Assembly: GCF_030285625.1 (NCBI RefSeq)
Contig: NZ_CP127294.1
Span: forward strand, 568,001-632,000
Direction: 5' to 3'
DNA: 64,000 bases
Source: Amycolatopsis sp. 2-15
GTDB taxonomy: Bacteria; Actinomycetota; Actinomycetes; Mycobacteriales; Pseudonocardiaceae
How positions within the stretch are numbered: position 1 is the first letter of the stretch; each line of letters starts with the position of its first letter. Below, in pieces: positions 1 to 64,000 of the stretch. The notes under the pieces were generated by a model. That model had not been told where the DNA came from. It made no database searches and was given only the letters and a program-made list of their open reading frames with translations. The position numbers and the translations under genes were made by a program.

Positions 1-313
1 CGTCACCGCCCACGTTCCCGGGTTCGGCCGAAGCCGCCACGGGAGAGCGCGCCAGCCGCGGGTTGTCCGGTTTCGGCGACACGGCGACCCAGCCGAGCGG
101 CTCGCCGTCGACCACGGCCAGCAGACCCAGCGGCACGCCGGACCCGGCCTCGCCGCGCACGTGCGCCTTGCGCCCGTCGCGTCCCGCGGCCTTGAACTCC
201 GGACCGGTGAGGCGGAAGAACGCGCACCAGCAGCCGCCCTGCACACCGCCCGGCCCGAAGAGCCGCTCGAACAGCGGCCACGACGTCGCGTCGAGCGGGA
301 CGAACTCGCGCAC
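1..313 (-). CDS. GNAT-family N-acetyltransferase (cut by window edge)
   Basis: The reading frame starts at GTG 313-311, one nucleotide after the stop of the HMG-CoA lyase gene (TGA-G-GTG), so it is probably translationally coupled to it. The 104 visible residues contain a GGCWCAFFR segment (about residues 26-34) and an LGLLAVVDGEPLGWVAVSP stretch, typical of a subgroup of bacterial GNAT acetyltransferases whose core strands form around the acetyl-CoA pocket. The C-terminal half lies outside the window, so the acetyl-CoA loop cannot be checked. The substrate is unknown. The frame and context are clear; the family call rests on pattern recognition. Confidence 0.75.
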   Translation of the reverse strand, partial: MREFVPLDATSWPLFERLFGPGGVQGGCWCAFFRLTGPEFKAAGRDGRKAHVRGEAGSGVPLGLLAVVDGEPLGWVAVSPKPDNPRLARSPVAASAEPGNVGGD

Positions 314-314
314 C

Positions 315-1256
315 TCAGCCGGCGAGCGCGTTCACGACCCGCGACGGAGACGGCCGGCCGAGCTGCCCGGCCATCCACACGCTCGTCTCCACGAGCTTGC
401 CGAGGTCCACGCCGTGCTCCACGCCGAGGCCCTCCAGCAGCCACACCAGGTCCTCGGTGGCGAGATTGCCCGTGGCCGACTCCGCGTACGGGCAACCGCC
501 GAGGCCGCCGGCCGAGGAGTCCACAGTGGACACGCCAGCGCGCAGGGCGGCTTCGGTGTTGGCCAGGGCCTGGCCGTAGGTGTCGTGGAAGTGCACGGCC
601 AGCGCGGAAACGTCCACTCCGGACTTCTCGAACTCCTGCACCAGCCGCGTGACCTGGCCCGTGGTCGCGACGCCGATGGTGTCGCCCAGCGAAAGCTGCG
701 AACAGCCGAAGTCGAGCAGCCGCTTGCCCGCGCGCACGACCTGCTCGGCGGGCACCACGCCTTCCCACGGGTCGCCGAAGCACATCGACAGGTAGCCGCG
801 CACGTCCAGGCCCTCGGCGCGGGCCCGCGTGACGACCGGCTCGAACATGGCGAACTGCTCGTCGAGCGCGGAGTTCAGGTTCTTCTGCGCGAACGTCTCG
901 GTGGCGCTGGCGAAGATCGCGATCTCGGAGACGCCGGCGTCGAGCGCGCGGTTGAGGCCGCGCTCGTTGGGCACGAGGACCGGGTAGCGCACGCCTTCTC
1001 GGCGGTCGAGGCCGGCGAGCAGCTGTTCGGCGTCGGCGAGCTGCGGCACCCACTTCGGGTGCACGAAGCTGGTCGCCTCGAGCGTGGTGAGGCCGGCGGC
1101 GGCGAGGCGGTCGAGGAACTCCAGCTTCACCTCGACGGGGACGATGGCGGACTCGTTCTGCAGGCCGTCGCGCGGACCGACCTCCCAGATCGTCACGCGC
1201 CGGGGCAGTCCTTCGGCGGGGACCCGTTCGGGCAGGCCGACTTCGCGGGCGCCCAC
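315..1256 (-). CDS. Hydroxymethylglutaryl-CoA lyase
   Basis: This enzyme cleaves HMG-CoA to acetyl-CoA and acetoacetate, the last step of leucine catabolism, in the cytosol. The TIM-barrel signature EVGPRDGLQNE lies near residues 25-35 and supplies the catalytic Arg/Asp and Gln. HFHDTYGQ supplies metal-binding histidines and GLGGCPYA carries the catalytic cysteine loop. GTG 1256 is preferred because it follows the upstream gene's TGA by one base and keeps the LPxRV lead-in usual for this family, giving 313 aa. A GTG at 1196 would remove that lead-in. It lies between the PH-domain gene and the GNAT in one minus-strand run. Confidence 0.9.
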   Translation of the reverse strand: MGAREVGLPERVPAEGLPRRVTIWEVGPRDGLQNESAIVPVEVKLEFLDRLAAAGLTTLEATSFVHPKWVPQLADAEQLLAGLDRREGVRYPVLVPNERGLNRALDAGVSEIAIFASATETFAQKNLNSALDEQFAMFEPVVTRARAEGLDVRGYLSMCFGDPWEGVVPAEQVVRAGKRLLDFGCSQLSLGDTIGVATTGQVTRLVQEFEKSGVDVSALAVHFHDTYGQALANTEAALRAGVSTVDSSAGGLGGCPYAESATGNLATEDLVWLLEGLGVEHGVDLGKLVETSVWMAGQLGRPSPSRVVNALAG

Positions 1257-1257
1257 G

Positions 1258-1851
1258 TCAGCGCCGCCGTCCACGTGGCGGGTGGTTCGTGGGCGGCAGC
1301 GGCTCGGTGTACTGAGCGCCACCCGGACCAGCCTGCCCGGGTGCGCCCCGGTAGTCGTCGTACGGGTTGTCGTTGACCTCGCGGTAGATCACCGTGTGCA
1401 CGCGCTCGACGTGGGGGATGTCGTCGAACTTCAGCGGCTCGTCCGAGGCCGACTCGATGATCAGCGTGCCGCAGCCGAACACCCGGTCCAGCAGGCCGTG
1501 CTCGAACTGGACGCTGTTGATGCGCGACATCGGAATGTCGATGCCGGTGCGCTTCACCACGCCCTCGCGCGCGATCAGCCGGTCCGTGGTCACGATGAAG
1601 TGCGTGGTCCGCCAGCGCACCAGCGGCGCGAGGAACAGCCACACCACGAGCACGAGCGCCACCACGCCGATGGCGATCATCCCGACATTGTTCCACGGTG
1701 CCGTCGTGTCCTGCACGAGCAGGATGAGCCAGACGGCGGCCGCGATCGTGATCACGAAGGCCACGAACGGGAAGATCAGCATCTTGAAATGCGGGTGGCT
1801 GTGCACCACCACTTCCTCGTTCTGGCTGAGCAAATCGTCCGGATAGGCCAC
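1258..1851 (-). CDS. PH domain-containing (bPH2/YdbS-like) membrane protein
   Basis: A 197-aa integral membrane protein. Two hydrophobic segments (about residues 25-47 and 55-77) are followed by a bacterial PH-like domain with the common VTTDRLIAREGVVKR strand pattern and a cytoplasmic acidic tail. GTG 1851 is chosen because a GGGGAG Shine-Dalgarno stretch lies about 8 nt upstream; reading further upstream gives low-complexity Arg-rich sequence. Such proteins occur next to birA or the acyl-CoA carboxylase genes in many actinobacteria, but no biochemical role is established. The stop is separated by one base from the HMG-CoA lyase start. Confidence 0.85.
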   Translation of the reverse strand: MAYPDDLLSQNEEVVVHSHPHFKMLIFPFVAFVITIAAAVWLILLVQDTTAPWNNVGMIAIGVVALVLVVWLFLAPLVRWRTTHFIVTTDRLIAREGVVKRTGIDIPMSRINSVQFEHGLLDRVFGCGTLIIESASDEPLKFDDIPHVERVHTVIYREVNDNPYDDYRGAPGQAGPGGAQYTEPLPPTNHPPRGRRR

Positions 1852-1940
1852 GGCGGACGCTCCCCTGGTGTGTGTCTGCGCTGGTCGATTCACCGTACCG
1901 GCGCGAGGGCGCTCGCGGCGCCCGCACACCGCGTTTTAGA

Positions 1941-2750
1941 TCACGCTGGGCGAACGTGCACCACGTCGCCGGCGGACACGGTCACGCGGCGGCCGTCGGT
2001 GGCGTCGACCAGCAGCTGGCCCGTCGCGTCGAGGTCGGCGGCGCGGCCGGTGAGGGTGCGGCCGCCGGGCAGCTCGACCCGCACCTCCTGACCGAGGGTG
2101 GCGCAGTGGGCGCGGTAGTCGTCGAGCAGGCCCGCGGCGGTGAGGTCGCCGGACGTGGCGCGCCAGCGGCGTTCGAGGTCGTCGAGGCGGGTGAGCAGGG
2201 CGAGCGCGACTTCGGTGCGGTCCGGGTCGGTGGCGCCCTGCTCGGCGAGCGACGTCGCGGGCAGGCCGCCGGGGCCGGCCGGCACGTCTTCGCCGAGCGG
2301 CAGCACGTTGAGCCCGATGCCGAGCACGACCGCCGGGTCGCCGCCCGACACGGCCTCGGCCAGGATCCCCGCGCACTTGGCGCGGTCGGGTCCGGCCAGC
2401 ACGTCGTTAGGCCATTTGAGAACGGCGTCGACCCCCAACTGGGCGGCAACCCCGCGCACGGCGAGGCCGGCCACTACCGACAGTGAGCCGAGCGCCGCGA
2501 AGGGCACGCCCGCGGGCCGCAGCGCCACGCTCAAGTACAGCCCGGCGCCCTTCGGCGAGCTCCACGAACGCGCCCGCCGGCCGACGCCCGCGGTCTGCTG
2601 ATCGGCGAGCAGCACCGTGCGGTCCGCATCCCCGTTTTCCAGGGCTTCCCGCAGGTCGGCGTTGGTGGAGCCGGTGGTCTCCACCACGTCCACCCGGGCG
2701 TACCGATCGCCGAGTCCCTCGCGCAGTCGCGCTGCGTCCATGCCAGACAT
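1941..2750 (-). CDS. birA: Biotin--[acetyl-CoA-carboxylase] ligase
   Basis: BirA activates biotin to biotinyl-AMP and transfers it to the carrier-domain lysine of carboxylases; AccA3 in this window (27847-29646) is the obvious target. Visible motifs are TGSTN (26-30), the adenylate-binding GVGRRARSW loop (55-63) and KWPND (112-116). At 269 aa it is a monofunctional ligase without the N-terminal DNA-binding domain of the E. coli repressor-ligase, so it is unlikely to act as a transcription factor. An ATG start is used. A short spacer divides it from the divergent NlpC/P60 gene. Confidence 0.93.
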   Translation of the reverse strand: MSGMDAARLREGLGDRYARVDVVETTGSTNADLREALENGDADRTVLLADQQTAGVGRRARSWSSPKGAGLYLSVALRPAGVPFAALGSLSVVAGLAVRGVAAQLGVDAVLKWPNDVLAGPDRAKCAGILAEAVSGGDPAVVLGIGLNVLPLGEDVPAGPGGLPATSLAEQGATDPDRTEVALALLTRLDDLERRWRATSGDLTAAGLLDDYRAHCATLGQEVRVELPGGRTLTGRAADLDATGQLLVDATDGRRVTVSAGDVVHVRPA

Positions 2751-2830
2751 GTGCCCAGAATATGAGAGTCCCCCTAACGTGCAAGCGACTCGCTCGTTAC
2801 GTAGAGGTGCGCTCTCCTAGATTGGACGCC

Positions 2831-3991
2831 GTGACGCCGCCTGACCCCGAGCACAGCGCTGTGTTCGACTCGACTGCTGTGCCCGATTCAAACGCCGTGC
2901 CGGAAGAAGGTGCCGTGCCCTCGTCTCCCGCTGCCGGCAAGGGGGCGGGCAAGTCCTGGGCGCGCGGTGCGGTCCACCGTGGACTGGTCGCGCTGCCGCT
3001 CGTGGCCGGCCTCGTCACCGCGGGCTGGCTCGTGGCCGACCGTGACCAACCCGCGCCGCAGACTCCCGTCGCGACCGCCGCCACGGCTCAGGCCGGACCG
3101 TCGGTGCTCGAGGTGAGCGCGCCCGTCGCGGCGCAGGAACCCGGGCAGGGCGCCTCCGGCGGTGGCGGCAAGACGCCGTTGCAGCAGTGGGCCGAGTCGC
3201 TGGCCGGCCCCCTCGACATCCCGGCCGACGCGCTGATCGGCTACGCCAACGGCGAGCTCGCACTGCGCTCCGAAGATCCAGGCTGCCACCTGTCGTGGGT
3301 GACGCTCGCGGGCGTCGGCGAGGCCGGCTCCGACCACGGCCGCCACGGCGACAACCCGATGGGCCTCTCGCCGGCGGCGTGGAAGAAGTACGGCGCGAAG
3401 ATCCCCGGCATCGACAAGCCCGCCCTGACCGACCCCAGCTCGGCTTCGGTCGCCGCGGGCCGCGCCCTGTGCGCCGGCGGCGCCGATCTGTCCGCGGGCA
3501 CGGGCTGGTGGAAGTCGATCGCCTCGTACGCGAGCAAGGACACCGAGCTGTTCCGCCAGCGCGTGCTCGGCAACGCGCAGCTCTACGCCACGCTCTCGCT
3601 CGACCCTGCGAAGGCGAACAGCCCGGCCGTGCGCGCCACCCGCTTCGCCCTCGGCCAGCTCGGCCTCCCCTACGTCTGGGGCGGCAACGGTCCCGACGCC
3701 GGCGCCGCGGGCTTCGACTGCTCCGGCCTGACGAAGGCGTCGTACGACAGCGCCGGCGTCGCGCTGCCCCGCACGGCCGACAGCCAGTTCCGCGCCCTGC
3801 CCCCGGTCACCGGCGAACCCCAGCTCGGCGACCTCGTCTTCTACGGCTCCCCCGCCACGCGCATCCACCACGTCGGCCTGTACCTGGGCAACGGCCTGAT
3901 GATCAACGCGCCCACCGAGGGCCAGGCCATCCAGATCCACACCTACCACTCCCGCGGCGACGACTACGCGGGCGCGGGCCGCCCGGCCTGA
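2831..3991 (+). CDS. Exported NlpC/P60 peptidoglycan hydrolase with lytic-transglycosylase-like domain
   Basis: A 386-aa exported cell-wall enzyme. An acidic N-terminus is followed by a single hydrophobic segment (about residues 53-71), then a Pro/Ala/Gly linker. The middle domain (about 120-255) resembles a transglycosylase fold (LIGYANGELA, CHLSWVTLAGVGEAGSDHG). The C-terminal NlpC/P60 domain has ALGQLGLPYVWGG, the catalytic cysteine in FDCSGL (about Cys297) and the histidine in HHVGLYLG (about 346). NlpC/P60 enzymes cut D-Glu-mDAP bonds. GTG 2831 is chosen as the first start giving a signal-anchor at a sensible depth. No operon partner is visible. Confidence 0.88.
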   Translation: MTPPDPEHSAVFDSTAVPDSNAVPEEGAVPSSPAAGKGAGKSWARGAVHRGLVALPLVAGLVTAGWLVADRDQPAPQTPVATAATAQAGPSVLEVSAPVAAQEPGQGASGGGGKTPLQQWAESLAGPLDIPADALIGYANGELALRSEDPGCHLSWVTLAGVGEAGSDHGRHGDNPMGLSPAAWKKYGAKIPGIDKPALTDPSSASVAAGRALCAGGADLSAGTGWWKSIASYASKDTELFRQRVLGNAQLYATLSLDPAKANSPAVRATRFALGQLGLPYVWGGNGPDAGAAGFDCSGLTKASYDSAGVALPRTADSQFRALPPVTGEPQLGDLVFYGSPATRIHHVGLYLGNGLMINAPTEGQAIQIHTYHSRGDDYAGAGRPA

Positions 3992-4043
3992 TCACCGTTA
4001 TTTCAACCGTCTTGGCGACGGTGAGCTCGGTTAGCCTTTCGCC

Positions 4044-5371
4044 GTGCACAGCCAGGAATCCGGTGAACAGCTGGTCGATCTGCTCGCGCGCTACGCACGG
4101 GTGGGCGCGGACCGGACGTTCCGGAAGGACGCCGGAGTTTCCCTGCCGAGGGTGACGGACGCGACGAGGCCCGACGCGGACGTGCTGGCTGCCGCCGGTC
4201 GTCCGCACGACGCGCTGCGGCGGACCACCCACGACGACGCGGTCGCCACTCTCCGGGAGCTCGGGGCCGCGTGGGACGTCCGTGGGGCCGCGTCGGTGTG
4301 GGTTACCGGGCTGTGGTCAGCGTCGTGGGCGTGGCGCCCGGCGCTGACCGGGGTCCTCCTCGCCCGCGAGCTGCCCGAGCACGAGTCCGTTCGTATCGGG
4401 GATCGGACGTCTGCCGCGTGTGCGGGACGAAGGCGTCGCCGGTGCTCGCCCCGACGGACGCCTGGTACCGGCGGCACACCGAGGGCGCGCCGATCGACGG
4501 GGACGTGCCAGGACACGTTCTGGCTTTGGAAGAGCTGGCCGGGCAGCCGCGTCCGGTCCCGTCCGAGCACGACCGCTGGTTGCTGCGGGCGGTGCTGACC
4601 GTGCTTCGGACCTTGCCCGCCGGCAAGGGCTACGGGGCTGCTCGCACGGAGCTCAAGCGCCACCGGCTGCTGGACACGACCTCGGTCCACGCCTACGGCA
4701 GCGTGCTCGAGGAGCTCGCGCTCGTCGGCGTGGTGGCCACCGCGGACCACCCCGGGTTGGTGCGGCGCTGGTCGGACTACGTCGAGCGGGACCAGCGGCC
4801 GAACGACCGGATCGAGGTCCAGGGACCGCTGGCGTGGTGGCGATCGTCGGAGGGGCTGCGCGAGGACGTCGTGCGCGAGGTGTTCGCGGACTTCGACACC
4901 GGCGACGTGGATCTCGACGCGCCGCGCCCGGCGGCGGGCTCGACGATCGCAGCCGCCGTCGGAAAACGGGTCCGGGAGCTGGCCCGCACGGGCACGGTTG
5001 CGCGATCGGTCGGCACGGAACCGGCCGCGGCGGGCGACGTGTACGCCATGCGGGTCGCCGCCGACCGGTGGGTGACCTTGTACGTCTGGTCGGTCGACGC
5101 GACGGGCTCCCGGCCCTACGCGGAGGTCGAGTTCCTGGCCGGGCTGTTCCCGGAGCTCCCGGCCCCCGCGGCACTGTCGGGCCGGGTCCAGCCCCGCCGC
5201 GCCAAGCGGTGGCGATACCGCGCGCACTCCCTGGAGAAGGCGCCGAACACCCGGCGCGTCGCCCAGGGAGTGCCCGGCCCGGAGGCCGAGGGGCCGCCGC
5301 CCGACCGATCGGCCGCCGGGAACGCGAAGGACCTGCGCCTGCGCCGCCGCGTGTTCCCCGAACTGGGCTGA
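4044..5371 (+). pseudogene. Frameshifted hypothetical protein with CxxC motif
   Basis: Two adjacent frames make one continuous protein if one G is added to the GGGG run at 4398-4401. The first part (from GTG 4044, ending ..ELPEHESVRIG) then joins the second (..GSDVCRVCGTKASPVLAP..) and runs to TGA 5369-5371, about 442 aa in all. The second half has a single CxxC pair after the junction, helix-rich sequence and a basic C-terminus. No family was recognised. Either the gene has lost a base and is inactive, or the assembly lacks one G. Confidence 0.6.
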
Positions 5372-5390
5372 GCACCCGGTTTGGGGCCGC

Positions 5391-5983
5391 TCAACCGAAG
5401 ACGAGCCGCTTTCCCGGATTGCCGGGCTCGATCAGCTCGAACTTCAGGCTCAGATCGGTGTGCCTCAGGAGCTCCACTTGCTGGGTGAACGGCTCACTCG
5501 TGGCGTAGCCGGTCTTCTCGAGCTTCCACTCGTCCCTGAACCACGCGCGCAGCGCCGCGAGAAGGCGTCCGTCCATACCCTTCTCCATTTCGGGCAGCCG
5601 GACCCAGAAGAAGACGACCGCGTCGAGGTCCGCCCACTCGTCGTCCCCGACGGGAATCACCGTCGACTTCGCGAGGAACGTGGCGGTCGGGGGAAAACGT
5701 AGACGCAGCCCACGCACCTGGTGCCGGCCGGGTCGAGCACCGTGTAGTTGAACGCACGGTGCGCGGCATGGCGTTCTTCCATGTCGACGACGTCTATCCG
5801 GTTCTCCTCCACCGTGAACTCGTCCTCGGGCCACGTCGACTGCCGCCACAACCGCAGGGGCTCCCGCGTTTCCATCACGGCGGCGTAGTCCTTCTCCGTG
5901 TCACCGACCACGATCGGCCGCAAGAAGAACTCGTCGGTCTTCAGCTCCGGGGGAACCGGTTCGGTCGAATCGGTGAATGGCAC
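5391..5983 (-). pseudogene. Frameshifted GNAT-family N-acetyltransferase
   Basis: From GTG 5983 the protein reads MPFTDSTEPVPPELKTDEFF and continues through an acetyltransferase-like LRPIVVGDTEKDYAAVMETR and RCVGCVYVFP. It then leaves frame at the five-G run 5689-5693 (plus-strand view). Adding one base there restores YVFPPTATFLAKSTV and a C-terminal half ending PGNPGKRLVFG at 5391, about 198 aa. The family resembles GNAT proteins of unknown substrate. As with the gene at 4044-5371, the lesion sits in a homopolymer, so real decay and sequence error both remain possible. Confidence 0.65.
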
Positions 5984-6063
5984 GTCCGGCTCCTTCGACG
6001 AGTTTCCCTGGCACCGATCACCGTACGACGGCGCTCAACCGAGTTACGGCGGCCGGAACCGCG

Positions 6064-6774
6064 TCACCAGTCGGAAGGGACCAGCAGCTCCTGCGGTTTG
6101 CGGTCGGCGTGCATGGTCCACAGCAGCTCCGCCAGGTCGGCCGGCTCGGCGGCGGGGAAGGCGTTTTCCGGCCGGCCCGACGCGCGGTAGCGGTCGTCGA
6201 ACGGCGTGCCGGTGATGCGGGCGCCGATGTGGAGCTGACCGACGATCACGCCCTGGTCGGCGACCTCCGCGGCCAGCGACTGGAGGTAGTTGCGTTGCGC
6301 GGCCAGCAGTGGCCCCCAGCCGCTCATGTGGGGCCGGCCGCGGACGGCGGCGGCGCCCTGTGCGGTGAGGATCGCGCCGTCGCCGCGAGCGAGCATGGCG
6401 GGGAGGAACTCCGCGACGACGGCGATGAGGGTGTCGAGGGCCAGCGGCAGCACGGCGTGCAGCCGGGCGGAGGTGAGGGACGCCGCGGAGGTGAAGTCCG
6501 GGTCGCCGGGTGAAGGGGCGTAGTAGACGACGTCGGGGTCGCCGACCAGCGTGCGGATCCGCGTGGCGAGAGCGGGGATCGAAGCGGTTTCGGACAGATC
6601 GGCGGTGAGCACGTGGGCGGTGCTGCCGTCGGCCGTCAGCACGGCGGCGAACTCCTCCAGCGGAGTCCGGCGGCGCGCGATGAGGACGACGTCGTAACCC
6701 GCCTTTCCGTAGCGGCGGGCGATGGCGCGCCCGACTCCCGGGCCGGCTCCGAACACGACTAGCGACTTGGTCAT
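6064..6774 (-). CDS. SDR-family oxidoreductase
   Basis: A 236-aa short-chain dehydrogenase/reductase. The Rossmann glycine motif VVFGAGPGVGRAIA is at residues 6-19, and an IARRR segment after the second strand suggests NADP(H) preference. The usual Tyr-x3-Lys is not obvious: the region after AAVRGRPHMSGWGPLLAAQRNYLQ lacks a clean YxxxK, so this may be one of the atypical SDRs. ATG 6774 begins directly at MTKSLVVFGAG; upstream in-frame codons encode no SDR sequence. It is divergent from the AraC gene and separated by 82 bp holding an inverted repeat, so that regulator probably controls it. Confidence 0.85.
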   Translation of the reverse strand: MTKSLVVFGAGPGVGRAIARRYGKAGYDVVLIARRRTPLEEFAAVLTADGSTAHVLTADLSETASIPALATRIRTLVGDPDVVYYAPSPGDPDFTSAASLTSARLHAVLPLALDTLIAVVAEFLPAMLARGDGAILTAQGAAAVRGRPHMSGWGPLLAAQRNYLQSLAAEVADQGVIVGQLHIGARITGTPFDDRYRASGRPENAFPAAEPADLAELLWTMHADRKPQELLVPSDW

Positions 6775-6801
6775 GGTGACCAGCCAACTCCCCCGAAGCC
6801 A

Positions 6802-6815
6802 GACCATCCATGGTC
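6802..6815. promoter_or_regulatory. Inverted repeat between SDR and AraC genes
   Basis: A perfect 6-bp inverted repeat, GACCAT-CC-ATGGTC, lies in the 82-bp divergent spacer. It is a plausible site for the AraC-family regulator encoded at 6857, or for RNA polymerase-proximal control of both genes. AraC proteins more often bind direct repeats, so the link is inference. Confidence 0.4.
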
Positions 6816-6856
6816 GACGGTCCAGGATTCCTTTGCGATCGTCTACCGTCGTGGTC

Positions 6857-7783
6857 ATGGACGTGCTCACCGACCTCCTGCACCGCGCCCGCGCGAGGAC
6901 CGCGCTGGTGCGCCAGCTGGTCCAGCGCCCGCCGTGGTCGGTCGCCTACGCCGAAGCGCCCGCGCTCACCGTGATGGCCACACTCGGCGGTCCCGCGTCG
7001 ATCCGGGTCGGCCGCGAGCCGGTGCGCCTCGAAGCCGGCGACATCGCGCTGGTCACCAGCCGCGACTACACGATCGCCGACGACCCGGGCACGGCCGAGC
7101 AGGTCACGATCCGCGGCAACCGCAAGTACCTGCCCAGCGGGGAACCGACGACGGAGCACTGGTTTCTCGCCCCGCGCACGTATGGCGACGGGCTGCCCGG
7201 TGCGCCCGTGATGCTCCGGGCCGCTTACGAACTCCACGGCGAGGTCAGCGACCGGCTCCTCGCCCTCCTGCCGGAGCTGGCCGTGGTGCCGGCGGGACCA
7301 CGCACCGGCGCGACGCTCGACCTGCTCGCCGCCGAGGTCTCCCGCGACGAACCGGGCCAGGACGCCGCGCTCAACCGGCTGCTGGATCTGGTGCTGGTGC
7401 AGGCATTGCGGGCCTGGTGCGCCGAGTCTCCGACCCCGCCGTCGTGGTACCGCGCGCTGGCCGACCCGGGCGTCGGCGAAGCGCTGCGGCTGCTGCACGG
7501 CGATCCAGCGCACCGGTGGACGGTCGGTGAACTGGCCGCCAAAGTCGGCTTGTCGAGAGCCGCGTTCGCCGCTCGGTTCGCGACGCTCGTCGGCGAGCCG
7601 CCGCTGACCTACCTCACCGGCTGGCGCATGACGCTGGCCGCGGATCTGTTGCGGGACACGGAAAATCCCATTGCCCAAGTCGCCCGCGAGACCGGTTACA
7701 CCGACGCGTTCGCGTTCAGCGTGGCGTTCAAGCGCGCCCGTGGCGTCAGCCCGTCCGATTGGCGGCGAACCGTTGCCGGCTAG
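6857..7783 (+). CDS. AraC-family transcriptional regulator (cupin_6 type)
   Basis: A 308-aa regulator with an N-terminal cupin-like ligand domain (about 1-190; VRLEAGDIALVTSRDYTIAD is the beta-barrel core). A C-terminal pair of AraC helix-turn-helix motifs follows (about 215-305; WTVGELAAKVGLSRAAFAARF and IAQVARETGYTDAFAFSVAFKR). ATG 6857 is used; it begins MDVLTDLLHRARA, the usual start of this subfamily. It is divergent from an SDR gene, a common regulator-target pairing. Its stop codon TAG (7781-7783) is also the first three bases of an 8-bp tandem repeat. Confidence 0.9.
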   Translation: MDVLTDLLHRARARTALVRQLVQRPPWSVAYAEAPALTVMATLGGPASIRVGREPVRLEAGDIALVTSRDYTIADDPGTAEQVTIRGNRKYLPSGEPTTEHWFLAPRTYGDGLPGAPVMLRAAYELHGEVSDRLLALLPELAVVPAGPRTGATLDLLAAEVSRDEPGQDAALNRLLDLVLVQALRAWCAESPTPPSWYRALADPGVGEALRLLHGDPAHRWTVGELAAKVGLSRAAFAARFATLVGEPPLTYLTGWRMTLAADLLRDTENPIAQVARETGYTDAFAFSVAFKRARGVSPSDWRRTVAG

Positions 7784-7818
7784 CTTGCTAGCTTGCTAGC
7801 TTGCTAGCTTGCTAGCTT
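7781..7818. repeat. 8-bp tandem repeat (TAGCTTGC x 4.75)
   Basis: Four perfect copies of TAGCTTGC (from 7781, 7789, 7797 and 7805) are followed by a partial TAGCTT. The first unit supplies the AraC stop codon and the last ends one base before the start of the RHH gene at 7820. The region contains overlapping GCTAGC palindromes. It occupies the place of the expected ribosome-binding site, and no purine-rich Shine-Dalgarno sequence is seen. Confidence 0.95.
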
Positions 7819-7819
7819 C

Positions 7820-7975
7820 GTGAGCGTGAGCGACGAGGACGTGAAGCAGTTCAACGTGTACCTGCCGGTCAGCCTGATCAAGCAGGTGAAGATCCGCGCG
7901 ATCGAGACGGGCTCGTCGCTGTCCGCGCTGGTCGCAGAAGCGCTGCGCGAATACCTCGGACAGGAGGGCGAATGA
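7820..7975 (+). CDS. Ribbon-helix-helix (CopG/MetJ-type) DNA-binding protein
   Basis: A 51-aa protein. [19 protein letters not shown] gives the beta-strand and first helix, and [19 protein letters not shown] gives the second helix typical of RHH repressors and antitoxins. GTG 7820 is the first in-frame start; GTG 7826 is an alternative. Neither has a visible Shine-Dalgarno site because of the upstream tandem repeat. Its TGA overlaps the ATG of the VOC gene (ATGA), so the two are translationally coupled. It may autoregulate the RHH-VOC-methyltransferase operon. No toxin partner is seen. Confidence 0.8.
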
Positions 7976-8298
7976 CCACCGAAGGCATCGAGGCCGTGTT
8001 CCTCGAAACGCACAACTGGGGCAAGGCCGCGAAGTTCCTCCAGTCGCTGGGGTTCAAGCTGGAGTTCGAGACCGACCACCACTCCGGGCAGTTCCGCGGC
8101 AAGCAGGGGGCGTCCGTGTTCATCGCCGAGGTGGCGCAGACGCAGGAGACGCGCACGCGGCTCGTGCTCAAGGCGCCCGGCGCGGCCGAACCGGGCCCGG
8201 ACGTCGAGGTCGTGACCCCGTACGAACCCACGCACTACGGCACGGAAGAGATGACCGTGCGCGATCCCGACGGTCGCTTGTGGACGCTGCAAGCATGA
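7972..8298 (+). CDS. VOC-family (glyoxalase-like) protein
   Basis: A 108-aa single-domain vicinal-oxygen-chelate protein. The start [20 protein letters not shown] and end [17 protein letters not shown] show the paired beta-alpha-beta-beta-beta units, with the C-terminal Glu and DPDG turn found in glyoxalase/bleomycin-resistance relatives. It should work as a dimer to form a metal site. The ATG overlaps the RHH stop, and its own stop overlaps the ATG of the methyltransferase (ATGA at 8295), so all three form one coupled operon. The substrate is unknown. Confidence 0.88.
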
Positions 8299-9108
8299 GT
8301 GTCGACAACACCGCGCTGCGCACCGCGTTGTGGCGCGCTCTGCATCTCGAGGTGGGACGCCGCGCCGCACGTGTTCAAGGACCGTGTCGGCCTGGAGCTC
8401 GCGGCACCCGACGAGGGCTGGCGGCAACGACCGGACATGGACCCCTTTGCCACACAAGGGTTCCGGGCGAGCATGGTCGCGCGGGCCCGGTTCGTCGAGG
8501 AGCTGGTGCTCGAACGAAACGCGAGCCAGTACGTGATCCTCGGTGCCGGCCTCGACTCGTTCGCCCAGCGTCACCCCGGGGAGACCACCGTCTTCGAGAT
8601 CGACCAACCCGGCACCCAGGCGTGGAAACGCGAGCGCCTGCGAGCCCTCGGCTACCCACTGCCGACGCTGGTGCCCGTCGACTTCGAATCCGGCCGGTCG
8701 TGGCCCGCCGAGCTGACGGCCGCCGGCTTCGACTCGACGCAACCCGCGGTGTTCGCGTCCACGGGCGTGAGCATGTACCTGTCGAAGGCCACCACGACAG
8801 AAACCCTGCGCGCCGTCGCCGGCCTGGCGAAGGGCACGACGCTGGCCATGACCTTCCTCCTACCCCCGGAGCTGCTCGACACCACCGACCGTCCCGGCCT
8901 GCGCGCGAGCCAGGACGGCGCGAAAGCCGCCGGCACCCCGTTCGTCAGCTTCTACCGTCCGGAGGAAATGCTGGCGGCGGCCCGGGACGCGGGGTTCGCC
9001 GACGTCCGCCACGTCTCCGGAACCGCCCTGGCCGAGCGGTACTTCGCCGGCCGCGCGGACGGCTTGCGGCCGTCCACCGGAGAGGACTTCCTGGTCGCCA
9101 CGGTCTGA
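8295..9108 (+). pseudogene. Frameshifted class I SAM-dependent methyltransferase (LCM/PPM1-like)
   Basis: ATG 8295 overlaps the VOC stop and reads [20 protein letters not shown], then leaves frame at the GGG run 8354-8356. Removing one G restores HLEVDAAPHVFKDRVGLEL and a full-length protein of about 270 aa ending at TGA 9106-9108. Family features are MDPFATQGFRASMVARARFVEEL and the SAM-binding strand VILGAGLDSFAQR, then FEIDQPGTQAWKRERL. These resemble the actinobacterial putative SAM methyltransferases that include leucine carboxyl methyltransferase folds. An alternative ATG at 8299 in the second frame would give MSTTPRCAPRC.., which is not family-like. Confidence 0.75.
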
Positions 9109-9257
9109 AGCGGCCATCCGCGCGCCAAGTGGACGAATGCGCTACTCCACCCCCTTGTTGTTCATTTTCCGACCACACACCGGACCCCAACCGGGCACGT
9201 GCCGGCCCGCTGGCGTCCCCATCATGAGTCGCCCTTCCCCCCGACCCAGGAGGACTC

Positions 9258-10124
9258 ATGATCCGCAAGCGGATCGTGGCCGCGCTCGCCGCGGCGACGC
9301 TGGCCGCAGCCGGCGTGGTGACGGCTGCCGTCACGAACACCGCCGAACCGGACGTGGCGCCCGCCGCCGCGGCCGTGCCGGCGTTCGACCACATCGTGCT
9401 GGTGATGTTCGAGAACAAGAAGGCCTCGTCCATCACCTCATCGGCCGCCCCGTACTTCACTTCCCTGGCCAGCCAGGGCGCGAAGTTCACCAGCTCCTTC
9501 GCCATCACCCACCCGAGCCAGCCCAACTACGTCGCCCTGTTCTCCGGCGCCACCCAGGGCGTCACGAGCGACTCCTGCCCCGCCAACCTCGGCAGCAAGG
9601 CCAACCTCGGCCAGCAGCTGATCGGCGCCGGCAAGACGTTCAAGGGTTACTCGGAGTCCATGCCGTCCGACGGCTACACCGGCTGCGTCAGCGGCAACTA
9701 CCAGCGCAAGCACAACAGCTGGGTGGACTTCTCGAACGTCCCGGCGGCCAGCAACGTCCGCTACTCCAGCTTCCCCACCGACTACACGAAGCTGCCCACC
9801 GTTTCGTTCGTGACGCCGAACATGTGCAGCGACATGCACGACTGCTCGATCGGCACGGGTGACACCTGGCTCAAGAGCCACCTCGACTCGTACGCGCAGT
9901 GGGCCAAGACGCACAACAGCCTGCTGATCGTCACGTTCGACGAGGACAGCGGCACCTCGGTCAACCAGATCTACACCACGTTCACCGGTGCCCACGTGAA
10001 GCCGGGCAGCTACTCCGAATCCATCAACCACTACACGGTCCTGCGCACCATCGAGGCCTCCTACGGCCTGCCGGGGATCGCGGGCGCGGCGAGCAAGTCG
10101 CCGATCCTCGACGCCTGGCAGTGA
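9258..10124 (+). CDS. Secreted phosphoesterase (alkaline-phosphatase superfamily)
   Basis: A 288-aa exported enzyme with a Sec signal peptide (basic MIRKR, hydrophobic about 7-25, then an Ala-rich cleavage region). The mature domain begins FDHIVLVMFENKKASSI, the metal-binding entry of the PF04185 phosphoesterase/phospholipase C group. It continues with THPSQPNYVALFSGATQG, and FDEDSGT near residue 235 supplies acidic metal ligands. It probably removes phosphate from an extracellular ester. ATG 9258 has a strong AGGAGG site 5-6 nt upstream. A long hairpin terminator follows the stop. A GTTCATTTTCC stretch at 9160-9170 is only a faint PHO-box resemblance. Confidence 0.88.
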   Translation: MIRKRIVAALAAATLAAAGVVTAAVTNTAEPDVAPAAAAVPAFDHIVLVMFENKKASSITSSAAPYFTSLASQGAKFTSSFAITHPSQPNYVALFSGATQGVTSDSCPANLGSKANLGQQLIGAGKTFKGYSESMPSDGYTGCVSGNYQRKHNSWVDFSNVPAASNVRYSSFPTDYTKLPTVSFVTPNMCSDMHDCSIGTGDTWLKSHLDSYAQWAKTHNSLLIVTFDEDSGTSVNQIYTTFTGAHVKPGSYSESINHYTVLRTIEASYGLPGIAGAASKSPILDAWQ

Positions 10125-10129
10125 TCCCT

Positions 10130-10171
10130 CCGCGGGCGCGTCCACTGTAGACACAGTGGGCGCGCCCGCGG
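10130..10171 (+). terminator. Rho-independent-type hairpin after phosphoesterase
   Basis: A 19-bp stem (10130-10148 with 10153-10171) containing one G-U type pair and a 4-nt AGAC loop starts 5 nt after the stop. There is no U tract, which is usual for actinobacterial terminators. Confidence 0.8.
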
Positions 10172-10190
10172 CTCCAGAAGGGCGCGTGGC

Positions 10191-11420
10191 GTGTACCTCT
10201 CCACCATCGGCCGCAGCGAGCACAAGGTCTCCCGAGGGAAGATCGCCGCGAACGTGCTCGCGCTCGGCACCGTCAGCCTCGTCACGGACATCTCCTCGGA
10301 GATGGTCACGGCGGTGCTGCCCATCTACCTCGTCCTCAGCCTGCACCTGAGCCCCGCGATCTACGGCCTCGTCGACGGCCTCTACACCGGCGCGACGGCG
10401 CTGTTGCGGCTCGTCGGCGGCTACCTCGCCGACCGCGTGAGCCGGCGCAAGACCATCGCCGGGATCGGCTACGCGATCTCGGCCCTCGCGAAGCTGGGCC
10501 TCGTCGCGGCCGGCGCGTCGGCGGGTGCGATCGGCGCGGTGATCACCGCCGACCGCACCGGCAAGGGCCTGCGCACGGCTCCGCGCGACGCGCTGATCAC
10601 CTTGTCGGCGCCGCAGGACATGCTCGGGCGCGCGTTCGGCGTGCACCGCGCGATGGACAGCGCCGGTGCGTTCGCGGGACCGCTCGTGGCGCTGGGCGTG
10701 CTCGCGCTGGTCGGCGCTTCGAGCACCGACGCGTTCGACGCCGTGTTCGTCACCAGCTTCTGCATCGCGGCGATCGGCGTGCTGCTGCTGATCCTCTTCG
10801 TGCGGGACCACCGCACGCCGCGCCCGGCCACGGGCACGGTGTCCCCTCGTGCGGCGGCAGCGTTGCTGAAGTCCGCGCCGGTGCGGCGGCTGCTGATCGC
10901 CGCCTGCGTGCTCGGCACGGCGACCATCGGCGACGGCTTCGTCTACCTGCTGCTGCAACGCCGCGAGGACATCGGCACGGGCTGGTTCCCGCTGCTGGCC
11001 GTGGGCACGAACCTCGCCTACCTCGTGCTAGCGGCGCCGCTGGGCGCGCTGGCCGACCGGTTCGGGCGGCTGCCGGTGGTGCTCTGCGGTTACGGCGCGC
11101 TGGTCGTGGTGTATCTGCTGCTGGCCGGGCCCGTGTCGGGCTGGCCGCTCGTGGTGGTGTCGCTCGCGCTCTACGGCGCGTTCTACGCGGCCACCGACGG
11201 CGTGCTGATGGCACTGGCGGGACCGGTGCTGCCGGAAGCCCTGCGCACCACGGGCATCTCGCTCATCCAGACCGGCCAGGCCGTGGCGTACTTCGTCTCG
11301 TCCGCGCTGTTCGGGCTGGCGTGGCAGGTGTGGGGCATCGGGCCGTCGATGGCCGTGGCGGCGGGCGCGGCCGTGCTCGCGATCGTGGTGACGTTCGGAC
11401 TCCTTCGGAAGGTGCGATGA
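10191..11420 (+). CDS. MFS transporter
   Basis: A 409-aa major-facilitator protein with about 12 membrane segments. The first loop carries YLADRVSRRKTIAG, a variant of the MFS GxLaDrxGrkxxl signature, and ITADRTGKGLRTAPRD resembles a subgroup of putative drug/sugar exporters. The second half repeats the pattern (GALADRFGRLPVVLCGYGAL). A GTG start at 10191 is used. The stop overlaps the ATG of the next gene (ATGA), so transporter and downstream protein are co-translated. The substrate cannot be deduced. Confidence 0.88.
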   Translation: MYLSTIGRSEHKVSRGKIAANVLALGTVSLVTDISSEMVTAVLPIYLVLSLHLSPAIYGLVDGLYTGATALLRLVGGYLADRVSRRKTIAGIGYAISALAKLGLVAAGASAGAIGAVITADRTGKGLRTAPRDALITLSAPQDMLGRAFGVHRAMDSAGAFAGPLVALGVLALVGASSTDAFDAVFVTSFCIAAIGVLLLILFVRDHRTPRPATGTVSPRAAAALLKSAPVRRLLIAACVLGTATIGDGFVYLLLQRREDIGTGWFPLLAVGTNLAYLVLAAPLGALADRFGRLPVVLCGYGALVVVYLLLAGPVSGWPLVVVSLALYGAFYAATDGVLMALAGPVLPEALRTTGISLIQTGQAVAYFVSSALFGLAWQVWGIGPSMAVAAGAAVLAIVVTFGLLRKVR

Positions 11421-12394
11421 AAACGCGGATCTTGGTGGCGGTGGCGGGCGTCGTGGTGCTGATCGCCGCGGCGGCGGTGTACGTCGGGATGGCGGCGGCG
11501 CGCAACCGCGACGTCGCGGCCACCGGCACGGTGTCCCTGGCTCCCGGCCCGCGGTTGCTGGTGCGCAGCACGGCCGACGCCTCGCGCGGCCACGTCGTCA
11601 CGGTGTCTTCGACGGATCCGGGCGGCCCGCGCGCGGTGTCGCCGGTGACGTGCGCGCGCGTCTACGCCGCCGCGGGCACCGGCCTGTGTCTGCGCCAGGA
11701 CGGCGACCTGACCACGTACCAGCTGGCCGTGCTCGACTCCGGGCTCACGTCGAAGCGCGAGATCCCGCTGGTCGGCCTGCCCAACCGCGCGCGCGTCTCG
11801 CCGAGCGGCAACTTGGTGGCGTGGACGGTGTTCGTCACCGGCGACTCCTACAACGGCGGCGTGTTCTCCACCCGCGCCGGCATCCTCGACACGCGCACGG
11901 GCGAGCTCGCGCCGTCGCTGGAGGACTTCGCGGTGACGCTCGACGGCAAGCCCTACCAGGCCGTGGACCTCAACTTCTGGGGCGTCACCTTCACCCGCGA
12001 CGACCACACCTTCTACGCCACGATGTCCACCGCCGGACACCGCTACCTGGTCCGCGGCGACTTCCGGGCGCACACGATCGGGTCGATCCGGGAGAACGTG
12101 GAGTGCCCCTCGCTGTCGCCGGACAGCACGCGCATCGCGTTCAAGTCGGCCATCGACGACGACCCGGCGAAGGGCTGGCGCCTCTCGGTGCTCGACCTCG
12201 CGTCGGGCCGCGTGACGCCGCTGGCCGAGAGCCGCAGCGTCGACGATCAGGCCGCGTGGCTCGACGAGCACTCGGTCGCGTACGCGATCCCACGCGGCAC
12301 TCAGCACTCGGACGTCTGGACGGTGCCGGCCGACGGCAGCGGCGTGCCGCGCGTGCTGGTGCCGGACGCGGAGTCGCCGGCCGCGCTGGGCTGA
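11417..12394 (+). CDS. Membrane-anchored beta-propeller-like (TolB/PD40-type) protein
   Basis: A 325-aa protein with an N-terminal signal anchor (about residues 4-25) and an extracytoplasmic domain. That domain has repeated WD40/PD40-like blades, for example RVSPSGNLVAWTVF, CPSLSPDSTRIAFKS and AAWLDEHSVAYAI. Such propellers bind partners or ligands rather than catalyse. ATG 11417 overlaps the MFS stop by four bases, so it may be an accessory or sensing partner of that transporter; this is inference from context. No catalytic motif is visible. Confidence 0.75.
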   Translation: MKTRILVAVAGVVVLIAAAAVYVGMAAARNRDVAATGTVSLAPGPRLLVRSTADASRGHVVTVSSTDPGGPRAVSPVTCARVYAAAGTGLCLRQDGDLTTYQLAVLDSGLTSKREIPLVGLPNRARVSPSGNLVAWTVFVTGDSYNGGVFSTRAGILDTRTGELAPSLEDFAVTLDGKPYQAVDLNFWGVTFTRDDHTFYATMSTAGHRYLVRGDFRAHTIGSIRENVECPSLSPDSTRIAFKSAIDDDPAKGWRLSVLDLASGRVTPLAESRSVDDQAAWLDEHSVAYAIPRGTQHSDVWTVPADGSGVPRVLVPDAESPAALG

Positions 12395-12415
12395 TCGTCG
12401 CCGGGGCCCCGACGA

Positions 12416-12450
12416 GTGTCAGACTTGTCCTCCCACAGCGGATCTGACAC
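12416..12450. promoter_or_regulatory. Inverted repeat upstream of the HTH/NBR1-Ig gene
   Basis: Arms GTGTCAGA (12416-12423) and TCTGACAC (12443-12450) flank a 19-nt spacer, 13 bp before the ATG at 12463. A further GTCAGA occurs just after the gene (13340-13345). This may be an operator for the HTH domain encoded next to it, or part of a promoter. Confidence 0.45.
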
Positions 12451-12462
12451 CCAGGGAGAGCG

Positions 12463-13335
12463 ATGAGCGCGGAGCCGGACCCGGCCGACGTGCTTGCCGC
12501 GGAGCTGGCCGCGCTGCGCGCGAGCGCCGGCAACCCGTCGTTCCGCAAGATGGCCGAGCGCTCCGGCTGCATCTCCCACACCACCTTGCACGAGGCGGTG
12601 AAGGGCACGCGGTTCCCGTCGTGGGAGACCACTCGGGAGTTCGTGAAGGCGTGCGGCGCGGACGAAGAGCCGTGGCGGGCGAGGTGGGTGGAGCTCAAGG
12701 GCGTGCCACCGGTGCCGGAACCCGTCGCGGTGGCTCAACCCGACGCGGTGGCCGAGCCGGGTCCGGCCGAGGCGACTCCGGCTGAGGCGAGTCCGACCGA
12801 GCCGGATGCTGCCGAACCGGGCGTCGAAGGTGTCCGCCTCGCCCCGCCGCCGCGCAAGCGCTCGGCCCGGCGGAACGCGCTGGTCGTCGGCGCTGCCGTG
12901 GTCGCCGTGCTCGCCGCGGTGGCCGCGTTTGTCATCCCCGGCAAGCTGGGCACTCCGGCGGGCGACGCGAGCGCCCGTATCCCCGGCGACAACACCAAGT
13001 TCATCGCCGACGTCACGGTGCCGGACGGCACGCCGGTGCACGCCGGCGTGACCGTGCAGAAGGTGTGGGAGGTCGAGAACGCGGGTTCGGTGCCGTGGCA
13101 CCAGCGCTACCTGCAGCGCATGGACCTGCCGCCCGCGCCGGGCACTTGCCGCACGCCCGACCGGGTACTGATCGGCGACACCGCGCCCGGCGAGCACGTG
13201 ATGATCAGCGTGCCGGTGAGCGCGCCGGACGCGCCGGGCCGCTGCTGGATCGGCTGGAAGATGGTCGACGCGGCGGGCACGGAGTTCTTCACGACGAAGC
13301 GTCCGGTGTACGTGCTGGTGACCGTCGTCCCCTGA
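12463..13335 (+). CDS. HTH - transmembrane - NBR1-Ig-like domain protein
   Basis: A 290-aa protein with three parts. A cytoplasmic helix-turn-helix (about 10-80; FRKMAERSGCISHTTLHEAVKG) is followed by a Pro/Ala/Glu-rich linker. One membrane span (about 142-163) and an extracytoplasmic NBR1-type immunoglobulin-like domain (about 180-290; VQKVWEVENAGSVPW, GRCWIGWKMVDAAGTEFF) complete it. The VWxxxNxGxxxW pattern is diagnostic for the NBR1 Ig domain. It could couple an outside signal to DNA binding, or the HTH may be degenerate. ATG 12463 has a GGGAGAG site. It stands alone, with an inverted repeat upstream and a terminator downstream. Confidence 0.85.
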   Translation: MSAEPDPADVLAAELAALRASAGNPSFRKMAERSGCISHTTLHEAVKGTRFPSWETTREFVKACGADEEPWRARWVELKGVPPVPEPVAVAQPDAVAEPGPAEATPAEASPTEPDAAEPGVEGVRLAPPPRKRSARRNALVVGAAVVAVLAAVAAFVIPGKLGTPAGDASARIPGDNTKFIADVTVPDGTPVHAGVTVQKVWEVENAGSVPWHQRYLQRMDLPPAPGTCRTPDRVLIGDTAPGEHVMISVPVSAPDAPGRCWIGWKMVDAAGTEFFTTKRPVYVLVTVVP

Positions 13336-13448
13336 CGCTGTCAGATTCTGTAAGACCTGGTCGGGTTGGTACCGAACACCCCCGCTCCCACCGGAAAATG
13401 GATCGCAGCGAAGGCGTCCCTCCCCCGTCTTCGACGGATTCTGGGGGT

Positions 13449-13490
13449 CGGTCCGTGGGGTGGCCCGGGCGAAGGGTGCCCCACGGACCG
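13449..13490. terminator. Bidirectional hairpin between convergent genes
   Basis: A perfect 12-bp stem, CGGTCCGTGGGG (13449-13460) with its complement at 13479-13490, and an 18-nt loop. It lies between the convergent HTH/NBR1-Ig gene and the GlxA-type regulator and could serve both. Confidence 0.7.
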
Positions 13491-13496
13491 CCGATT

Positions 13497-14480
13497 TCAC
13501 GCCGTGCGGCGGAACGTGCTCCGGTAGGCGCTGGGCGACACCCCGAGCGCGCTCTGCAGGTGCTGGCGCAGTGAAGCCGCCGTGCCGAAGCCACAGTCGG
13601 TCGCGATGCGGTCGATCGGCAGGTCCGTCTCCTCCAGCAGCTGCCGCGCGCGTTCCACCCGCTGCTGCGTGAGCCACTGCAGCGCCGAGATCCCGACCTC
13701 CTCGCGGAAGCGCCGCGTGAACGTGCGCACGCTCATCGCCTCCTTCGACGCCAGGTCGCGCAGCGTCAGCGGCCGATCGAGGTGCTCCAGCGCCCACGCT
13801 CGCGCGGCACCCGTCGACGCGGTCTGCGGCTCGGGCACCGGGCGGCGGATGAATTGCGCCTGCCCGCCCTCGCGGTGCGGCGACACGACGGTGCCGCGCG
13901 CGACCTCGTTGGCCACGGCCGCGCCGAAGTCTCGCCGGATCAGGTGCAGGCAGAGGTCGATGCCGGATGCGACGCCGGCGGAGGTGAAGACGTTGCCGTC
14001 CTCGGTGTAGAGCACGTCGGGGTCCAGCTTCACCCGCGGGTACTCCAGCTGGAACTCGCACGCCGAGCGCCAGTGCGTGGTCGCGCGGCGGCCGTCGAGC
14101 AGGCCCGCGGCCGCGAGCACGAAGGCGCCGGTGCAGATCGACGCGATGCGAGCGTCGGGGCGGATGCGGTCGATGGCGCCGGCCAGCGCCGGCGGGTACT
14201 CGCGGCCGGTGGGCTCGTACTCCAGCGACGACGCCGGGACCACCACCGTGTCGGCCTCGGCGATCGCCTCCGGCCCCGCGGCGACGGGGATGACGATGTC
14301 GGAGTCGGTGCGGACGTCGCCGGGCTCGGGCGTGCACGTGACCACCTCGTAGAGCGGCTCACCCTCGGCCGAGCGCGCCTGGCCGAACAGGCGGTGCACG
14401 ATGCCGAGCTCCATCACGAGCATGCCGTGGCGCACGAGCACCGCCACGTGGTGCCTTTCCGGGTGCCGGAAAACGGACAT
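13497..14480 (-). CDS. GlxA-family transcriptional regulator (DJ-1/PfpI plus AraC HTH)
   Basis: A 327-aa two-domain regulator. The N-terminal DJ-1/PfpI-like domain (about 10-190) has the conserved SICTGAFVLAAAGLLDGRRA around the nucleophile-elbow cysteine. The C-terminal AraC double HTH (about 225-325) has LTLRDLASKEAMSVRTFTRRF and IDRIATDCGFGTAASLRQHL. ATG 14480 begins MSVFRHPERHHVAVLV; upstream in-frame sequence is non-family. It is divergent from the NAD(P)H oxidoreductase at 14551, its likely target. Confidence 0.92.
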   Translation of the reverse strand: MSVFRHPERHHVAVLVRHGMLVMELGIVHRLFGQARSAEGEPLYEVVTCTPEPGDVRTDSDIVIPVAAGPEAIAEADTVVVPASSLEYEPTGREYPPALAGAIDRIRPDARIASICTGAFVLAAAGLLDGRRATTHWRSACEFQLEYPRVKLDPDVLYTEDGNVFTSAGVASGIDLCLHLIRRDFGAAVANEVARGTVVSPHREGGQAQFIRRPVPEPQTASTGAARAWALEHLDRPLTLRDLASKEAMSVRTFTRRFREEVGISALQWLTQQRVERARQLLEETDLPIDRIATDCGFGTAASLRQHLQSALGVSPSAYRSTFRRTA

Positions 14481-14550
14481 GGCCCGATTCTTGCACAGGT
14501 TGTCCATCGGGCCACTTTTTCCGGGTCGGCCCGCGCGCGACCCTGGCGAC

Positions 14551-15249
14551 ATGAACGTCCTCTGGCTCTTCGCCCACCCCGACTCGCACTCCCTCGGCGG
14601 CGCGCTGCGCGACGAGGGCCTGGCGACGCTGCGCGCCCTCGGCCACGACGTGCGCGAGTCGGACCTGTACGCCATGCACTGGAACCCGGTCGTCGACGAG
14701 ATCGCCGCGGTCCCGGACGACGTCCGCGCCGAACAGGCCAAGCTGACCTGGGCCGATGCCGTGGTCTTCCAGTTCCCGCTCTGGTGGTACGGCACACCCG
14801 CCATGCTGAAAGGCTGGTTCGACCGCGTCTTCGTGCAGGGCTACGCCTACGACGTCCGAGACGAAGACGGCCGCACCCTCCGCTACGGCGAAGGCGCGCT
14901 GGCCGGCAAACGCGCGCTGGTCGTGGTCACCACCGGCTCGCCCGCCCCGGCGCTGGGCCCGCGTGGCGTGAACGGCCCGCTGCCCGACCTGCTGTTCGGG
15001 CTACAGCACGGCACGCTCTTCTACACCGGCATGTCGGTGCTGCCGCCCTTCGCCGTGTACGACGCGGATCGGATGACGCCGTGCGCCTTCGCGTCGGCCG
15101 CGTCGGCGCTGCGCTCGCGCTTGCGGGATCTCGCGACGGCTTCCCCGTTGCCGTTCCGCCCCCAGAACGGCGGCGACTACGGCCGTGACCATGTACTTCG
15201 GCCCGAAGTGGCACCCGGCCGCTCAGGCCTGGACGTGCACCTCGGCTGA
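14551..15249 (+). CDS. NAD(P)H-dependent oxidoreductase (NQO1-like flavodoxin fold)
   Basis: A 232-aa flavoprotein of the PF02525 group that reduces quinones or similar acceptors using FMN/FAD. The N-terminal phosphate loop AHPDSHSLGGALRDE, the VFQFPLWWYGTPAMLKGWFDRV segment and LVVVTTGSPA are characteristic. The C-terminal GGDYGRDHVLRPEVAPG is family-typical. ATG 14551 is one base after GCGAC, with a weak ribosome site. The start lies 71 bp from the divergent GlxA-type regulator. Its 3' end overlaps the tail of the decayed oxidoreductase remnant on the other strand. Confidence 0.9.
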   Translation: MNVLWLFAHPDSHSLGGALRDEGLATLRALGHDVRESDLYAMHWNPVVDEIAAVPDDVRAEQAKLTWADAVVFQFPLWWYGTPAMLKGWFDRVFVQGYAYDVRDEDGRTLRYGEGALAGKRALVVVTTGSPAPALGPRGVNGPLPDLLFGLQHGTLFYTGMSVLPPFAVYDADRMTPCAFASAASALRSRLRDLATASPLPFRPQNGGDYGRDHVLRPEVAPGRSGLDVHLG

Positions 15250-15580
15250 GGGCTGCCGGATCACCTCGACGACGCTGGCGACGCCGTGCGCCCCGTGTCC
15301 CCGGGCCACCGCCCGGTCGAACAGCTCGCGCACCGCCGCCGGCACGGTTGCGTCGAGGCCCCGTGAAGCCTCGACGAGGTGCGCCGGCCCGCGCGCATTG
15401 ATGTCCACAGAGGACACTTCCGTGCGGTAGCCCCCCGCCGCCCTCGCCACCGACCAGCGCCAACGCGTGCAGGTAACCGGCCATGGTGGTCCACATGATG
15501 CCGAGCAGCGCCAGATCGTAGGCCGCGGGTAGCCCGGCGTCGGCGCCGAGGAACGTCGGCGCGGCTACTTTTCGGCGGCG
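15223..15580 (-). pseudogene. Remnant of an imine-reductase-like NADPH oxidoreductase
   Basis: Two pieces of one family are read on the minus strand. The first (about 15575-15440) has PTFLGADAGLPAAYDLALLG and MWTTMAGYLHALALVG. The second, in another frame (about 15450-15223), has YRTEVSSVDINARGPAHLVE and GHGAHGVASVVEVIRQPS. In intact imine-reductase/6PGDH-like proteins these motifs are about 35-40 residues further apart and follow a Rossmann domain that is absent here. The gene has lost its N-terminus and an internal segment; the junction is at a G-rich run. It is not functional. Downstream convergent gene sequence overlaps its last codons. Confidence 0.7.
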
Positions 15581-15592
15581 CCGAGACCGCGT

Positions 15593-16186
15593 TCACGGCG
15601 CACCGGGAGCTGCTCGAAGTCCAGGTACAACTGCGGTCTCGACGCGGGCGAAGAACCCCTCGGCCGACTTCATGGCCGCGTCGTCGGCGAGTACGTCGCC
15701 GGGCCTGCTGCCGTTGCCCATCAGCGCACCGCCCCAGCGCATGCCCAGGTACGCGGCGGTCTTCTCCAACGTGCCCACCAGCGGGTCGGCCTGCTCGCGC
15801 CCCTCACTCAGCACGCTGACGCCCCACAGTGTCTTGCCCTTCATCCGCGCCTTGAACTCCGCCCCCGGCACCCGCATCCACCCCGACCAGTAGTCCAGGT
15901 ACAGCTTCACGCTCGCCGCCACCGAGTACCAGTACACCGGCGAGGCGATCACCAGGTCCGTGGCCGCGAACGTCGCGTCCATCAGCACCTTCTCGTTGCC
16001 CGCCGGCTCCGGGTGCTCGCCGAAGCCGTGCCGCCGGTCTTCGAACGCGGGCAGCGGCACCTCCGGCAGCCGGATCCACACTTGCTCGTGCTGCCGGGGG
16101 ACCTCCCTCGCGGCGCGTCGGGCCAGCATCTCGGTGTTGCCCCCGGCGCGTGCGGCCGCCACCAGGAACAGGAAGCTCCGATCCAT
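15593..16186 (-). CDS. NADPH-dependent FMN reductase / flavodoxin-family protein
   Basis: A 197-aa flavodoxin-fold protein. FLFLVAAARAGGNTEMLARRA forms the FMN phosphate loop and ATDLVIASPVYWYSVAASVKLYLDYWSG is the characteristic second motif. It probably reduces free flavin or quinone-like compounds. ATG 16186 follows a GGGGAGAG ribosome site at about 6 nt; an upstream in-frame ATG would add residues from the operator region. The divergent MarR gene and an intervening palindrome suggest repressor control. Its last residues abut the oxidoreductase remnant, so the original C-terminus may have been replaced. Confidence 0.87.
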   Translation of the reverse strand: MDRSFLFLVAAARAGGNTEMLARRAAREVPRQHEQVWIRLPEVPLPAFEDRRHGFGEHPEPAGNEKVLMDATFAATDLVIASPVYWYSVAASVKLYLDYWSGWMRVPGAEFKARMKGKTLWGVSVLSEGREQADPLVGTLEKTAAYLGMRWGGALMGNGSRPGDVLADDAAMKSAEGFFARVETAVVPGLRAAPGAP

Positions 16187-16210
16187 CACGATCTCTCCCC
16201 AGTCAGTTAT

Positions 16211-16243
16211 ATGCATGTGCATTCAAATGTTGTCACTGCATGT
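16211..16243. promoter_or_regulatory. Candidate MarR operator
   Basis: The AT-rich divergent spacer holds the palindrome ATGCA-TG-TGCAT (16211-16222) and two direct copies of TGCATGT (16212-16218, 16237-16243) 25 bp apart. MarR repressors usually bind such 10-20 bp palindromes in their own promoters. Confidence 0.55.
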
Positions 16244-16267
16244 ACTCTGACGTCAAGGGGAGGACCG

Positions 16268-16684
16268 ATGAGCAACGACGAAGACTCGTGGGGCCGGCTG
16301 CTCCAGCTCCACACCCGGGTCGAGCAGGAGCTGGCAAAAGCCTTGCAACGCAAGCACGGCATCGGGTTGTCCGAGTACCGCGCGCTTGGCAAGCTGGCGG
16401 CCGCGCCCAAGGGCGAGCTGCGGATGCAGGAGCTGGCCGAGGCTGTAGGGCTGAACCAGAGCTCGGTGAGCCGCATGGTCGCGCGGCTGGAGGAGCGGGG
16501 CCTGAGCGTTCGCGATCTCTGCGAAGACGACCGCCGGGGCGTCTACTCCGTGATCACCGAGGCAGGCCGCGCTCGGCACGCCGAGGTCGAGACGACCTAC
16601 CGCACCACCCTCACGGCCGCGCTCGACAAGGCGGGCGCCGACCCGGCGCTGGCGGCCGCGATCGCGTCGGTCCGAACCGCCTGA
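16268..16684 (+). CDS. MarR-family transcriptional regulator
   Basis: A 138-aa winged-helix regulator. MQELAEAVGLNQSSVSRMVARLEERGL gives the HTH and recognition helix, and DRRGVYSVITEAGR forms the wing. It should act as a dimer that releases DNA on binding phenolic or oxidant ligands. ATG 16268 lies 81 bp from the divergent FMN reductase, the classic arrangement for MarR control of a detoxifying reductase. The preceding GGGGAGG is a strong ribosome site. Confidence 0.92.
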   Translation: MSNDEDSWGRLLQLHTRVEQELAKALQRKHGIGLSEYRALGKLAAAPKGELRMQELAEAVGLNQSSVSRMVARLEERGLSVRDLCEDDRRGVYSVITEAGRARHAEVETTYRTTLTAALDKAGADPALAAAIASVRTA

Positions 16685-16705
16685 CTCGGGCCCGCCTCGG
16701 GAAAC

Positions 16706-17512
16706 TCAGCCCAGCGCGCGGTTGTACGGCGCGAACCGCCGCGCCGCTTCGCCCGGCAGCGGCCGGCCGCCGTGGACCAGGCGTGGTGCCGGGCCGATCG
16801 GCAGCAGGCCCGACGCGCGGCACCACTCGGAGAGGCCGGGCTGGGCGAGGTCCACGTCCACTCGGATCCGCCCGCCGGCCGCCCGCGCGATGCCGCGGAT
16901 CAACGCCCGGGCCTGCTCCTCGTCCGGCGCGACCACCGGGCCGATCACCGTTACCCCGTCCAGCACCGTGCCGAACGCGAAGCCGTCGTCGGTCACGTGG
17001 ACGTGCTCGGCCTCGAACAGCAGCCGGTCCAGCAGCGCCTCCCGGGTGAAGCCCTGCGCGCCGGCGTCGAGCGAATACACCCGGGCCACGTCGGACGGAG
17101 TGATCGGCCGCGAAGCCGGACCACCGTCGTCGGCGAGCACGCCGATGTGGCCTTCGCAGCCGCCGTCGGCCACGAAGCCGAGGGACTCGTAGAGCCGTAG
17201 CCCGAAGTCGCTCGCGTGCAGGAACACCGTGGCGTCGCCGGCGGCCTCGACCGCGTGCGCGGTCACCCGGCTGCCCAGGCCCTGGCGTTCGTACCGGGAA
17301 GCGACCACCACCATGGAGATCGACGCGACCGGTCCCGTCTCGACCAGGATCGAGGTGGCGGCGAGCCCGCCGTCGGGCGCGTCGATGCCGAAGCCTTGGC
17401 CGACGTCGAGCAGGATCGACCACTTGCGGTGCTCCCGCGGCCAGTCGCGGTCGGCTCCGAGGTCGAGGCAGGCGGACAGGTCGACGGGCCCGAGCGGGCG
17501 GACGGGAAGCAC
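16706..17512 (-). CDS. GNAT-family N-acetyltransferase with C-terminal GNAT-like domain
   Basis: A 268-aa protein. The first domain (about 1-130) carries the acetyl-CoA loop [15 protein letters not shown], the R/QxxGxG/A motif. A second, more divergent domain (about 135-268) follows, as in proteins of the Acetyltransf_18 type. GTG 17512 gives [16 protein letters not shown]. It is convergent with MarR and divergent from accD5 (70 bp apart). The acyl acceptor is unknown. Confidence 0.87.
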
Positions 17513-17582
17513 GCCGCCAGCCTATGCCCGGGGAGGCGTACGCCACACGCGAAGCGACCTGACGGTAGCTAAGCTCCGCTTC

Positions 17583-19217
17583 ATGAGCAGTGCGACGCAG
17601 CCGCTCGGGACTCCACCCGAGGAAGAACCGGACATCCACACCACGGCCGGCAAGCTCGCGGACCTCTACCGCCGCTACGACGAGGCCGTGCACGCCGGAT
17701 CCGAGCGTGCCATCGAGAAGCAGCACGCCAAGGGCAAGAAAACGGCCCGCGAGCGCATCGACCTGCTGCTCGACGAGGGTTCGTTCGTCGAGCTCGACGA
17801 GCTGGCGCGCCACCGCTCCACGAACTTCGGGCTGGAGAAGAACCGCCCGTACGGCGACGGCGTGGTGTCGGGCTACGGCACCGTCAACGGGCGGCCCGTG
17901 TGCGTGTTCTCCCAGGACGTCACGGTCTTCGGCGGCGCGCTCGGCGAGGTCTACGGCGAGAAGATCGTGAAGGTCATGGACCTCGCGATCAAAACCGGCT
18001 GCCCGATCATCGGCATGAACGAGGGCGGTGGCGCGCGCATCCAGGAAGGCGTGGTCTCCCTCGGCCTCTACGCCGAGATCTTCCGCCGCAACACCCATGC
18101 GTCGGGCGTGATCCCGCAGATCTCGCTGATCATGGGCGCCAACGCCGGCGGGCACGTCTACTCCCCCGCGCTCACCGACTTCGTGGTGATGGTCGACGAG
18201 ACGTCGCAGATGTTCATCACCGGCCCGGACGTCGTCAAGACCGTGACGGGCGAGGACGTGACCTTCGAGGAGCTCGGCGGCGCGCGCACGCACAACACCA
18301 AGTCCGGCGTCGCGCACTACCTGGGCTCCGACGACGAGGACGCGATCGCCTACGTCAAGGAACTGCTGTCGTACCTGCCGCAGAACAACCTTTCCGAGCC
18401 GCCGGCCTTCGAGCCGGGTGAGCCCGCCGGGTTCTTCGACGACGTGACCGACACCGACCGCGAGCTCGACACGATCATCCCCGACTCGCCGAACACGCCG
18501 TACGACATGCACGAGGTCGTCACCCGCGTGCTCGACGACGGCGAATTCCTCGAGGTCCACGAGCTCTTCGCGCCCAACATCCTCGTGGGCTTCGGCCGCG
18601 TCGACGGGCAGAGCGTGGGCGTGGTCGCGAACCAGCCGACGCAGTTCGCCGGCTGCCTCGACATCGCCGCGTCGGAGAAAGCCGCGCGGTTCGTGCGCAC
18701 GTGCGACGCGTTCAACATCCCCGTGCTCACCTTCGTGGACGTGCCCGGTTTCCTGCCCGGCACCGACCAGGAGTGGAACGGCATCATCCGCCGCGGCGCG
18801 AAGCTGATCTACGCCTACGCGGAGGCCACGGTCCCGCTGGTCACGGTGATCACGCGCAAGGCCTACGGCGGCGCGTACGACGTGATGGGCTCCAAGCACC
18901 TCGGCGCCGACGTCAACCTGGCCTGGCCGACCGCGCAGGTCGCGGTGATGGGCGCCCAAGGCGCGGCGAACATCGTGCACCGCAAGACACTCGCGGCCGC
19001 CGCGGCCGAGGGGCGCGACGTGGACGCGCTGCGCGCCGAGCTGATCCAGGAGTACGAGGACACGCTGCTGAACCCGTACGCCGCCGCCGAGCGCGGGTAC
19101 GTCGACTCGGTGATCGTGCCGGCGCACACGCGCGGCCACATCACGAAGGCGTTGGCGCTGCTGAAGACCAAGCGCGAAACGCTGCCACCCAAGAAGCACG
19201 GCAACATCCCCCTGTGA
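17583..19217 (+). CDS. accD5: Acyl-CoA (propionyl-CoA) carboxylase beta subunit
   Basis: A 544-aa carboxyltransferase subunit that moves CO2 from biotinyl-AccA3 to propionyl-CoA and related acyl-CoAs. The two crotonase-like halves show [10 protein letters not shown] and [15 protein letters not shown] in the first, and [19 protein letters not shown] and [18 protein letters not shown] in the second, whose oxyanion glycines are intact. ATG 17583 begins [20 protein letters not shown]. It is followed 8 nt later by accE5, as in mycobacteria, and the alpha subunit gene is 8.6 kb away. The symbol follows the mycobacterial order; substrate range is inferred from the family. Confidence 0.95.
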
Positions 19218-19225
19218 GGTCTCCC

Positions 19226-19441
19226 GTGAGCGATCGCCCTCTGCTCCGCGTCGTCCGCGGCAACCCGGACGACGCCGAACTCGCGGCCCTCACCGCCGTC
19301 GTCGCAGCGGTGGCGGCCGCTTCGGGTGGCTCGCCCGCGCCCCAACGCCGCACGTCGTGGTGGAACGACCGCGCGACCCGGCTGAGCACGACGCCGCACC
19401 CGGGCGACGGCGCGTGGCCGGCTTCGGCGCTGCCGCGCTGA
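19226..19441 (+). CDS. accE5: Acyl-CoA carboxylase epsilon subunit
   Basis: A 71-aa small subunit. LRVVRGNPDDAELAALTAVV is the recognised core of the actinobacterial epsilon subunits that bridge the alpha and beta subunits and raise activity. The C-terminus has the short WWNDR segment. GTG 19226 lies 8 nt after the accD5 stop, implying translational coupling. A palindromic repeat begins 10 nt after its stop. Confidence 0.92.
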   Translation: MSDRPLLRVVRGNPDDAELAALTAVVAAVAAASGGSPAPQRRTSWWNDRATRLSTTPHPGDGAWPASALPR

Positions 19442-19450
19442 CCCAAGCCG

Positions 19451-19529
19451 CCCCAATGTGGCGTTCGGTGCGCCCAACGCACCCAATGCGGCGTTCGGTG
19501 CGTTCAGCGCAACCAACGCCGCATTGGGG
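19451..19529. repeat. Dispersed palindromic repeat, copy A
   Basis: Two 30-bp direct units (19452-19481 and 19482-19511), each starting CCCAATG(T/C)GGCGTTCGG, are followed by an inverted half unit, ACCAACGCCGCATTGGGG (19512-19529). The inverted piece can pair with either direct unit to give a long hairpin. It fills the gap between accE5 (stop 19441) and the convergent TetR gene (stop at 19538-19536). The same family recurs at 45379-45457. It reads as NAALGA-type peptides in several frames, which are artefacts of the repeat. Confidence 0.93.
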
Positions 19530-19535
19530 CAGGCG

Positions 19536-20147
19536 TCAGATGCCGGCGCAGGCGTTCACGACGCGGTCGGCCAGGGCGTCGGTGAACTCGCGTGTGACGG
19601 GCGCGCCGGTGACCAGTACGCGGTAGTGGACGGGCCCGATGGCCTGCTCCACCAGGCTGTCGAGCTCGGTGTCGGCGGGGAGCTCGCCGCGGGCGACCGC
19701 GCGTTCGAACGGCAGCCGGTCGCGTTCGTGCTGCCCGTGGATCTGCTCCGCACGCAGCCGCGCGGCCAGCTCCGGGTCGTGCTGTGCCTGGCCGATGAGC
19801 GCACGGAACACCGCGCCGGCGTCGGCCGTGGTCAGGAAGGTCGCGACGGCCGCGAGGTGCTCCCGCAGGTCGCGGCGCAGGTCGCCGTGGTCGGGCGGCA
19901 CGAGCTCCTCGGCGAGGTCGTCGCCGAGCGCGTCCAGCAGAATGTCCACTTTGGACGGCCACCAGCGGTAGATCGTCTGCTTCGCCACGCCCGCGGCGGC
20001 CGCGATCCGCTCGATCGTGAGCCCGGCGAAACCGTGTTCCACCAGCAGGTCGTCGGCAGCCTCCAGCACGGCGCGGCGTGCGTCCTCGCTGCGGCCGTAG
20101 CGGTTCCCGTGGTGCCGGCGCGTGTCCGGTGCAGTGGTGTTTCCCAC
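19536..20147 (-). CDS. TetR-family transcriptional regulator
   Basis: A 203-aa repressor. The N-terminal HTH (about 25-70) is LTIERIAAAAGVAKQTIYRWW, followed by the helical TetR_C_16-like ligand domain. It is divergent from the MFS gene at 20228, and inverted repeats lie in the 80-bp spacer, so it probably represses that transporter and itself. The N-terminus from 20147 (MGNTTAPDTRRHHGNR) is family-plausible. The stop is 6 nt from repeat copy A. Confidence 0.92.
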   Translation of the reverse strand: MGNTTAPDTRRHHGNRYGRSEDARRAVLEAADDLLVEHGFAGLTIERIAAAAGVAKQTIYRWWPSKVDILLDALGDDLAEELVPPDHGDLRRDLREHLAAVATFLTTADAGAVFRALIGQAQHDPELAARLRAEQIHGQHERDRLPFERAVARGELPADTELDSLVEQAIGPVHYRVLVTGAPVTREFTDALADRVVNACAGI

Positions 20148-20168
20148 CTCGGCGAGCCTAATCGGCTT

Positions 20169-20195
20169 CTAGACAAGACGCAACGTCGCGTCTAG
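20169..20195. promoter_or_regulatory. Candidate TetR operator
   Basis: Two overlapping dyads lie in the divergent spacer: CTAGAC/GTCTAG (20169-20174, 20190-20195) and AGACGC/GCGTCT (20176-20181, 20188-20193). The second, with a 6-bp centre, has the size expected for a TetR dimer. Confidence 0.6.
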
Positions 20196-20227
20196 CGTAG
20201 GCCGCGGCAAAAAGGGGGTCACTCGAC

Positions 20228-21556
20228 ATGTGTTCCGCGTGTGGCGTGCCGACGCACGTCCTGGAGGAAGGCGGCAAGGACGGCGCGGTCGCGACCGCGC
20301 CGCGCAAGTTCGCCGCGCTGTACAACAAGGACTGCCGTCCGTACCTGTTCGGCGCGGCGCTGGCGATGATGGCCGACAACATCGAGCACGTCATCACCTA
20401 CTGGGTGCTGTGGGAGAAGTTCCACTCGCCCGCGCTCACCGGTTTCGAGGTGATCAGCCACTGGGTGCCGTTCCTGCTGTTCTCGGTGTACTTCGGCGGA
20501 CTGGCCGACCGGCACGACTGCCGGCGGATCATCCAGGCCGCGCAGGTGTTGTTCATGCTCGTGTCGGCACTGTGGGGCGTGCTGATCCTCACCGACTCGC
20601 TGCAGGTCTGGAGCGCGTGCGTGCTGCTGATCTTGCACGGCGTCGCGGGCGCGGTCTGGGGTCCGGGCGAACAGCTGATGCTGCACGACTTCGTCGGCCC
20701 GGCCGAGCTGCCGAGCGCGGTGCGGCTCAACGCGACGTTCCGCAGCCTGGGGATTCTCTTCGGCCCGGTCGTCGGGTCGGCGCTACTGCTCGGACTGGGG
20801 CCGGTGGTGGGGATCTTCGTGAACGTCGCGTTCTACCTGCCGCTCACGATCTTCTTGTTCCGCACCAAGTTCACCGGCCACACCCGCGACGGCGGCATCG
20901 TGGCGCGCCCGCGCGTGGGCCTGTTCGACTCGGTGCGGGTGCTGCGCGAGGTCGGCGCGAACCCGACGATGGTCGGGATGATCATCCTGGCCGGCCTCGG
21001 CGCCTTCTTCGTCGGTGCGTCCCTGCAGAGCTCGATGCCGATCTTCGCCCAGGACCTGGGCGCGGGCAGCGCCGGCACCGCGTACGGCGTGCTGCTGTTC
21101 GCCAACGGCGCCGGAGGCGTCCTCGGCGGCATCCTGCTGGAGGCGACGGGCCGGATCAAACCGAGCGTGTTCGCGGCTGTGGTCAGCACGGCGATCTACG
21201 GGCTGTCGAGCCTGTTCTTCGCCCTGACGGCCAGTTATCCACTCGCCTTGGTACTGCTGGTGATCGGCGGGGTCGCGAACCTGGCGTCGATGTCGATCGG
21301 GCAGACGGTGGTGCAGCTGCTGGCGAAACCGGCCGAACGCGGGCGGGTGATCGGGGTGTACAACGTCTCCGCCAACGGCCTGCGCGCCGGCAGCGGGTTC
21401 ACCGTCGGCCTGCTCGGCGCGGCAGTGGGGGTGCACTGGTCCCTGGGCCTGAGCGCGGCCGCGCTGACGGTGGGCACCGGGATATCCGGCTGGTACTCGC
21501 TGTGGGGGAAGCGGGCGAGGGAGGCTCGCAAGCAGCTGCAGCACGTGGCCGACTGA
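20228..21556 (+). CDS. MFS transporter (EntS-like)
   Basis: A 442-aa permease with about 12 membrane segments. Its N-terminal CSACGVPTHVLEEGGKDG is an unusually long cysteine-containing cytoplasmic tail. ALAMMADNIEHVITYWVLWEKF and FGGLADRHDCRRII place it among the MFS_3/EntS-type exporters, and VSANGLRAGSGFTVGLLGAA is in the second half. ATG 20228 follows an AAAAAGGGGG stretch. Control by the divergent TetR is likely, making this a possible export or resistance unit. A hairpin follows the stop. Confidence 0.88.
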   Translation: MCSACGVPTHVLEEGGKDGAVATAPRKFAALYNKDCRPYLFGAALAMMADNIEHVITYWVLWEKFHSPALTGFEVISHWVPFLLFSVYFGGLADRHDCRRIIQAAQVLFMLVSALWGVLILTDSLQVWSACVLLILHGVAGAVWGPGEQLMLHDFVGPAELPSAVRLNATFRSLGILFGPVVGSALLLGLGPVVGIFVNVAFYLPLTIFLFRTKFTGHTRDGGIVARPRVGLFDSVRVLREVGANPTMVGMIILAGLGAFFVGASLQSSMPIFAQDLGAGSAGTAYGVLLFANGAGGVLGGILLEATGRIKPSVFAAVVSTAIYGLSSLFFALTASYPLALVLLVIGGVANLASMSIGQTVVQLLAKPAERGRVIGVYNVSANGLRAGSGFTVGLLGAAVGVHWSLGLSAAALTVGTGISGWYSLWGKRAREARKQLQHVAD

Positions 21557-21572
21557 GGTTCGGGAGTCCTTT

Positions 21573-21610
21573 CGACGCCCGTCGTCCCCTGTCCGGGGCG
21601 GCGGGCGTCG
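21573..21610 (+). terminator. Hairpin after MFS gene
   Basis: A 9-bp stem, CGACGCCCG (21573-21581) with CGGGCGTCG (21602-21610), has a GC-rich internal loop and starts 16 nt after the stop. Confidence 0.55.
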
Positions 21611-21827
21611 TCGTCGTTTGCGCTGGTCACGCATAGCGATCGCGGTTTTTGTCGGTGCCGCCGGTTACCGTGTCGGCATCGGGTCCAAGCCTTGCCATCA
21701 CCGTGCGCGACAGCGCGCTCACCAGCGCAAATCACACTGGACCCGTTCGTACTCGAAGCCGTACAGTCTTCACGCATATAGTCCACGTGGAATAACCACG
21801 CCGGATCACTCGAAGGGATCAACAGCC

Positions 21828-22448
21828 ATGGTTGCGGCGAAGCTGACCGCTCTGGGGGTGGCCGTGCTGGAGCTTCTCCACGAGAAGCCGATGCACCCCT
21901 ACGAGATGGCTCAGCTCATGCGCGAGCGGTACGTGGACCAGCGCGTGAAGCTGAAGGCCGGGTCGCTCTACCACACCGTGGAACGGTTGCAGCACAACGG
22001 TTTCGTCGAGATCGTCGACACCCAGCGCGACGGCCGGCGGCCCGAGCGGACGGTGTACGCGATGACGGCAGCCGGCAAGGACGTGTTCGAGCAGCGAGCG
22101 CGGGAGATGCTGGGCGACGTCGCCCAGGAGTACCCGGAGTTCCTCAGCGGGCTGGCGGTCATCGACGACCTCGGCCGGGACATGTCGCTGGCCGAGCTGG
22201 AGCACCGCCTCACGCTGCTGCGCGCGAGCGTCGCGGCGGATCAGGTCATGTTCGAGCGCGTGCGCGACAACGCGGTCCCCGAGATCTACTGGCTTGACTT
22301 CCGCTACGCCGCCGCCCACCGGGCTTTTGAACTCGAGTGGTGCGAACGCCTGTACGCCGACCTTGCCTCAGGGCGCATCCGGTTCCAGGACGAGAAGCCC
22401 TCCCTCAGTCTCATCACCAAGGAAGACCATGAACGCAAGACAAGCTAA
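21828..22448 (+). CDS. PadR-family transcriptional regulator
   Basis: A 206-aa winged-helix regulator of the PadR/Vir type. The N-terminal domain (about 5-90) reads VLELLHEKPMHPYEMAQLM and SLYHTVERLQHNGFVEIVD. The C-terminal coiled region (about 105-185) is the Vir_act_alpha_C dimerisation part. ATG 21828 follows GAAGGG. Its 3' end overlaps the start of the DHA2 efflux gene by 20 nt, so the two are co-transcribed, and PadR-controlled multidrug efflux is the simplest reading. Confidence 0.92.
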   Translation: MVAAKLTALGVAVLELLHEKPMHPYEMAQLMRERYVDQRVKLKAGSLYHTVERLQHNGFVEIVDTQRDGRRPERTVYAMTAAGKDVFEQRAREMLGDVAQEYPEFLSGLAVIDDLGRDMSLAELEHRLTLLRASVAADQVMFERVRDNAVPEIYWLDFRYAAAHRAFELEWCERLYADLASGRIRFQDEKPSLSLITKEDHERKTS

Positions 22449-24054
22449 CCCGTGGGCCGCGCTGAGCGCGTTGTGCCTGGGGTTCTTCATGATCCTGCTG
22501 GACACCACCATCGTGTCCATCGCCGTGCCGAACATGCTGAGCAAGCTCAACACGGGCTTGAACTCCGTGGTGTGGGTGATCAGCGTCTACCTGCTGACCT
22601 ACGCCGTGCCGATGCTGTTCACCAGCCGCCTGGGTGACCGTTTCGGGCCGAAGCGGGTGTTCCTCGCCGGCCTGATCGTGTTCACCGGCGCCTCGCTCTG
22701 GTGCGGCCTGTCCGGCAGCGTCGAGATGCTCATCGCGGCCCGCGCCGTGCAGGGCCTCGGCGCCGCGCTGATGACGCCGCAGACGCTGGCGTTCATCACG
22801 CACCTGTTCCCGCCTGCCAAGCGCGGCCCCGCGATGGGCGCGTGGGGCGGCGTCGCCGGCCTGGCCACCATCGCCGGCCCGCTGCTGGGCGGCGTACTGG
22901 TCGACCACCTCGGCTGGGAGTGGATCTTCTTCGTCAACGTGCCGATCGGCGTGATCGCCATCGTCCTGACGGTGCTGCTCGTGCCCGATTGGCAGCCGAA
23001 AAACTCGCACGCGTTCGACTTCATCGGCATCTTCCTGTCGGCGGCGGGCCTGTTCTGCGTGGTGTTCGGCGTGCAGAACGGCCAGCAGTACGACTGGGGC
23101 ACGGTCTTCGCCGGCATCACGGTGTTCGAGTTCATCGGCGCCGGCGTGGTGCTGCTCGTGGCGTTCGTGCTGTGGCAGAAGTACAACCGCCGCGAACCGC
23201 TGGTGCCGCTCGGCGTGTTCGCCAACCGCAACTTCTCCGCGGGCACACTCACGGCCACGACCGTCGGCTTCACGATGACCGGCATGTTCCTGCCGCTGAT
23301 CATCTACATCCAGACCGTGCTCGGCCTGAGCCCCACGCTCGCCGGCGCGCTGACCGCGCCGATGTCGCTGCTGTCGGGCGTCATCGCGCCGTTCGTGGGC
23401 CGCGCGTCGGACCGCATCAACGGCAAGTACCTCGTGATGGGCGGCCTTTCCCTGCTCGCGCTGGGCATCGGCATCATCGCCGTGCAGGCCCGCCCGGACA
23501 CCAGCCCGTGGGCGCTGATCCCGGCGCTGCTCGTCTGCGGTCTCGGCATCGGCTGCATCTTCTCCCCGATGAGCAACCTGACCATGGCCTCGGTGCAGCC
23601 CAAGCTCGCCGGCACCGCGTCGGGCATCTTCAACACCGCCCGCCAGGTCGGCGGCGTCCTCGGCAGCGCGGCCATCGGCGTGCTCCTGCAGGCCCGCATC
23701 AGCGCCTCCATCGCCGACGAGGCCACCACCGCCGCGGCGCAGCTGCCCGAGCAGTACCGCCAGCCCTTCGCCGACGGCATCGCCCACGCCGCGGCGTCCA
23801 CGGGCGAGTTCGGCTCCTCCGGGGGTCCCGCGCCCATCCCGGGCCTCCCCGCCGACATCGCCGCCCAAGCGGGCCGCCTCGCCTCCGAAGCCGTGCACAA
23901 CGGCCTCACCGACGCCGCCCGCGCCACCCTGATCCTGCCGATCGCCGTGCTGATCCTCGGCGTCCTCTCGGCGTCCTTCCTGCGCCGCGTCACCCCCCGC
24001 CCCGCCCCGACGCCCACCACCCCGACCACCTCGGAAACCCCGGTCACTGCCTGA
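22429..24054 (+). CDS. DHA2-family MFS drug transporter (EmrB/QacA type)
   Basis: A 541-aa exporter with 14 predicted membrane spans. LDTTIVSIAVPNM is motif D1 of the DHA2 group, RLGDRFGPKRVFLAG is motif A, and GPLLGGVLVDHLGWEWIFFVNVPIG is motif C with the following span. The C-terminal tail is Pro/Thr-rich. ATG 22429 lies inside the end of padR and reads MNARQANPWAALSALCLGFF; earlier in-frame starts would lie deep in padR. A long hairpin terminator follows. Confidence 0.92.
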   Translation: MNARQANPWAALSALCLGFFMILLDTTIVSIAVPNMLSKLNTGLNSVVWVISVYLLTYAVPMLFTSRLGDRFGPKRVFLAGLIVFTGASLWCGLSGSVEMLIAARAVQGLGAALMTPQTLAFITHLFPPAKRGPAMGAWGGVAGLATIAGPLLGGVLVDHLGWEWIFFVNVPIGVIAIVLTVLLVPDWQPKNSHAFDFIGIFLSAAGLFCVVFGVQNGQQYDWGTVFAGITVFEFIGAGVVLLVAFVLWQKYNRREPLVPLGVFANRNFSAGTLTATTVGFTMTGMFLPLIIYIQTVLGLSPTLAGALTAPMSLLSGVIAPFVGRASDRINGKYLVMGGLSLLALGIGIIAVQARPDTSPWALIPALLVCGLGIGCIFSPMSNLTMASVQPKLAGTASGIFNTARQVGGVLGSAAIGVLLQARISASIADEATTAAAQLPEQYRQPFADGIAHAAASTGEFGSSGGPAPIPGLPADIAAQAGRLASEAVHNGLTDAARATLILPIAVLILGVLSASFLRRVTPRPAPTPTTPTTSETPVTA

Positions 24055-24549
24055 CCCGGCAAGCACGCCGGGCCTCGACGGGCGCGGGCTTCGGCTCGCG
24101 CTCACGAGGCTTGGCGGGGACGGCACAGAAAGACGTGCCGCACCTCGGCCACCGGTGCGGGAGCCGGGGCCGAGGGGCGGCACGTTTACCGCGGGAGAGA
24201 AAGTCGAGGGGCAGCAGCAGGTGGAGCCGGCCACGGACAGCCGGTCGCCGGCGCAGTCACCCGCGCAGGGGCGGGGAGCTCTTCAGCGTCTCAGTACCAC
24301 CAGCACGAACAGGGTCGCGGTGTTTCGGCGCGCGCAGGCGCGCCCACCACGCCGAGCGCAGCCTGGTCGGCGGCGTGGATTCCGTCACCCGGACCGTCAT
24401 GCGGCACCGTGGTCCCTTCCCGGCATCTGGCTTGATACCGTCGAGGCGAGCTGAGCCCGATATGTTGTGAGCAACAACAAACTAGCTCGACGGCCGGGTG
24501 TTGCAGGTCACAATTCGGCAACTCTCACTACGGGCGGTAGCTTTCACCT
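24055..24549. other. 495-bp spacer between DHA2 transporter and maf
   Basis: Apart from the terminator hairpin at 24133-24185, no convincing gene is seen. Short open frames on both strands are Arg/Pro-rich and resemble no family. The last 80 bases before maf are relatively AT-rich (for example AGCAACAACAAACTAGC) and probably hold the maf promoter. Confidence 0.5.
24133..24185 (+). terminator. Long hairpin terminator after DHA2 transporter
   Basis: An 18-bp stem with one mismatch (24133-24150 with 24168-24185; outer arm ACGTGCCGC) and a 17-nt loop, followed by TTTA. It lies 79 nt after the transporter stop. Confidence 0.75.
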
Positions 24550-25179
24550 GTGCGTCTCGTACTTGCTTCCCAGTCCCCCGCCCGTCTCGCGTTGCTGCGC
24601 GCCGCCGGGCTCGAGCCGAGTGTTGTGGTGTCCGGTGTCGACGAGGACGCCGTGGCGGCGGCGCTCACCGATCCGGCGCCCGACGAGCTGGTGATGGCGC
24701 TCGCCGCGGCCAAAGGCAACGCCGTGTTCGCCGAGGTGGCCGGCATCCACGCCGACGCGGTGATCGTGGCGTGCGACTCGATGCTGTCGATCGGCGGTGA
24801 GATGGTCGGCAAGCCCGGGACGCCCGAGGTCGCGCGGCGACGGTGGGAGGTGATGGCCGGCAACTCCGGCGAGCTGCTGACCGGCCACGCGATCATCCGC
24901 GTGGAAAACGGCCACCGCACCAAGGAAACCGCCGGCACGCAGCGCACCACCGTCCACTTCGGACGGCCCAGCACCGAGGAGCTCGACGCCTACATCGCCA
25001 CCGGCGAGCCACTGCAGGTGGCGGGCGCGTTCACCCTCGACGGGCTCGGCGGCTGGTTCGTCGAGGGCATCGAGGGCGACCCCTCGAGTGTCATCGGGCT
25101 GAGCCTGCCGCTCGTTCGCCGCCTACTGACCGAGGTCGGGGTGAGTGTCGTGGATCTCTGGACGCGTCCCACATCCTGA
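24550..25179 (+). CDS. maf: Maf-family nucleoside triphosphate pyrophosphatase
   Basis: A 209-aa enzyme of the Maf/HAM1-like superfamily that hydrolyses non-canonical or pyrimidine NTPs to monophosphates. The start LVLASQSPARLALLRAAGL is the hallmark nucleotide-binding loop. VIVACDSMLSIGGEMVGKP supplies metal-binding acidic residues, and EPLQVAGAFTLDGLGGWFVEGIEGD is the conserved C-terminal motif. GTG 24550 places this loop at residue 2. In mycobacteria maf directly follows accE5; here two efflux units separate them. Confidence 0.93.
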   Translation: MRLVLASQSPARLALLRAAGLEPSVVVSGVDEDAVAAALTDPAPDELVMALAAAKGNAVFAEVAGIHADAVIVACDSMLSIGGEMVGKPGTPEVARRRWEVMAGNSGELLTGHAIIRVENGHRTKETAGTQRTTVHFGRPSTEELDAYIATGEPLQVAGAFTLDGLGGWFVEGIEGDPSSVIGLSLPLVRRLLTEVGVSVVDLWTRPTS

Positions 25180-25208
25180 GAAGACTTTCACTCCACCGAG
25201 TGATCGAA

Positions 25209-25252
25209 GAAAGTTCATGTTCGGCCCGGTTCGGGCCTGAACGGGAACTTTC
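25209..25252. terminator. Structured hairpin between maf and symporter
   Basis: The outer arms GAAAGTTC (25209-25216) and GAACTTTC (25245-25252) enclose an inner GTTC/GAAC and GGCCCG/CGGGCC stem. It lies 30 nt after the maf stop and 18 nt before the symporter start, so it could terminate maf or attenuate the transporter. Confidence 0.6.
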
Positions 25253-25270
25253 GACCTCTGGGGTGGCTTC

Positions 25271-26596
25271 GTGTCCTTCCTCCGCGCGTACACCAAACCT
25301 CGAGTCTTCGCGGCCGCTGTGATCGGCTCGCTCGTCGTCGGCGCGCTCCTCGGCATTCTCGCCAGGGGCACCGGCGCGACAACGCTCACCGAAGTGCTGC
25401 ACCAGATCGGCTCGATCTTCACGACGCTGCTGCAGATCGCGGTGATCCCGCTGGTCTTCACGGCGATCGTGGTCGGCATCACGAGCCTGCGCGGCCTCGG
25501 CGGCGGGCGCACGGCCGCGCGGCTCGGCGGCCGCACGGTGCTGTGGTTCGCCATCACATCGTTCATCGCCTCGCTCATCGGCATCGCGATCGGCAAGCTG
25601 TTCAACCCGGGCGCCGGCGGCCTCGGCGCGGGCATCGCGGCCACGGCGAAGAACGCCGACAAGGCCGCCAAGAGCGTGAGCGACTGGGGTTCCTGGGACG
25701 CCTTCATCAACGGCCTGCTCCCCCAGAACTTCTTCTCCGCCTTCGCCGAAGGCAACACCCTGCAGGTGCTTTTCCTCGCCGTGGTGATCGGCGCCGCGGC
25801 CTACAGCCTTGGCGACAAGGCGAAGCCGTTCGTCGACTTCACCACGAGCGTCTTCGAAATCATCCAGCGCTACCTCGGCTGGATTGTGCGCCTGGCCCCG
25901 CTCGGCATCGCCGGCCTGATCGGCGCCGCCGTGTCCAACTACGGCGACGCCCTCTTCCGCCCGCTGCTCTCCACCACGGCCGCGGTCTACGTCGGCTGCC
26001 TGCTGGTGCTGTTCGTCGTCTACCCGATCCTGCTGAAGTTCGTCGCCAAGATCAGCCCGACCACGTTCTTCGCCAAGGCGGGCACGGCGATCCAGTTCGC
26101 GTTCGCCTCGCAGTCCTCCGCCGCGACGCTGCCGCTCACCCGCCAGGCGGCGGTGAACCTGGGTGTCGAACCGTCCTACGCCGCCTTCGCCACCCCGCTC
26201 GCCAGTGCGACCAAAATGGACGGTTGCGCGGCCGTTTTCCCGGCCATCGGAGCCATCTTCATCGCCAATCTGTCCGGCGTGCAGCTGAGCATCGGGCAGT
26301 ACGTCGGCATCGTCGTGGTCGCCGTGCTCGGCGCGCTCGCCACCGCGGGCACCACGGGCTGGCTCACCGCGCTCACGCTCACCACCGCGTTCATCGGCCT
26401 CGACGCCAAGCAGGTGGCACTGGGCATCGCGCTCATCTACTCCGTAAACCCGATCATGGACATGATGCGCACGGCCACCAACGTCGCCGGCCAGATCGTG
26501 GTCCCGACCATCGTCGCCCGGGCCGAAGACCTGCTCGACGACACGGTGCGCGACGCCCCGGCCCCCAAGGCCCAGGCCGAACCCGTCAGCGCCTGA
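25271..26596 (+). CDS. Dicarboxylate/amino acid:cation symporter (DAACS family)
   Basis: A 441-aa secondary transporter of the GltP/DctA family that brings in glutamate, aspartate or C4-dicarboxylates with Na+ or H+. It has eight membrane helices plus two re-entrant loops. The HP1 serine motif appears as SQSSAATLPLTRQA, and TM7/HP2 as ATKMDGCAAVFPAIGAIF and ALATAGTTGW. GTG 25271 is used. The upstream spacer holds a strong hairpin. A convergent hypothetical gene follows. Confidence 0.93.
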   Translation: MSFLRAYTKPRVFAAAVIGSLVVGALLGILARGTGATTLTEVLHQIGSIFTTLLQIAVIPLVFTAIVVGITSLRGLGGGRTAARLGGRTVLWFAITSFIASLIGIAIGKLFNPGAGGLGAGIAATAKNADKAAKSVSDWGSWDAFINGLLPQNFFSAFAEGNTLQVLFLAVVIGAAAYSLGDKAKPFVDFTTSVFEIIQRYLGWIVRLAPLGIAGLIGAAVSNYGDALFRPLLSTTAAVYVGCLLVLFVVYPILLKFVAKISPTTFFAKAGTAIQFAFASQSSAATLPLTRQAAVNLGVEPSYAAFATPLASATKMDGCAAVFPAIGAIFIANLSGVQLSIGQYVGIVVVAVLGALATAGTTGWLTALTLTTAFIGLDAKQVALGIALIYSVNPIMDMMRTATNVAGQIVVPTIVARAEDLLDDTVRDAPAPKAQAEPVSA

Positions 26597-26631
26597 ACCG
26601 AGCAGCCTGACCAAGCAGCCTGAGCCGAGCC

Positions 26632-26686
26632 GACGGCGGCTGGGCAACAGCACCAGCAACGGCAACAGCCGAGCTCAGCCGCCGTC
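26632..26686. terminator. Hairpin between convergent genes
   Basis: GACGGCGGCTG (26632-26642) pairs with CAGCCGCCGTC (26676-26686). The right arm includes the last codons and stop of the minus-strand gene. It may end transcription from both sides. Confidence 0.5.
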
Positions 26687-27412
26687 CGCACACGGCCGTA
26701 GCTCCGAGGCCCGCACCTCGACCTGCGGCCACCCCCGCAGATCCGACGGCGACACCACCGTCCGAGTGCAGCCCAGTTCCTTACCGCTCAGCTGGTAGAC
26801 CTCGGCGAGCACCGGCGCGGCCTGGCACTTGGGCGTGCCCGGTGTCGCATCCGGACACTCGTGCCGCACGACGATCACGTCGGGCCGGCCGTCGGTGTTG
26901 ACGTCGAAAAGCGAAAGCGTGCCGGCGTCGGCGAAGTAGGGCTTCCCGAAGTCGCGCCACACCCCGTCCGAGCCGATGAGCAGCTCGCCGTAGGCGCCGC
27001 CCGCACCGTCGCCCCCGCCGACGTCGCCGGTCACGAGGCACGCCGACGTCTCCGCCGCGATGCAGCGCAACGACTGCGCGTTGAGCTTCGCCCCCATCGT
27101 GGTGATCGCGAGCTCGAACTCCGTGCCCGGCTGCGGCCCCACCCGCACGCGCCCCCAGCCGCCGGACGCGTCGGAGAGCAGCACGACCGGAGTGGCGCCC
27201 ACGGTCATCGCGGCCAGCTGGCGGCACGCGCCGCTGCCGCAGGTCGCCGTGGTGGGCGCCGCCGGCTCCAGGCTCACGGGCGGAACGCCGGGCACACCGT
27301 CGGGTTTCGGGCGCAGCACGACGACGACCACCAGCGCCGCCACCGTCACCACGGCGGCGAGCACCGCCGTGAGCAGCGCGGACCGTGGGGTCCGGGTCGG
27401 CGAAGTCCGCAT
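26675..27412 (-). CDS. Membrane-anchored extracytoplasmic protein, function unknown
   Basis: A 245-aa protein. A short basic N-terminus and one hydrophobic span (about 11-33) anchor an exported domain. That domain has about seven cysteines (TCGSGAC, RCIAAETSAC, HECPD, KCQAAP, GCTRT), suggesting disulfides. The segment LSLFDVNTDGRPDVIVVRHE resembles an FG-GAP/VCBS or EF-type calcium loop (D-x-N-x-D-G-x-x-D). It probably acts at the cell surface; no enzyme motif is visible. It is divergent from the SAV_915-type gene by 50 bp. Confidence 0.7.
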   Translation of the reverse strand: MRTSPTRTPRSALLTAVLAAVVTVAALVVVVVLRPKPDGVPGVPPVSLEPAAPTTATCGSGACRQLAAMTVGATPVVLLSDASGGWGRVRVGPQPGTEFELAITTMGAKLNAQSLRCIAAETSACLVTGDVGGGDGAGGAYGELLIGSDGVWRDFGKPYFADAGTLSLFDVNTDGRPDVIVVRHECPDATPGTPKCQAAPVLAEVYQLSGKELGCTRTVVSPSDLRGWPQVEVRASELRPCADGG

Positions 27413-27462
27413 ATCCGAGACTGTAGGCGACCTTGCAGACGGTGGCCGTCTATGTTGTTCCG

Positions 27463-27753
27463 GTGACGAACCCCAACCTCCCCCCGGCCCTGTACCTGCC
27501 GACCGGACCGGTCTCCGGGACCACCGACGGCGGCACCGGTGCCAACATCGAGCTGCGCCGCACCCCCGACGGCCGCGTGGCCCTGGTCGCGTTCACCGCG
27601 CTCGACCGGCTGATCGACTGCTGCGGCGAGCACCAGCCGTGGATCATGATCAACACCGAGCACCTGCCGAAGATCCACCAGGTCAACCCCTACGACGTGA
27701 TCGTGCTCGACTCCGAACTCCCGGTCGAGCTGCGCCACACCGCGCGGGTATAA
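27463..27753 (+). CDS. SAV_915-family protein
   Basis: A 96-aa protein. LPPALYLPTGPVSGTTDG, RRTPDGRVALVAFTALDRLIDCCGEHQPW and PYDVIVLDSELPVELRHTARV match the actinobacterial SAV_915 group, an SseB-like small fold of unknown function. GTG 27463 removes an upstream stretch, MQTVAVYVVP, that is not family-like. It precedes accA3 by 93 nt and is probably transcribed with it. Confidence 0.75.
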   Translation: MTNPNLPPALYLPTGPVSGTTDGGTGANIELRRTPDGRVALVAFTALDRLIDCCGEHQPWIMINTEHLPKIHQVNPYDVIVLDSELPVELRHTARV

Positions 27754-27846
27754 CGAAACCACCGGGTGGTCCAGCTCTCATCCCAGCGGGTAGTGCGGTC
27801 CGTAGACTCCGGGACACCAGGCAGTGGAGCTCACGGGAGGTACCGG

Positions 27847-29646
27847 GTGACCGAGCAGGACGTCGCGAGCACGGGTGGTCCGGTGACCAAGATTCTCGTC
27901 GCCAACCGCGGTGAGATCGCGGTCCGCGTGATCAGGGCGGCAAAGGACGCGGGTCTCGAAAGTGTGGCCGTGTACGCCGATCCCGACCGCGACGCACCCC
28001 ATGTGCGCCTGGCCGACGAAGCGTTCTCGCTGGGAGGCACGACCGCCGCCGAGAGCTACCTCTCCATCGACAAACTCCTCGACGTGGCCAAGCGTTCCGG
28101 CGCCGACTCCGTCCACCCGGGATACGGGTTCCTGTCGGAGAACGCCGATTTCGCCCAGGCCGTACTGGATGCCGGGCTGACGTGGATCGGCCCGAGCCCA
28201 CAGTCCATTCGCGACCTCGGCGACAAGGTGACCGCGCGGCACATCGCCACGCGCGCCGGCGCGCCGCTGGTACCCGGCACCAAGGAGCCGGTGAAGAACG
28301 CGGACGAGATCGTCGCGTTCGCCGACGAGCACGGTCTGCCCGTGGCGATCAAGGCGGCGTTCGGCGGCGGCGGGCGCGGCCTCAAGGTCGCCCGTACGCG
28401 TGAGGAAATCCCCGAGCTGTTCGAGTCGGCGACGCGCGAGGCGGTGGCCGCGTTCGGTCGTGGCGAGTGCTTCGTGGAGCGCTACCTCGACAAGCCGCGC
28501 CACGTCGAGGCGCAGGTGCTGGCCGACCAGCACGGCACCGCGATCGTCGTCGGCACGCGCGACTGCTCGCTGCAGCGCCGCCACCAGAAGCTCGTCGAAG
28601 AGGCGCCCGCACCGTTCCTGTCCGACGACCAGCGCCGGCGCATCCACGAATCGGCCAAGGCGATCTGCAAGGAAGCCGGTTACTACGGCGCCGGCACCGT
28701 CGAGTACCTCGTGGCCACCGACGGCACCATCTCTTTCCTCGAGGTGAACACCCGCCTGCAGGTGGAGCACCCCGTGTCCGAGGAGACGACGGGCCTCGAC
28801 CTCGTGCGCGAGATGTTCCGCATCGCGCGCGGCGAGAAGCTGCGCATCACCGAAGACCCCGAGCCCCGCGGGCACTCGATCGAGTTCCGCATCAACGGCG
28901 AGGACGCGGGCCGCGGCTTCCTGCCGGCGCCGGGCACCGTCACGAAGTTCATCTCGCCCAACGGCCCCGGCGTGCGCGTCGACTCCGGTGTGGAGTCCGG
29001 CAGCGTGATCGGCGGCCAGTTCGACTCGATGCTCGCGAAGCTGATCGTCACCGGTTCCGACCGCAACAACGCCCTCGAGCGCAGCCGGCGCGCGCTGGCC
29101 GAGTTCGTGGTGGAGGGTATGGCGACCGTGCTGCCGTTCGACCGCGTGATCGTGGACGACCCGGCGTTCATCGGCGACGAAAACGGCTTCTCCGTGCACA
29201 CGCGCTGGATCGAGACCGAGTTCGACAACAAGATCGAGCCGTTCGCCAACAACGCCGTACCCGACTCCGAAGAAGAAGCGCCTCGGCAGAACGTGGTGGT
29301 CGAGGTCGGCGGCCGGCGGCTCGAGGTGTCGCTGCCGGGCGGCTTCGCGCTCGAAGGCTCGGGCAGCGGGGCAACGGCCACGAAGGCCAAGCCGCGCAAG
29401 CGCTCTGGCGGCGCGAAGGCAGCGGTGAGTGGCGACGCCGTCACGGCGCCGATGCAGGGCACGATCGTGAAGATCGCAGTGGAGGAAGGCCAGCACGTCG
29501 AGGCGGGCGAGCTGATCGTGGTCCTCGAGGCGATGAAGATGGAAAACCCGGTCACGGCGCACAAAGCGGGCACTGTCACGGGGCTTTCGGTCGAGGTCGG
29601 CGCCGCCGTGACCCAGGGCACGCAACTTCTGGAGCTCAAGGACTGA
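27847..29646 (+). CDS. accA3: Acyl-CoA carboxylase alpha subunit (biotin carboxylase plus BCCP)
   Basis: A 599-aa two-part protein. The biotin carboxylase half (about 14-460) has [34 protein letters not shown], the glycine-rich ATP-grasp loop [13 protein letters not shown] and [14 protein letters not shown]. The C-terminal biotin carrier domain has EAMKMENPV, with the biotinylated lysine at about 564. GTG 27847 has GGGAGG six bases upstream; a second GTG at 27883 is closer to the conserved start but less well placed for ribosomes. It serves AccD5/AccE5 and possibly other beta subunits, and is biotinylated by BirA. Confidence 0.95.
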
Positions 29647-29700
29647 AGTTGTGCCGAATGTCGTGGGTCCGCAGGCCCGCGGCGGCATACCATCGTCGGT

Positions 29701-30297
29701 GTGACAGAGGTGCCGTCTCCGCAGCTGCGGATCAGCGACCAGGAACGGGAATCCGCGCTGAATGCGCTCGGTGAGCACATGAGCGCGGGGCGGATCGACA
29801 TCGACGAGTACGGCGAGCGCTCGGCGCGCATCACCGCGGCCAAGACGCGGGGTGAGCTGGCAGGGCTGTTCGACGACCTGCCCGATCCGCACCCGGTGTA
29901 CGGCTCGGGACAGCCCGCACCGGCACCGGTACCTGCCGCACCTCCGGTTCCCGCCCCCGCTCCGCAGACGGCGGTGGGCCGGCCGCAGGGCTGGAACGGT
30001 GGCCAGCGGGCGGCGGCCGCACTGGTGCCGCTGGTCTGGATCGCGGCCATCGCCCTGATCGCCACCAGCACGCTGGGCTGGGGAATCATCTTCGTGCCGA
30101 TCGCGCTCACGGCGGCCGGTCGCGCGCTGTGGGGTCACGGCTGGGACCACAACGGCGACCGGCACCGGCGCGACCACCGGCTCGACCACCGCGACGCCCG
30201 TCGTGAACTGCGCGACGAGTTCCGCCGCGACCAGATCGAGGCCCGCCGCGAGATGCGCGACGAGTTCCGCGATCGCCGACGACGCGACCGCTGGTAA
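29701..30297 (+). CDS. DUF1707 SHOCT-like domain membrane protein
   Basis: A 198-aa protein. The DUF1707 domain occupies about 9-60 (LRISDQERESALNALGEHMSAG, DEYGERSARITAAKTRGEL, LFDDLPDPHP). A Pro-rich linker, two short membrane segments (about 104-140) and a highly charged tail rich in Arg/Asp/His follow. Such proteins are common in actinobacteria and their function is not established. It is followed 10 nt later by a second DUF1707 gene, a paralogous pair. Confidence 0.85.
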   Translation: MTEVPSPQLRISDQERESALNALGEHMSAGRIDIDEYGERSARITAAKTRGELAGLFDDLPDPHPVYGSGQPAPAPVPAAPPVPAPAPQTAVGRPQGWNGGQRAAAALVPLVWIAAIALIATSTLGWGIIFVPIALTAAGRALWGHGWDHNGDRHRRDHRLDHRDARRELRDEFRRDQIEARREMRDEFRDRRRRDRW

Positions 30298-30307
30298 GGC
30301 GCACCCC

Positions 30308-30703
30308 GTGACCGACATGCGGCTGAGCGACGAGGAACGCCAGGACGCGCTCGACGTGCTTTCCGAGCACGTCCGCACCGGCCGCCTGGACGTCGACGAA
30401 TACGGCACCCGTTCGGCCAAGGTCACGGCCGCCAAGCGGGTCAGCGACCTGGAACCCCTCTTCGACGACCTGCCCTCGCCCCGGCCGAGCGCGCTGCTGG
30501 CGATTCCACGAGCCGGGGCCACCGCTGTGCCCGCCTCGAGTCCCGCCGGTGACAGCGCGTTGATGCGCTTCGCCCTGCGGTTCGCCGTGCCGATCGCCGT
30601 GGTGGTGGCGATCGCGGTGTTCGTGCTCTCGCGCGGGCGGCTCATCCTCGTCTTCGCGTTGCCGCTGGCCATCCTGCTGATCACCGGCTGGCGCCGGCGC
30701 TGA
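30308..30703 (+). CDS. DUF1707 SHOCT-like domain membrane protein (paralogue)
   Basis: A 131-aa protein. The N-terminal MRLSDEERQDALDVLSEHVRTG and DEYGTRSAKVTAAKRVSDL domain is clearly related to the gene just upstream, followed by two hydrophobic spans (about 85-127) and a basic end. GTG 30308 fits the domain start. Pairing of a DUF1707 protein and a two-component system downstream suggests, but does not prove, an envelope-related unit. A perfect palindrome follows the stop directly. Confidence 0.85.
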   Translation: MTDMRLSDEERQDALDVLSEHVRTGRLDVDEYGTRSAKVTAAKRVSDLEPLFDDLPSPRPSALLAIPRAGATAVPASSPAGDSALMRFALRFAVPIAVVVAIAVFVLSRGRLILVFALPLAILLITGWRRR

Positions 30704-30719
30704 TCCACCGATCGGTGGA
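30704..30719. promoter_or_regulatory. Perfect 16-bp palindrome
   Basis: TCCACCGATCGGTGGA begins immediately after the stop of the second DUF1707 gene and lies 56 bp before the histidine kinase start. It could be an operator for the two-component operon or a minimal terminator; with no loop an operator is more likely. Confidence 0.5.
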
Positions 30720-30774
30720 GGCCGCTGTCAAACGGTGGACCGCGGCGAGCGCGTCGAGCTGCGAGAATCGCGCC

Positions 30775-32001
30775 ATGATGGGTGTGGTGCCGGGTGCGGT
30801 GAACCCGCGCGGCGAGCGGCTGGCCGGGCCGCTGTTCGCCGCGATCGGGATCGCGGTGCTTGTCGCGTGCACGATCTGGGCAGCGGCGGGTGACTACGTC
30901 GGTGCGGTGACGCTCGTCGTCGCGGGCCTGTCCGCAGCGTGGCTGCTGCTGCTCGTGCCGCTATTCCCTCGGCGAGCGCGGCACCCGTGGCTGGCGGTCG
31001 GGTTCTTCGCCGGATTGCTCGCCGGGGCGGCCGCGCTCGCGACGCTCAGCACCACGTACACGGCCTTCGCCTCGGTCGCCTATCCCATCGCCTTCGTGTT
31101 GTTCGCCGCCCGCTGGAGCGTCTTCGCCGTGACCGCGACGGCCGTGATTCCCTTGCTGGCCAAGGGAATCTGGGGCACGGATGCGTCGGCGCCGGGATGG
31201 GTCTACGTGGCCTCGGTCGTCGGGCCGATGCTGTACGCCGCGTGGTTCGTCGGCGCCGAAAACGACAAGCGGCGACGCGCCAACGCGGCCCTCGCCGAGG
31301 CCAACGCGCGCCTCGAAACCGCGCTCGAGGAGAACGCCGGGCTCCACGCGCAGCTGCTCACGCAGGCCCGCGAGGCCGGCGTGCACGACGAACGCCGGCG
31401 CATGGCCCGCGAAATCCACGACACGCTCGCGCAGGGCCTCACCGGCATCGTCACGCAGCTGCAAGCCGCGGACCGGGCTTCGTCCGCGGAGTCCCGGCAC
31501 CGGCACCTCACCCAGGTCCACACGCTCGCCAAGGACAGCCTCACGGAGGCCCGCCGCGCCGTGCAGGCGTTGCGACCCGAGCCGCTCACCGACTCGCGCT
31601 TGCCCGACGCGCTGGCGGAGCTGGCGCGGCGCGTCACCGACACGTCGGGGGTCGCCGTGACCGCGGAGACGAGCGGCGAACCCGTGCCGCTGCTGCCGGA
31701 ACTGGAGGTGACGCTGTACCGCGTGGCGCAGGAAGCCTTGGCCAACGCGGAAAAACACGCCCGCGCTGCGCGGATCGCCGTTTCGTTGACCTATGCCGGC
31801 GAAGTGGTCCTGCTCGACGTCCGCGACGACGGCACCGGCTTCGACCCCGCCTCGCCGGCGCGTGGCGACGGCACCGGGTTCGGCCTGCAGGCGATGCGCC
31901 AGCGCGTGCGGTGCGTGGCGGGGACGTTCGCACTCGAATCGGCACCGGGGGAAGGCACCGCGGTCAACGTGCAGCTCCCGGCCATCCCGGCGGACCGATG
32001 A
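30775..32001 (+). CDS. NarL-type sensor histidine kinase
   Basis: A 408-aa kinase. Five or six membrane helices (about 15-160) precede a coiled segment (160-205). The HisKA_3 domain has the phosphoacceptor H215 in MAREIHDTLAQGLTGIV, and the HATPase_c domain has VAQEALANAEKHARA and DVRDDGTGFDPASPARGDGTGFG. ATG 30775 and ATG 30778 are both possible. The stop overlaps the start of the response regulator (ATGA). The membrane region has no extracellular sensor domain, so it may sense membrane state. Confidence 0.93.
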   Translation: MMGVVPGAVNPRGERLAGPLFAAIGIAVLVACTIWAAAGDYVGAVTLVVAGLSAAWLLLLVPLFPRRARHPWLAVGFFAGLLAGAAALATLSTTYTAFASVAYPIAFVLFAARWSVFAVTATAVIPLLAKGIWGTDASAPGWVYVASVVGPMLYAAWFVGAENDKRRRANAALAEANARLETALEENAGLHAQLLTQAREAGVHDERRRMAREIHDTLAQGLTGIVTQLQAADRASSAESRHRHLTQVHTLAKDSLTEARRAVQALRPEPLTDSRLPDALAELARRVTDTSGVAVTAETSGEPVPLLPELEVTLYRVAQEALANAEKHARAARIAVSLTYAGEVVLLDVRDDGTGFDPASPARGDGTGFGLQAMRQRVRCVAGTFALESAPGEGTAVNVQLPAIPADR

Positions 32002-32615
32002 TCCGCCTCCTGCTCACCGACGACCACCCCGTCGTCCGCGACGGCCTGCGTGGCGCGTTCGAGGGTTGCCCCGACATCGAGGTGATCGGCGAGGCAGCCA
32101 CCGGCGTCGAGGCCCTGGCCTTCGTCGCGCGCCACCACCCCGACGTCGTCCTCATGGACCTGCGCATGCCCGAGCTCGACGGCGTCGGCGCGATCCGCCG
32201 GCTCGCCACCGAGCACCCGGCCGTGCGCGTCCTGGTCCTCACCACGTACGACTCCGAGGCCGACGTCCTGCCCGCCATCGAGGCGGGCGCCACCGGTTAC
32301 CTGCTGAAGGACGCGCCCGTGGCCGACCTGCAGCACGCCATCCGCGCCGCTGCCCGCGGTGAGTCCGTGCTCGCGCCCGCCGTGGCCGCCCGCCTGATGG
32401 CGCCGCTGCGCCGTCCCACGCCGGGCGCGCTGACCGCCCGCGAGCTCGACGTCCTGCGCCTGGTCGCGGCAGGCGCGACCAACCGCGCGGCGGCGAACCA
32501 GCTGTTCATCAGCGAGGCGAGCATCAAGACCCACCTGCTGCACGTCTACGCCAAGCTCGGCGTGAACGACCGCGCGGCCGCCGTCGGCGAGGCTTACCGG
32601 CGCGGGCTGCTCTGA
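31998..32615 (+). CDS. LuxR/NarL-type response regulator
   Basis: A 205-aa protein. The receiver domain (1-120) has the acidic pocket LLLTDDHPVV and the phosphoacceptor D54 in VVLMDLRMP, with the conserved Thr in VLTTYD and Lys in YLLKDA. The C-terminal LuxR HTH (about 140-205) has LTARELDVLRLVAAGATNRA and ISEASIKTHLLHVYAKL. It is co-translated with the upstream kinase. Targets are unknown; the palindrome at 30704 is a candidate site. Confidence 0.95.
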   Translation: MIRLLLTDDHPVVRDGLRGAFEGCPDIEVIGEAATGVEALAFVARHHPDVVLMDLRMPELDGVGAIRRLATEHPAVRVLVLTTYDSEADVLPAIEAGATGYLLKDAPVADLQHAIRAAARGESVLAPAVAARLMAPLRRPTPGALTARELDVLRLVAAGATNRAAANQLFISEASIKTHLLHVYAKLGVNDRAAAVGEAYRRGLL

Positions 32616-32715
32616 CCTCACCGTCGTGGGAATCGTGTCCAACCCGCCGCTCGACGAGGGTGGCGCACCCGTCATCCGGGAGCGCTGAGCGCCCGACTCT
32701 GGTTACCCTCGTGGC

Positions 32716-33246
32716 GTGGAACCCGTGGAGATCAACGCGGGCGCGTACTACCTGCGCCAGCTGCGGGCGGACCGGCACCTCGACGACCGGGCCGCACTGA
32801 TGGAGGCGTTCGCCGATCCGGAGCACCGGCGGTACGTGCTGAACTACCGGCTGCGGACGCTCGACGAAGCGACCGAGTACGTCGCGCTGCGCACGGCGCA
32901 GTGGTCGTGCGACGAGCGGTGCTCGTGGGCGGTGGCGGAGCCGACGACCGGGCGGCTCCTCGGTGAGGTCGGGTTGCGGGACCTGGACCTGAAGTTCGAC
33001 ACGGCCGAAGCGTCCGTCTGGACGCATCCCACGGAGCGGGGCAAGGGCGTCGCGAGCACGGCCCTGAGCGCGGCTCTCCGCTACGGCTTCGGCGGGCTCG
33101 GGCTGCAGGAGATCAGTTACCGGCACGAGGAGAGCAACGTCGTGTCGGCGTCGGTCGCCGCGAAGTGCGGGTTCACGTGTGTGGGCCCGGAGCGGACGCC
33201 GGCGCCGACCGGCGAGCCGTTGATCAAGTGGACCCGCCAGGCCTGA
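32716..33246 (+). CDS. GNAT-family N-acetyltransferase (RimJ/RimL-like)
   Basis: A 176-aa acetyltransferase. YYLRQLRADRHLDDRAAL opens the fold. EASVWTHPTERGKGVASTALSAAL gives the acetyl-CoA loop (RGKGVAS), and NVVSASVAAKCGFTCVGPER is the C-terminal beta-bulge region typical of Acetyltransf_3. The target amine is unknown. A GTG start at 32716 is used. A perfect hairpin follows before the convergent glpD. Confidence 0.9.
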   Translation: MEPVEINAGAYYLRQLRADRHLDDRAALMEAFADPEHRRYVLNYRLRTLDEATEYVALRTAQWSCDERCSWAVAEPTTGRLLGEVGLRDLDLKFDTAEASVWTHPTERGKGVASTALSAALRYGFGGLGLQEISYRHEESNVVSASVAAKCGFTCVGPERTPAPTGEPLIKWTRQA

Positions 33247-33277
33247 AGCAGCGGTGAAAATTCAGCGAAGCGCAAAA

Positions 33278-33311
33278 GCCGTGAGGGGCACCTCAAGGTG
33301 CCCCTCACGGC
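33278..33311. terminator. Perfect bidirectional terminator
   Basis: A 16-bp perfect stem (33278-33293 with 33296-33311) with a 2-nt loop, preceded on the plus strand by AAAA. On the minus strand it gives the stem followed by TTTT, a good intrinsic terminator for glpD; it also ends the GNAT gene. Confidence 0.88.
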
Positions 33312-33323
33312 AGCGGCGGAACC

Positions 33324-35036
33324 TCAGCTCACGGGCTCGATGATCCCCGACCGAGCCTCCGGCGCCGAAGCCCGCAACGCGTCCGCCGACTCGTCCGTCG
33401 GCTGCGACTGCGATTCGCGTTCGGCCTCCACACGGGCCGTGTAGACGTCGACTTCGCGCTTGATCGTCTCCGCGGACCAGCCCAGGACCTCGCCGACGAG
33501 GCGCGCGACCTGGTCGGCGCAGTCGGCGCCGCGGTGGGCGTACTCGATGGAGATGCGGGTGCGCCGCGCGAGCACGTCTTCCAGGTGCAGCGCGCCTTCG
33601 TGGCTGGCGGCGTAGACGACCTCGACACCCAGGTAGTCGGGCGCGGAGTCGATCGGCTTGAGCAGCTCGGGACGGCCGTCGGCCAGCGCGAGCACCTCGT
33701 GGACCAGCGAGCCGTAGCGGTCGAGCAGGTGCCGCACGCGGTAGGGGTGCAGGCCGTGCTGCGCGGCCAGGTGATCGGCCTGGTTCACGAGCGCGTGGTA
33801 ACCGTCGGCGCCGACCAGCGGCACCTTGTCCGTGATGGACGACGGCGGCCGGCCGGGCAGGTCCACCACGGCCGCGTCGACCGCGTCGGCCGCCATCACG
33901 CGGTACGTCGTGTACTTGCCACCCGCGATCGCGACCAATCCCGGCGCCACGCGCGCGACGGCGTGCTCACGCGAAAGCTTCGACGTCTCCTCGCTTTCGC
34001 CCGCCAGCAGCGGACGGAGGCCGGCGTACACGCCCTCGATGTCGTCGTGCGTGAGCGGCGTGGCCAGCACCGTGTTCACGTGGTCGAGGATGTAGTCGAT
34101 GTCGTGCTTCGTGGCCGCGGGGTGCGCCAGGTCGAGGTGCCAGTCGGTGTCCGTGGTCCCGACGATCCAGTGGTTGCGCCACGGGATGACGAACAGAACA
34201 GATTTTTCAGTGCGCAGGATCAGTCCCGACTCCGAGACGATCCGGTCGCGCGGCACCACGATGTGCACGCCCTTGCTCGCGCGCACGCGGAACCGCCCGC
34301 GCCCGCCCGAAAGCCGCTGCAGCTCGTCGGTCCACACCCCGGTGCAGTTGATGACCGCGCCGGCCTGGATCTCCGTCTCGCGGCCGTCCTCGACGTCGCG
34401 CACGCGGACACCCGAGATGCGGTCGGCCTCGCGCAGGAAACCCACCACCTGGGTCGACGTGCGCACCACGGCGCCGTAGTGCGCGGCGGTGCGGGCCACG
34501 GTCATGGTGTGGCGGGCGTCGTCGGACTGCGCGTCGTAGTAGCGGATGCCACCGATCAGAGCCGACCTTTTCAACGCCGGAACCATCCGCAAAGCACCCG
34601 CGCGGGTGAGGTGCTTCTGCCCCGGAACGGACCGCGCGCCGCCCATCGTGTCGTACATCAACAGGCCCGCGGCGGTGTACGGCCGCTCCCACCCGCGGTG
34701 GGTCAGCGGGTACAGGAAGCTCACCGGCTTCACCAGGTGCGGGGCCAGCGTGGTCAGCATCAGCTCGCGCTCGTGGAGCGCTTCGCGGACCAGGCCGAAC
34801 TCCAGCTGTTCCAGGTAGCGCAGGCCACCGTGGAAGAGCTTGCTCGACCGGCTGGACGTCCCGGATGCCAGGTCACGGGCCTCTACGAGGGCCACGCGCA
34901 GGCCGCGCGTCGCCGCGTCGAGTGCTGTCCCGGCACCCACGACCCCGCCACCGATCACGACCAGGTCGAAGGTCTCCTTGCCGAGGCGCTGCCAGGATTC
35001 CTCGCGCGCCGCCGGTCCCAGCTTCGCTTCCGTCAC
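33324..35036 (-). CDS. glpD: Aerobic glycerol-3-phosphate dehydrogenase
   Basis: A 570-aa membrane-associated flavoenzyme that oxidises glycerol-3-phosphate to dihydroxyacetone phosphate and passes electrons to quinone. FAD-binding DLVVIGGGVVGAGTALDAAT and GTSSRSSKLFHGGLRYLEQ are present, as are NHWIVGTTDTDWHLDL and GLVAIAGGKYTTYRVMA. The C-terminal DAO_C domain is about 440-545. GTG 35036 has GAGGAGG upstream and starts VTEAKLGPAAREESW; longer forms add non-conserved sequence. It is divergent from glpF-glpK and ends at a strong terminator. Confidence 0.94.
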   Translation of the reverse strand: MTEAKLGPAAREESWQRLGKETFDLVVIGGGVVGAGTALDAATRGLRVALVEARDLASGTSSRSSKLFHGGLRYLEQLEFGLVREALHERELMLTTLAPHLVKPVSFLYPLTHRGWERPYTAAGLLMYDTMGGARSVPGQKHLTRAGALRMVPALKRSALIGGIRYYDAQSDDARHTMTVARTAAHYGAVVRTSTQVVGFLREADRISGVRVRDVEDGRETEIQAGAVINCTGVWTDELQRLSGGRGRFRVRASKGVHIVVPRDRIVSESGLILRTEKSVLFVIPWRNHWIVGTTDTDWHLDLAHPAATKHDIDYILDHVNTVLATPLTHDDIEGVYAGLRPLLAGESEETSKLSREHAVARVAPGLVAIAGGKYTTYRVMAADAVDAAVVDLPGRPPSSITDKVPLVGADGYHALVNQADHLAAQHGLHPYRVRHLLDRYGSLVHEVLALADGRPELLKPIDSAPDYLGVEVVYAASHEGALHLEDVLARRTRISIEYAHRGADCADQVARLVGEVLGWSAETIKREVDVYTARVEAERESQSQPTDESADALRASAPEARSGIIEPVS

Positions 35037-35092
35037 CGTGGCTGCCCTCCTCGCGACTGGCTGTTGTGCACCCCTCCAGCATTGCACGACTA

Positions 35093-35109
35093 CCGAGCGC
35101 ACCGCTCGG
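35093..35109. promoter_or_regulatory. Inverted repeat in the glpD-glpF spacer
   Basis: CCGAGCG-CAC-CGCTCGG lies in the 155-bp divergent spacer. Glycerol regulators of the IclR/GylR type control such operons in streptomycetes, but no regulator gene is adjacent here, so its role is a guess. Confidence 0.4.
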
Positions 35110-35191
35110 CCTGGAAACTTGTCCGTTCCAGCGAGGCAGAGCAGCATGGTAGGTCTCGGCGCAAGGAGGCGTCGACTTGAGAGGGGAAGCG

Positions 35192-36142
35192 ATGAGCGAG
35201 CAAATCTCTCAGAGGTCAAACGCTTGGAGCCGACTACGCTCGAACATCGGCGGCGAAATGCTCGCCGAGTTTCTCGGGACAGCCGTCATCATCCTGCTCG
35301 GCTGCGGCTCGGTCGCGGTCGCGGTGGTGGGTCTCCCAGGATCCGGTCGGCAGTCGGTCGATTTCGGTGCGTCCAACTGGCTGATCATCGCGTTCGGCTG
35401 GGGCTTCGCGGTGATGTTCGCGGTCTACATGACCGCCGGCGTCAGCGGCGCGCACCTCAACCCCGCGGTGACTCTGGCCTTCGCCGTCCGGCGGAAGTTC
35501 GCGTGGGCCAAGGTGGGGCCGTTCTGGTTGGCCCAGGTGCTCGGGGCCCTGGCCGGCGCCGCAGTGGTCTACGCCGTCTACCACGATGCCATCGACGCCT
35601 TCAACGCCGCGCAGAACCCACCACTGTCGCGACCGGACTCATTGGGCACGTTCTCCATCTTCGCGACCTTCCCGGCCGAGTACTTCGGCAACGGGGTGTG
35701 GGGACCGCTGCTCGATCAGATCGTCGGCACCGCGATCCTCGTCGGGATCATCGCGGCGTTGATCGACAACCGGAACAACGCCCCCGAGAGTAACTTGGGG
35801 CCGGCCCTGATCGGCTTCGTGGTCGTGGGGATCGGGCTGTCGTTCGGCACGAACGCCGGTTACGCGATCAACCCCGCGCGTGACTTCGGACCGAGGCTGC
35901 TGACCCTGTTCGAAGGATGGGGGAACAAGGCGTTCCCCGGCAACGGTGACTGGTTCAGCAATTACTGGTGGATCCCGATCGTCGGGCCACTCGTCGGTGG
36001 TTTGGTCGGCATTCTGATCTACGACCTCCTCATCGGCCAGGTCCTGACGGCCCGGGAGAAGGCTCCCGGCGAGTTCCTGCCTGAGCCGGGGCGCGTCCCT
36101 GCCGACCAATCGGCCGAGAGCCAGCGGACGAGTGCCGAATGA
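35192..36142 (+). CDS. glpF: Glycerol uptake facilitator (MIP/aquaporin family)
   Basis: A 316-aa channel with six spans and both NPA boxes: [12 protein letters not shown] in the first half and [13 protein letters not shown] in the second. The Asp after the second box marks glycerol-conducting members. The protein has an extended C-terminal cytoplasmic tail. ATG 35192 follows GAGGGG, and an in-frame upstream start at 35177 is less likely. It is followed 49 bp later by glpK. Confidence 0.94.
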
Positions 36143-36191
36143 TCGGCAAGATCACCGTTCCGATGGAGCTCGCCAGAGCGAGGGAGCAACG

Positions 36192-37697
36192 ATGACTTCG
36201 TACGTAGCCGCGATCGACCAGGGCACCACGTCGACCCGCTGCATGATCTTCGACCACTCCGGCCGGGTGGTCGCCGTCGACCAGCGCGAGCACGAGCAGA
36301 TCTTCCCGAAGGCCGGCTGGGTCGAGCACAACGCGGAGGAGATCTGGGAGAACACGCGCGCCGTCGCCGCGGGCGCGCTCGCCAAGGCGGACCTGACCTC
36401 CAAGGACATCGCCGCCGTCGGCATCACCAACCAGCGCGAGACGGCCCTGGTGTGGGACCGGAACACGGGCAAGCCGGTGTACAACGCGATCGTCTGGCAG
36501 GACACGCGCACGGACAAGATCGTCGGCGAGCTCGGTGCGCTGGGCGGTGGCCAGGAACGCTATCGGCAGAAGGTCGGCCTCCCGCTCGCGACGTACTTCT
36601 CCGGCCCGAAGGTCAAGTGGATCCTCGACAACGTCGAGGGTGCCCGCGCGAAAGCCGATGCCGGTGACCTGATCTTCGGCAACATGGACACCTGGGTGCT
36701 GTGGAACATGACGGGCGGCGTCGACGGCGGCATCCACGTCACCGATCCGACCAACGCGTCGCGCACGCTGTTGATGGATCTCGACACGCTGCAGTGGGAC
36801 GCGGACATCGCCGCGGAGATGGGCATTCCGCTCTCGATGCTGCCGGAGATCCGCTCGTCGTCGGAGGAGTACGGCAAGGTCCGCGAAAAGGGCGCGCTCG
36901 CGGGTGTACCGATCGCCGGGATCCTGGGCGACCAGCAGGCGGCGACGTTCGGCCAGGCCTGCCTTTCACCCGGCGAGGCCAAGAACACCTACGGCACCGG
37001 CAACTTCGTGCTGCTCAACACCGGCACTGAAAAAGTCATGTCGGACAACGGCCTGCTCACCACGGTCTGTTACAAGATCGGCTCCAACGACACGGTCTAC
37101 GCGCTCGAGGGTTCGATCGCCGTCACCGGTTCGCTGGTGCAGTGGCTGCGCGACAACCTGGGCATGATCGCCTCGGCCGCAGAGATCGAAGAACACGCCC
37201 GCACGGTGGAGGACAACGGCGGCGCGTACTTCGTGCCCGCGTTCTCCGGTCTGTTCGCGCCGTACTGGCGCTCGGACGCGCGCGGCGCGATCGTCGGCCT
37301 CACCCGGTTCGTCAACAAGGGTCACCTCGCGCGGGCAGTGCTCGAGGCGACCGCGTTCCAGTCGCGTGAGGTCATCGACGCGATGGACGCCGACTCCGGC
37401 GTGCCGCTGAAGTCGCTGAAAGTCGACGGCGGCATGGTCGTGAACGAGCTGCTCATGCAGTTCCAGGCCGACATCCTCGGCGTGCCCGTGATCCGGCCGG
37501 TGGTGGCCGAGACCACCGCGCTGGGCGCGGCCTACGCGGCCGGGCTGGCCGTCGGGTTCTGGGAGTCGGAGGACGACATCCGCACGAACTGGGCGCAGGA
37601 CAAGCAGTGGGACCCGTCGATGGACGAGTCGCGCCGCGAGTCGGAGTACCGCAACTGGAAGAAGGCCGTGACGAAGACGTTCGACTGGGTCGACTGA
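36192..37697 (+). CDS. glpK: Glycerol kinase
   Basis: A 501-aa FGGY-family kinase that phosphorylates glycerol with ATP. The phosphate loop [16 protein letters not shown] is at residues 6-21. [31 protein letters not shown] and [15 protein letters not shown] are glycerol-kinase landmarks. The FGGY C-terminal domain has [23 protein letters not shown] 36192 follows AGGGAG. It forms an operon with glpF, and a strong terminator lies 18 nt downstream. Confidence 0.96.
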
Positions 37698-37715
37698 CCT
37701 GAGGCGTTTGGTTCG

Positions 37716-37755
37716 GCGAACGGCCCCCGTCCGGGTTCGAACGGGGGCCGTTCGC
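37716..37755 (+). terminator. Strong terminator after glpK
   Basis: A perfect 15-bp stem, GCGAACGGCCCCCGT (37716-37730) with 37741-37755, a 10-nt loop and a following GTTCTTT. Confidence 0.88.
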
Positions 37756-37789
37756 GTTCTTTGGCTACAGCCGTACGGCGGTTGTCCGG

Positions 37790-38584
37790 TCAGGCTCCCC
37801 AGCCCTCTTGGGTCCCGGACTGCTCGTTGGGTGCCATGAGCTGGAAGGACGCGCCCTGGTTGTCCTTGGCCATGAGCATCCGTCCGAACGGCGTGTCCAC
37901 CGGGTTTTCGGTCACGGTGCCGCCCAGCTCGGGGATCTTGGCCGCGGCGGCGTCGACGTCGGCGGACCAGAAGTAGGTCATCCAGCCCGGTTCGTAGTCG
38001 CCGCTCGCCTGGCCGAGGCCGCCGGTCGGGCGGCCGTCGACGTCGAGTGTGGCGTAGGTGAACTCGTCGTTGGAGATGTCGTTGAACGAGTAGCCGAAGA
38101 CGTTGCCGTAGAAGGTCTTGGCGGCGGCGAAGTCGCGGGACATGTTCTCGTTCCACGCGAGCGCGCCCGGTGCGAGCGTGACCTCGGTGCCGTGGTGCCG
38201 GCCGGCCTGCCAGAGGCCGAAGACGGAACCCGTCGGGTCCGTCGCGATCGCCATGCGGCCCTGGGTCATCACGTCCATCGGCGGGGCGACGACGTGGCCG
38301 CCGGCCTCGGTGATGGCGGCCACGGCCTTGTCCACATCGGACACGGCCAGGTACGTGGTCCACGCGGCCGGCATCCCGGCTTGCTCGGCCGGGATCTCCC
38401 CCACCCCGGCCACCGGACGGCCGGCGAGCTGCGCCATGCCGTAGTAGCCCGTTTCGGGGCCGCCGAACTGGACATTCCAGCCCAGCAGGCCCTCGTAGAA
38501 CGTCGCGGCCGCGGTTCTGTCGGGCACCATCAGGTCGACCCAGCACGGCGTGCCGTCGGGCCAGCGTTCGTCGCGGAACAACAT
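37790..38584 (-). CDS. Two-domain VOC-family (glyoxalase-like) protein
   Basis: A 264-aa protein of two tandem VOC modules. The first (about 8-125) has CWVDLMVPDRTAAATFYEGLL and ATDPTGSVFGLWQ. The second (about 140-258) has ENMSRDFAAAKTFYGNVFGY and MLMAKDNQGASFQLMAPNEQ. The SxDVDAAAAKI segments repeat in each. A fused pair should make a complete barrel without dimerising. ATG 38584 is chosen because GGGGAG lies 5 nt upstream; GTG 38590 would be too close. The substrate is unknown. Confidence 0.88.
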   Translation of the reverse strand: MLFRDERWPDGTPCWVDLMVPDRTAAATFYEGLLGWNVQFGGPETGYYGMAQLAGRPVAGVGEIPAEQAGMPAAWTTYLAVSDVDKAVAAITEAGGHVVAPPMDVMTQGRMAIATDPTGSVFGLWQAGRHHGTEVTLAPGALAWNENMSRDFAAAKTFYGNVFGYSFNDISNDEFTYATLDVDGRPTGGLGQASGDYEPGWMTYFWSADVDAAAAKIPELGGTVTENPVDTPFGRMLMAKDNQGASFQLMAPNEQSGTQEGWGA

Positions 38585-38678
38585 CTGCACTCCCCATGAT
38601 CAGTTGCGGATTGTGTCTGCGGCCACAGTCTTGCACCGCTCACCGACAAAACCGGAAACCATCACGAACGAGCAGCGA

Positions 38679-39287
38679 TCAGTGACCGTCGGCGACGAGT
38701 CGCGCGTAGACGATCACGTTGTCCTCGTAGTTGTGTGCTGCGCGGTCGAACGCGCCGCCGCACGTGATGAGCCGCAGCTGCGCGTCGGGAGTGTCGCCGT
38801 ACACCGCGTCGCTCGGGAACACGTCCTTCGGCACCTGGTCCACCTTGGTCACTTCGAAGTGCGCCGTGCTGCCGTCTTCCCGCTTGATCGACACCTGGTC
38901 CCCGGGCGCCATTTCCTTGAGGCGGAAGAAGATCCCCTCGTGCTTGTTGCCGTCCACGTGCCCGAGCACCACCGCCGGGCCCCGTTCGCCGGGCGTCGGC
39001 GAGTACTCGTACCAGCCGGCCTGCAACGGCGTGCTCACCGGCGGTACCTGCACGGTGTTGTCGGCGTCGAGTCCCAGCGGGACGAGCGTGGAGTGCGCGT
39101 CGATCTTCGGGATGTCCAACGACACCGGTGCGGACTTCGGCAGCACCACGGCCGTGGGCGCCCGCGGCGGCAGCTCGATCGAATGCGGCGGCGACACCGG
39201 CGCACTCGGCGCGCCGGCCGGAGCAGCGCACCCACCCAGCACCGCCGCGGCGGCGAGCACCACGACGGCGAACGACTTCCTGATCAC
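38679..39287 (-). CDS. Class F sortase
   Basis: A 202-aa exported transpeptidase. The N-terminal hydrophobic segment ends in VLGGC, which resembles a lipoprotein lipobox, so it may be lipid-anchored. The catalytic domain has VVLGHVDGNKHEGIFFRLK (His near residue 110) and RLITCGGAFDRAAHNYEDNVIVYA (Cys about 176), the class F arrangement. GTG 39287 (VIRKSFAVVVLAA) is preferred, although AGGGGAG is close to it. The neighbouring gene at 39386 encodes a plausible substrate. Confidence 0.88.
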   Translation of the reverse strand: MIRKSFAVVVLAAAAVLGGCAAPAGAPSAPVSPPHSIELPPRAPTAVVLPKSAPVSLDIPKIDAHSTLVPLGLDADNTVQVPPVSTPLQAGWYEYSPTPGERGPAVVLGHVDGNKHEGIFFRLKEMAPGDQVSIKREDGSTAHFEVTKVDQVPKDVFPSDAVYGDTPDAQLRLITCGGAFDRAAHNYEDNVIVYARLVADGH

Positions 39288-39335
39288 GACTCCCCTTCGG
39301 GTCAGGGGTGACACCAGACCACCCAACCAGGTGAC

Positions 39336-39380
39336 GGACCGGGGTCGCCGGAGGGCCCCCGCTCGCTCCGGCGCCGGTCC
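39336..39380 (-). terminator. Hairpin after surface-protein gene
   Basis: Arms 39336-39353 and 39366-39380 form 15 base pairs with a 3-nt bulge. It lies 5 nt downstream of the minus-strand stop at 39386. Confidence 0.55.
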
Positions 39381-39385
39381 TCGCC

Positions 39386-40003
39386 TCAGCCGCGCGGACG
39401 CCGCCGCACCAGCACCGCCGCGGCCCCGCCGAGCGTGAGCACGCCCATCGCGCCCGCGGCCATCGCGAGCCCGGAGGACGAGCCGTCGACGGGACCGTCC
39501 GTGCCGCCCGTCTGCGGCGCGCCGACCGGGATCTCGGTGACCTGTTTCGGCGCCGTCGGCGGCGTCTGCGCGGCGGGCTCCGGCGGCAGGACCTTGAACG
39601 ACTGCGAAGCCGTCACCTCCCCGCAGACGAACGTGACCGCGTACGTGCCCGGCTTCGCGTCCTTGTTCACCGTGCCGACCGTCTGGTACACCGGCGCCGG
39701 ATCGAGGTGCTGCGGCGAACCGACCGGGCCCAGCTCTTCGAAGGTGACCACCGGCGACGAGAGCTTCCTGCTCGTCTTCGGGTCGCAGCCCGCACGCACG
39801 GTCACGGTGTCGCTCGCGCGGCCCGCTCTCGGCATCACGGACAGGTTTGCCTTGGGCGGCGCGGGAGCGTCCGACGTCGGCGGGGCCGGCGTCACCGTGC
39901 TCGACGGCGGTCGGTCCGGTGTGGTGGTCTCGGCCGCGAACGCCGGCGCCCCCGTGAGCAGGCCGGCCGCGAGAATCGATGAGAAAATCGCGATGCGTTT
40001 CAT
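39386..40003 (-). CDS. Cell-surface protein with sortase-type C-terminus
   Basis: A 205-aa exported protein. A Sec signal (MKRIAIFSSILAAGLLTGAPAFA) and a Pro/Thr-rich segment lead to a beta-sandwich-like domain (about 50-150) with two cysteines (RAGCDPKT, VTFVCGEVT). The C-terminal end has APQTGG near residue 160, a spacer, a hydrophobic span (about 180-197) and RRRPRG. That order matches a sorting signal, although the motif is not canonical LPXTG. ATG 40003 follows GAGGGG. It lies 98 bp upstream of the sortase and is probably its substrate. Confidence 0.75.
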   Translation of the reverse strand: MKRIAIFSSILAAGLLTGAPAFAAETTTPDRPPSSTVTPAPPTSDAPAPPKANLSVMPRAGRASDTVTVRAGCDPKTSRKLSSPVVTFEELGPVGSPQHLDPAPVYQTVGTVNKDAKPGTYAVTFVCGEVTASQSFKVLPPEPAAQTPPTAPKQVTEIPVGAPQTGGTDGPVDGSSSGLAMAAGAMGVLTLGGAAAVLVRRRPRG

Positions 40004-40187
40004 GAAATTACCCCTCGAGTGATTTTTCCGCAGTGGAGAACAGCGGATTCCGCAACCCCACGCGTACAGTTCCCCCTGCCACGCGGGCGCGTTGCTCCGA
40101 CACTCCCAAGACGTCTCTGACCTGCACCGGGTTGTCAGACGCGGTAACAATCGCGGTACGGCGGGAACTCGTTCCAGCGCACGAAAA

Positions 40188-40214
40188 AGCCGCCGGGAAC
40201 AATTCCCGGCGGCT
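40188..40214 (-). terminator. Intrinsic terminator with U tract (minus strand)
   Basis: A perfect 12-bp stem, AGCCGCCGGGAA (40188-40199) with TTCCCGGCGGCT (40203-40214). Read on the minus strand it is followed by TTTTTCG, and it lies 17 nt after the stop of the gene at 40232. Confidence 0.9.
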
Positions 40215-40231
40215 GTTCGATCGAGGGCGAC

Positions 40232-40726
40232 CTATTCGGCGAGGCTGCCGTCGCCCGCCTTCGCGGCGCCCGCGGGGACCTTCGTCACCTGGGCGGCCGG
40301 CACGGAAAACGTGGTGCTGTAGGTCTTTCCGCCGCACGCGACGGTGAGCGGGTAGTCGCCGGCGGCGGTGCCGGGCGCGAGGTCGGCGTCGGCGGAGACG
40401 GTGGCGTGTACGCCGATGAAGGGGCCGAAGTCGTAGTTCGTGAACTTCAGCACGGGCGAGCTGAACGTGGTCGAGCCGGCTTTGGCGCCGGGGCAGTCGG
40501 CGAGGGCGACGTTGGATTCGCCGCGCTGGAAATGGTTCACCAGCCCGCGCAAGGCCGCCGTGTCCTGGTTCAGCTGCACGGTCACGGCCGGCGCGGGCGC
40601 CGACGCGAGTGCAGGCCCTTCGGTCGCCGCCACCGCTTGGCCGGCCACGGCGACCGTCCCGATCGCCACCACCGCAACGAAAACCGCCCTCTTGCGCACC
40701 CTCGGCCCCTTGTCCCGCTCAGTCAT
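40232..40726 (-). CDS. Secreted protein related to the sortase-substrate-like protein
   Basis: A 164-aa exported protein. A basic start and hydrophobic signal (about 11-33, ending AVAGQAVAATEG) precede a domain with two cysteines (ALADCPGAKAG, LTVACGGKTYS). The end, TFSVPAAQVTKVPAGAAKAG, resembles the VTEIPVGAPQTGG region of the neighbour, but no hydrophobic anchor follows. It looks like a paralogue that is released rather than wall-anchored. ATG 40726 is chosen; a start six codons upstream is possible. No function is known. Confidence 0.7.
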   Translation of the reverse strand: MTERDKGPRVRKRAVFVAVVAIGTVAVAGQAVAATEGPALASAPAPAVTVQLNQDTAALRGLVNHFQRGESNVALADCPGAKAGSTTFSSPVLKFTNYDFGPFIGVHATVSADADLAPGTAAGDYPLTVACGGKTYSTTFSVPAAQVTKVPAGAAKAGDGSLAE

Positions 40727-40807
40727 CAGCCTGTCACCGCACAAGACGCGGCGAGCGACGCGGGGTTGCGCGGAAACGGAAAAACCTTCGAACCAGATCG
40801 ATCAGGG

Positions 40808-42211
40808 TCAGTCGAGGTCGTCGTGGCGCATCAACTGGCGCCCGGCCTCGGTGATCGAGCCCGACAGCGACGGGTACACCGAGAACGTCAGCGCCAGGTG
40901 GTCCACCGTCAGCTGGTTCTGCACGGCCAGCGCGATCGGCAGGATCAGCTCGCTCGCCGACGGCGCCACGACCACGCCACCGACCACCACACCGGTCGCG
41001 GGGCGGCAGAAGAGCTTCACGAAACCGCGGCGCAGACCTTCCATCTTCGCCCGCGCGTTGGTGGCCAGCGGCAGCATGATCGTGCGCGCGGGCACCTCAC
41101 CGGAGTCGATGGCGTGCTGGCTGATGCCGACGGTCGCGATCTCCGGGTGCGTGAACACGTTGGCGGCCACGGTCTTCAGCTTGATCGGCGCGACGCCCTC
41201 GCCCAGCGCGTGCCACATCGCGATGCGGCCCTGCATGCTGGCGACCGACGCGAGCATCAGCACGCCGGTGCAGTCACCGGCGGCGTAGATGCCGGGAACG
41301 CTGGTGCGCGACACGCGGTCGACGGTGATGAAGCCACCGGGGCCGGGCTCGATGCCCACACGGTCGAGGCCGACGTCGGCGGTGTTCGGAATGGACCCGA
41401 CGGTCATCAGCGCGTGGCTGGCCTCGATCACGCGGCCGTCGGCCAGGTGCACGGCCACGCCCTTCTCCGTGCGCTCCACGCGCTCGGCGCGCGCGTGCTT
41501 CGCGACGGTGGTGCCACGCTGCGAGAAGACCTCCTCGAGCACCGCGGCGGCGTCGGCGTCTTCGTGGGGCAGCACGCGGTCGCGGCTGGACACCACGGTG
41601 ACCTTCACGCCCATCTCGGTGTAGGCCGACGCGAACTCGGCGCCGGTGACACCCGAACCGATCACGACGAGGTGCTCGGGCAGCTCGGTGAGGTCGTAGA
41701 GCTGGCGCCAGTCGAGGATGCGCTCACCGTCGGGCACGGCGCCGGGCAGCACGCGCGGGGTGGCGCCGGTGGCGATCAGCACGACGTCGGCCTGCAGCGC
41801 CTCCGTGGTGCCGTCGGCGTGGGTCACGGCGACCTTGTGCGTCGCCAGGCCCGGCTCCTCGTCGCAGAAGCGGGCGGTGCCGTTGACCACCCGCACGCCC
41901 TCGCGCTGCACGCGGGCGCGGATGTCGGCCGACTGCGCGAGCGCGAGACCCTTCACCCGGCCGTGGACGGTCGGCAGGTCGACGCTCGTGTCGGCCAGGT
42001 CGGTGTTGATGCCCAGCTCACCGAGGTCGTGCATCTTCGCCAGCGCGCCGGACGACGCGATGAACGTCTTCGACGGAACGCAGTCGTAGAGGACACAAGC
42101 GCCGCCCAGGCCGTCACGCTCGACGATCGTCACGTCGGCGCCGTGCTGAGCGGCGACCAAGGCGGCTTCGTAACCCGCCGGGCCCCCGCCCATGATCACG
42201 ATCCTGGTCAC
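40808..42211 (-). CDS. lpdA: NAD(P)H-quinone dehydrogenase / LpdA-type flavoprotein disulfide reductase
   Basis: A 467-aa pyridine nucleotide-disulfide oxidoreductase. It has FAD-binding RIVIMGGGPAGYEAALVAAQ, a disulfide-type segment GGACVLYDCVPSKTF, NAD-binding LVVIGSGVTGAEFASAYTEM and GIYAAGDCTG. The C-terminal dimer domain ends TFSVYPSLSGSITEAGRQLM, in which the His-x-His-Pro active-site pattern of true lipoamide dehydrogenases is missing. This matches mycobacterial LpdA, a quinone reductase linked to glpD2. A GTG start is used. It is divergent from the cyclotransferase gene. Confidence 0.9.
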   Translation of the reverse strand: MTRIVIMGGGPAGYEAALVAAQHGADVTIVERDGLGGACVLYDCVPSKTFIASSGALAKMHDLGELGINTDLADTSVDLPTVHGRVKGLALAQSADIRARVQREGVRVVNGTARFCDEEPGLATHKVAVTHADGTTEALQADVVLIATGATPRVLPGAVPDGERILDWRQLYDLTELPEHLVVIGSGVTGAEFASAYTEMGVKVTVVSSRDRVLPHEDADAAAVLEEVFSQRGTTVAKHARAERVERTEKGVAVHLADGRVIEASHALMTVGSIPNTADVGLDRVGIEPGPGGFITVDRVSRTSVPGIYAAGDCTGVLMLASVASMQGRIAMWHALGEGVAPIKLKTVAANVFTHPEIATVGISQHAIDSGEVPARTIMLPLATNARAKMEGLRRGFVKLFCRPATGVVVGGVVVAPSASELILPIALAVQNQLTVDHLALTFSVYPSLSGSITEAGRQLMRHDDLD

Positions 42212-42342
42212 CTGAGGTCCTCCTCGATACGCGTGTGGCCGGTGGGTCCAACGGTACGCGGAGGGGTCTCTTGCCGAGCGAAGTGGCCGGACACGGCATG
42301 TGCATCCGCTTGTGCGCGGAGCGGGTCGCTAGGCTGTCGCCC

Positions 42343-42795
42343 GTGCCGTTGTATGCCGCTTACGGATCGAACATGGAGCCCGCCCAGATGCTGGAGCGCG
42401 CCCCGCACGCACCGATGGCCGGCACCGGCTGGCTGGAGGGCTGGCGGCTGACCTTCGGGGGCGAGGACCTCGGCTGGGAAGGCGCGCTGGCGACCATCGT
42501 CGAGGACCCGGCTTCCCGCGTCTTCGTGGTGCTCTACGACGTGACCTCCCTCGACGAGGCCGGCCTCGACCGCTGGGAAGGCGGCGAGCTCGGCATGCAC
42601 AACAAGATCCGCCTGCGGGTCCAGACCATGGACGGCTCGGTGCTCGCCTGGCTGTACGTGCTCGACGCGTACGAGGGCGGCCTGCCCTCCGCGCGCTACC
42701 TGGGCGTGCTCGCCGACGCGGCCGAGGCCGCCGGAGCGCCTGCGGACTATGTGGATGACCTGCGCACCCGGCCGTGCTCCGGGATCACCGGCTGA
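42343..42795 (+). CDS. Gamma-glutamylcyclotransferase-family protein
   Basis: A 150-aa protein of the GGCT/AIG2 fold. The start VPLYAAYGSNMEPAQMLERAP carries the YGSN signature. LTFGGEDLGWEGALATIVEDP and VVLYDVTSLDEAGLDRWEGG follow, with the catalytic Glu expected in the latter stretch. GTG 42343 sets the fold start at residue 3; upstream frame sequence is non-family. The likely reaction is release of 5-oxoproline from gamma-glutamyl compounds. In mycobacteria a similar small gene sits beside lpdA. Confidence 0.88.
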   Translation: MPLYAAYGSNMEPAQMLERAPHAPMAGTGWLEGWRLTFGGEDLGWEGALATIVEDPASRVFVVLYDVTSLDEAGLDRWEGGELGMHNKIRLRVQTMDGSVLAWLYVLDAYEGGLPSARYLGVLADAAEAAGAPADYVDDLRTRPCSGITG

Positions 42796-43191
42796 CCACA
42801 GGCCTGTGGACAACTCGGCGGATTCACGCGCCGACCTGGGCATCATGAACGGTGTTCACCATCAGCCGGTAAAGCTCTGACACCGCTTCACGCTTCCTGC
42901 TTGCGACGCTTTGTTTCGCGGCCGTCGCACGTGTTGTCAAAGGTGCCTATCGGCGACGTGAACCCGTTGGGGTGTAAGTAAAAACGCTGGTTTCAAGCAC
43001 TTGCGCGGAAGCGCCTCGGCGGCTTTTGATCACCCGCTGTGAATACGCCGGTCGTCGGCTCACTCAGGGTTCACGAGACCGGGTGAAATAGGTGTCCCCA
43101 GGGCTTTACGTAGACGCAAAAACCACCCGCTTGAGTTATCCACAGCTCGGCTGTGCTGTGGATAACTCAAGCGGGTGAGGCTGTGGACAAC
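42796..43191. other. DnaA-box-rich 396-bp intergenic region
   Basis: No gene is seen. There are four DnaA-box matches: TTGTCCACA (minus, 42805-42813), TTATCCACA (plus, 43136-43144), TTATCCACA (minus, 43157-43165) and TTGTCCACA (minus, 43182-43190). A CCACAGGCCTGTGG palindrome (42796-42809) follows the cyclotransferase stop directly. The middle of the region is markedly richer in A/T than the flanking genes. The two central boxes are the arms of the terminator at 43124-43177. Confidence 0.75.
43124..43177 (-). terminator. 23-bp perfect inverted repeat / intrinsic terminator
   Basis: Arms 43124-43146 and 43155-43177 are exact complements with an 8-nt loop. Read on the minus strand the stem is followed by GGTTTTT, 14 nt after the amidohydrolase stop, so it is a textbook terminator. 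Each arm contains one TTATCCACA box. Confidence 0.88.
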
Positions 43192-44442
43192 TCAGGCCAG
43201 AGCGGCCAGGGCGGTGTGGACCAGTGTTCGGACACCGACCATCAGCGCCCGCTCGTCGAGCGTAAAGGTGGGGCGGTGGATGTCGGCCTGGGGCGCCGGC
43301 GGACCGGCCCACACGCCGAGGCGGGCGAACGCGCCCTGGACGTGCTCGAGGTACCAGCCGAAGTCCTCGCCGCCGGAGGACTGCTCCGTGCCGGCCAGGC
43401 CCTGCTCGCCGAGAGCGGCTTCGACGCCCGCGCGCAGCAGCGCCGTGGACTCCGGGTCGGAGACGACCGGCGGCACGCCGCGGCGGTAGTCGAGCGAGAA
43501 GCCGACGCCGGTCGGCGCGAGCAGCGACTCCACGGACGACGCGACGAGCGGTTCGAGCGCCGTCCACACCTCGTGGTCGGCGGTGCGCAGGGTGCCGCGC
43601 AGCACCCCGTCCTGCGGGACCGCGTTGGCGGCCTGGCCCGCGTGCACCGCCCCCCACACGAGCACCGTGCCCGAGCGCGGGTCGACGCGGCGGGACAGCA
43701 CCGACGGCAGCGACGTGATGACCGTGCCCAGCGCGTACACGAGGTCCGCGGTGAGGTGCGGCCGCGACGTGTGCCCGCCGGGCGAGGTGAGGCGCAGCTC
43801 GATCAGGTCGGCGGCCGAGGTCAGCGCGCCCACGCGGGTGCCGATCTTGCCGACCTCCAGCCGCGGGTCGCAGTGCAGGCCGTAGATCCGCTCGACGCCT
43901 TCGAGCGCGCCCGCCGCGATCATGTCCAGCGCGCCGCCGGGCATGACCTCCTCGGCGGCCTGGAAGATCAGGCGCACACGGCCGGGCAGCTCGGGAGCGC
44001 CGGCCAGCGCGCGGGCCGCGCCCAGCAGGATGGCGGTGTGGGCGTCGTGCCCGCACATGTGGGCCGCGCCCTCCGTGGTGGAGGCATACGGCAGACCCGT
44101 GTCCTCCGTGAGCGGCAGCGCGTCCATGTCGGCCCGGAGCGCGACGCAGCGCTCGCCCTGGCCGATGTCGCACACCACGCCGGTGCCACCGGGCAGCACC
44201 CATGGCTTGAGGCCGACGGCGCGCAGCAGCGACACGACCAGCTCGGTCGTCGCGAACTCGTGCCGCGACAGCTCCGGGTGGGCGTGGATGTGCCGGCGCC
44301 ACGCGAGCACGTCGGTGACGTTGGCCCGCAGCCAGTCGTCCAACCAGAACGGGCCGCGGCCCGCACCGAGATCCTCCACAGGTGCCATGCTGACGCCGGC
44401 TTCGGTGATCAGCGCGGTGGGCGCCTCGATCGGGTTGGCCAT
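43192..44442 (-). CDS. M20-family amidohydrolase (AmiA/HipO-like)
   Basis: A 416-aa metallo-aminoacylase-type hydrolase. WRRHIHAHPELSRHEFATTE opens the fold, VALRADMDALPLTEDTGLPY carries the metal-binding Asp, and HMCGHDAHTAILLGAA supplies the Cys/His pair. IFQAAEEVMPGGALDMIAAG has the catalytic Glu and SSGGEDFGWYLE is the last ligand region. The lid domain is about 205-320. ATG 44442 has GAGGG four bases upstream. Such enzymes cleave N-acyl amino acids or small amides. M. tuberculosis has two genes here (amiA1, amiB1); this window has one. Confidence 0.92.
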   Translation of the reverse strand: MANPIEAPTALITEAGVSMAPVEDLGAGRGPFWLDDWLRANVTDVLAWRRHIHAHPELSRHEFATTELVVSLLRAVGLKPWVLPGGTGVVCDIGQGERCVALRADMDALPLTEDTGLPYASTTEGAAHMCGHDAHTAILLGAARALAGAPELPGRVRLIFQAAEEVMPGGALDMIAAGALEGVERIYGLHCDPRLEVGKIGTRVGALTSAADLIELRLTSPGGHTSRPHLTADLVYALGTVITSLPSVLSRRVDPRSGTVLVWGAVHAGQAANAVPQDGVLRGTLRTADHEVWTALEPLVASSVESLLAPTGVGFSLDYRRGVPPVVSDPESTALLRAGVEAALGEQGLAGTEQSSGGEDFGWYLEHVQGAFARLGVWAGPPAPQADIHRPTFTLDERALMVGVRTLVHTALAALA

Positions 44443-44687
44443 GCGACCCTCGGAATCACCTGGAACGTCCGGACGTGAATCAAGCACCGTCACGCCGCAC
44501 CTCCTCCCGCAACACGAGTGGCGCCTGGGGACCCGCACCGTGCCGTTCGATCTGTCGTACGCATTTGCAGATGATCGTGCACCATGCAGGTGGCAAGCCG
44601 CGCGCCGCGACGGCGGACCCGAGACGGCCGGTACCGGATCTGCGTTGAACGGCCCGACGAAATTCGGTCAGGGTGAACGGGGCGGGT

Positions 44688-45002
44688 TCAGCCGTTGCCC
44701 TTCTTGCGCTTCCGCCGCCCGAAGAAAACGATGGCGAGCAGCACGACGGCGATCCCGCCCGCGATCAGCTTGTTCCGCGTCTTCTGCGCGTTGGCCTTGT
44801 CGGTCTGCGTCGGGTCCAACACCGGACCCGGCGCCGCCTGCCGCGGGGCCGGGAGCAGCGCTTCCGCAGGTGCGGCCGTCTGCACCTGGACCTGGGATCG
44901 AGCCTGAGCCGGCGCCTCGACGACGGCCGCCTGCGCCGGAGCCGCGCAGTACAACAACGCGCCCAGCAGGCCGACCACCAGCAGTCCCCGCACCTTCGCC
45001 AT
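44688..45002 (-). CDS. Small exported membrane-anchored protein
   Basis: A 104-aa protein. A signal peptide (MAKVRGLLVVGLLGALLYCA, cleavage near PAQA) is followed by an Ala/Gln/Val/Pro-rich stretch. A hydrophobic span (about 79-95) ends in the basic tail FFGRRKRKKGNG, so it lies outside with its C-terminus inside. There is no recognisable family and no sorting motif. ATG 45002 follows GAAGGG. It stands alone between spacers. Confidence 0.65.
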   Translation of the reverse strand: MAKVRGLLVVGLLGALLYCAAPAQAAVVEAPAQARSQVQVQTAAPAEALLPAPRQAAPGPVLDPTQTDKANAQKTRNKLIAGGIAVVLLAIVFFGRRKRKKGNG

Positions 45003-45378
45003 GACATCCCTTCTACGGCACTGCGTCGCATTCTGCCCGCCGAACGGCCGCGACGTCAGCCGCCACGCGGTGGAGCCCCTCCGCTCAGCACGCGCCACCG
45101 CCCGCCGACCGCATCTCCACACGGTGACCGGTCGTCACGGAGCGTGGAGCGGTCGTGAGGTCAGACCAAAGTAGTCACTTCGGGGGACCGTTCATCAGCC
45201 GAACGGGGCCGGTGGGCCACCGAGGGTGGGTTCAGCGGGCCGGTCACCGCCTCGCCGCCTCGAACGTGAGCCGCGCTGCGCAGTGAGAGAAAGTGAACAC
45301 CACCGCCTTCAGTAGTCACATATCGGGCATCTTCTACTCCCGCTCGTGCAGCCTCGACTGCCCACATGGCACTCCGCG
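45003..45378. other. Intergenic region upstream of repeat copy B
   Basis: No gene is supported. Open frames crossing it are Arg/Ala/Pro-rich or run into the repeat. It probably contains the promoter of the small membrane protein gene (minus strand). Confidence 0.5.
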
Positions 45379-45457
45379 CCCCAATGCGGCGTTGGGTGCG
45401 CTCAACGCACCGAACGCCGCATTGGGTGCGCTCAACGCAACCAACGCCGCATTGGGG
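45379..45457. repeat. Dispersed palindromic repeat, copy B
   Basis: The CCCCAATGCGGCGTTGG core appears in direct orientation at 45379 and as its reverse complement twice (from 45410 and 45440). The cores are separated by TGCGCTCAACGCA, itself a short palindrome. The last 18 bases, ACCAACGCCGCATTGGGG, are identical to the end of copy A at 19512-19529. It ends 5 nt before the meaB stop at 45463-45465. Confidence 0.93.
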
Positions 45458-45462
45458 TGCTT

Positions 45463-46467
45463 TCAGCCGTCGGTCGGGTCGGTCGGCTCGCCGAACGCCG
45501 TGAGGATCCGCTCCGCAGCCAGCGTCGCCGTGAGTTCGCCGTCGCGGACCGCGCGTTCGACGTCGTGCACCTGCGCGCGCACAGACGGGTGTGAGGTCAG
45601 CCGGTCGAGGAGCTGCTCGCGGACCATGGACCAGGTCCAGTCGACCTGCTGTTGCCGGCGGCGGGCGTCGAGCTCGCCCGTGTCCTGCATCAGCGAGCGG
45701 TGGCGGCCGATGGTCGCCCACACCTCTTCGAGGCCGGAGCCCTCGAGGCCGCTGCACGTGAGCACCGGCGGCGTCCACGGCGCGTCCTTGCCGTAGATCA
45801 TCCGCAGCGCGCCCGAGAGCTCGCGGGCCGCGCGGGCGGCGTCGCGCGCGTGGGAGCCGTCGGCCTTGTTCACGGCGATGACGTCGGCCAGTTCGAGCAC
45901 GCCCTTCTTGATGCCCTGCAGCTGATCGCCCGTGCGGGCCAAGGTCAGGAACAAGAAGGAGTCGACCATGTTGGCCACCGCGACCTCGGACTGCCCGACA
46001 CCGACGGTCTCCACCAGCACCACGTCGAAGCCCGCCGCCTCCATCAGCACGATCGTCTCGCGGGTCGCCCGCGCGACCCCGCCCAACGTGCCCGAGGTCG
46101 GAGACGGGCGGATGAAGGCCCGGGGATCCACGGCCAGCCGCGACATCCGGGTCTTGTCGCCGAGGATGGAGCCGCCCGTGCGGGTGGAGGAGGGGTCGAC
46201 GGCGAGCACGGCGACGCGGTGGCCGGCCGTCGTGAGGTCCGTGCCCAGCTGGTCGATGAAAGTCGACTTGCCGACACCGGGTACGCCCGTGATGCCGACC
46301 CGCTGGGCGCCCCCGGCGTGCGGCAGCAGTTCCACGAGCAGCTCCTGGGCCTGCGCCCGGTGGTCCGCCCGGTGCGACTCGACCAGCGTGATCGCCTTGG
46401 ACAGGGTGCCGCGGTCGCCCGCGAGCACGCCCTTCGCGTAGGCGGCGACGTCGATCCTGCGCGGCAA
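45463..46467 (-). CDS. meaB: Methylmalonyl-CoA mutase-associated GTPase
   Basis: A 334-aa G3E-family GTPase that gates B12 loading into, and protects, methylmalonyl-CoA mutase. The P-loop GVPGVGKST is at 61-69. LAVDPSSTRTGGSILGDKTRM is Switch-like, DVVLVETVGVGQSEVAVANM is Walker B, and AVNKADGS is the guanine-specificity motif. The start is TTG 46467, three bases after the mutB TGA, so expression depends on mutB translation. Repeat copy B lies directly after its stop. Confidence 0.94.
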   Translation of the reverse strand: MPRRIDVAAYAKGVLAGDRGTLSKAITLVESHRADHRAQAQELLVELLPHAGGAQRVGITGVPGVGKSTFIDQLGTDLTTAGHRVAVLAVDPSSTRTGGSILGDKTRMSRLAVDPRAFIRPSPTSGTLGGVARATRETIVLMEAAGFDVVLVETVGVGQSEVAVANMVDSFLFLTLARTGDQLQGIKKGVLELADVIAVNKADGSHARDAARAARELSGALRMIYGKDAPWTPPVLTCSGLEGSGLEEVWATIGRHRSLMQDTGELDARRRQQQVDWTWSMVREQLLDRLTSHPSVRAQVHDVERAVRDGELTATLAAERILTAFGEPTDPTDG

Positions 46468-46470
46468 GGC

Positions 46471-48639
46471 TCAGGACTCCTGGTGCGCGAGCTGCTCCAG
46501 CAGGCCGATCGCCGCGTCGGCGATGACCGTGCCCGGCCCGAAGATGGCGGCGGCACCGGCGGTGCGCAGCTCGTCGTAGTCCTGCGGCGGGATGACGCCA
46601 CCCACGACGACCATGATGTCCGACCGGCCCAGCTCGGCAAGCTCGTGGCGCAGCGCCGGCACGAGCGACAGGTGCCCGGCGGCCAGCGAAGACACGCCGA
46701 TCACGTGCACGTCGGCTTCCGAAGCCTGGCGCGCGACCTCACCGGGTGTGGAGAACAGCGGGCCGACGTCGACGTCGAAGCCGAGGTCGGCGAAGCCGGT
46801 GGCGATCACCTTCTGGCCGCGGTCGTGGCCGTCCTGGCCCATCTTCGCGATCAGGATGCGCGGGCGGCGCCCCTCGTCCTCGGCGAACTTCTCGACGAGC
46901 GCACGGGCCTTCTCGACGTTGTCCGACTTCCCCACCTCTTCCCGGTACACCCCGGAGATCGTGCGGATCTGCCCGGAGTGGCGGCCCCAGATCTTCTCCA
47001 GCGCGTCGGAGATCTCGCCGACGGTGGCTTTCGCGCGCGCGGCGTCGATGGCCAGCGCGAGCAGGTTCCCGCCGCCCTGGGCACCTTCGGTCAGCCGCCG
47101 CAACGCGTCCTCGGTGGCCTGCGGGTCACGCTCGGCGCGCAGCCGCCGCAGCTTCTCCAGCTGCTGGGTGCGCACGCCCGCGTTGTCGACCTTGAGCACG
47201 TCGATCTGCTCGTCGTCGGTGACCTGGTACTTGTTCACGCCGATCACGGGCTGGCGACCGGAGTCGATGCGCGCCTGCGTGCGCGCGGCGGCCTCCTCGA
47301 TGCGCAGCTTCGGGATGCCCTCGTCGATCGCGCGCGCCATGCCGCCCGCGCTCTCGACCTCCGTGATGTGGCCCCACGCCTTGCGCGCGAGGTCGTAGGT
47401 CAGCTTCTCGACGAACGCGCTGCCGCCCCACGGGTCGATCACCCGCGTGGTGCCCGATTCCTGCTGCAGCAGCAGCTGCGTGTTGCGGGCGATGCGCGCG
47501 GAGAAGTCAGTGGGCAGCGCCAGCGCCTCGTCGAGGGCGTTGGTGTGCAGCGACTGCGTGTGGCCCTGCGTCGCGGCCATCGCCTCGACGCAGGTGCGCG
47601 CGACGTTGTTGTACACGTCCTGCGCGGTCAGCGACCAGCCCGACGTCTGCGAGTGCGTGCGCAGCGAAAGCGACTTCTCCGACTTCGGGTCGAACTGCTT
47701 CACCAGCTTCGCCCACAGCAACCGCGCCGCACGCAGCTTCGCGACCTCCATGAAGAAGTTCATGCCGATCGCCCAGAAGAACGACAGCCGCGGCGCGAAC
47801 TTGTCCACGTCCAGCCCGGCGTCGACACCCGATCGGAGGTACTCGACGCCGTCGGCCAGCGTGTACGCCAGCTCCAGGTCGGCGGTCGCCCCGGCTTCCT
47901 GCATGTGGTAGCCGGAGATCGAGATCGAGTTGTACTTCGGCATGTTCTGCGAGGTGAACGCGAAGATGTCGGAGATGATCCGCATCGAGGGCTGCGGCGG
48001 GTAGATGTAGGTGTTGCGGACCATGAACTCCTTGAGGATGTCGTTCTGGATCGTCCCCGCGAGCTGCTCCGGCTTCACCCCCTGCTCCTCCGCCGCGACC
48101 ACGTAGAGCGCGAGCACCGGCAGCACGGCGCCGTTCATGGTCATGGACACGCTCATCTTGTCGAGCGGAATGCCGTCGAAGAGCTGGCGCATGTCGTAGA
48201 TCGAGTCGATCGCCACGCCAGCCATGCCGACGTCGCCGGACACGCGCGGGTGGTCGGAGTCGTAGCCGCGGTGGGTGGCCAGGTCGAAGGCGACCGACAG
48301 GCCCTTCTGCCCGGCCGCGAGGTTGCGGCGGTAGAAGGCGTTGGACTCCTGCGCGGTGGAGAACCCGGCGTACTGGCGGATCGTCCACGGCTGGTTCACG
48401 TACATCGTCGGGTACGGCCCACGCAGGAACGGCGCGATGCCCGGGTACGTGCCCAGGAAGTCCACATCGGACAGATCCTCGGCCGTGTACACCGGCTTCA
48501 CGCCGATGCCCTCGGGTGTCTCCCAGGCCAGCGCGTCGGGGCCCTTGCCGGTGGCGTCCTGCACGGCCTGCGCCCACGCGGCGCGGTCCCCCGGCTCGGG
48601 AGTGCCGAGCGGGACGTCGGCGAAATTCGGGATGCTCAT
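46471..48639 (-). CDS. mutB: Methylmalonyl-CoA mutase large subunit
   Basis: A 722-aa catalytic subunit that rearranges (R)-methylmalonyl-CoA to succinyl-CoA with adenosylcobalamin. The N-terminal TIM barrel has [20 protein letters not shown] and [18 protein letters not shown]. The C-terminal cobalamin domain (about 590-720) has [20 protein letters not shown], with the cobalt-ligand His near 605, and [14 protein letters not shown] 48639 has GGAGG eight bases upstream. It lies 82 nt after mutA and is followed by meaB, completing the operon. Confidence 0.96.
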
Positions 48640-48721
48640 GCCGACGCCTCCATAAGGAGTTTCACGCCGGCTGGCCCGGAGGCGCCGGCATGAATTTCGA
48701 TGATTCGCTTGCAAGCTGCGC

Positions 48722-50587
48722 TCATGCGGTCACTCCCAGCTGTGCGTGGATGCCGGTCAGGACTTCGAGCGCGTCACAGCCGGCGAAGACATTGCCGCTC
48801 ACACCCGGGTAGCTCGCCTTGCCGGCGAGCAGCACCGTCTCGGCGCCGAGCGCGGCAGCGACGTCGGCCGCCTGCTCTTCGTACGCGGCGTCGGTGCCAC
48901 AGAGGCACGCGACGCGCGCACCGCTTTCCCGGAACGCGGCGGCCAGATCGTCGGTGGCGCCCGGGTTCACGGGCTCGAGGCCGCCGGCCTGGAACAGGTT
49001 CGCGGCGAACCCGGCGCGCGTGGTGTGCGCGGCGACGGGACCGAGCGTGGCGAGGAAGACCTTCGGCCGTTCGCCGTGCTCGGCCAGGTACTGGTCCGAC
49101 GCGTCGCGCAGCCGTTCGAACGCTTCGGCGTAGCGGTGGCGCGGCAGGCCACCGTCCACAGGGGACTCGAAAGCTTCCCTGGTCACGGGTTTCTCGGCCA
49201 GGTTCGGGAACTCGCTCACACCCGTGATCGGGTCGCGGCGCGTGGCCAGGCGCTTCGCGCGCTTGTCCCACGTCGCGGCCAGCCGCCCGGCCAGCGCGCC
49301 CGAGGCCAGCTCGGCCTCGACGCCGCCCGCGCCTTCGATCGCGGTGAACTCGGCCCACGCGGCTTTCGCCAGCTCGTCGGTGAGCTGCTCGACGTACCAG
49401 GAGCCGCCGGCCGGGTCGATCACGCTGCCCAGCTTCGACTCCTCCAGCAGCACCGCGTTGGTGTTGCGGGCGATGCGCGCGGAGAACGCGTCGGGGAGGC
49501 CGATCGCGGCGTCGAAGGGCAGCACGGTCACGGCGTCCGCACCGCCGACGCCCGCGGCGAAGCACGCGACGGTGGTGCGCAGCATGTTCACCCACGGGTC
49601 GCGCTGCGTCAGCATCGCGGGTGAGGTCACGCCGTGCTGGTGCATACCACGCGCAGCGGCGGGCGCACCCGAAACTTCGAGCACGCGGTCCCACAGCCGG
49701 CGGGCGGCGCGGAACTTGGCGATGGTGAGGAACTGGTCGGCCGTGGCGGCCAGGCGGAACTCCAGCTGCGCGGCCGCGTCGGAGACGTCCAGACCGGCTT
49801 CGGTCAGCGCCCGCAGGTACGCGACGCCGACGGCGATCGTCGCGCCCAGCTCCTGCGCGTCGGAACCACCGGCCTCGTGGAACGGCAGACCGTCGGCGAC
49901 GAGCGTGCGCACCTTCGGGTACTTCGCGGCGACACGCACGGCCAGCTCGGCGGCCGGAGTCACGGGCAGCGCTTCGCCCGTGCGCGCACCGACGCCGATC
50001 GGATCCGCGCCGAGCACGGCGACCGCCTCACTGGGCGGAATTTCCCGCTCGGCCAACACGTCCAGCAGCGCTTCGGCCGCGGCGGCGTACTCGGCGCCGG
50101 CGTCGAGGACCACGGGCGCGAGGTCGAGATAGACCTCGTTGAGCGCGTCGGCCAGCGCTTCGAGCGGGAGCGCTTCGCCGCCGACGCGCAGCCACACGGA
50201 CGTGGCGCCGCCTTCGAGGTCGGCGAGGATCGCGGTGTTGGTGGCCTTGGCGTCGGCCCGCAGGTGGCGCACGCGCACGTCCCACCCGGTGCCGACCACG
50301 CCTTGGGGCCGCGCGCCGCGGACGAACGGCGGCAGACCCGGGTAGCCGGGCTCGCCGAGGGCGTCTTCGCGCGTGTACAGCGGCTGGATGTCGATGCCGT
50401 CGTACGTGTGGGTGACGAGTTTGCTCTCCGGCGCGCCCGCGAAGTCCTCCGGCAGGCGGCCGCTCTTGCGCAGCACTCCCGCCACGAGTTCCTGCCACCG
50501 GGCCCGGTCGGCGGCCGGAAACTCGGCCGCCAGCGCGAGCTCGGGTTCGGAGATCGGCACCGACTCCGGCCCAGCCACGTTCGTCAT
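48722..50587 (-). CDS. mutA: Methylmalonyl-CoA mutase small subunit
   Basis: A 621-aa non-catalytic partner of MutB. It keeps the barrel framework ([60 protein letters not shown]). At the cobalamin-domain position it has [19 protein letters not shown] instead of DxHxxG, so it does not bind B12 in the usual way. ATG 50587 ([18 protein letters not shown]) is preferred over a start seven codons upstream. It is first in the mutA-mutB-meaB operon. Confidence 0.95.
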
Positions 50588-50733
50588 ACCCAGTGATGGT
50601 AGAGGCACGCCAGTGCCGGCACCTGTGACTCTAGTCGCCCCACCGGAGTGTTCAGGGGTATTCGTGGAACACGGGTGGGCAGGTCTTGCACACTGGGTCG
50701 AAGAGTGTCGGTGCCTTACGACACAATCAGGGG

Positions 50734-52536
50734 GTGTCCTCCTCGAAGGAAGAGCCGAACTCGAAAGAGCCGAACCCGGCAGAGTCGAGTGCAGCCGAGC
50801 CGCAGTCCCGTGTGGTCGCCGGGCGCTACCGGCTGCGATCCGTGCTCGGTTCGGGGTCGATGGGCACGGTGTGGTCGGCCTACGACGAGTTTCTCCACCG
50901 GCCGGTGGCCGTCAAGGAGATGAAGCTGCCGCCGGGCGTGCCGGCGTCGCAGGCGGACGAGCTGCGTGAGCGGACGCTGCGCGAGGCGCGCGCGATCGCC
51001 GTGCTGTCCCATCCGAACGTGATCATCCTTCACGACGTCGCGCGCGACAACAACGAGCCGTTCGTGGTCATGGAGCTGCTGCCCTCGCGCAGCCTCGCGC
51101 ACATCCTGCGCGACCACGGGCCGTTGAGCGTGGAGCAGGCGGCCGCCGTCGGCATCGCCGTCGCCGCCGCGCTCGAAGCGGCGCACGACGCGGGCATCAC
51201 GCACCGCGACGTGAAGCCGGGCAACGTGCTCGTGGCCGGCGACGGGCGGATCAAGCTCACCGACTTCGGCATCGCGCGCAACGTTTCCGAAGCCACGATG
51301 ACACGCACCGGGATCATGCTCGGCTCGCCCGCCTACATCGCCCCGGAGGTCGCCTCGGGCGGCGCGGTCACGCCGGCGGCCGACCTGTGGGGGCTCGGCG
51401 CGACGCTGTTCGCCGCCGTCGAGGGCGCCCCGCCGTACGACGCGGACGGCGATCCACTGGAGACAGTCGGCAAGGTCGTGAACGGCTCGGTGCCCAAGCC
51501 GAAGCCGGGCCCGCTGGCCGACGTGATCGCCGCGTTGATGAAGAAGGAGCCGGAGAAGCGGATCTCGCTGCGCGAGGTGCGCCACCGGCTGTACCCCTTG
51601 CAGGGCAAGACGGCGCTGGACCTGTTCGGACCGGAGCTGTTCCGCACGCCGGACGGCAAGAAGACTTCGGCGCAGCTCGACGCGACCGACACGCAGGTGC
51701 TGGAGACGGTGGCGCCGACCGACAAGAAGTCGGAGGCCAGTGGCGCGCTGGCGGCGGACCCGGGCCCGTTGCCGTTCCTGCGGCCGGGCGCGGCGCCGGC
51801 TCCTGCTGTCGCTGTGCCGGTTGCTTCCGCTTCGCCGCGACGCAGTCCGCGAGCGTCGGCGTTGCTGGCCGTGGCGGCGGTGGTGCTGTTCCTCATCGCC
51901 GGTGTCGGCGGGTTCGCGCTGGCGCGGCTGATCAGCGGGCAGTCGCTGATCCCGCCCGCCGGCAGCGCGACCTCCGCCGGCGCGGGCGGCACGACGGCGC
52001 CGCCGCAGAACCTGAAGCTGGTGGAGCAGCACGGCAATGCGAGCGAAACGGCCAATGTCTCGCGCGACACCGCATACGTCGTCTCGGTGCCCGACGGCTG
52101 GCAGCGCTTCATCGCCGCGCGGACCGCGAGCATCGTCGGCTCGTCCACGGTCGTGCAGTACGTCTCGCCGGACGGGCATCAGTCGCTGCGCATCGAACGC
52201 TTCCCGAGTTTCTTCAAGAAGCACGATGTTTCCGACTACGAGGCGAGCCTGCGGTCCGGGGCCGACGACGGCGCGTTCATCGCCAAGGATGCCACGACGG
52301 CCGCCGGGACCGAGCTGATCTACCGCACCGCGGAGCGCGGTGGTTCCGGACCGGTCCGGGATTCCGGGCAGAGCGGCGCCGACTCCTCGATCACCCGCAC
52401 GACTTTCGCCCTGCTGAAGACCTCGGGCGATGCGCTGTGGGCCGTCTCGCTCACCGTGCCGTCGGAGATCGAGCGCGACGGCGCCACCACCTGGGACAAG
52501 ATCGAGCCGACGCTGTCGTTCCCGGGCGAGCAGTAG
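50734..52536 (+). CDS. Transmembrane serine/threonine protein kinase
   Basis: A 600-aa receptor-like kinase. After a charged leader the kinase domain (about 31-290) has LGSGSMGTV, VAVKEM (Lys61), ITHRDVKPGNVL (Asp159), LTDFGIAR and SPAYIAPEVASG. A Pro/Ala linker leads to one membrane span (about 375-400) and an extracytoplasmic domain (about 430-600) without PASTA repeats. GTG 50734 is chosen on sequence; AGGGG abuts it, so the transcript may be leaderless or start a little upstream. The ligand and targets are unknown. Confidence 0.92.
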   Translation: MSSSKEEPNSKEPNPAESSAAEPQSRVVAGRYRLRSVLGSGSMGTVWSAYDEFLHRPVAVKEMKLPPGVPASQADELRERTLREARAIAVLSHPNVIILHDVARDNNEPFVVMELLPSRSLAHILRDHGPLSVEQAAAVGIAVAAALEAAHDAGITHRDVKPGNVLVAGDGRIKLTDFGIARNVSEATMTRTGIMLGSPAYIAPEVASGGAVTPAADLWGLGATLFAAVEGAPPYDADGDPLETVGKVVNGSVPKPKPGPLADVIAALMKKEPEKRISLREVRHRLYPLQGKTALDLFGPELFRTPDGKKTSAQLDATDTQVLETVAPTDKKSEASGALAADPGPLPFLRPGAAPAPAVAVPVASASPRRSPRASALLAVAAVVLFLIAGVGGFALARLISGQSLIPPAGSATSAGAGGTTAPPQNLKLVEQHGNASETANVSRDTAYVVSVPDGWQRFIAARTASIVGSSTVVQYVSPDGHQSLRIERFPSFFKKHDVSDYEASLRSGADDGAFIAKDATTAAGTELIYRTAERGGSGPVRDSGQSGADSSITRTTFALLKTSGDALWAVSLTVPSEIERDGATTWDKIEPTLSFPGEQ

Positions 52537-52540
52537 GAGT

Positions 52541-53173
52541 TCAGCCCAGGCCGTCCGGGTAGCGCCGGCCCGACTCGGCCGCCTGCGCGAGGCGACGCAG
52601 GCCCGCGAACAGCCGGTCGCCCAGAACCGTGCCGACCACGGCCGCCTCCACGATCCGGTCCAGCGACGGATGCGCGGCCAGCGTGTCGAGGTCGACCTCG
52701 GCGATGCGGTCGGCGAGCATGGCGTAGTCCTGGATGCGGTCGAGCAGCGCGGGGTGACCGAGCGCGCGGATCGTGCACAGCGTGGTGATCAGCCCGGGCG
52801 CCGCCGGGTGCTCGGGCGCGAACTTCCAGCCGTGGGCGGCGGTCAGCTTTTCCAGCAGGTCCAGCGCCCACGCGCGGGCCTCCTCGTCGACGTCGGTCGC
52901 CCCGCCGACGAGGGCGCGCTGAGTGACGCCGAGGACCTCGTTGGTGGGCTCGCCCGCGTCGATCGCCGCGAGTACGCCGCCGACCGTGGCCACGGACAGG
53001 CCGCCGACGTCGAGCAAGGCGCGGATGAGCTTGAGGCGCTGCACGTGCTCGTCGCCGTAGCGCGCCTGGTTGGGGCTGGTGCGCTCGCCTGGGTGGAGCA
53101 GGCCTTCGCGCAGGTAGTACTTGATCGTCGCGACCGGCATGCCGGACTCGGCGCTCAGCTCGGCCATCCGCAC
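52541..53173 (-). CDS. MerR-family transcriptional regulator
   Basis: A 210-aa regulator with an N-terminal winged helix (about 1-70: MRMAELSAESGMPVATIKYY, LREGLLHPGERTSPNQARYG). A long helical effector domain without the cysteine pattern of metal-sensing MerR proteins follows. GTG 53173 is used. It is divergent from a membrane-protein gene and separated by a dyad-rich AT-rich spacer, so that gene is the likely target. Confidence 0.92.
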   Translation of the reverse strand: MRMAELSAESGMPVATIKYYLREGLLHPGERTSPNQARYGDEHVQRLKLIRALLDVGGLSVATVGGVLAAIDAGEPTNEVLGVTQRALVGGATDVDEEARAWALDLLEKLTAAHGWKFAPEHPAAPGLITTLCTIRALGHPALLDRIQDYAMLADRIAEVDLDTLAAHPSLDRIVEAAVVGTVLGDRLFAGLRRLAQAAESGRRYPDGLG

Positions 53174-53226
53174 GGCCGCATCAACTCCCTTGATCTCGGG
53201 GGAAAACCCTGAGGGCTTCTCAGCTT

Positions 53227-53265
53227 GGATAGTCTAGCTTCCCATAATGGATACTATGACTATCC
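53227..53265. promoter_or_regulatory. Candidate MerR operator
   Basis: GGATAGTC (53227-53234) and its complement GACTATCC (53258-53265) flank a 23-bp centre, with a second inner GGATA/TATCC dyad (53249-53265). MerR proteins bind such dyads between -35 and -10 elements. Confidence 0.6.
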
Positions 53266-53282
53266 ATCCTGGGAGGGACGCC

Positions 53283-54233
53283 ATGACCTTGCTTCCGAGC
53301 CGAATGAACACCTGGCACCGACCGTCCACGCTCTTCGCGGCGGGGCTCGTCGTCACCGCGCTGGCCTGCGTCGTCGCGATGGTGGTGGACCAGCGCACGG
53401 TGCTCGGCGCGCCGGTGTGGGCGAAGCTGCTGAAGTTCGCCATTTCGGGTGCGCTGTACTTCTTCACGTGGGGCTGGCTGGTGTCGCTGCTGCCCCGTTT
53501 CCGCCGGACCGCACACGTCGCCACGAACGTGGTGATCGTGCTGTTCGCCGCCGAGTACGTGGTGATGGCCTTCCAGGCGGTGCGCGGCCGGCCGAGCCAC
53601 TTCAACAACGCGACACCCCTGGACAACACGCTGTTCCAGCTCATGGGCGGCATGGTCGCCGCCATCTGGATCGCGACGCTCGTGCTCACCGTGCTCCTGA
53701 TGTTCACGCGCCTCGAAGACCGCGCCACCCACTGGGCCGTCCGCACCGGCGCGGTCATCTCGCTCATCGGCATCGCTCTCGGCGCCCTCATGACGAGCCC
53801 CACGGCCGCCCAGCAGCAGGCGTTGAACACGACCGGCGTGTCGGCCCTCGTGGGCGCCCACAGCGTCGGCGTCCCCGACGGCGGCCCCGGCCTGCCCATC
53901 CTCGGCTGGAGCACCACCGGCGGCGACCTGCGCATCCCGCACTTCACGGGGATGCACGCCCTGCAGCTGCTGCCGCTCGTGGCGCTCGGACTAGAGCTGC
54001 TCGCGTCGCGGATGCCGCGCCTTCGCGACAGCGCGGTCCGCGTTCGCCTGGTGTGGGTCGCCACGCTCGGCTACGCGGGCCTCGTCGCCCTCGTGACCTG
54101 GCAGGCCCTGCGCGGCGAGTCGCTGATCCACCCGAGCGCCCCGACCCTTGCCGCCTTCGGCGCGCTGCTCGCCGCGGTCGCACTGGCCGGCTGCGCCTCG
54201 GCGTACCGCCCGACCCGCGAACTCGTGCGATGA
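53283..54233 (+). CDS. Multi-pass membrane protein, function unknown
   Basis: A 316-aa protein with about seven or eight membrane helices. The start TLLPSRMNTWHRPSTLFAAG is followed by hydrophobic segments at about 18-36, 47-68, 75-95, 121-142, 153-175, 228-248, 257-278 and 286-306. KLLKFAISGALYFFTWGWLV is a notable conserved-looking stretch. ATG 53283 has a GGGAGGG site. It is divergent from the MerR gene, and its TGA overlaps an ATG of a short open frame that starts the duplicated segment. Confidence 0.8.
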   Translation: MTLLPSRMNTWHRPSTLFAAGLVVTALACVVAMVVDQRTVLGAPVWAKLLKFAISGALYFFTWGWLVSLLPRFRRTAHVATNVVIVLFAAEYVVMAFQAVRGRPSHFNNATPLDNTLFQLMGGMVAAIWIATLVLTVLLMFTRLEDRATHWAVRTGAVISLIGIALGALMTSPTAAQQQALNTTGVSALVGAHSVGVPDGGPGLPILGWSTTGGDLRIPHFTGMHALQLLPLVALGLELLASRMPRLRDSAVRVRLVWVATLGYAGLVALVTWQALRGESLIHPSAPTLAAFGALLAAVALAGCASAYRPTRELVR

Positions 54234-54364
54234 CCGCGCTCGCGCTCACCGTCACGGGACGTGGCACGCTGCCCCCGGTGGCCAGCGGCCCACGCGGCCA
54301 CGCCGGCCGAGCCTCGGCGGGCCGGGCCGCCGCGCACCCATCCCACCGGGAGCTCCCGCGATGA
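54230..54364 (+). CDS. Possible 44-aa coupled ORF in the duplication
   Basis: An ATG overlaps the upstream gene's TGA (ATGA), and the ORF's own TGA overlaps ATG 54361. It ends [14 protein letters not shown], the same peptide end that recurs before the Aba4-like start at 54672. No family is recognised. It may be no more than a product of the duplication. Confidence 0.25.
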   Translation: MTALALTVTGRGTLPPVASGPRGHAGRASAGRAAAHPSHRELPR

Positions 54365-54675
54365 CCCCGCAGGTGTTCACTTTCGGCACTCGGGCCGCCA
54401 GCGACCAGGGTGACCGCCCGATCGCGCGGTTTCTGGTCGCAGCACCCGCAGCTCGCCGCTGCCGGGCTTGGCCACGCCACACGAACCGGCGCGAGGACCG
54501 TGTCCGCAGCCGGCAGGCCTTCCCGCGCGCCCGTCCGCAAATCCATCCAGGAGTTCGTGCGATGACCGCGCTCGGGGACCCCGTCGACAGTAGGGGCGTG
54601 CGACCGCTCGCCACCCCGCGGCGGCGCGCGGGCCGGGCCGCCGCCCACCCATCCCACCGGGAGCTCCCGCGATGA
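54361..54675 (+). CDS. Possible 104-aa ORF spanning the duplication
   Basis: It starts [20 protein letters not shown], sharing its first seven residues with the Aba4-like protein, then diverges into Arg/Ala/Pro-rich sequence. It passes in frame through [12 protein letters not shown] and ends [13 protein letters not shown] with an ATGA overlap to 54672. Composition is typical of non-coding GC-rich frames, so a real product is doubtful. Confidence 0.2.
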
Positions 54676-55098
54676 CCCCGCAGGTGTTCACCTGGACCTC
54701 CCCCCTCGCCACACCCTTCTGGCTGCTGATGATCTTCGCCCCCACCTGGCGGCGGACGCGGCAGGTCATGGTGTCGCCGTGGGTGCCTCTGCTGCCGTTG
54801 GTGTGTTACTTCGCCAGCGCGATCCCGCACTTCGGGCAGTTGTGGCAGGCGGTGAGCCAGCCGGACCTTTCCCTGGTGCAAGCGTTTGCGGGGTCGCCGG
54901 CCGGGGCGGCGCTCGTCTGGGCGCAGCTGGTCGCGTTCGACTTGTCTCTCGGGCGGTGGATGTTCTTCGAGGCTCGCCGGCTCAAGATCCCGTGGTGGCA
55001 GGTCAGCCCGGTGCTGATGCTGACGATCTTCCTGTCCGGCGTTCGGGCTGGTGGTGTTCCTGGCGCTGCGCAGTGCCCGGATACGCTCGGCGACATGA
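54672..55098 (+). pseudogene. Frameshifted Aba4-like (DUF4281) membrane protein
   Basis: Starts [20 protein letters not shown] and continues through [20 protein letters not shown] and [20 protein letters not shown], the pattern of small four-span proteins related to Aba4/DUF4281. Near 55037-55041 the frame shifts by +1 (FLSG, then GVRAGGVPG instead of [18 protein letters not shown]). In the corrected frame the gene ends at TGA 55096-55098, overlapping the PNP ATG as ATGA. Uncorrected, the frame runs into PNP and would make a fusion. Either a real lesion or a base-call error. Confidence 0.7.
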
Positions 55099-55880
55099 CC
55101 AACCACGAGGAAGCGGCCGCGGCCGCCATCGCCGAGCGGACCGGCGTCGAGAAGCACGACATCGCCGTGGTGCTGGGCTCGGGCTGGCGCCCGGCCGCGG
55201 ACGTGATCGGGACGGCCGAGGCGGAGATCCCGTTCGGCGAGCTGCCCGGTTTCACCACTCCCGGCGCCGTGGGGCACGGCGGGACCGTCCGGTCGCTGAA
55301 GATCGGCGACAAGCGCGCGCTGGTGCTGCTGGGCCGCACGCACTTCTACGAGGGCAAGGGCATCGACCCGGTGGTGCACAACGTCCGCACCGCCGCGGCG
55401 GCCGGCGCGCGCACCGTGCTGCTCACCAATGCGGCCGGCGGCCTGCGCGAGGGCTTCAGCGTCGGGCAGCCGGTGCTGATCTCCGACCACCTCAACCTCA
55501 CGGCCCGCTCGCCGATCGTCGGCGCGAATTTCGTGGACCTCACCGACCTCTATTCCGCCCGCCTGCGCAGCCTCGCGAAGGAGATCGACGGTTCGCTGGA
55601 GGAAGGCGTCTACGCCGGCCTCACCGGCCCTCACTTCGAGACGCCCGCCGAGATCCGCATGCTGCGCACGATGGGCGCGGACCTCGTCGGCATGTCGACG
55701 GTCCTGGAGGCCATCGCGGCCCGCGCCGCCGGGGTCGAGGTGTTCGGGCTGTCGCTCGTCACCAACCTCGCCGCCGGCATGACGGGTGAGCCGCTCAACC
55801 ACGAAGAGGTCCTCGAAGCCGGCCGTCAGGCGGCCACGAGGATGGGTTCGCTGCTCAAGGACCTCATCGCCCGCGTGTGA
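55095..55880 (+). CDS. deoD: Purine-nucleoside phosphorylase
   Basis: A 261-aa trimeric-type PNP that phosphorolyses purine nucleosides to base and (deoxy)ribose-1-phosphate in salvage. [15 protein letters not shown] binds phosphate. [40 protein letters not shown] and [16 protein letters not shown] (with the Glu that contacts the base region) are hallmark segments, and [19 protein letters not shown] closes the pocket. ATG 55095 ([17 protein letters not shown]) is the natural start although the frame is open upstream through the frameshifted gene. The name follows mycobacterial usage. Confidence 0.93.
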
Positions 55881-55883
55881 CAC

Positions 55884-55917
55884 AAGGGCGGCGCCTCGAG
55901 GAAATCGAGGCGCCCTT
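55884..55917. terminator. Bidirectional hairpin after PNP
   Basis: CGCCTCGA (55892-55899) pairs with TCGAGGCG (55905-55912), and the outer AAGGG/CCCTT adds five pairs with a bulge. It lies 3 nt after the PNP stop and 4 nt after the stop of the convergent glycosyltransferase. Confidence 0.75.
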
Positions 55918-55921
55918 CACG

Positions 55922-57067
55922 TCAGACGTAGTCGGGCAGCTGCGCGGCAACCTCGTCCGGCGACGGCATCGCCGCCACCTCCGCCGCCAGCGCCCGCACG
56001 GCGTCGGCCACGGCCGAGTCCGTCAACAGCCGCTGGGCCTTCTCGCGCACGGCCTCGGTCGTCACCGCGTCGCCCACAAGCTGGTCACCCACACCCGCCG
56101 CGGCCACCGCCTCGGCGTTGCTGAACTGGTCCGCGCCCTGCGGCAGCACGAGCTGAGGCACCCCCGCGGTGAACGCGCCGAGCGTCGTACCGCTGCCGCC
56201 GTGGTGCACCACGAGGTCCACGTGCGGCAGCAGCTCCGACTGTGGCACCCACGCCTCCAGCCGGACGTTCGCCGGCACCTCGCCGAGCGAGGCCACGTCG
56301 ACCGACGGTCCGGTCGCCACGAGCACATCGGCGTCCAGCGCCGCGAGCGCGGAGATCGCCGAGGTGAGGAGGTGGGCCTGGCTCATCGGCGTGGTCCCCA
56401 GCGTGAGGTAGACCAGCGGACGGCTCCGGCCCGCGACCCCCGCCGGCAGGTCGCCCGGCTCGCTCCAGCCGACCGGCCGCAGCGGCAGCCGCCGCGCGCC
56501 CGCGAGGAACTCCGGCGACTGCACCGACGGCGGGCAGATGTCCACGAACGGGTTGCCCCAGGAGAACCGCTCCTCGCCGGTGATCCCCAGCTCGATGGCG
56601 TGTTCCTCGACCGCCTTGCGGATCCCGTCCGCGATCCCGCCCGTCGCGACCCGGCCGAAGCCATGGCCCATCGCCGGGATCCCGGCCTTCATCGCCGCGA
56701 ACGCGCCGCCGGGGTTGCCGATCTCGTAGACCACCAGGTCGGGCAGCTGCTTCGCGAACACCGCGTCGAGGTCCGCGATGAAACGATCGGGCAGCACCCG
56801 GCTGAACACCCGGGCGATGGTCGCCTCGAGCTCGGCGGGCGACACCTCGTTGCGCTTGCGCAAGTCGCCGTCGTACTGCGCCATGAAGGCGTCTTGGATC
56901 GTGAGCCCGACGTCGACGGGCTCCAGCCCGGCCTTCTCCACCGTCGGGTGGAAGTCGGCTGCCGTCGCGAACACGACGTCGTGCCCGGCACTCCTGGCGG
57001 CGACGGCGAGCGGGAGCAGCGGGTAAAGGTGGCCATAGGACGCGAGGGAGGTGAAGATCAATCGCAC
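55922..57067 (-). CDS. GT1-family (macrolide-type) glycosyltransferase
   Basis: A 381-aa GT-B enzyme. The acceptor half begins VRLIFTSLASYGHLYPLLPL. The donor half has LVYLTLGTTP and WVPQSELLPHVDLVVHHGGS followed by GTTLGAF, the nucleotide-sugar-binding motif, and LPQGADQFSNAEAV. It resembles enzymes that glycosylate small molecules such as macrolides. GTG 57067 overlaps the end of the LLM gene by ten bases, so they are one operon. No biosynthetic cluster surrounds it; glycoside detoxification is possible. Confidence 0.9.
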   Translation of the reverse strand: MRLIFTSLASYGHLYPLLPLAVAARSAGHDVVFATAADFHPTVEKAGLEPVDVGLTIQDAFMAQYDGDLRKRNEVSPAELEATIARVFSRVLPDRFIADLDAVFAKQLPDLVVYEIGNPGGAFAAMKAGIPAMGHGFGRVATGGIADGIRKAVEEHAIELGITGEERFSWGNPFVDICPPSVQSPEFLAGARRLPLRPVGWSEPGDLPAGVAGRSRPLVYLTLGTTPMSQAHLLTSAISALAALDADVLVATGPSVDVASLGEVPANVRLEAWVPQSELLPHVDLVVHHGGSGTTLGAFTAGVPQLVLPQGADQFSNAEAVAAAGVGDQLVGDAVTTEAVREKAQRLLTDSAVADAVRALAAEVAAMPSPDEVAAQLPDYV

Positions 57068-57990
57068 TTTCCCGAGGGTAACGGCTTTTCCCGCGACCGC
57101 GAGGCGGTTTCCGACAGGACCTCGACAGTTCTTCGTTGCTCGGCAACGGATCCTTGGGGCGAAAAGAAGAATTCGGTCACCCCCGCGTCGCGCAGCCGGC
57201 CGAGCTGCGACGCGACCGCGTCCTCGTCGCCCACCACCGCGACGTCGCCGGCGCCGGTCACGCCCTCGCGGTCGAACACCGCCCGGTACTCCGGTGACTG
57301 CGCGGCCAACGCGAAATCCGCCGAAATCCGTGCCCGCACACCGTTTTCGTCGGCGGTGACGCACACCGGCAGCCCGGCGACCACCCGCGGCGATCGCGTC
57401 GACGCCGTCGTGATCGACGGAACGACGTGCTCCCCCAACGTCCTCGGCCCGGCCAGCCACGTCACGGTGCCGTCGGCCAGCTCGCCCGCCACGCGCAGCA
57501 TCGCCGGTCCCATCGCGGCCACGAGCACCGAAGGCGGCCGGGCCCCCGGTACGGCCACAGATCCGAAAGCCGTGAGCGTCTCGCCGGAAAACGCGACACT
57601 TTCCCCACGCAGCAACGGAATCAGCACCTCCAGGTACTCCCGCAGCCGCCGCGCCGGGCGGTCGACCGGCAGCCCGAACATCGGCCCGACCATCGCCGCG
57701 ATCCCCGCGCCGATGCCGAGTGTCAGCCGATTGCCCGTCGCCGCCTGCACGCTCAGCGCCTGCCCGGCCAGCACCAGCGAATGCCGTTGCGGCACCGGCA
57801 CCACGGCCGTCCCGAGCGCGATCCCCGAAACCGATCCGAGCGCGCCCAGCGCCACCATCGCGTCCCAGCCCAGCGCCTGGCTCACCCAAGCCGTCGAGAA
57901 CCCGGCGGCCGCCGCGGCCCGCGCCTGCCCGACCAGTTCCGCAGCACTGGCCGGACCCCGCAGGTCCCCGATCGCGATCCCGATTTTCAC
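57058..57990 (-). CDS. LLM-class F420-dependent oxidoreductase
   Basis: A 310-aa luciferase-like monooxygenase-fold protein. MKIGIAIGDLRGPASAAELV opens it, and GIALGTAVVPVPQRHSLVLA, LTLGIGAGIAAMVGPMFGLP and VLVAAMGPAMLRVAGELADG are characteristic of the actinobacterial F420-linked subgroup. The cofactor is inferred from the family. GTG 57990 is used. It is co-transcribed with the glycosyltransferase and divergent from a TetR gene with an operator-like dyad, suggesting ligand-induced expression. Confidence 0.9.
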   Translation of the reverse strand: MKIGIAIGDLRGPASAAELVGQARAAAAAGFSTAWVSQALGWDAMVALGALGSVSGIALGTAVVPVPQRHSLVLAGQALSVQAATGNRLTLGIGAGIAAMVGPMFGLPVDRPARRLREYLEVLIPLLRGESVAFSGETLTAFGSVAVPGARPPSVLVAAMGPAMLRVAGELADGTVTWLAGPRTLGEHVVPSITTASTRSPRVVAGLPVCVTADENGVRARISADFALAAQSPEYRAVFDREGVTGAGDVAVVGDEDAVASQLGRLRDAGVTEFFFSPQGSVAEQRRTVEVLSETASRSREKPLPSGKCD

Positions 57991-58001
57991 CTGATCCTCC
58001 T

Positions 58002-58056
58002 AAGTGGGGTATCACCCCGTTTCAAGAGCGGTACGATACGGAGGCCCACCCCACTT
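58002..58056. promoter_or_regulatory. Candidate TetR operators
   Basis: AAGTGGGGT (58002-58010) has its exact complement ACCCCACTT at 58048-58056, and the left arm is part of a compact dyad, GGGGT-ATC-ACCCC (58006-58018). Sites flank the spacer between the LLM operon and the TetR gene. Confidence 0.6.
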
Positions 58057-58079
58057 CTGCAAGCAGGAGTCTTCAGCCC

Positions 58080-58619
58080 ATGCGCGCCGATGCCCGCCGC
58101 AACTACGAACGGCTGCTCGCGACCGCCGTCGAGGTCGTCGCGGAGCAGGGCGCCGACGCCTCCCTCGAAGAGATCGCTCGACGCGCCGGCGTCGGCTCCG
58201 CGACGCTGCACCGCCACTTCCCCGGCCGTGCCGCGCTGCTGGAAGCCGTGTTCCGTGAACGCGTCGAAGACCTCTGCGCCCTCGGCACGGAGCTGGCCGC
58301 CGCCCCGAGTCCCGGCGACGCGCTGGTCGCGTGGCTCCGCGCAGTGATCGCCCACGCCTCCGCTGCCCGCGGGCTCGGCGCGGCCTTGCTGCTCGGCGCC
58401 AAAGAAGGCCGCGAGTACCACGCGAAAGTCCTCGACGCCGGCCACCGCCTCCTGACCCGCGCGCAGCAGACCGGCGAGGCGAACGAGGCCGCACGAATCG
58501 ACGACCTGCTCCCGCTCGTCAACGCGATCTCGCTCGCCACCGAGGACGACGCGGACCGCGCCGACGCCCTGCTCACCCTCGTCGTGGCCGGGGTCCGGCG
58601 CACGAAAGCCGTAGGCTGA
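58080..58619 (+). CDS. TetR-family transcriptional regulator
   Basis: A 179-aa repressor. The HTH (about 10-55) has ASLEEIARRAGVGSATLHRHF, followed by a helical ligand domain of the TetR_C_33-like type. ATG 58080 gives MRADARRNYERLLATAVEVV, the usual start of this group. It is divergent from the LLM-glycosyltransferase operon, its probable target. It is followed 4 nt later by the phosphosugar mutase, with which it may share a transcript. Confidence 0.92.
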   Translation: MRADARRNYERLLATAVEVVAEQGADASLEEIARRAGVGSATLHRHFPGRAALLEAVFRERVEDLCALGTELAAAPSPGDALVAWLRAVIAHASAARGLGAALLLGAKEGREYHAKVLDAGHRLLTRAQQTGEANEAARIDDLLPLVNAISLATEDDADRADALLTLVVAGVRRTKAVG

Positions 58620-58623
58620 CCCG

Positions 58624-60255
58624 GTGCAGAACACGATTACCCCCGAGCTGCGCGACGCCGCCCACCGGTGGATCGCCGAAGACCCCGACCCGTCGACGCG
58701 CGAGGAGCTGCGCCAAGTGCTCGACCGCGCCCTCGCGGGCGACGCCACCGCGGCCGGCGAGGTCGCCGACCGGATGGCGGGACCGCTCGAGTTCGGTACC
58801 GCGGGGCTGCGCGGTCCGGTGCGGGCGGGGCCGAACGGGATGAACGTCGCCGTCGTCACGCGGACTACCGCGGGCGTGGCGCAGTGGCTCACCGAAAAGG
58901 GTCTCGCGGGCGGCGTGGTCGTGGTCGGGCGCGACGCGCGGCACGGGTCGGAAGCGTTCGCGCAGGCGGCCACCGAGGTGCTCACCGCGGCGGGCTTCGC
59001 CGTGAAGACGATGCCGCTGCCGCTGCCGACGCCCCTGCTCGCGTACTCGGTGAAGCACTACGACGCGATCGCCGGAATCCAGATCACCGCGTCGCACAAC
59101 CCGCCCGCGGACAACGGGTACAAGCTTTACGACAGCACCGGCGGCCAGATCGTGCCGCCGTCCGACGGCGAGATCGAGCACGCCATCCGGGCCGCGCCCG
59201 CCGCGGTCGATGTGCCGCGCGCGCCCGGCGTGGAGGTCGTCGACCCGCGAGCCGCGTACCTCGCCGACGTCGCGAACCTGCCCCAAAGCCCGGAGCGCGA
59301 GCTGCGGATCGCCGCCACCGCCCTGCACGGGGTCGGCGCGGCGACGCTGGAAGCGGCGCTCACCCAGGCCGGGTTCACCGACGTGCACTTCGTCGCCGAG
59401 CAGTCGCGGCCCGACGCCGACTTCCCCACCGTCTCGTTCCCCAACCCCGAGGAACCCGGCGCCACCGACCTGCTGCTGGCGCTCGCGTCCGAAGTGGACG
59501 CCGACCTCGCCGTGGCGCTCGACCCGGACGCCGACCGCTGCGCCCTCGGCGTGCGCGGCCGCGACGGCGAGTGGCGCATGCTGCGCGGCGACGAGACGGG
59601 TGTGCTGCTCGGCTCACACCTGCTGTCCACAACGGACAGTCCCGACCCGCTCGTGGCCACCACCATCGTGTCGTCCTCGCTGCTCGGCGAGCTGGCGAAG
59701 GCCGAAGGCGCGCGTTACGCCGAGACGCTCACGGGCTTCAAGTGGCTGGTGCGCGCGGGCGAGGGCCTGATCTTCGCCTACGAGGAGGCGCTCGGCCTCT
59801 GCGTGAACCCGGGTTTCGTGCGGGACAAGGACGGCATCGCCGCGTCCGTGTTCGCCGCCGGGTTCGCCGCGGCACTGAAGGCCGCGGGCCGCGGGCCCCT
59901 GGATGTGCTCGACGACATCGCCACTCGCCACGGCGTGCACCTGACAGACCAGGTTTCCTTGCGCGTCACCGATCTCGCCGTGCGCGGCCGGCTGATGGCG
60001 GGCCTGCGCGCCGAGCCGCCAGTGACACTCGGCGGCACACCTGTGACGCAGGAAGACCTCCTGCCCGACGCCGACGTGCTGCGGCTGCGCGGCGACGGCC
60101 TGCGTGTGGTGATCCGCCCGTCAGGCACCGAGCCCAAGCTGAAGGCCTACCTGCAGGTGGTCACGCCGGTGATCGGTGACCTCGCGGTGGCGCGCGAAAC
60201 CGCGTCCGCGCGGCTCAGCGCGGTGCGGGCGGACATAAGCACACTGCTGAGCTGA
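58624..60255 (+). CDS. pmmB: Phospho-sugar mutase (PmmB-type)
   Basis: A 543-aa alpha-D-phosphohexomutase-family enzyme that moves phosphate between sugar positions. LEFGTAGLRGPVRAGPNGMN opens domain 1, QITASHNPPADNGYKLYD has the phosphoserine (about Ser157), VALDPDADRCALG (about 300) binds magnesium, and LTGFKWLVRAGEGLIFAYEE and VIRPSGTEPKLKAYLQV complete the site. Next to PNP the likely role is phosphopentomutase or phosphomannomutase activity; mycobacteria have the same order. A GTG start at 58624 is used. Confidence 0.93.
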   Translation: MQNTITPELRDAAHRWIAEDPDPSTREELRQVLDRALAGDATAAGEVADRMAGPLEFGTAGLRGPVRAGPNGMNVAVVTRTTAGVAQWLTEKGLAGGVVVVGRDARHGSEAFAQAATEVLTAAGFAVKTMPLPLPTPLLAYSVKHYDAIAGIQITASHNPPADNGYKLYDSTGGQIVPPSDGEIEHAIRAAPAAVDVPRAPGVEVVDPRAAYLADVANLPQSPERELRIAATALHGVGAATLEAALTQAGFTDVHFVAEQSRPDADFPTVSFPNPEEPGATDLLLALASEVDADLAVALDPDADRCALGVRGRDGEWRMLRGDETGVLLGSHLLSTTDSPDPLVATTIVSSSLLGELAKAEGARYAETLTGFKWLVRAGEGLIFAYEEALGLCVNPGFVRDKDGIAASVFAAGFAAALKAAGRGPLDVLDDIATRHGVHLTDQVSLRVTDLAVRGRLMAGLRAEPPVTLGGTPVTQEDLLPDADVLRLRGDGLRVVIRPSGTEPKLKAYLQVVTPVIGDLAVARETASARLSAVRADISTLLS

Positions 60256-60568
60256 GCGGGACCGGGATCCCGGGTTCGACGTCGCGGCCGAGCAGGCTCG
60301 GTCCGAGCAGGCCGACGACGTCGACCAGCAGCAGCACCACGAACGCCGCGATGAACTCCCGCCGCCGCAAGACGATGGCGACGAGCAAACCGACCACCGC
60401 GGGCACCATCCACGGCCACAGCCGGTCGACCTCTCTGGTCCAGTCGCGGGGCGCGAAGATCGCGTCGGCGAACGCGGCGAAGACCAGCGAGAGCGCGCTG
60501 ACGAGCCCGGCCACGCCGAGCAGTACGAGTGCGGCCACCGCAAGGCGGGGCCGCAGGCTCTCCCCCAT
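60215..60568 (-). CDS. Small membrane protein, function unknown
   Basis: A 117-aa protein with three hydrophobic segments (about 10-33, 49-64 and 70-90) and short polar ends, from MGESLRPRLAVAALVLLGVA. The 3' end overlaps the end of pmmB on the other strand by 41 bp. ATG 60568 is chosen because upstream codons are Cys-rich and non-hydrophobic. No family is recognised. Confidence 0.65.
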   Translation of the reverse strand: MGESLRPRLAVAALVLLGVAGLVSALSLVFAAFADAIFAPRDWTREVDRLWPWMVPAVVGLLVAIVLRRREFIAAFVVLLLVDVVGLLGPSLLGRDVEPGIPVPLSSAVCLCPPAPR

Positions 60569-60623
60569 CACCGGACCCAGCCTGCCCGCGCGTGAGCACG
60601 GGCACAAGTGGCAGGCTGCGCTC

Positions 60624-61076
60624 ATGGCCACGCTGTTGTTCGTGCACCACACCCCTTCGCCGTCGATGCAGGCGATGTTCGAAGCCGTGCTCGCCGGCGC
60701 GAAGCACCCGGACATCGAAGGCGTCGACGTCGTCCGCCGCCCGGCGCTCGGCGCGACCGCCGCCGACGTGCTGGCCGCCGACGGTTACCTGCTCGGCACC
60801 CCCGCGAACCTCGGCAGCATGAGCGGTGCCCTGAAACACTTCTTCGACACCGTCTACTACCCGTGCCTCGACTCGACGCGCGGCCGTCCGTTCGGCGCAT
60901 ACGTGCACGGCAACAACGACACGGCCGGCACCGCGCGCCAGCTCGCGTCGATCACCACGGGGCTGGGTTGGACGCAGGTCGCGGGCCCGGTGCTGCTCAC
61001 GGGGGAACCCGACAAGGCGGCGCTGGAAGCGTTGCAGGAGCTGGGCGCGACGGTGGCCGCAACACTCATGGCCTGA
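60624..61076 (+). CDS. Flavodoxin-family protein
   Basis: A 150-aa flavodoxin-like fold. LLFVHHTPSPSMQAMFEAVL is the FMN phosphate loop, and YLLGTPANLGSMSGALKHFF with DTVYYPC is the second FMN-contact loop (compare the GTP-N-G-M-S pattern of related oxidoreductases). PFGAYVHGNNDTAGTARQL follows. It probably reduces quinones or other acceptors. ATG 60624 has a weak ribosome site. It is divergent from the small membrane protein and followed by hairpin structures. Confidence 0.82.
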   Translation: MATLLFVHHTPSPSMQAMFEAVLAGAKHPDIEGVDVVRRPALGATAADVLAADGYLLGTPANLGSMSGALKHFFDTVYYPCLDSTRGRPFGAYVHGNNDTAGTARQLASITTGLGWTQVAGPVLLTGEPDKAALEALQELGATVAATLMA

Positions 61077-61374
61077 CCGGCCGGAAAATAAAGGGGCCTG
61101 TCACCGGAAGCCCTGGGGGTCGACCTCCGGCAACAGGCCAGATCAAGGGTTCGCTGCGAGGCGATCAACCTTGACCAAGCAAGCGTACTACAAATGGCTG
61201 ATCACGGCGAGCCAGGCGCAGGACAAGATCCCGCTCCGGGTTCCGAACACCCCCAGAGTGCGGACACGTCCGGAGCGGGACGCGGCCACTGTAAACCACT
61301 GCATACAGGTGGTGTCAACAGGTGCGTACGGTGGATACGGCGCTACTATCCGGACAAGGGAGAAGGGAGCGGTG
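61077..61374 (+). other. Structured 298-bp leader region before the XRE operon
   Basis: No gene is supported. A nested hairpin, GGCCTGT/ACAGGCC (61095-61101, 61133-61139) with inner CCGGA/TCCGG, could end the flavodoxin transcript. A further CAAGGGTT...AACCTTG pair lies just downstream, and ACCAC/GTGGT dyads with TACTATCC lie closer to the XRE start. The operon promoter is probably in the last 100 bases. Confidence 0.5.
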
Positions 61375-61779
61375 ATGCCACGGCAACGCACCTTCGCGGA
61401 GAAGCTGAGCACGCTCATCGACTCGTCCCGGGCGGACGGCCGCGCACCGCACAGCTACCGGGAGATGTCGGCGGCGATCGAGCGCTCGGGCGGGCCCGCG
61501 ATGTCGCCGGCGTACCTGCAGCAGCTGGCCACCGGCAAGCGGATCAACCCGAAGATCCACTACGTCGAGGCGCTGGCGAAGCTGTTCGGGGTGCCGGTCA
61601 CCTACTTCTTCGACGACGAGGACGAGCGCGCCTCCGGTGACGCGCCGGCCGTCGAGGCCAAGCTGATGGCCATGCGCGCGCAGGAGCTCTCGCCGCAGGG
61701 CCGGCGTCAGGTGATGGACCTGCTCGACCTCGTCGAGCGCTACGAGCGCGCCGAACGGGAAGGCCACAGCGGACCGTGA
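61375..61779 (+). CDS. XRE-family helix-turn-helix protein
   Basis: A 134-aa regulator. MPRQRTFAEKLSTLIDSSRA and SYREMSAAIERSGGPAMSPA lead into AYLQQLATGKRINPKIHYVE and ALAKLFGVPVTYFFDDE, the layout of the lambda-repressor-like HTH in SpoIIID/Xre proteins from actinobacteria. The rest is a helical tail. ATG 61375 has AGGGAG upstream. Its TGA overlaps the GTG of the ImmA/IrrE gene, so both are translated together. It is the likely target or partner of that peptidase. Confidence 0.92.
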   Translation: MPRQRTFAEKLSTLIDSSRADGRAPHSYREMSAAIERSGGPAMSPAYLQQLATGKRINPKIHYVEALAKLFGVPVTYFFDDEDERASGDAPAVEAKLMAMRAQELSPQGRRQVMDLLDLVERYERAEREGHSGP

Positions 61780-62300
61780 AGGAACGCGAACTCCGCAAAC
61801 GCTGCCGGCGGCTGCTGAAGGACCTCGACATCAGCCCGCCGCTCGACGTCGGGCAGCTCTGCGAACGCCTCGGCGAGCGCCGCGGCCGCCCGATCCGGCT
61901 CATGGCGTACCCGCTCGAGGTGCCCGGGCCGTTCGGCTGCTGGATCGCGACCGCCACCGCCGACTACATCTTCTTCCAGCAGGAAACCACAAAAGCCCAC
62001 CAGGACCACATCATCCTGCACGAGCTCGGCCACCTGCTCGCCGACCACGAGCCGGGCGGCGACGCGGAGCCGGCCGACTTCCTGCGGGGCCCGGCCGTGG
62101 AAAGCCTCGACGGGGACGCCGTGCGCCGCGCGTTGCGCCGCACCTCCTACGACGAGGCCCACGAGTGGGAGGCCGAGACCGTGGCCACGATCATCCTCGA
62201 GTGGGCTTCGGTGCTGAACTACACGATCCCGCGCGCCGCGGCCGACCACGGCCTGCGGCGCATCCAAGGCACGTTAGGCGACCACCAGGGCTGGCTGTGA
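61776..62300 (+). CDS. ImmA/IrrE-family metallo-endopeptidase
   Basis: A 174-aa zinc peptidase-like protein. HELGH (residues 82-86) in HIILHELGHLLADHE is the metal site, and HEWEAETVATIILEW supplies the third ligand helix. In known cases (ImmA, IrrE/PprI) such enzymes cleave or inactivate a repressor in response to stress. GTG 61776 overlaps the XRE stop, and its own stop overlaps the GTG of the membrane protein. The coupled XRE gene is the obvious substrate candidate. Confidence 0.93.
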   Translation: MKERELRKRCRRLLKDLDISPPLDVGQLCERLGERRGRPIRLMAYPLEVPGPFGCWIATATADYIFFQQETTKAHQDHIILHELGHLLADHEPGGDAEPADFLRGPAVESLDGDAVRRALRRTSYDEAHEWEAETVATIILEWASVLNYTIPRAAADHGLRRIQGTLGDHQGWL

Positions 62301-63400
62301 CCGCTGCGTTTTTCGTCCTCTTCACCGCTGCGCTCGCTTGGCGCGTCTACCAGCTGGTGCGCTCGCCGCGGCTGCCGAACTGGGCCGTCACGGTCACCAT
62401 CGCCGCGTTCGCCCTGGCGTTCCTCGCGCAGCAACGCGGGGTCACCACGTGGTTCGACGGCCTGACCGCGCCCGGTGGCGCGCGGCTGGCGAACAACGGG
62501 CTGCTCTCGTGCGGGGTCTGCTCGCTGCTGATCTTCTTCCTCGGCTCCGCACTCGGCCCGCGTCAGGCCCGCCGCGTCGCGCTGGAGCTCGTGCCGCTGG
62601 CCGCCGCGATCGCCGTGCTGACCGTGGCACTGGCGATCACGCCGGTGCCGCTGCGGGGCGCAGCGCTCGGGCCGGACACCGTGCACGAGCCGGGGATCGC
62701 GTTGTTCTACTTCGCTGGTGGCGCGTACCTGGTCTACGCGATCACCGCGTGCGCGGTGTGGATCGTGCGCTACCAGCGCGTGGCCGACCCGCACCTGCGC
62801 ACGGGCCTGCGCATCGGTGCGGCCAGCCTCGTCGCGGCGGCCGCCGGCAGCGTGTTCCGGGCGCTGTACCTGGTGGTGGCGTGGGTGTTCGACGTGACCG
62901 TGCCGGCGTTGCTGTGGCTCGGGGTGCCGCTGGTGATCCTCGGCAGCGTGCTGTTCCTCGCGGGCATCACCTACCCCGGTGTGCGGGCTCGGTTGGCGGC
63001 CGTGGTCCGGCGGCGCCGGCACCGGGCCGACCACCACCGCCTCGCTCCACTGTGGACGATGCTCGTGGCCGCGTACCCGAGCATCGTGCTGCGCACACCG
63101 CCGGGCAACGGCCTGCGTGACCGGTTCGCCGTGCACCGCCGCTACTACCGGCGCGTGATCGAGATCCGCGACGGGCTGGTGCAGCTGAGCCCGTACCTGG
63201 AGGCGGACCTGGCCTCGCTCGCGGCCGACGATCCGTCCGCCGCGGCCGCGGCACTGCGGGCCGCGCTGGCCCGGCAGGCCTCGGGTGAGGTGAGCGACGG
63301 GCGGGCCAAGCTCGTGCTGCCCGGCGGCGGCGCGGACCTGGAATCGGACGTGCGGCCGCTGCTGTCGCTGTCGGCAACGCTTGCGGGAAAGGAAAACTGA
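62297..63400 (+). CDS. MAB_1171c-family (DUF6545) membrane protein, putative transporter
   Basis: A 367-aa protein. Seven hydrophobic segments lie in the first 235 residues (starting TAAFFVLFTAALAWRVYQLV; also FYFAGGAYLVYAITACAVWI). A cytoplasmic domain of about 130 residues rich in Arg/Ala follows (ERRYYRRVIEIRDGLV-like: HRRYYRRVIEIRDGLVQLSP). The pattern matches the MAB_1171c family of actinobacteria, called a putative transporter without direct proof. GTG 62297 overlaps the ImmA/IrrE stop, so three genes are tightly coupled. Confidence 0.85.
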   Translation: MTAAFFVLFTAALAWRVYQLVRSPRLPNWAVTVTIAAFALAFLAQQRGVTTWFDGLTAPGGARLANNGLLSCGVCSLLIFFLGSALGPRQARRVALELVPLAAAIAVLTVALAITPVPLRGAALGPDTVHEPGIALFYFAGGAYLVYAITACAVWIVRYQRVADPHLRTGLRIGAASLVAAAAGSVFRALYLVVAWVFDVTVPALLWLGVPLVILGSVLFLAGITYPGVRARLAAVVRRRRHRADHHRLAPLWTMLVAAYPSIVLRTPPGNGLRDRFAVHRRYYRRVIEIRDGLVQLSPYLEADLASLAADDPSAAAAALRAALARQASGEVSDGRAKLVLPGGGADLESDVRPLLSLSATLAGKEN

Positions 63401-63402
63401 AC

Positions 63403-64000
63403 GTGGACACCCTGATCACGGCGGCCCGGGTGCTGCCCCGGCCCTCGACCCCGATCGACGGCGGCGCCGTACTGGTGCGCGACGGCGAGATCGTCGCGGT
63501 CGGCCGGCCCGACGAGGTGGCCGCGGCGGCCGTGAACCCCGTGGTGCGCGATTTCCCGGACGCGACGGTGCTGGCGGGGCTGGTCAACTCCCACGTGCAC
63601 CTGTGCTTCGACGCCACGCGCGAGATGCTGCCGAACTTCCTCGCCAGCGACGACGCCGATATCTCAGCCGGCGCCGCGGAACGGCTCGGCCAACTGCTGC
63701 GCACCGGCGTCACGACCGTGCGCGACCTCGGCGGCCGCACCGTGGTGAAGCCGGCCGGCGGACCGCGGGTGCTCGCGGCCGGGCCGCCGCTGACCGTCCC
63801 GGATGGACACTGCCACTTCTTCGGCGGCGTGGTCACCTCCGACGCCGAGATCCGCGCGCGGATCGACGCCAACGCGGCCGCGGGCGCCGACGTGATCAAG
63901 GTGATGGCCGGCGGCGGCCAGATCACGCCCGGTGGCGCGGAGATGTGGGAGTCGCAGTTCGACACGCGGCAGCTGAGCGTGGTCGTCTCCCAGGCCGCGC
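63403..64000 (+). CDS. Metal-dependent amidohydrolase family protein (5' part)
   Basis: 199 residues are visible and the frame is open at the window edge. MDTLITAARVLPRPSTPIDG is the beta-sandwich start, LAGLVNSHVHLCFDATREML gives the HxH metal pair (His64 and His66), GVTTVRDLGGRTVVKPAGGP follows, and GADVIKVMAGGGQITPGG is the carboxylated-lysine strand. It resembles imidazolonepropionase/prolidase-type hydrolases. GTG 63403 is two bases after the upstream stop, so it belongs to the XRE-ImmA-7TM operon. Confidence 0.88.
   Translation, partial: MDTLITAARVLPRPSTPIDGGAVLVRDGEIVAVGRPDEVAAAAVNPVVRDFPDATVLAGLVNSHVHLCFDATREMLPNFLASDDADISAGAAERLGQLLRTGVTTVRDLGGRTVVKPAGGPRVLAAGPPLTVPDGHCHFFGGVVTSDAEIRARIDANAAAGADVIKVMAGGGQITPGGAEMWESQFDTRQLSVVVSQAA

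Follow-up and report, generated by a model that had tools for sequence, protein, structure and literature searches.

A family of dispersed, REP-like palindrome arrays linked to gene 3' ends in Amycolatopsis and some other genera of its family

Two palindrome arrays in a 64-kb window

The whole stretch of DNA analysed here, hereafter called the window, is 64 kb long and belongs to a single-contig genome of 10,050,063 bp (10.05 Mb) from the genus Amycolatopsis. An array of palindromic units (copy A) separates the convergent genes accE5 and a TetR-family regulator gene, and another such array (copy B) is located just past the stop codon of meaB. The relevant features are listed below.

17583..19217, strand +: acyl-CoA carboxylase carboxyltransferase gene, upstream of accE5 (PF01039, 9.3e-206)
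19226..19441, strand +: accE5, acyl-CoA carboxylase epsilon subunit (PF13822 ACC_epsilon, 1.4e-21)
19452..19528, no strand assigned: copy A, an array in which three 15-bp near-palindromic units follow one another at 30-bp intervals and take up most of the 94-nt accE5/TetR gap
19453..19467, strand +: copy A unit 1, CCAATGTGGCGTTCG
19468..19482, no strand assigned: copy A spacer 1, 15 bp, an imperfect palindrome
19483..19497, strand +: copy A unit 2, CCAATGCGGCGTTCG
19498..19512, no strand assigned: copy A spacer 2, 15 bp, an imperfect palindrome
19513..19527, strand -: copy A unit 3, inverted, reading CCAACGCCGCATTGG on the + strand
19536..20069, strand -: TetR-family regulator, convergent with accE5 (PF00440, PF16859), its stop 6-7 nt from copy A
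45380..45456, no strand assigned: copy B, a three-unit array that lies 6 nt past the meaB stop, the next called gene being 377 nt away
45463..46467, strand -: meaB, methylmalonyl-CoA mutase-associated GTPase (NF006958, 5.3e-154), with copy B just past its stop

The first CCCAATG core of copy A begins at 19452, which is 10 nt on from the accE5 stop codon (TGA, 19439-19441). The cores of the direct 30-bp units start at 19452 and 19482 and the inverted unit spans 19515-19528. The last of the units runs to 19528/19529, and 19536 is the first base of the TetR stop codon (TCA). A preceding sequence-only reading of this locus had described two direct 30-bp units and an inverted half unit, located 10 nt from accE5 and 6 nt from the TetR stop, together with a second locus 26 kb away; the coordinates and distances are correct, and the second locus is the three-unit copy B. 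When up to two mismatches are allowed, a 14-bp core has six matches in the window compared with 0.83 expected, and none of 100 shuffles reaches six.

A genome-wide family built on a 30-bp ruler

The repeating motif of the family is a 15-bp near-palindrome (CCAAYGYSGCRTTSG); its arrays keep a spacing of exactly 30 bp in nearly all cases and have inverted outer ends. The 17-mer ACCAACGCCGCATTGGG has 104 matches in the genome with at most two mismatches, compared with three for a control in which the same pattern is read backwards, and a looser pattern gives 350 matches versus 44 in its control. The genome search proposed in the sequence-only reading thus places arrays or single units at at least 66 places, not two, which rules out a chance repeat of two copies. 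This count is a lower bound that covers the window and 56 stretches fetched around sites among the matches listed, and a few copies may be missed. Adjacent unit pairs counted over the entire genome (at most two mismatches) number 105, and on this basis we consider the sample of 66 places to be near complete.

Three units is the most common arrangement (36 places), followed by two units (17 places), one (7 places), four (5 places) and six (1 place), and the unit spacing is exactly 30 bp in 106 of 109 instances. Arrays of two, three and more units end alike, with the consensus AAGCRCC ahead of the first CCAATG and GGYGCTT behind the last CATTGG. CCAATG opens the first unit in 45 of 59 arrays and, when read on the reverse strand, the last unit in 54 of 59. 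Array ends in this genome take the form AAGCRCCCCAAT, and the AAGCRCC/GGYGCTT consensus constitutes terminal inverted repeats of the sort used to define MITEs. Both the fixed outer boundary and the stop-codon-linked position that had been noticed for the original copies are seen across the arrays.

A shared insert of approximately 40 nt, of the GCGCCTCCGTTGAGGG...GGCATGGATGGAGCA type, is present in or beside a few arrays (L010 at ~15650-15700, L011 at 4033-4070, L030 at ~4066-4130 and L057 at ~4100-4145, with a remnant in L049 at ~3704-3720). It represents either a longer form of the array or a second, nested repeat.

A search of Rfam returned no family, and its microRNA-like matches all fall below the cut-offs (E 0.16-0.34), so identity with an Rfam family is ruled out. 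Neither the four core sequences searched for nor any such family in Amycolatopsis or Pseudonocardiaceae was found in the open-licence papers covered.

Arrays are mostly located just past stop codons

On the basis of codon-score gene calls, from which all gene-pair classes derive, the 66 places comprise 38 convergent gaps, 23 tandem gaps, 2 divergent gaps, 2 sites in called genes and 1 site at a locus edge. As a comparison set we used the gaps of at least 30 nt in 400 kb of the genome of a sister species (G075), of which 39 are convergent, 131 tandem and 55 divergent. Relative to these gaps, the 63 classed arrays exhibit an excess in convergent positions (Fisher, p = 1e-10) and a deficit in divergent positions (p = 5e-5). 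In tandem gaps, 21 of the 22 arrays with at least two units lie closer to the stop codon upstream than to the gene that follows, and the median distances for tandem-gap arrays are 23.5 nt to the upstream stop versus 161.5 nt to the next gene.

An in-frame array is found within nuoG (NF005895, 1286.9 bits). Its three units (L033 4063-4139, or ~979,862-979,938 in the genome) start at residue 701 and encode PNVAFGALSAPNATLGALNATNATLG, with 10 codons per 30-bp unit. The NuoG protein of the sister species carries an unrelated, shorter stretch at this site (48 versus 93 nt between the anchors). Although a unit can be read as 10 codons, we rejected coding as the main role of the family because a protein search with the nuoG array stretch matched only that protein itself (1 of 43 candidates). 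A single unit at L062 4088 was also considered as a coding insertion, and it is not counted because the open frame there looks over-extended.

Among the 17-mer matches listed, only 3 of 100 places lie between 4.68 and 8.29 Mb, an interval that makes up approximately 36% of the chromosome. This copy-poor stretch may be a non-core part of the chromosome.

Predicted hairpins and conservation of the palindrome

A long hairpin had been proposed for copy A, and the predicted RNA fold of positions 19442-19535 is indeed strong on both strands, at -65.3 kcal/mol on the + strand (z -8.2) and -66.0 kcal/mol on the - strand (z -7.2). Copy B (45371-45462) yields -62.2 kcal/mol on the + strand (z -8.2) and -68.8 kcal/mol on the - strand (z -9.9), and the medians for 59 arrays on the two strands are -59.6 and -56.9 kcal/mol, with median z scores of -7.7 and -7.4. 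In these models, an array on either strand forms one hairpin, with pairing predicted between the outer units and the inner unit closing the loop.

The 15-nt spacer is left free by the search pattern and therefore provides a view of the palindrome that the search does not impose. In an alignment of 37 related, hand-picked sequences from several species, 80.5% of spacer cells can pair, compared with 20-44% when the partner is slid. The spacer covariation score is 0.400 versus 0.207, and none of 500 shuffles scores as high. However, the counts that resist relatedness do not stand out from those of shuffles, either for the spacer (3 pairs with change on both sides versus 3.4; 8 pair types versus 8.6) or for the whole stem (8 versus 7.1 and 17 versus 16.4, respectively). 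We therefore conclude that the palindrome is kept, but that compensation beyond shared descent is not secure. Inside this genome, the outer units show no covariation at position 7 (p = 0.57) or at position 14, which is mismatched in 38 of 59 arrays (p = 0.06).

As for intrinsic terminators, the arrays present a GC-rich stem-loop just past a stop codon but mostly lack a U-tract, given that four or more T residues within 8 nt occur at only 6 of 118 array ends. A terminator pattern scan of positions 15000-24000 likewise names no terminator at 19452-19528.

The 3'-end slot in the sister species

Hairpins are a usual feature of convergent gaps in the sister species. Among gaps of 30-200 nt in the 400 kb of sister sequence, a fold with z below -4 is found in 22 of 29 convergent gaps, compared with 12 of 92 tandem gaps and 1 of 28 divergent gaps, and 24 of the 29 convergent gaps contain a scored stem-loop. 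The ordinary hairpins of the sister genome with stems of at least 12 have a T-run of at least 4 on either side in only 3 of 23 cases. The sister's convergent gaps (L205-L224 of G075) usually contain long, GC-rich hairpins whose U-tract is slight or absent.

In the array-bearing convergent gaps of the present genome, the array is the sole scored hairpin in 27 of 35, and a second scored hairpin lies beside it in the other 8. Fifteen gaps of the sister species match array-bearing places but are array-free, and 12 of these can be scored: four have another strong hairpin (L025, L026, L036 and L037), one has a weak hairpin (the copy B site, a 302-nt gap) and seven have none. Three of the four replacement-hairpin gaps fold with z of approximately -4 to -12, and L037 gives -0.9 to -2.3 over its whole, longer gap. 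These counts indicate that an array takes the site usually occupied by a convergent-gene hairpin in the genus, yet does not always replace one.

Distribution across relatives

The exact 16-base core is present in 57 of 80 genomes of the genus, with 0 to 551 matches per genome (at most 2 per strand for the control). Of 350 genomes in the family, 78 contain a two-unit pattern in which the 15-nt spacer is free; these represent 10 of 44 genera, and the control for this pattern was found in none. At least five genera (g1, g42, g49, g56 and g63) include a genome with nine or more unit pairs; g48 has one genome with 8 pairs, g59 and g61 have 2-6 pairs, and g27 and g64 have one match each, which could be due to chance. 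Across the class, the same pattern occurs in 1 of 394 genomes, this being the genome described here, and in none of the 393 others.

We viewed 20 stretches from three other genera (G123, G193 and G149), in which the 30-bp ruler and the kind of location are kept, with 9 copies in convergent gaps, 10 in tandem gaps and 1 in a divergent gap. These copies carry their own spacers and ends. Among eight G123 copies, seven have AGCTCC at the left end and six have GGAGCT at the right end; among six G149 copies, two have GTAC at each end.

Copy numbers vary widely within genera. Two of the eight genomes of g49 have 81 and 62 unit pairs and the other six have 0-1. Within the genus, G071, G010, G012 and G026 have 281-345 core matches versus 16-27 in G024, G277, G282 and G065, and in all eight of these genomes MeaB is 88-89% identical to the protein of the present genome.

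Turnover between close species

Stretches fetched from the sister species allowed 19 of the 66 places to be matched, with flanks that are 82-99% and mostly more than 90% identical. Fifteen of these 19, including the sites of copies A and B, have no array in G075, where absence means that, with up to two mismatches allowed, none was seen in the gap or in the 25 nt flanking it on each side. We conclude from this proportion that the family turns over fast. Four places are filled in both species (L027 4455, L028, L030 and L035), and the unit number differs by one at three of them (3 versus 2, 4 versus 3, and 3 versus 2). A clean junction is evident at L031, where two stop codons are 3 nt apart in the sister species versus 40 nt here, with one unit between them.

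The sequence-only reading had also raised the possibility of a domesticated terminator; taken to mean an old and conserved element, this fails for copies A and B in the orthologous loci compared. Copy A is absent within 260 nt past the stop in 16 of 16 TetR orthologues (the nearest 16 of 29 other loci), and accE5 is still within 1.5 kb in 11 of these 16 loci. Copy B is similarly absent within 260 nt past the stop in 23 of 23 MeaB orthologues from the 29 other loci.

One of the places shared with the sister species, the 3' end of dapE, offers a finer view. Within 210 nt of this end in 30 orthologues there are six arrays (the present genome, G075, G062, G286, G078 and G063), one cut remnant (G060) and 23 ends with none. 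In a clade of 13 genomes whose following sequence can be aligned, four sites are filled, eight are empty and one holds the remnant; the distance from the first base of the dapE stop to the anchor is 95-126 nt for filled sites and 3-17 nt for empty ones (9 nt in the empty site of G274). Several of the 23 array-free ends (e.g. G033, G009, G026 and G071) carry a different long inverted repeat, as judged by eye. No target-site duplication was seen at L031 and dapE, which are among the few clean sites.

The remnant in G060 (L283) breaks off after CCCCAATG and continues into other sequence, perhaps an insertion sequence.

A search for enzymes that could move the arrays

In most cases, REP-like elements are associated with a RAYT transposase. 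We searched for such enzymes with the PF01797 profile alone, which we take to include RAYTs as well as IS200-type transposases. The profile matched none of the 60 genus genomes searched; among 11 repeat-bearing genomes from other genera it was absent in 10, and control genomes were positive in 5 of 14 cases. The lone match outside the genus (G239, 5,088,851-5,089,104) is interrupted by a stop codon, leaving no intact IS200/REP-type transposase among the 71 genomes searched by this profile. The earlier proposal that copy A is REP-like is borne out by the genome search, which finds many copies. The family does not, however, match a classical REP linked to RAYT, because no intact PF01797 gene was found in the genomes searched.

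At L044 two arrays flank a gene that was viewed as a mobiliser candidate, and the interval between them contains one weak open frame (score 16). Plasmid and phage collections yielded no match to copy A, and viral contigs none to an exact 21-base pattern; there is thus no sign of a mobile replicon as the carrier.

Interpretation and alternative explanations

We regard the existence of a family of dispersed, mobile palindromes linked to gene 3' ends as well shown, and the assignment of this family to the REP-like elements as very probable. Copy A would accordingly belong to a set of short mobile palindromes, REP-like and non-autonomous, that occurs in Amycolatopsis and in some other genera of the same bacterial family. 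In RNA made from either strand, the outer units would pair and the middle unit would close the loop to yield a GC-rich, U-poor hairpin, and this hairpin may end a transcript or protect its 3' end. Judged from sequence features, a role for the arrays as 3'-end terminators or stabilisers is reasonably probable, and termination is the best-supported function on the basis of position, structure and slot exchange. The array may therefore be a bidirectional terminator in a slot that is otherwise filled by another hairpin, and its palindrome would be recognized by a mobilising enzyme that is not a Y1 transposase of the IS200/RAYT type. For the complete reading, in which REP-like mobile palindromes moved by a non-Y1 enzyme supply U-poor bidirectional terminators, we lean only slightly towards acceptance.

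A broader scheme is offered more tentatively, as a possibility that we do not yet favour. Here the arrays would be transposable terminators, in which a non-Y1 enzyme or the cell's own replication and repair of hairpins moves palindromes with a 30-bp ruler to sites just past stop codons. They would replace resident hairpins and rewrite gene 3' ends between sister species, and would have spread in one actinomycete family with spacers particular to each lineage while the core and the ruler are kept.

The most serious alternative, although we consider it unlikely, is a selfish REP-like parasite without host function that inserts anywhere and survives in 3' gaps because coding sequences and promoters are intolerant of it. 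Such a parasite would fit the quick turnover between close species, the range of 0 to 551 core matches among the 80 genomes of the genus, the lack of covariation between outer units inside this genome and the array-free gaps that have no replacement hairpin. It would also fit the copies at sites where a terminator is unneeded, namely the one in nuoG and the two in divergent gaps. Survival solely where harmless could explain part of the position pattern. However, with neutral survival one would not expect arrays in long tandem gaps to lie so close to the upstream stop (21 of 22), nor to occupy a slot otherwise filled by hairpins in which the array is usually the sole scored one (27 of 35).

It is improbable that the arrays are instead protein-binding sites, at which a nucleoid protein, gyrase or a dimeric regulator would bind the 15-bp palindrome, with the 30-bp period (approximately three helical turns) placing successive sites on one face of the helix. 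This model draws on the conservation of the period in the four genera viewed despite differing spacers, on the location of most of the invariant columns in the core (in one alignment partly fixed by the search pattern) and on the scarcity of arrays at 4.68-8.29 Mb. Yet the spacer is palindromic too, which a site-spacing model does not need, and many relatives keep the flanking genes without such sites.

Still less credible is a classical REPIN moved by a RAYT transposase. The arrays share with REPINs, as these are portrayed in part of PMC3116915, inverted hairpin doublets, many copies, an extragenic location and a lineage-specific consensus. Against this, PF01797 is missing from all 60 genus genomes and from 10 of the 11 others, with the G239 match broken by a stop, and array ends do not have the GTAG/GTGG start of most published REPs listed.

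Finally, DNA uptake sequences (DUS) paired as terminators, for which closely spaced inverted pairs in Neisseria provide a precedent (PMC2397512, partial text), can be dismissed as scarcely plausible, because single units occur at just 7 of 66 places, only 2 of 66 places are in called genes and some relatives have no copies at all.

Comparison with known repeat systems

In behaviour the arrays come closest to REP/REPIN elements and to the pneumococcal SPRITE. The REP, BIME and REPIN elements of Pseudomonas and Escherichia coli resemble the arrays in being short palindromes with regular spacing and alternating orientation, which form folding inverted doublets and number up to hundreds at extragenic sites (PMC3116915, PMC2817692, from the parts available). 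Of the features that define REPs and REPINs, the arrays possess dispersed, mostly extragenic short palindromes and inverted doublets that fold, but not a cognate RAYT or a conserved GTAG-like end. Most of the REPs listed in the accessible text of PMC3116915 and PMC2817692 begin with GTAG/GTGG or TGTAG/TGTGG. REP elements are described as targets of insertion sequences (PMC1525189, in the portion available). The arrays are further distinguished by the absence of an intact Y1/RAYT gene in our searches and of a GTAG end, and by their 30-bp ruler, usual complement of three units, tight link to stop codons and occurrence as seen in one actinomycete family.

The pneumococcal Rho-independent terminator-like element SPRITE is similar to the arrays in that its repeats lie at gene 3' ends and have been proposed to be co-opted terminators (PMC3049150, in part). 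SPRITE is AT-rich, with an 18-bp duplex, a uridine-rich tract and 30 elements in one genome (the same partial source), whereas the arrays are GC-rich, U-poor and multi-unit and have clean empty sites. Rickettsia palindromic elements (RPEs) provide a parallel for a palindromic repeat inserted in frame inside a metabolic gene; they are approximately 150 bp long and often intragenic (both points from the available part of PMC10969869), whereas nuoG is the one clear in-frame case among our 66 places. The paired DUS of Neisseria also form inverted pairs that act as terminators (PMC2397512, as excerpted), but the arrays are not single signals, are rarely found in genes and are absent from some relatives. 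MITEs are likewise short and dispersed, with inverted ends and presence/absence differences between relatives; the arrays differ from them in that no target-site duplication was seen at the few clean sites, in having no known parent transposon and in their variable number of 30-bp units.

Implications for the antibiotic-producer group

The antibiotic-producer group to which these bacteria belong has a REP-like family for which no RAYT was found and which offers natural filled and empty sites in relatives. This combination makes two questions testable, namely what moves REP-like palindromes where a RAYT is lacking and whether mobile repeats do take over transcription termination. The U-poor hairpins in the convergent gaps of the sister species represent a style of terminator that is worth separate study. 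More generally, intergenic hairpins in such genomes are possibly recent insertions rather than conserved regulators.
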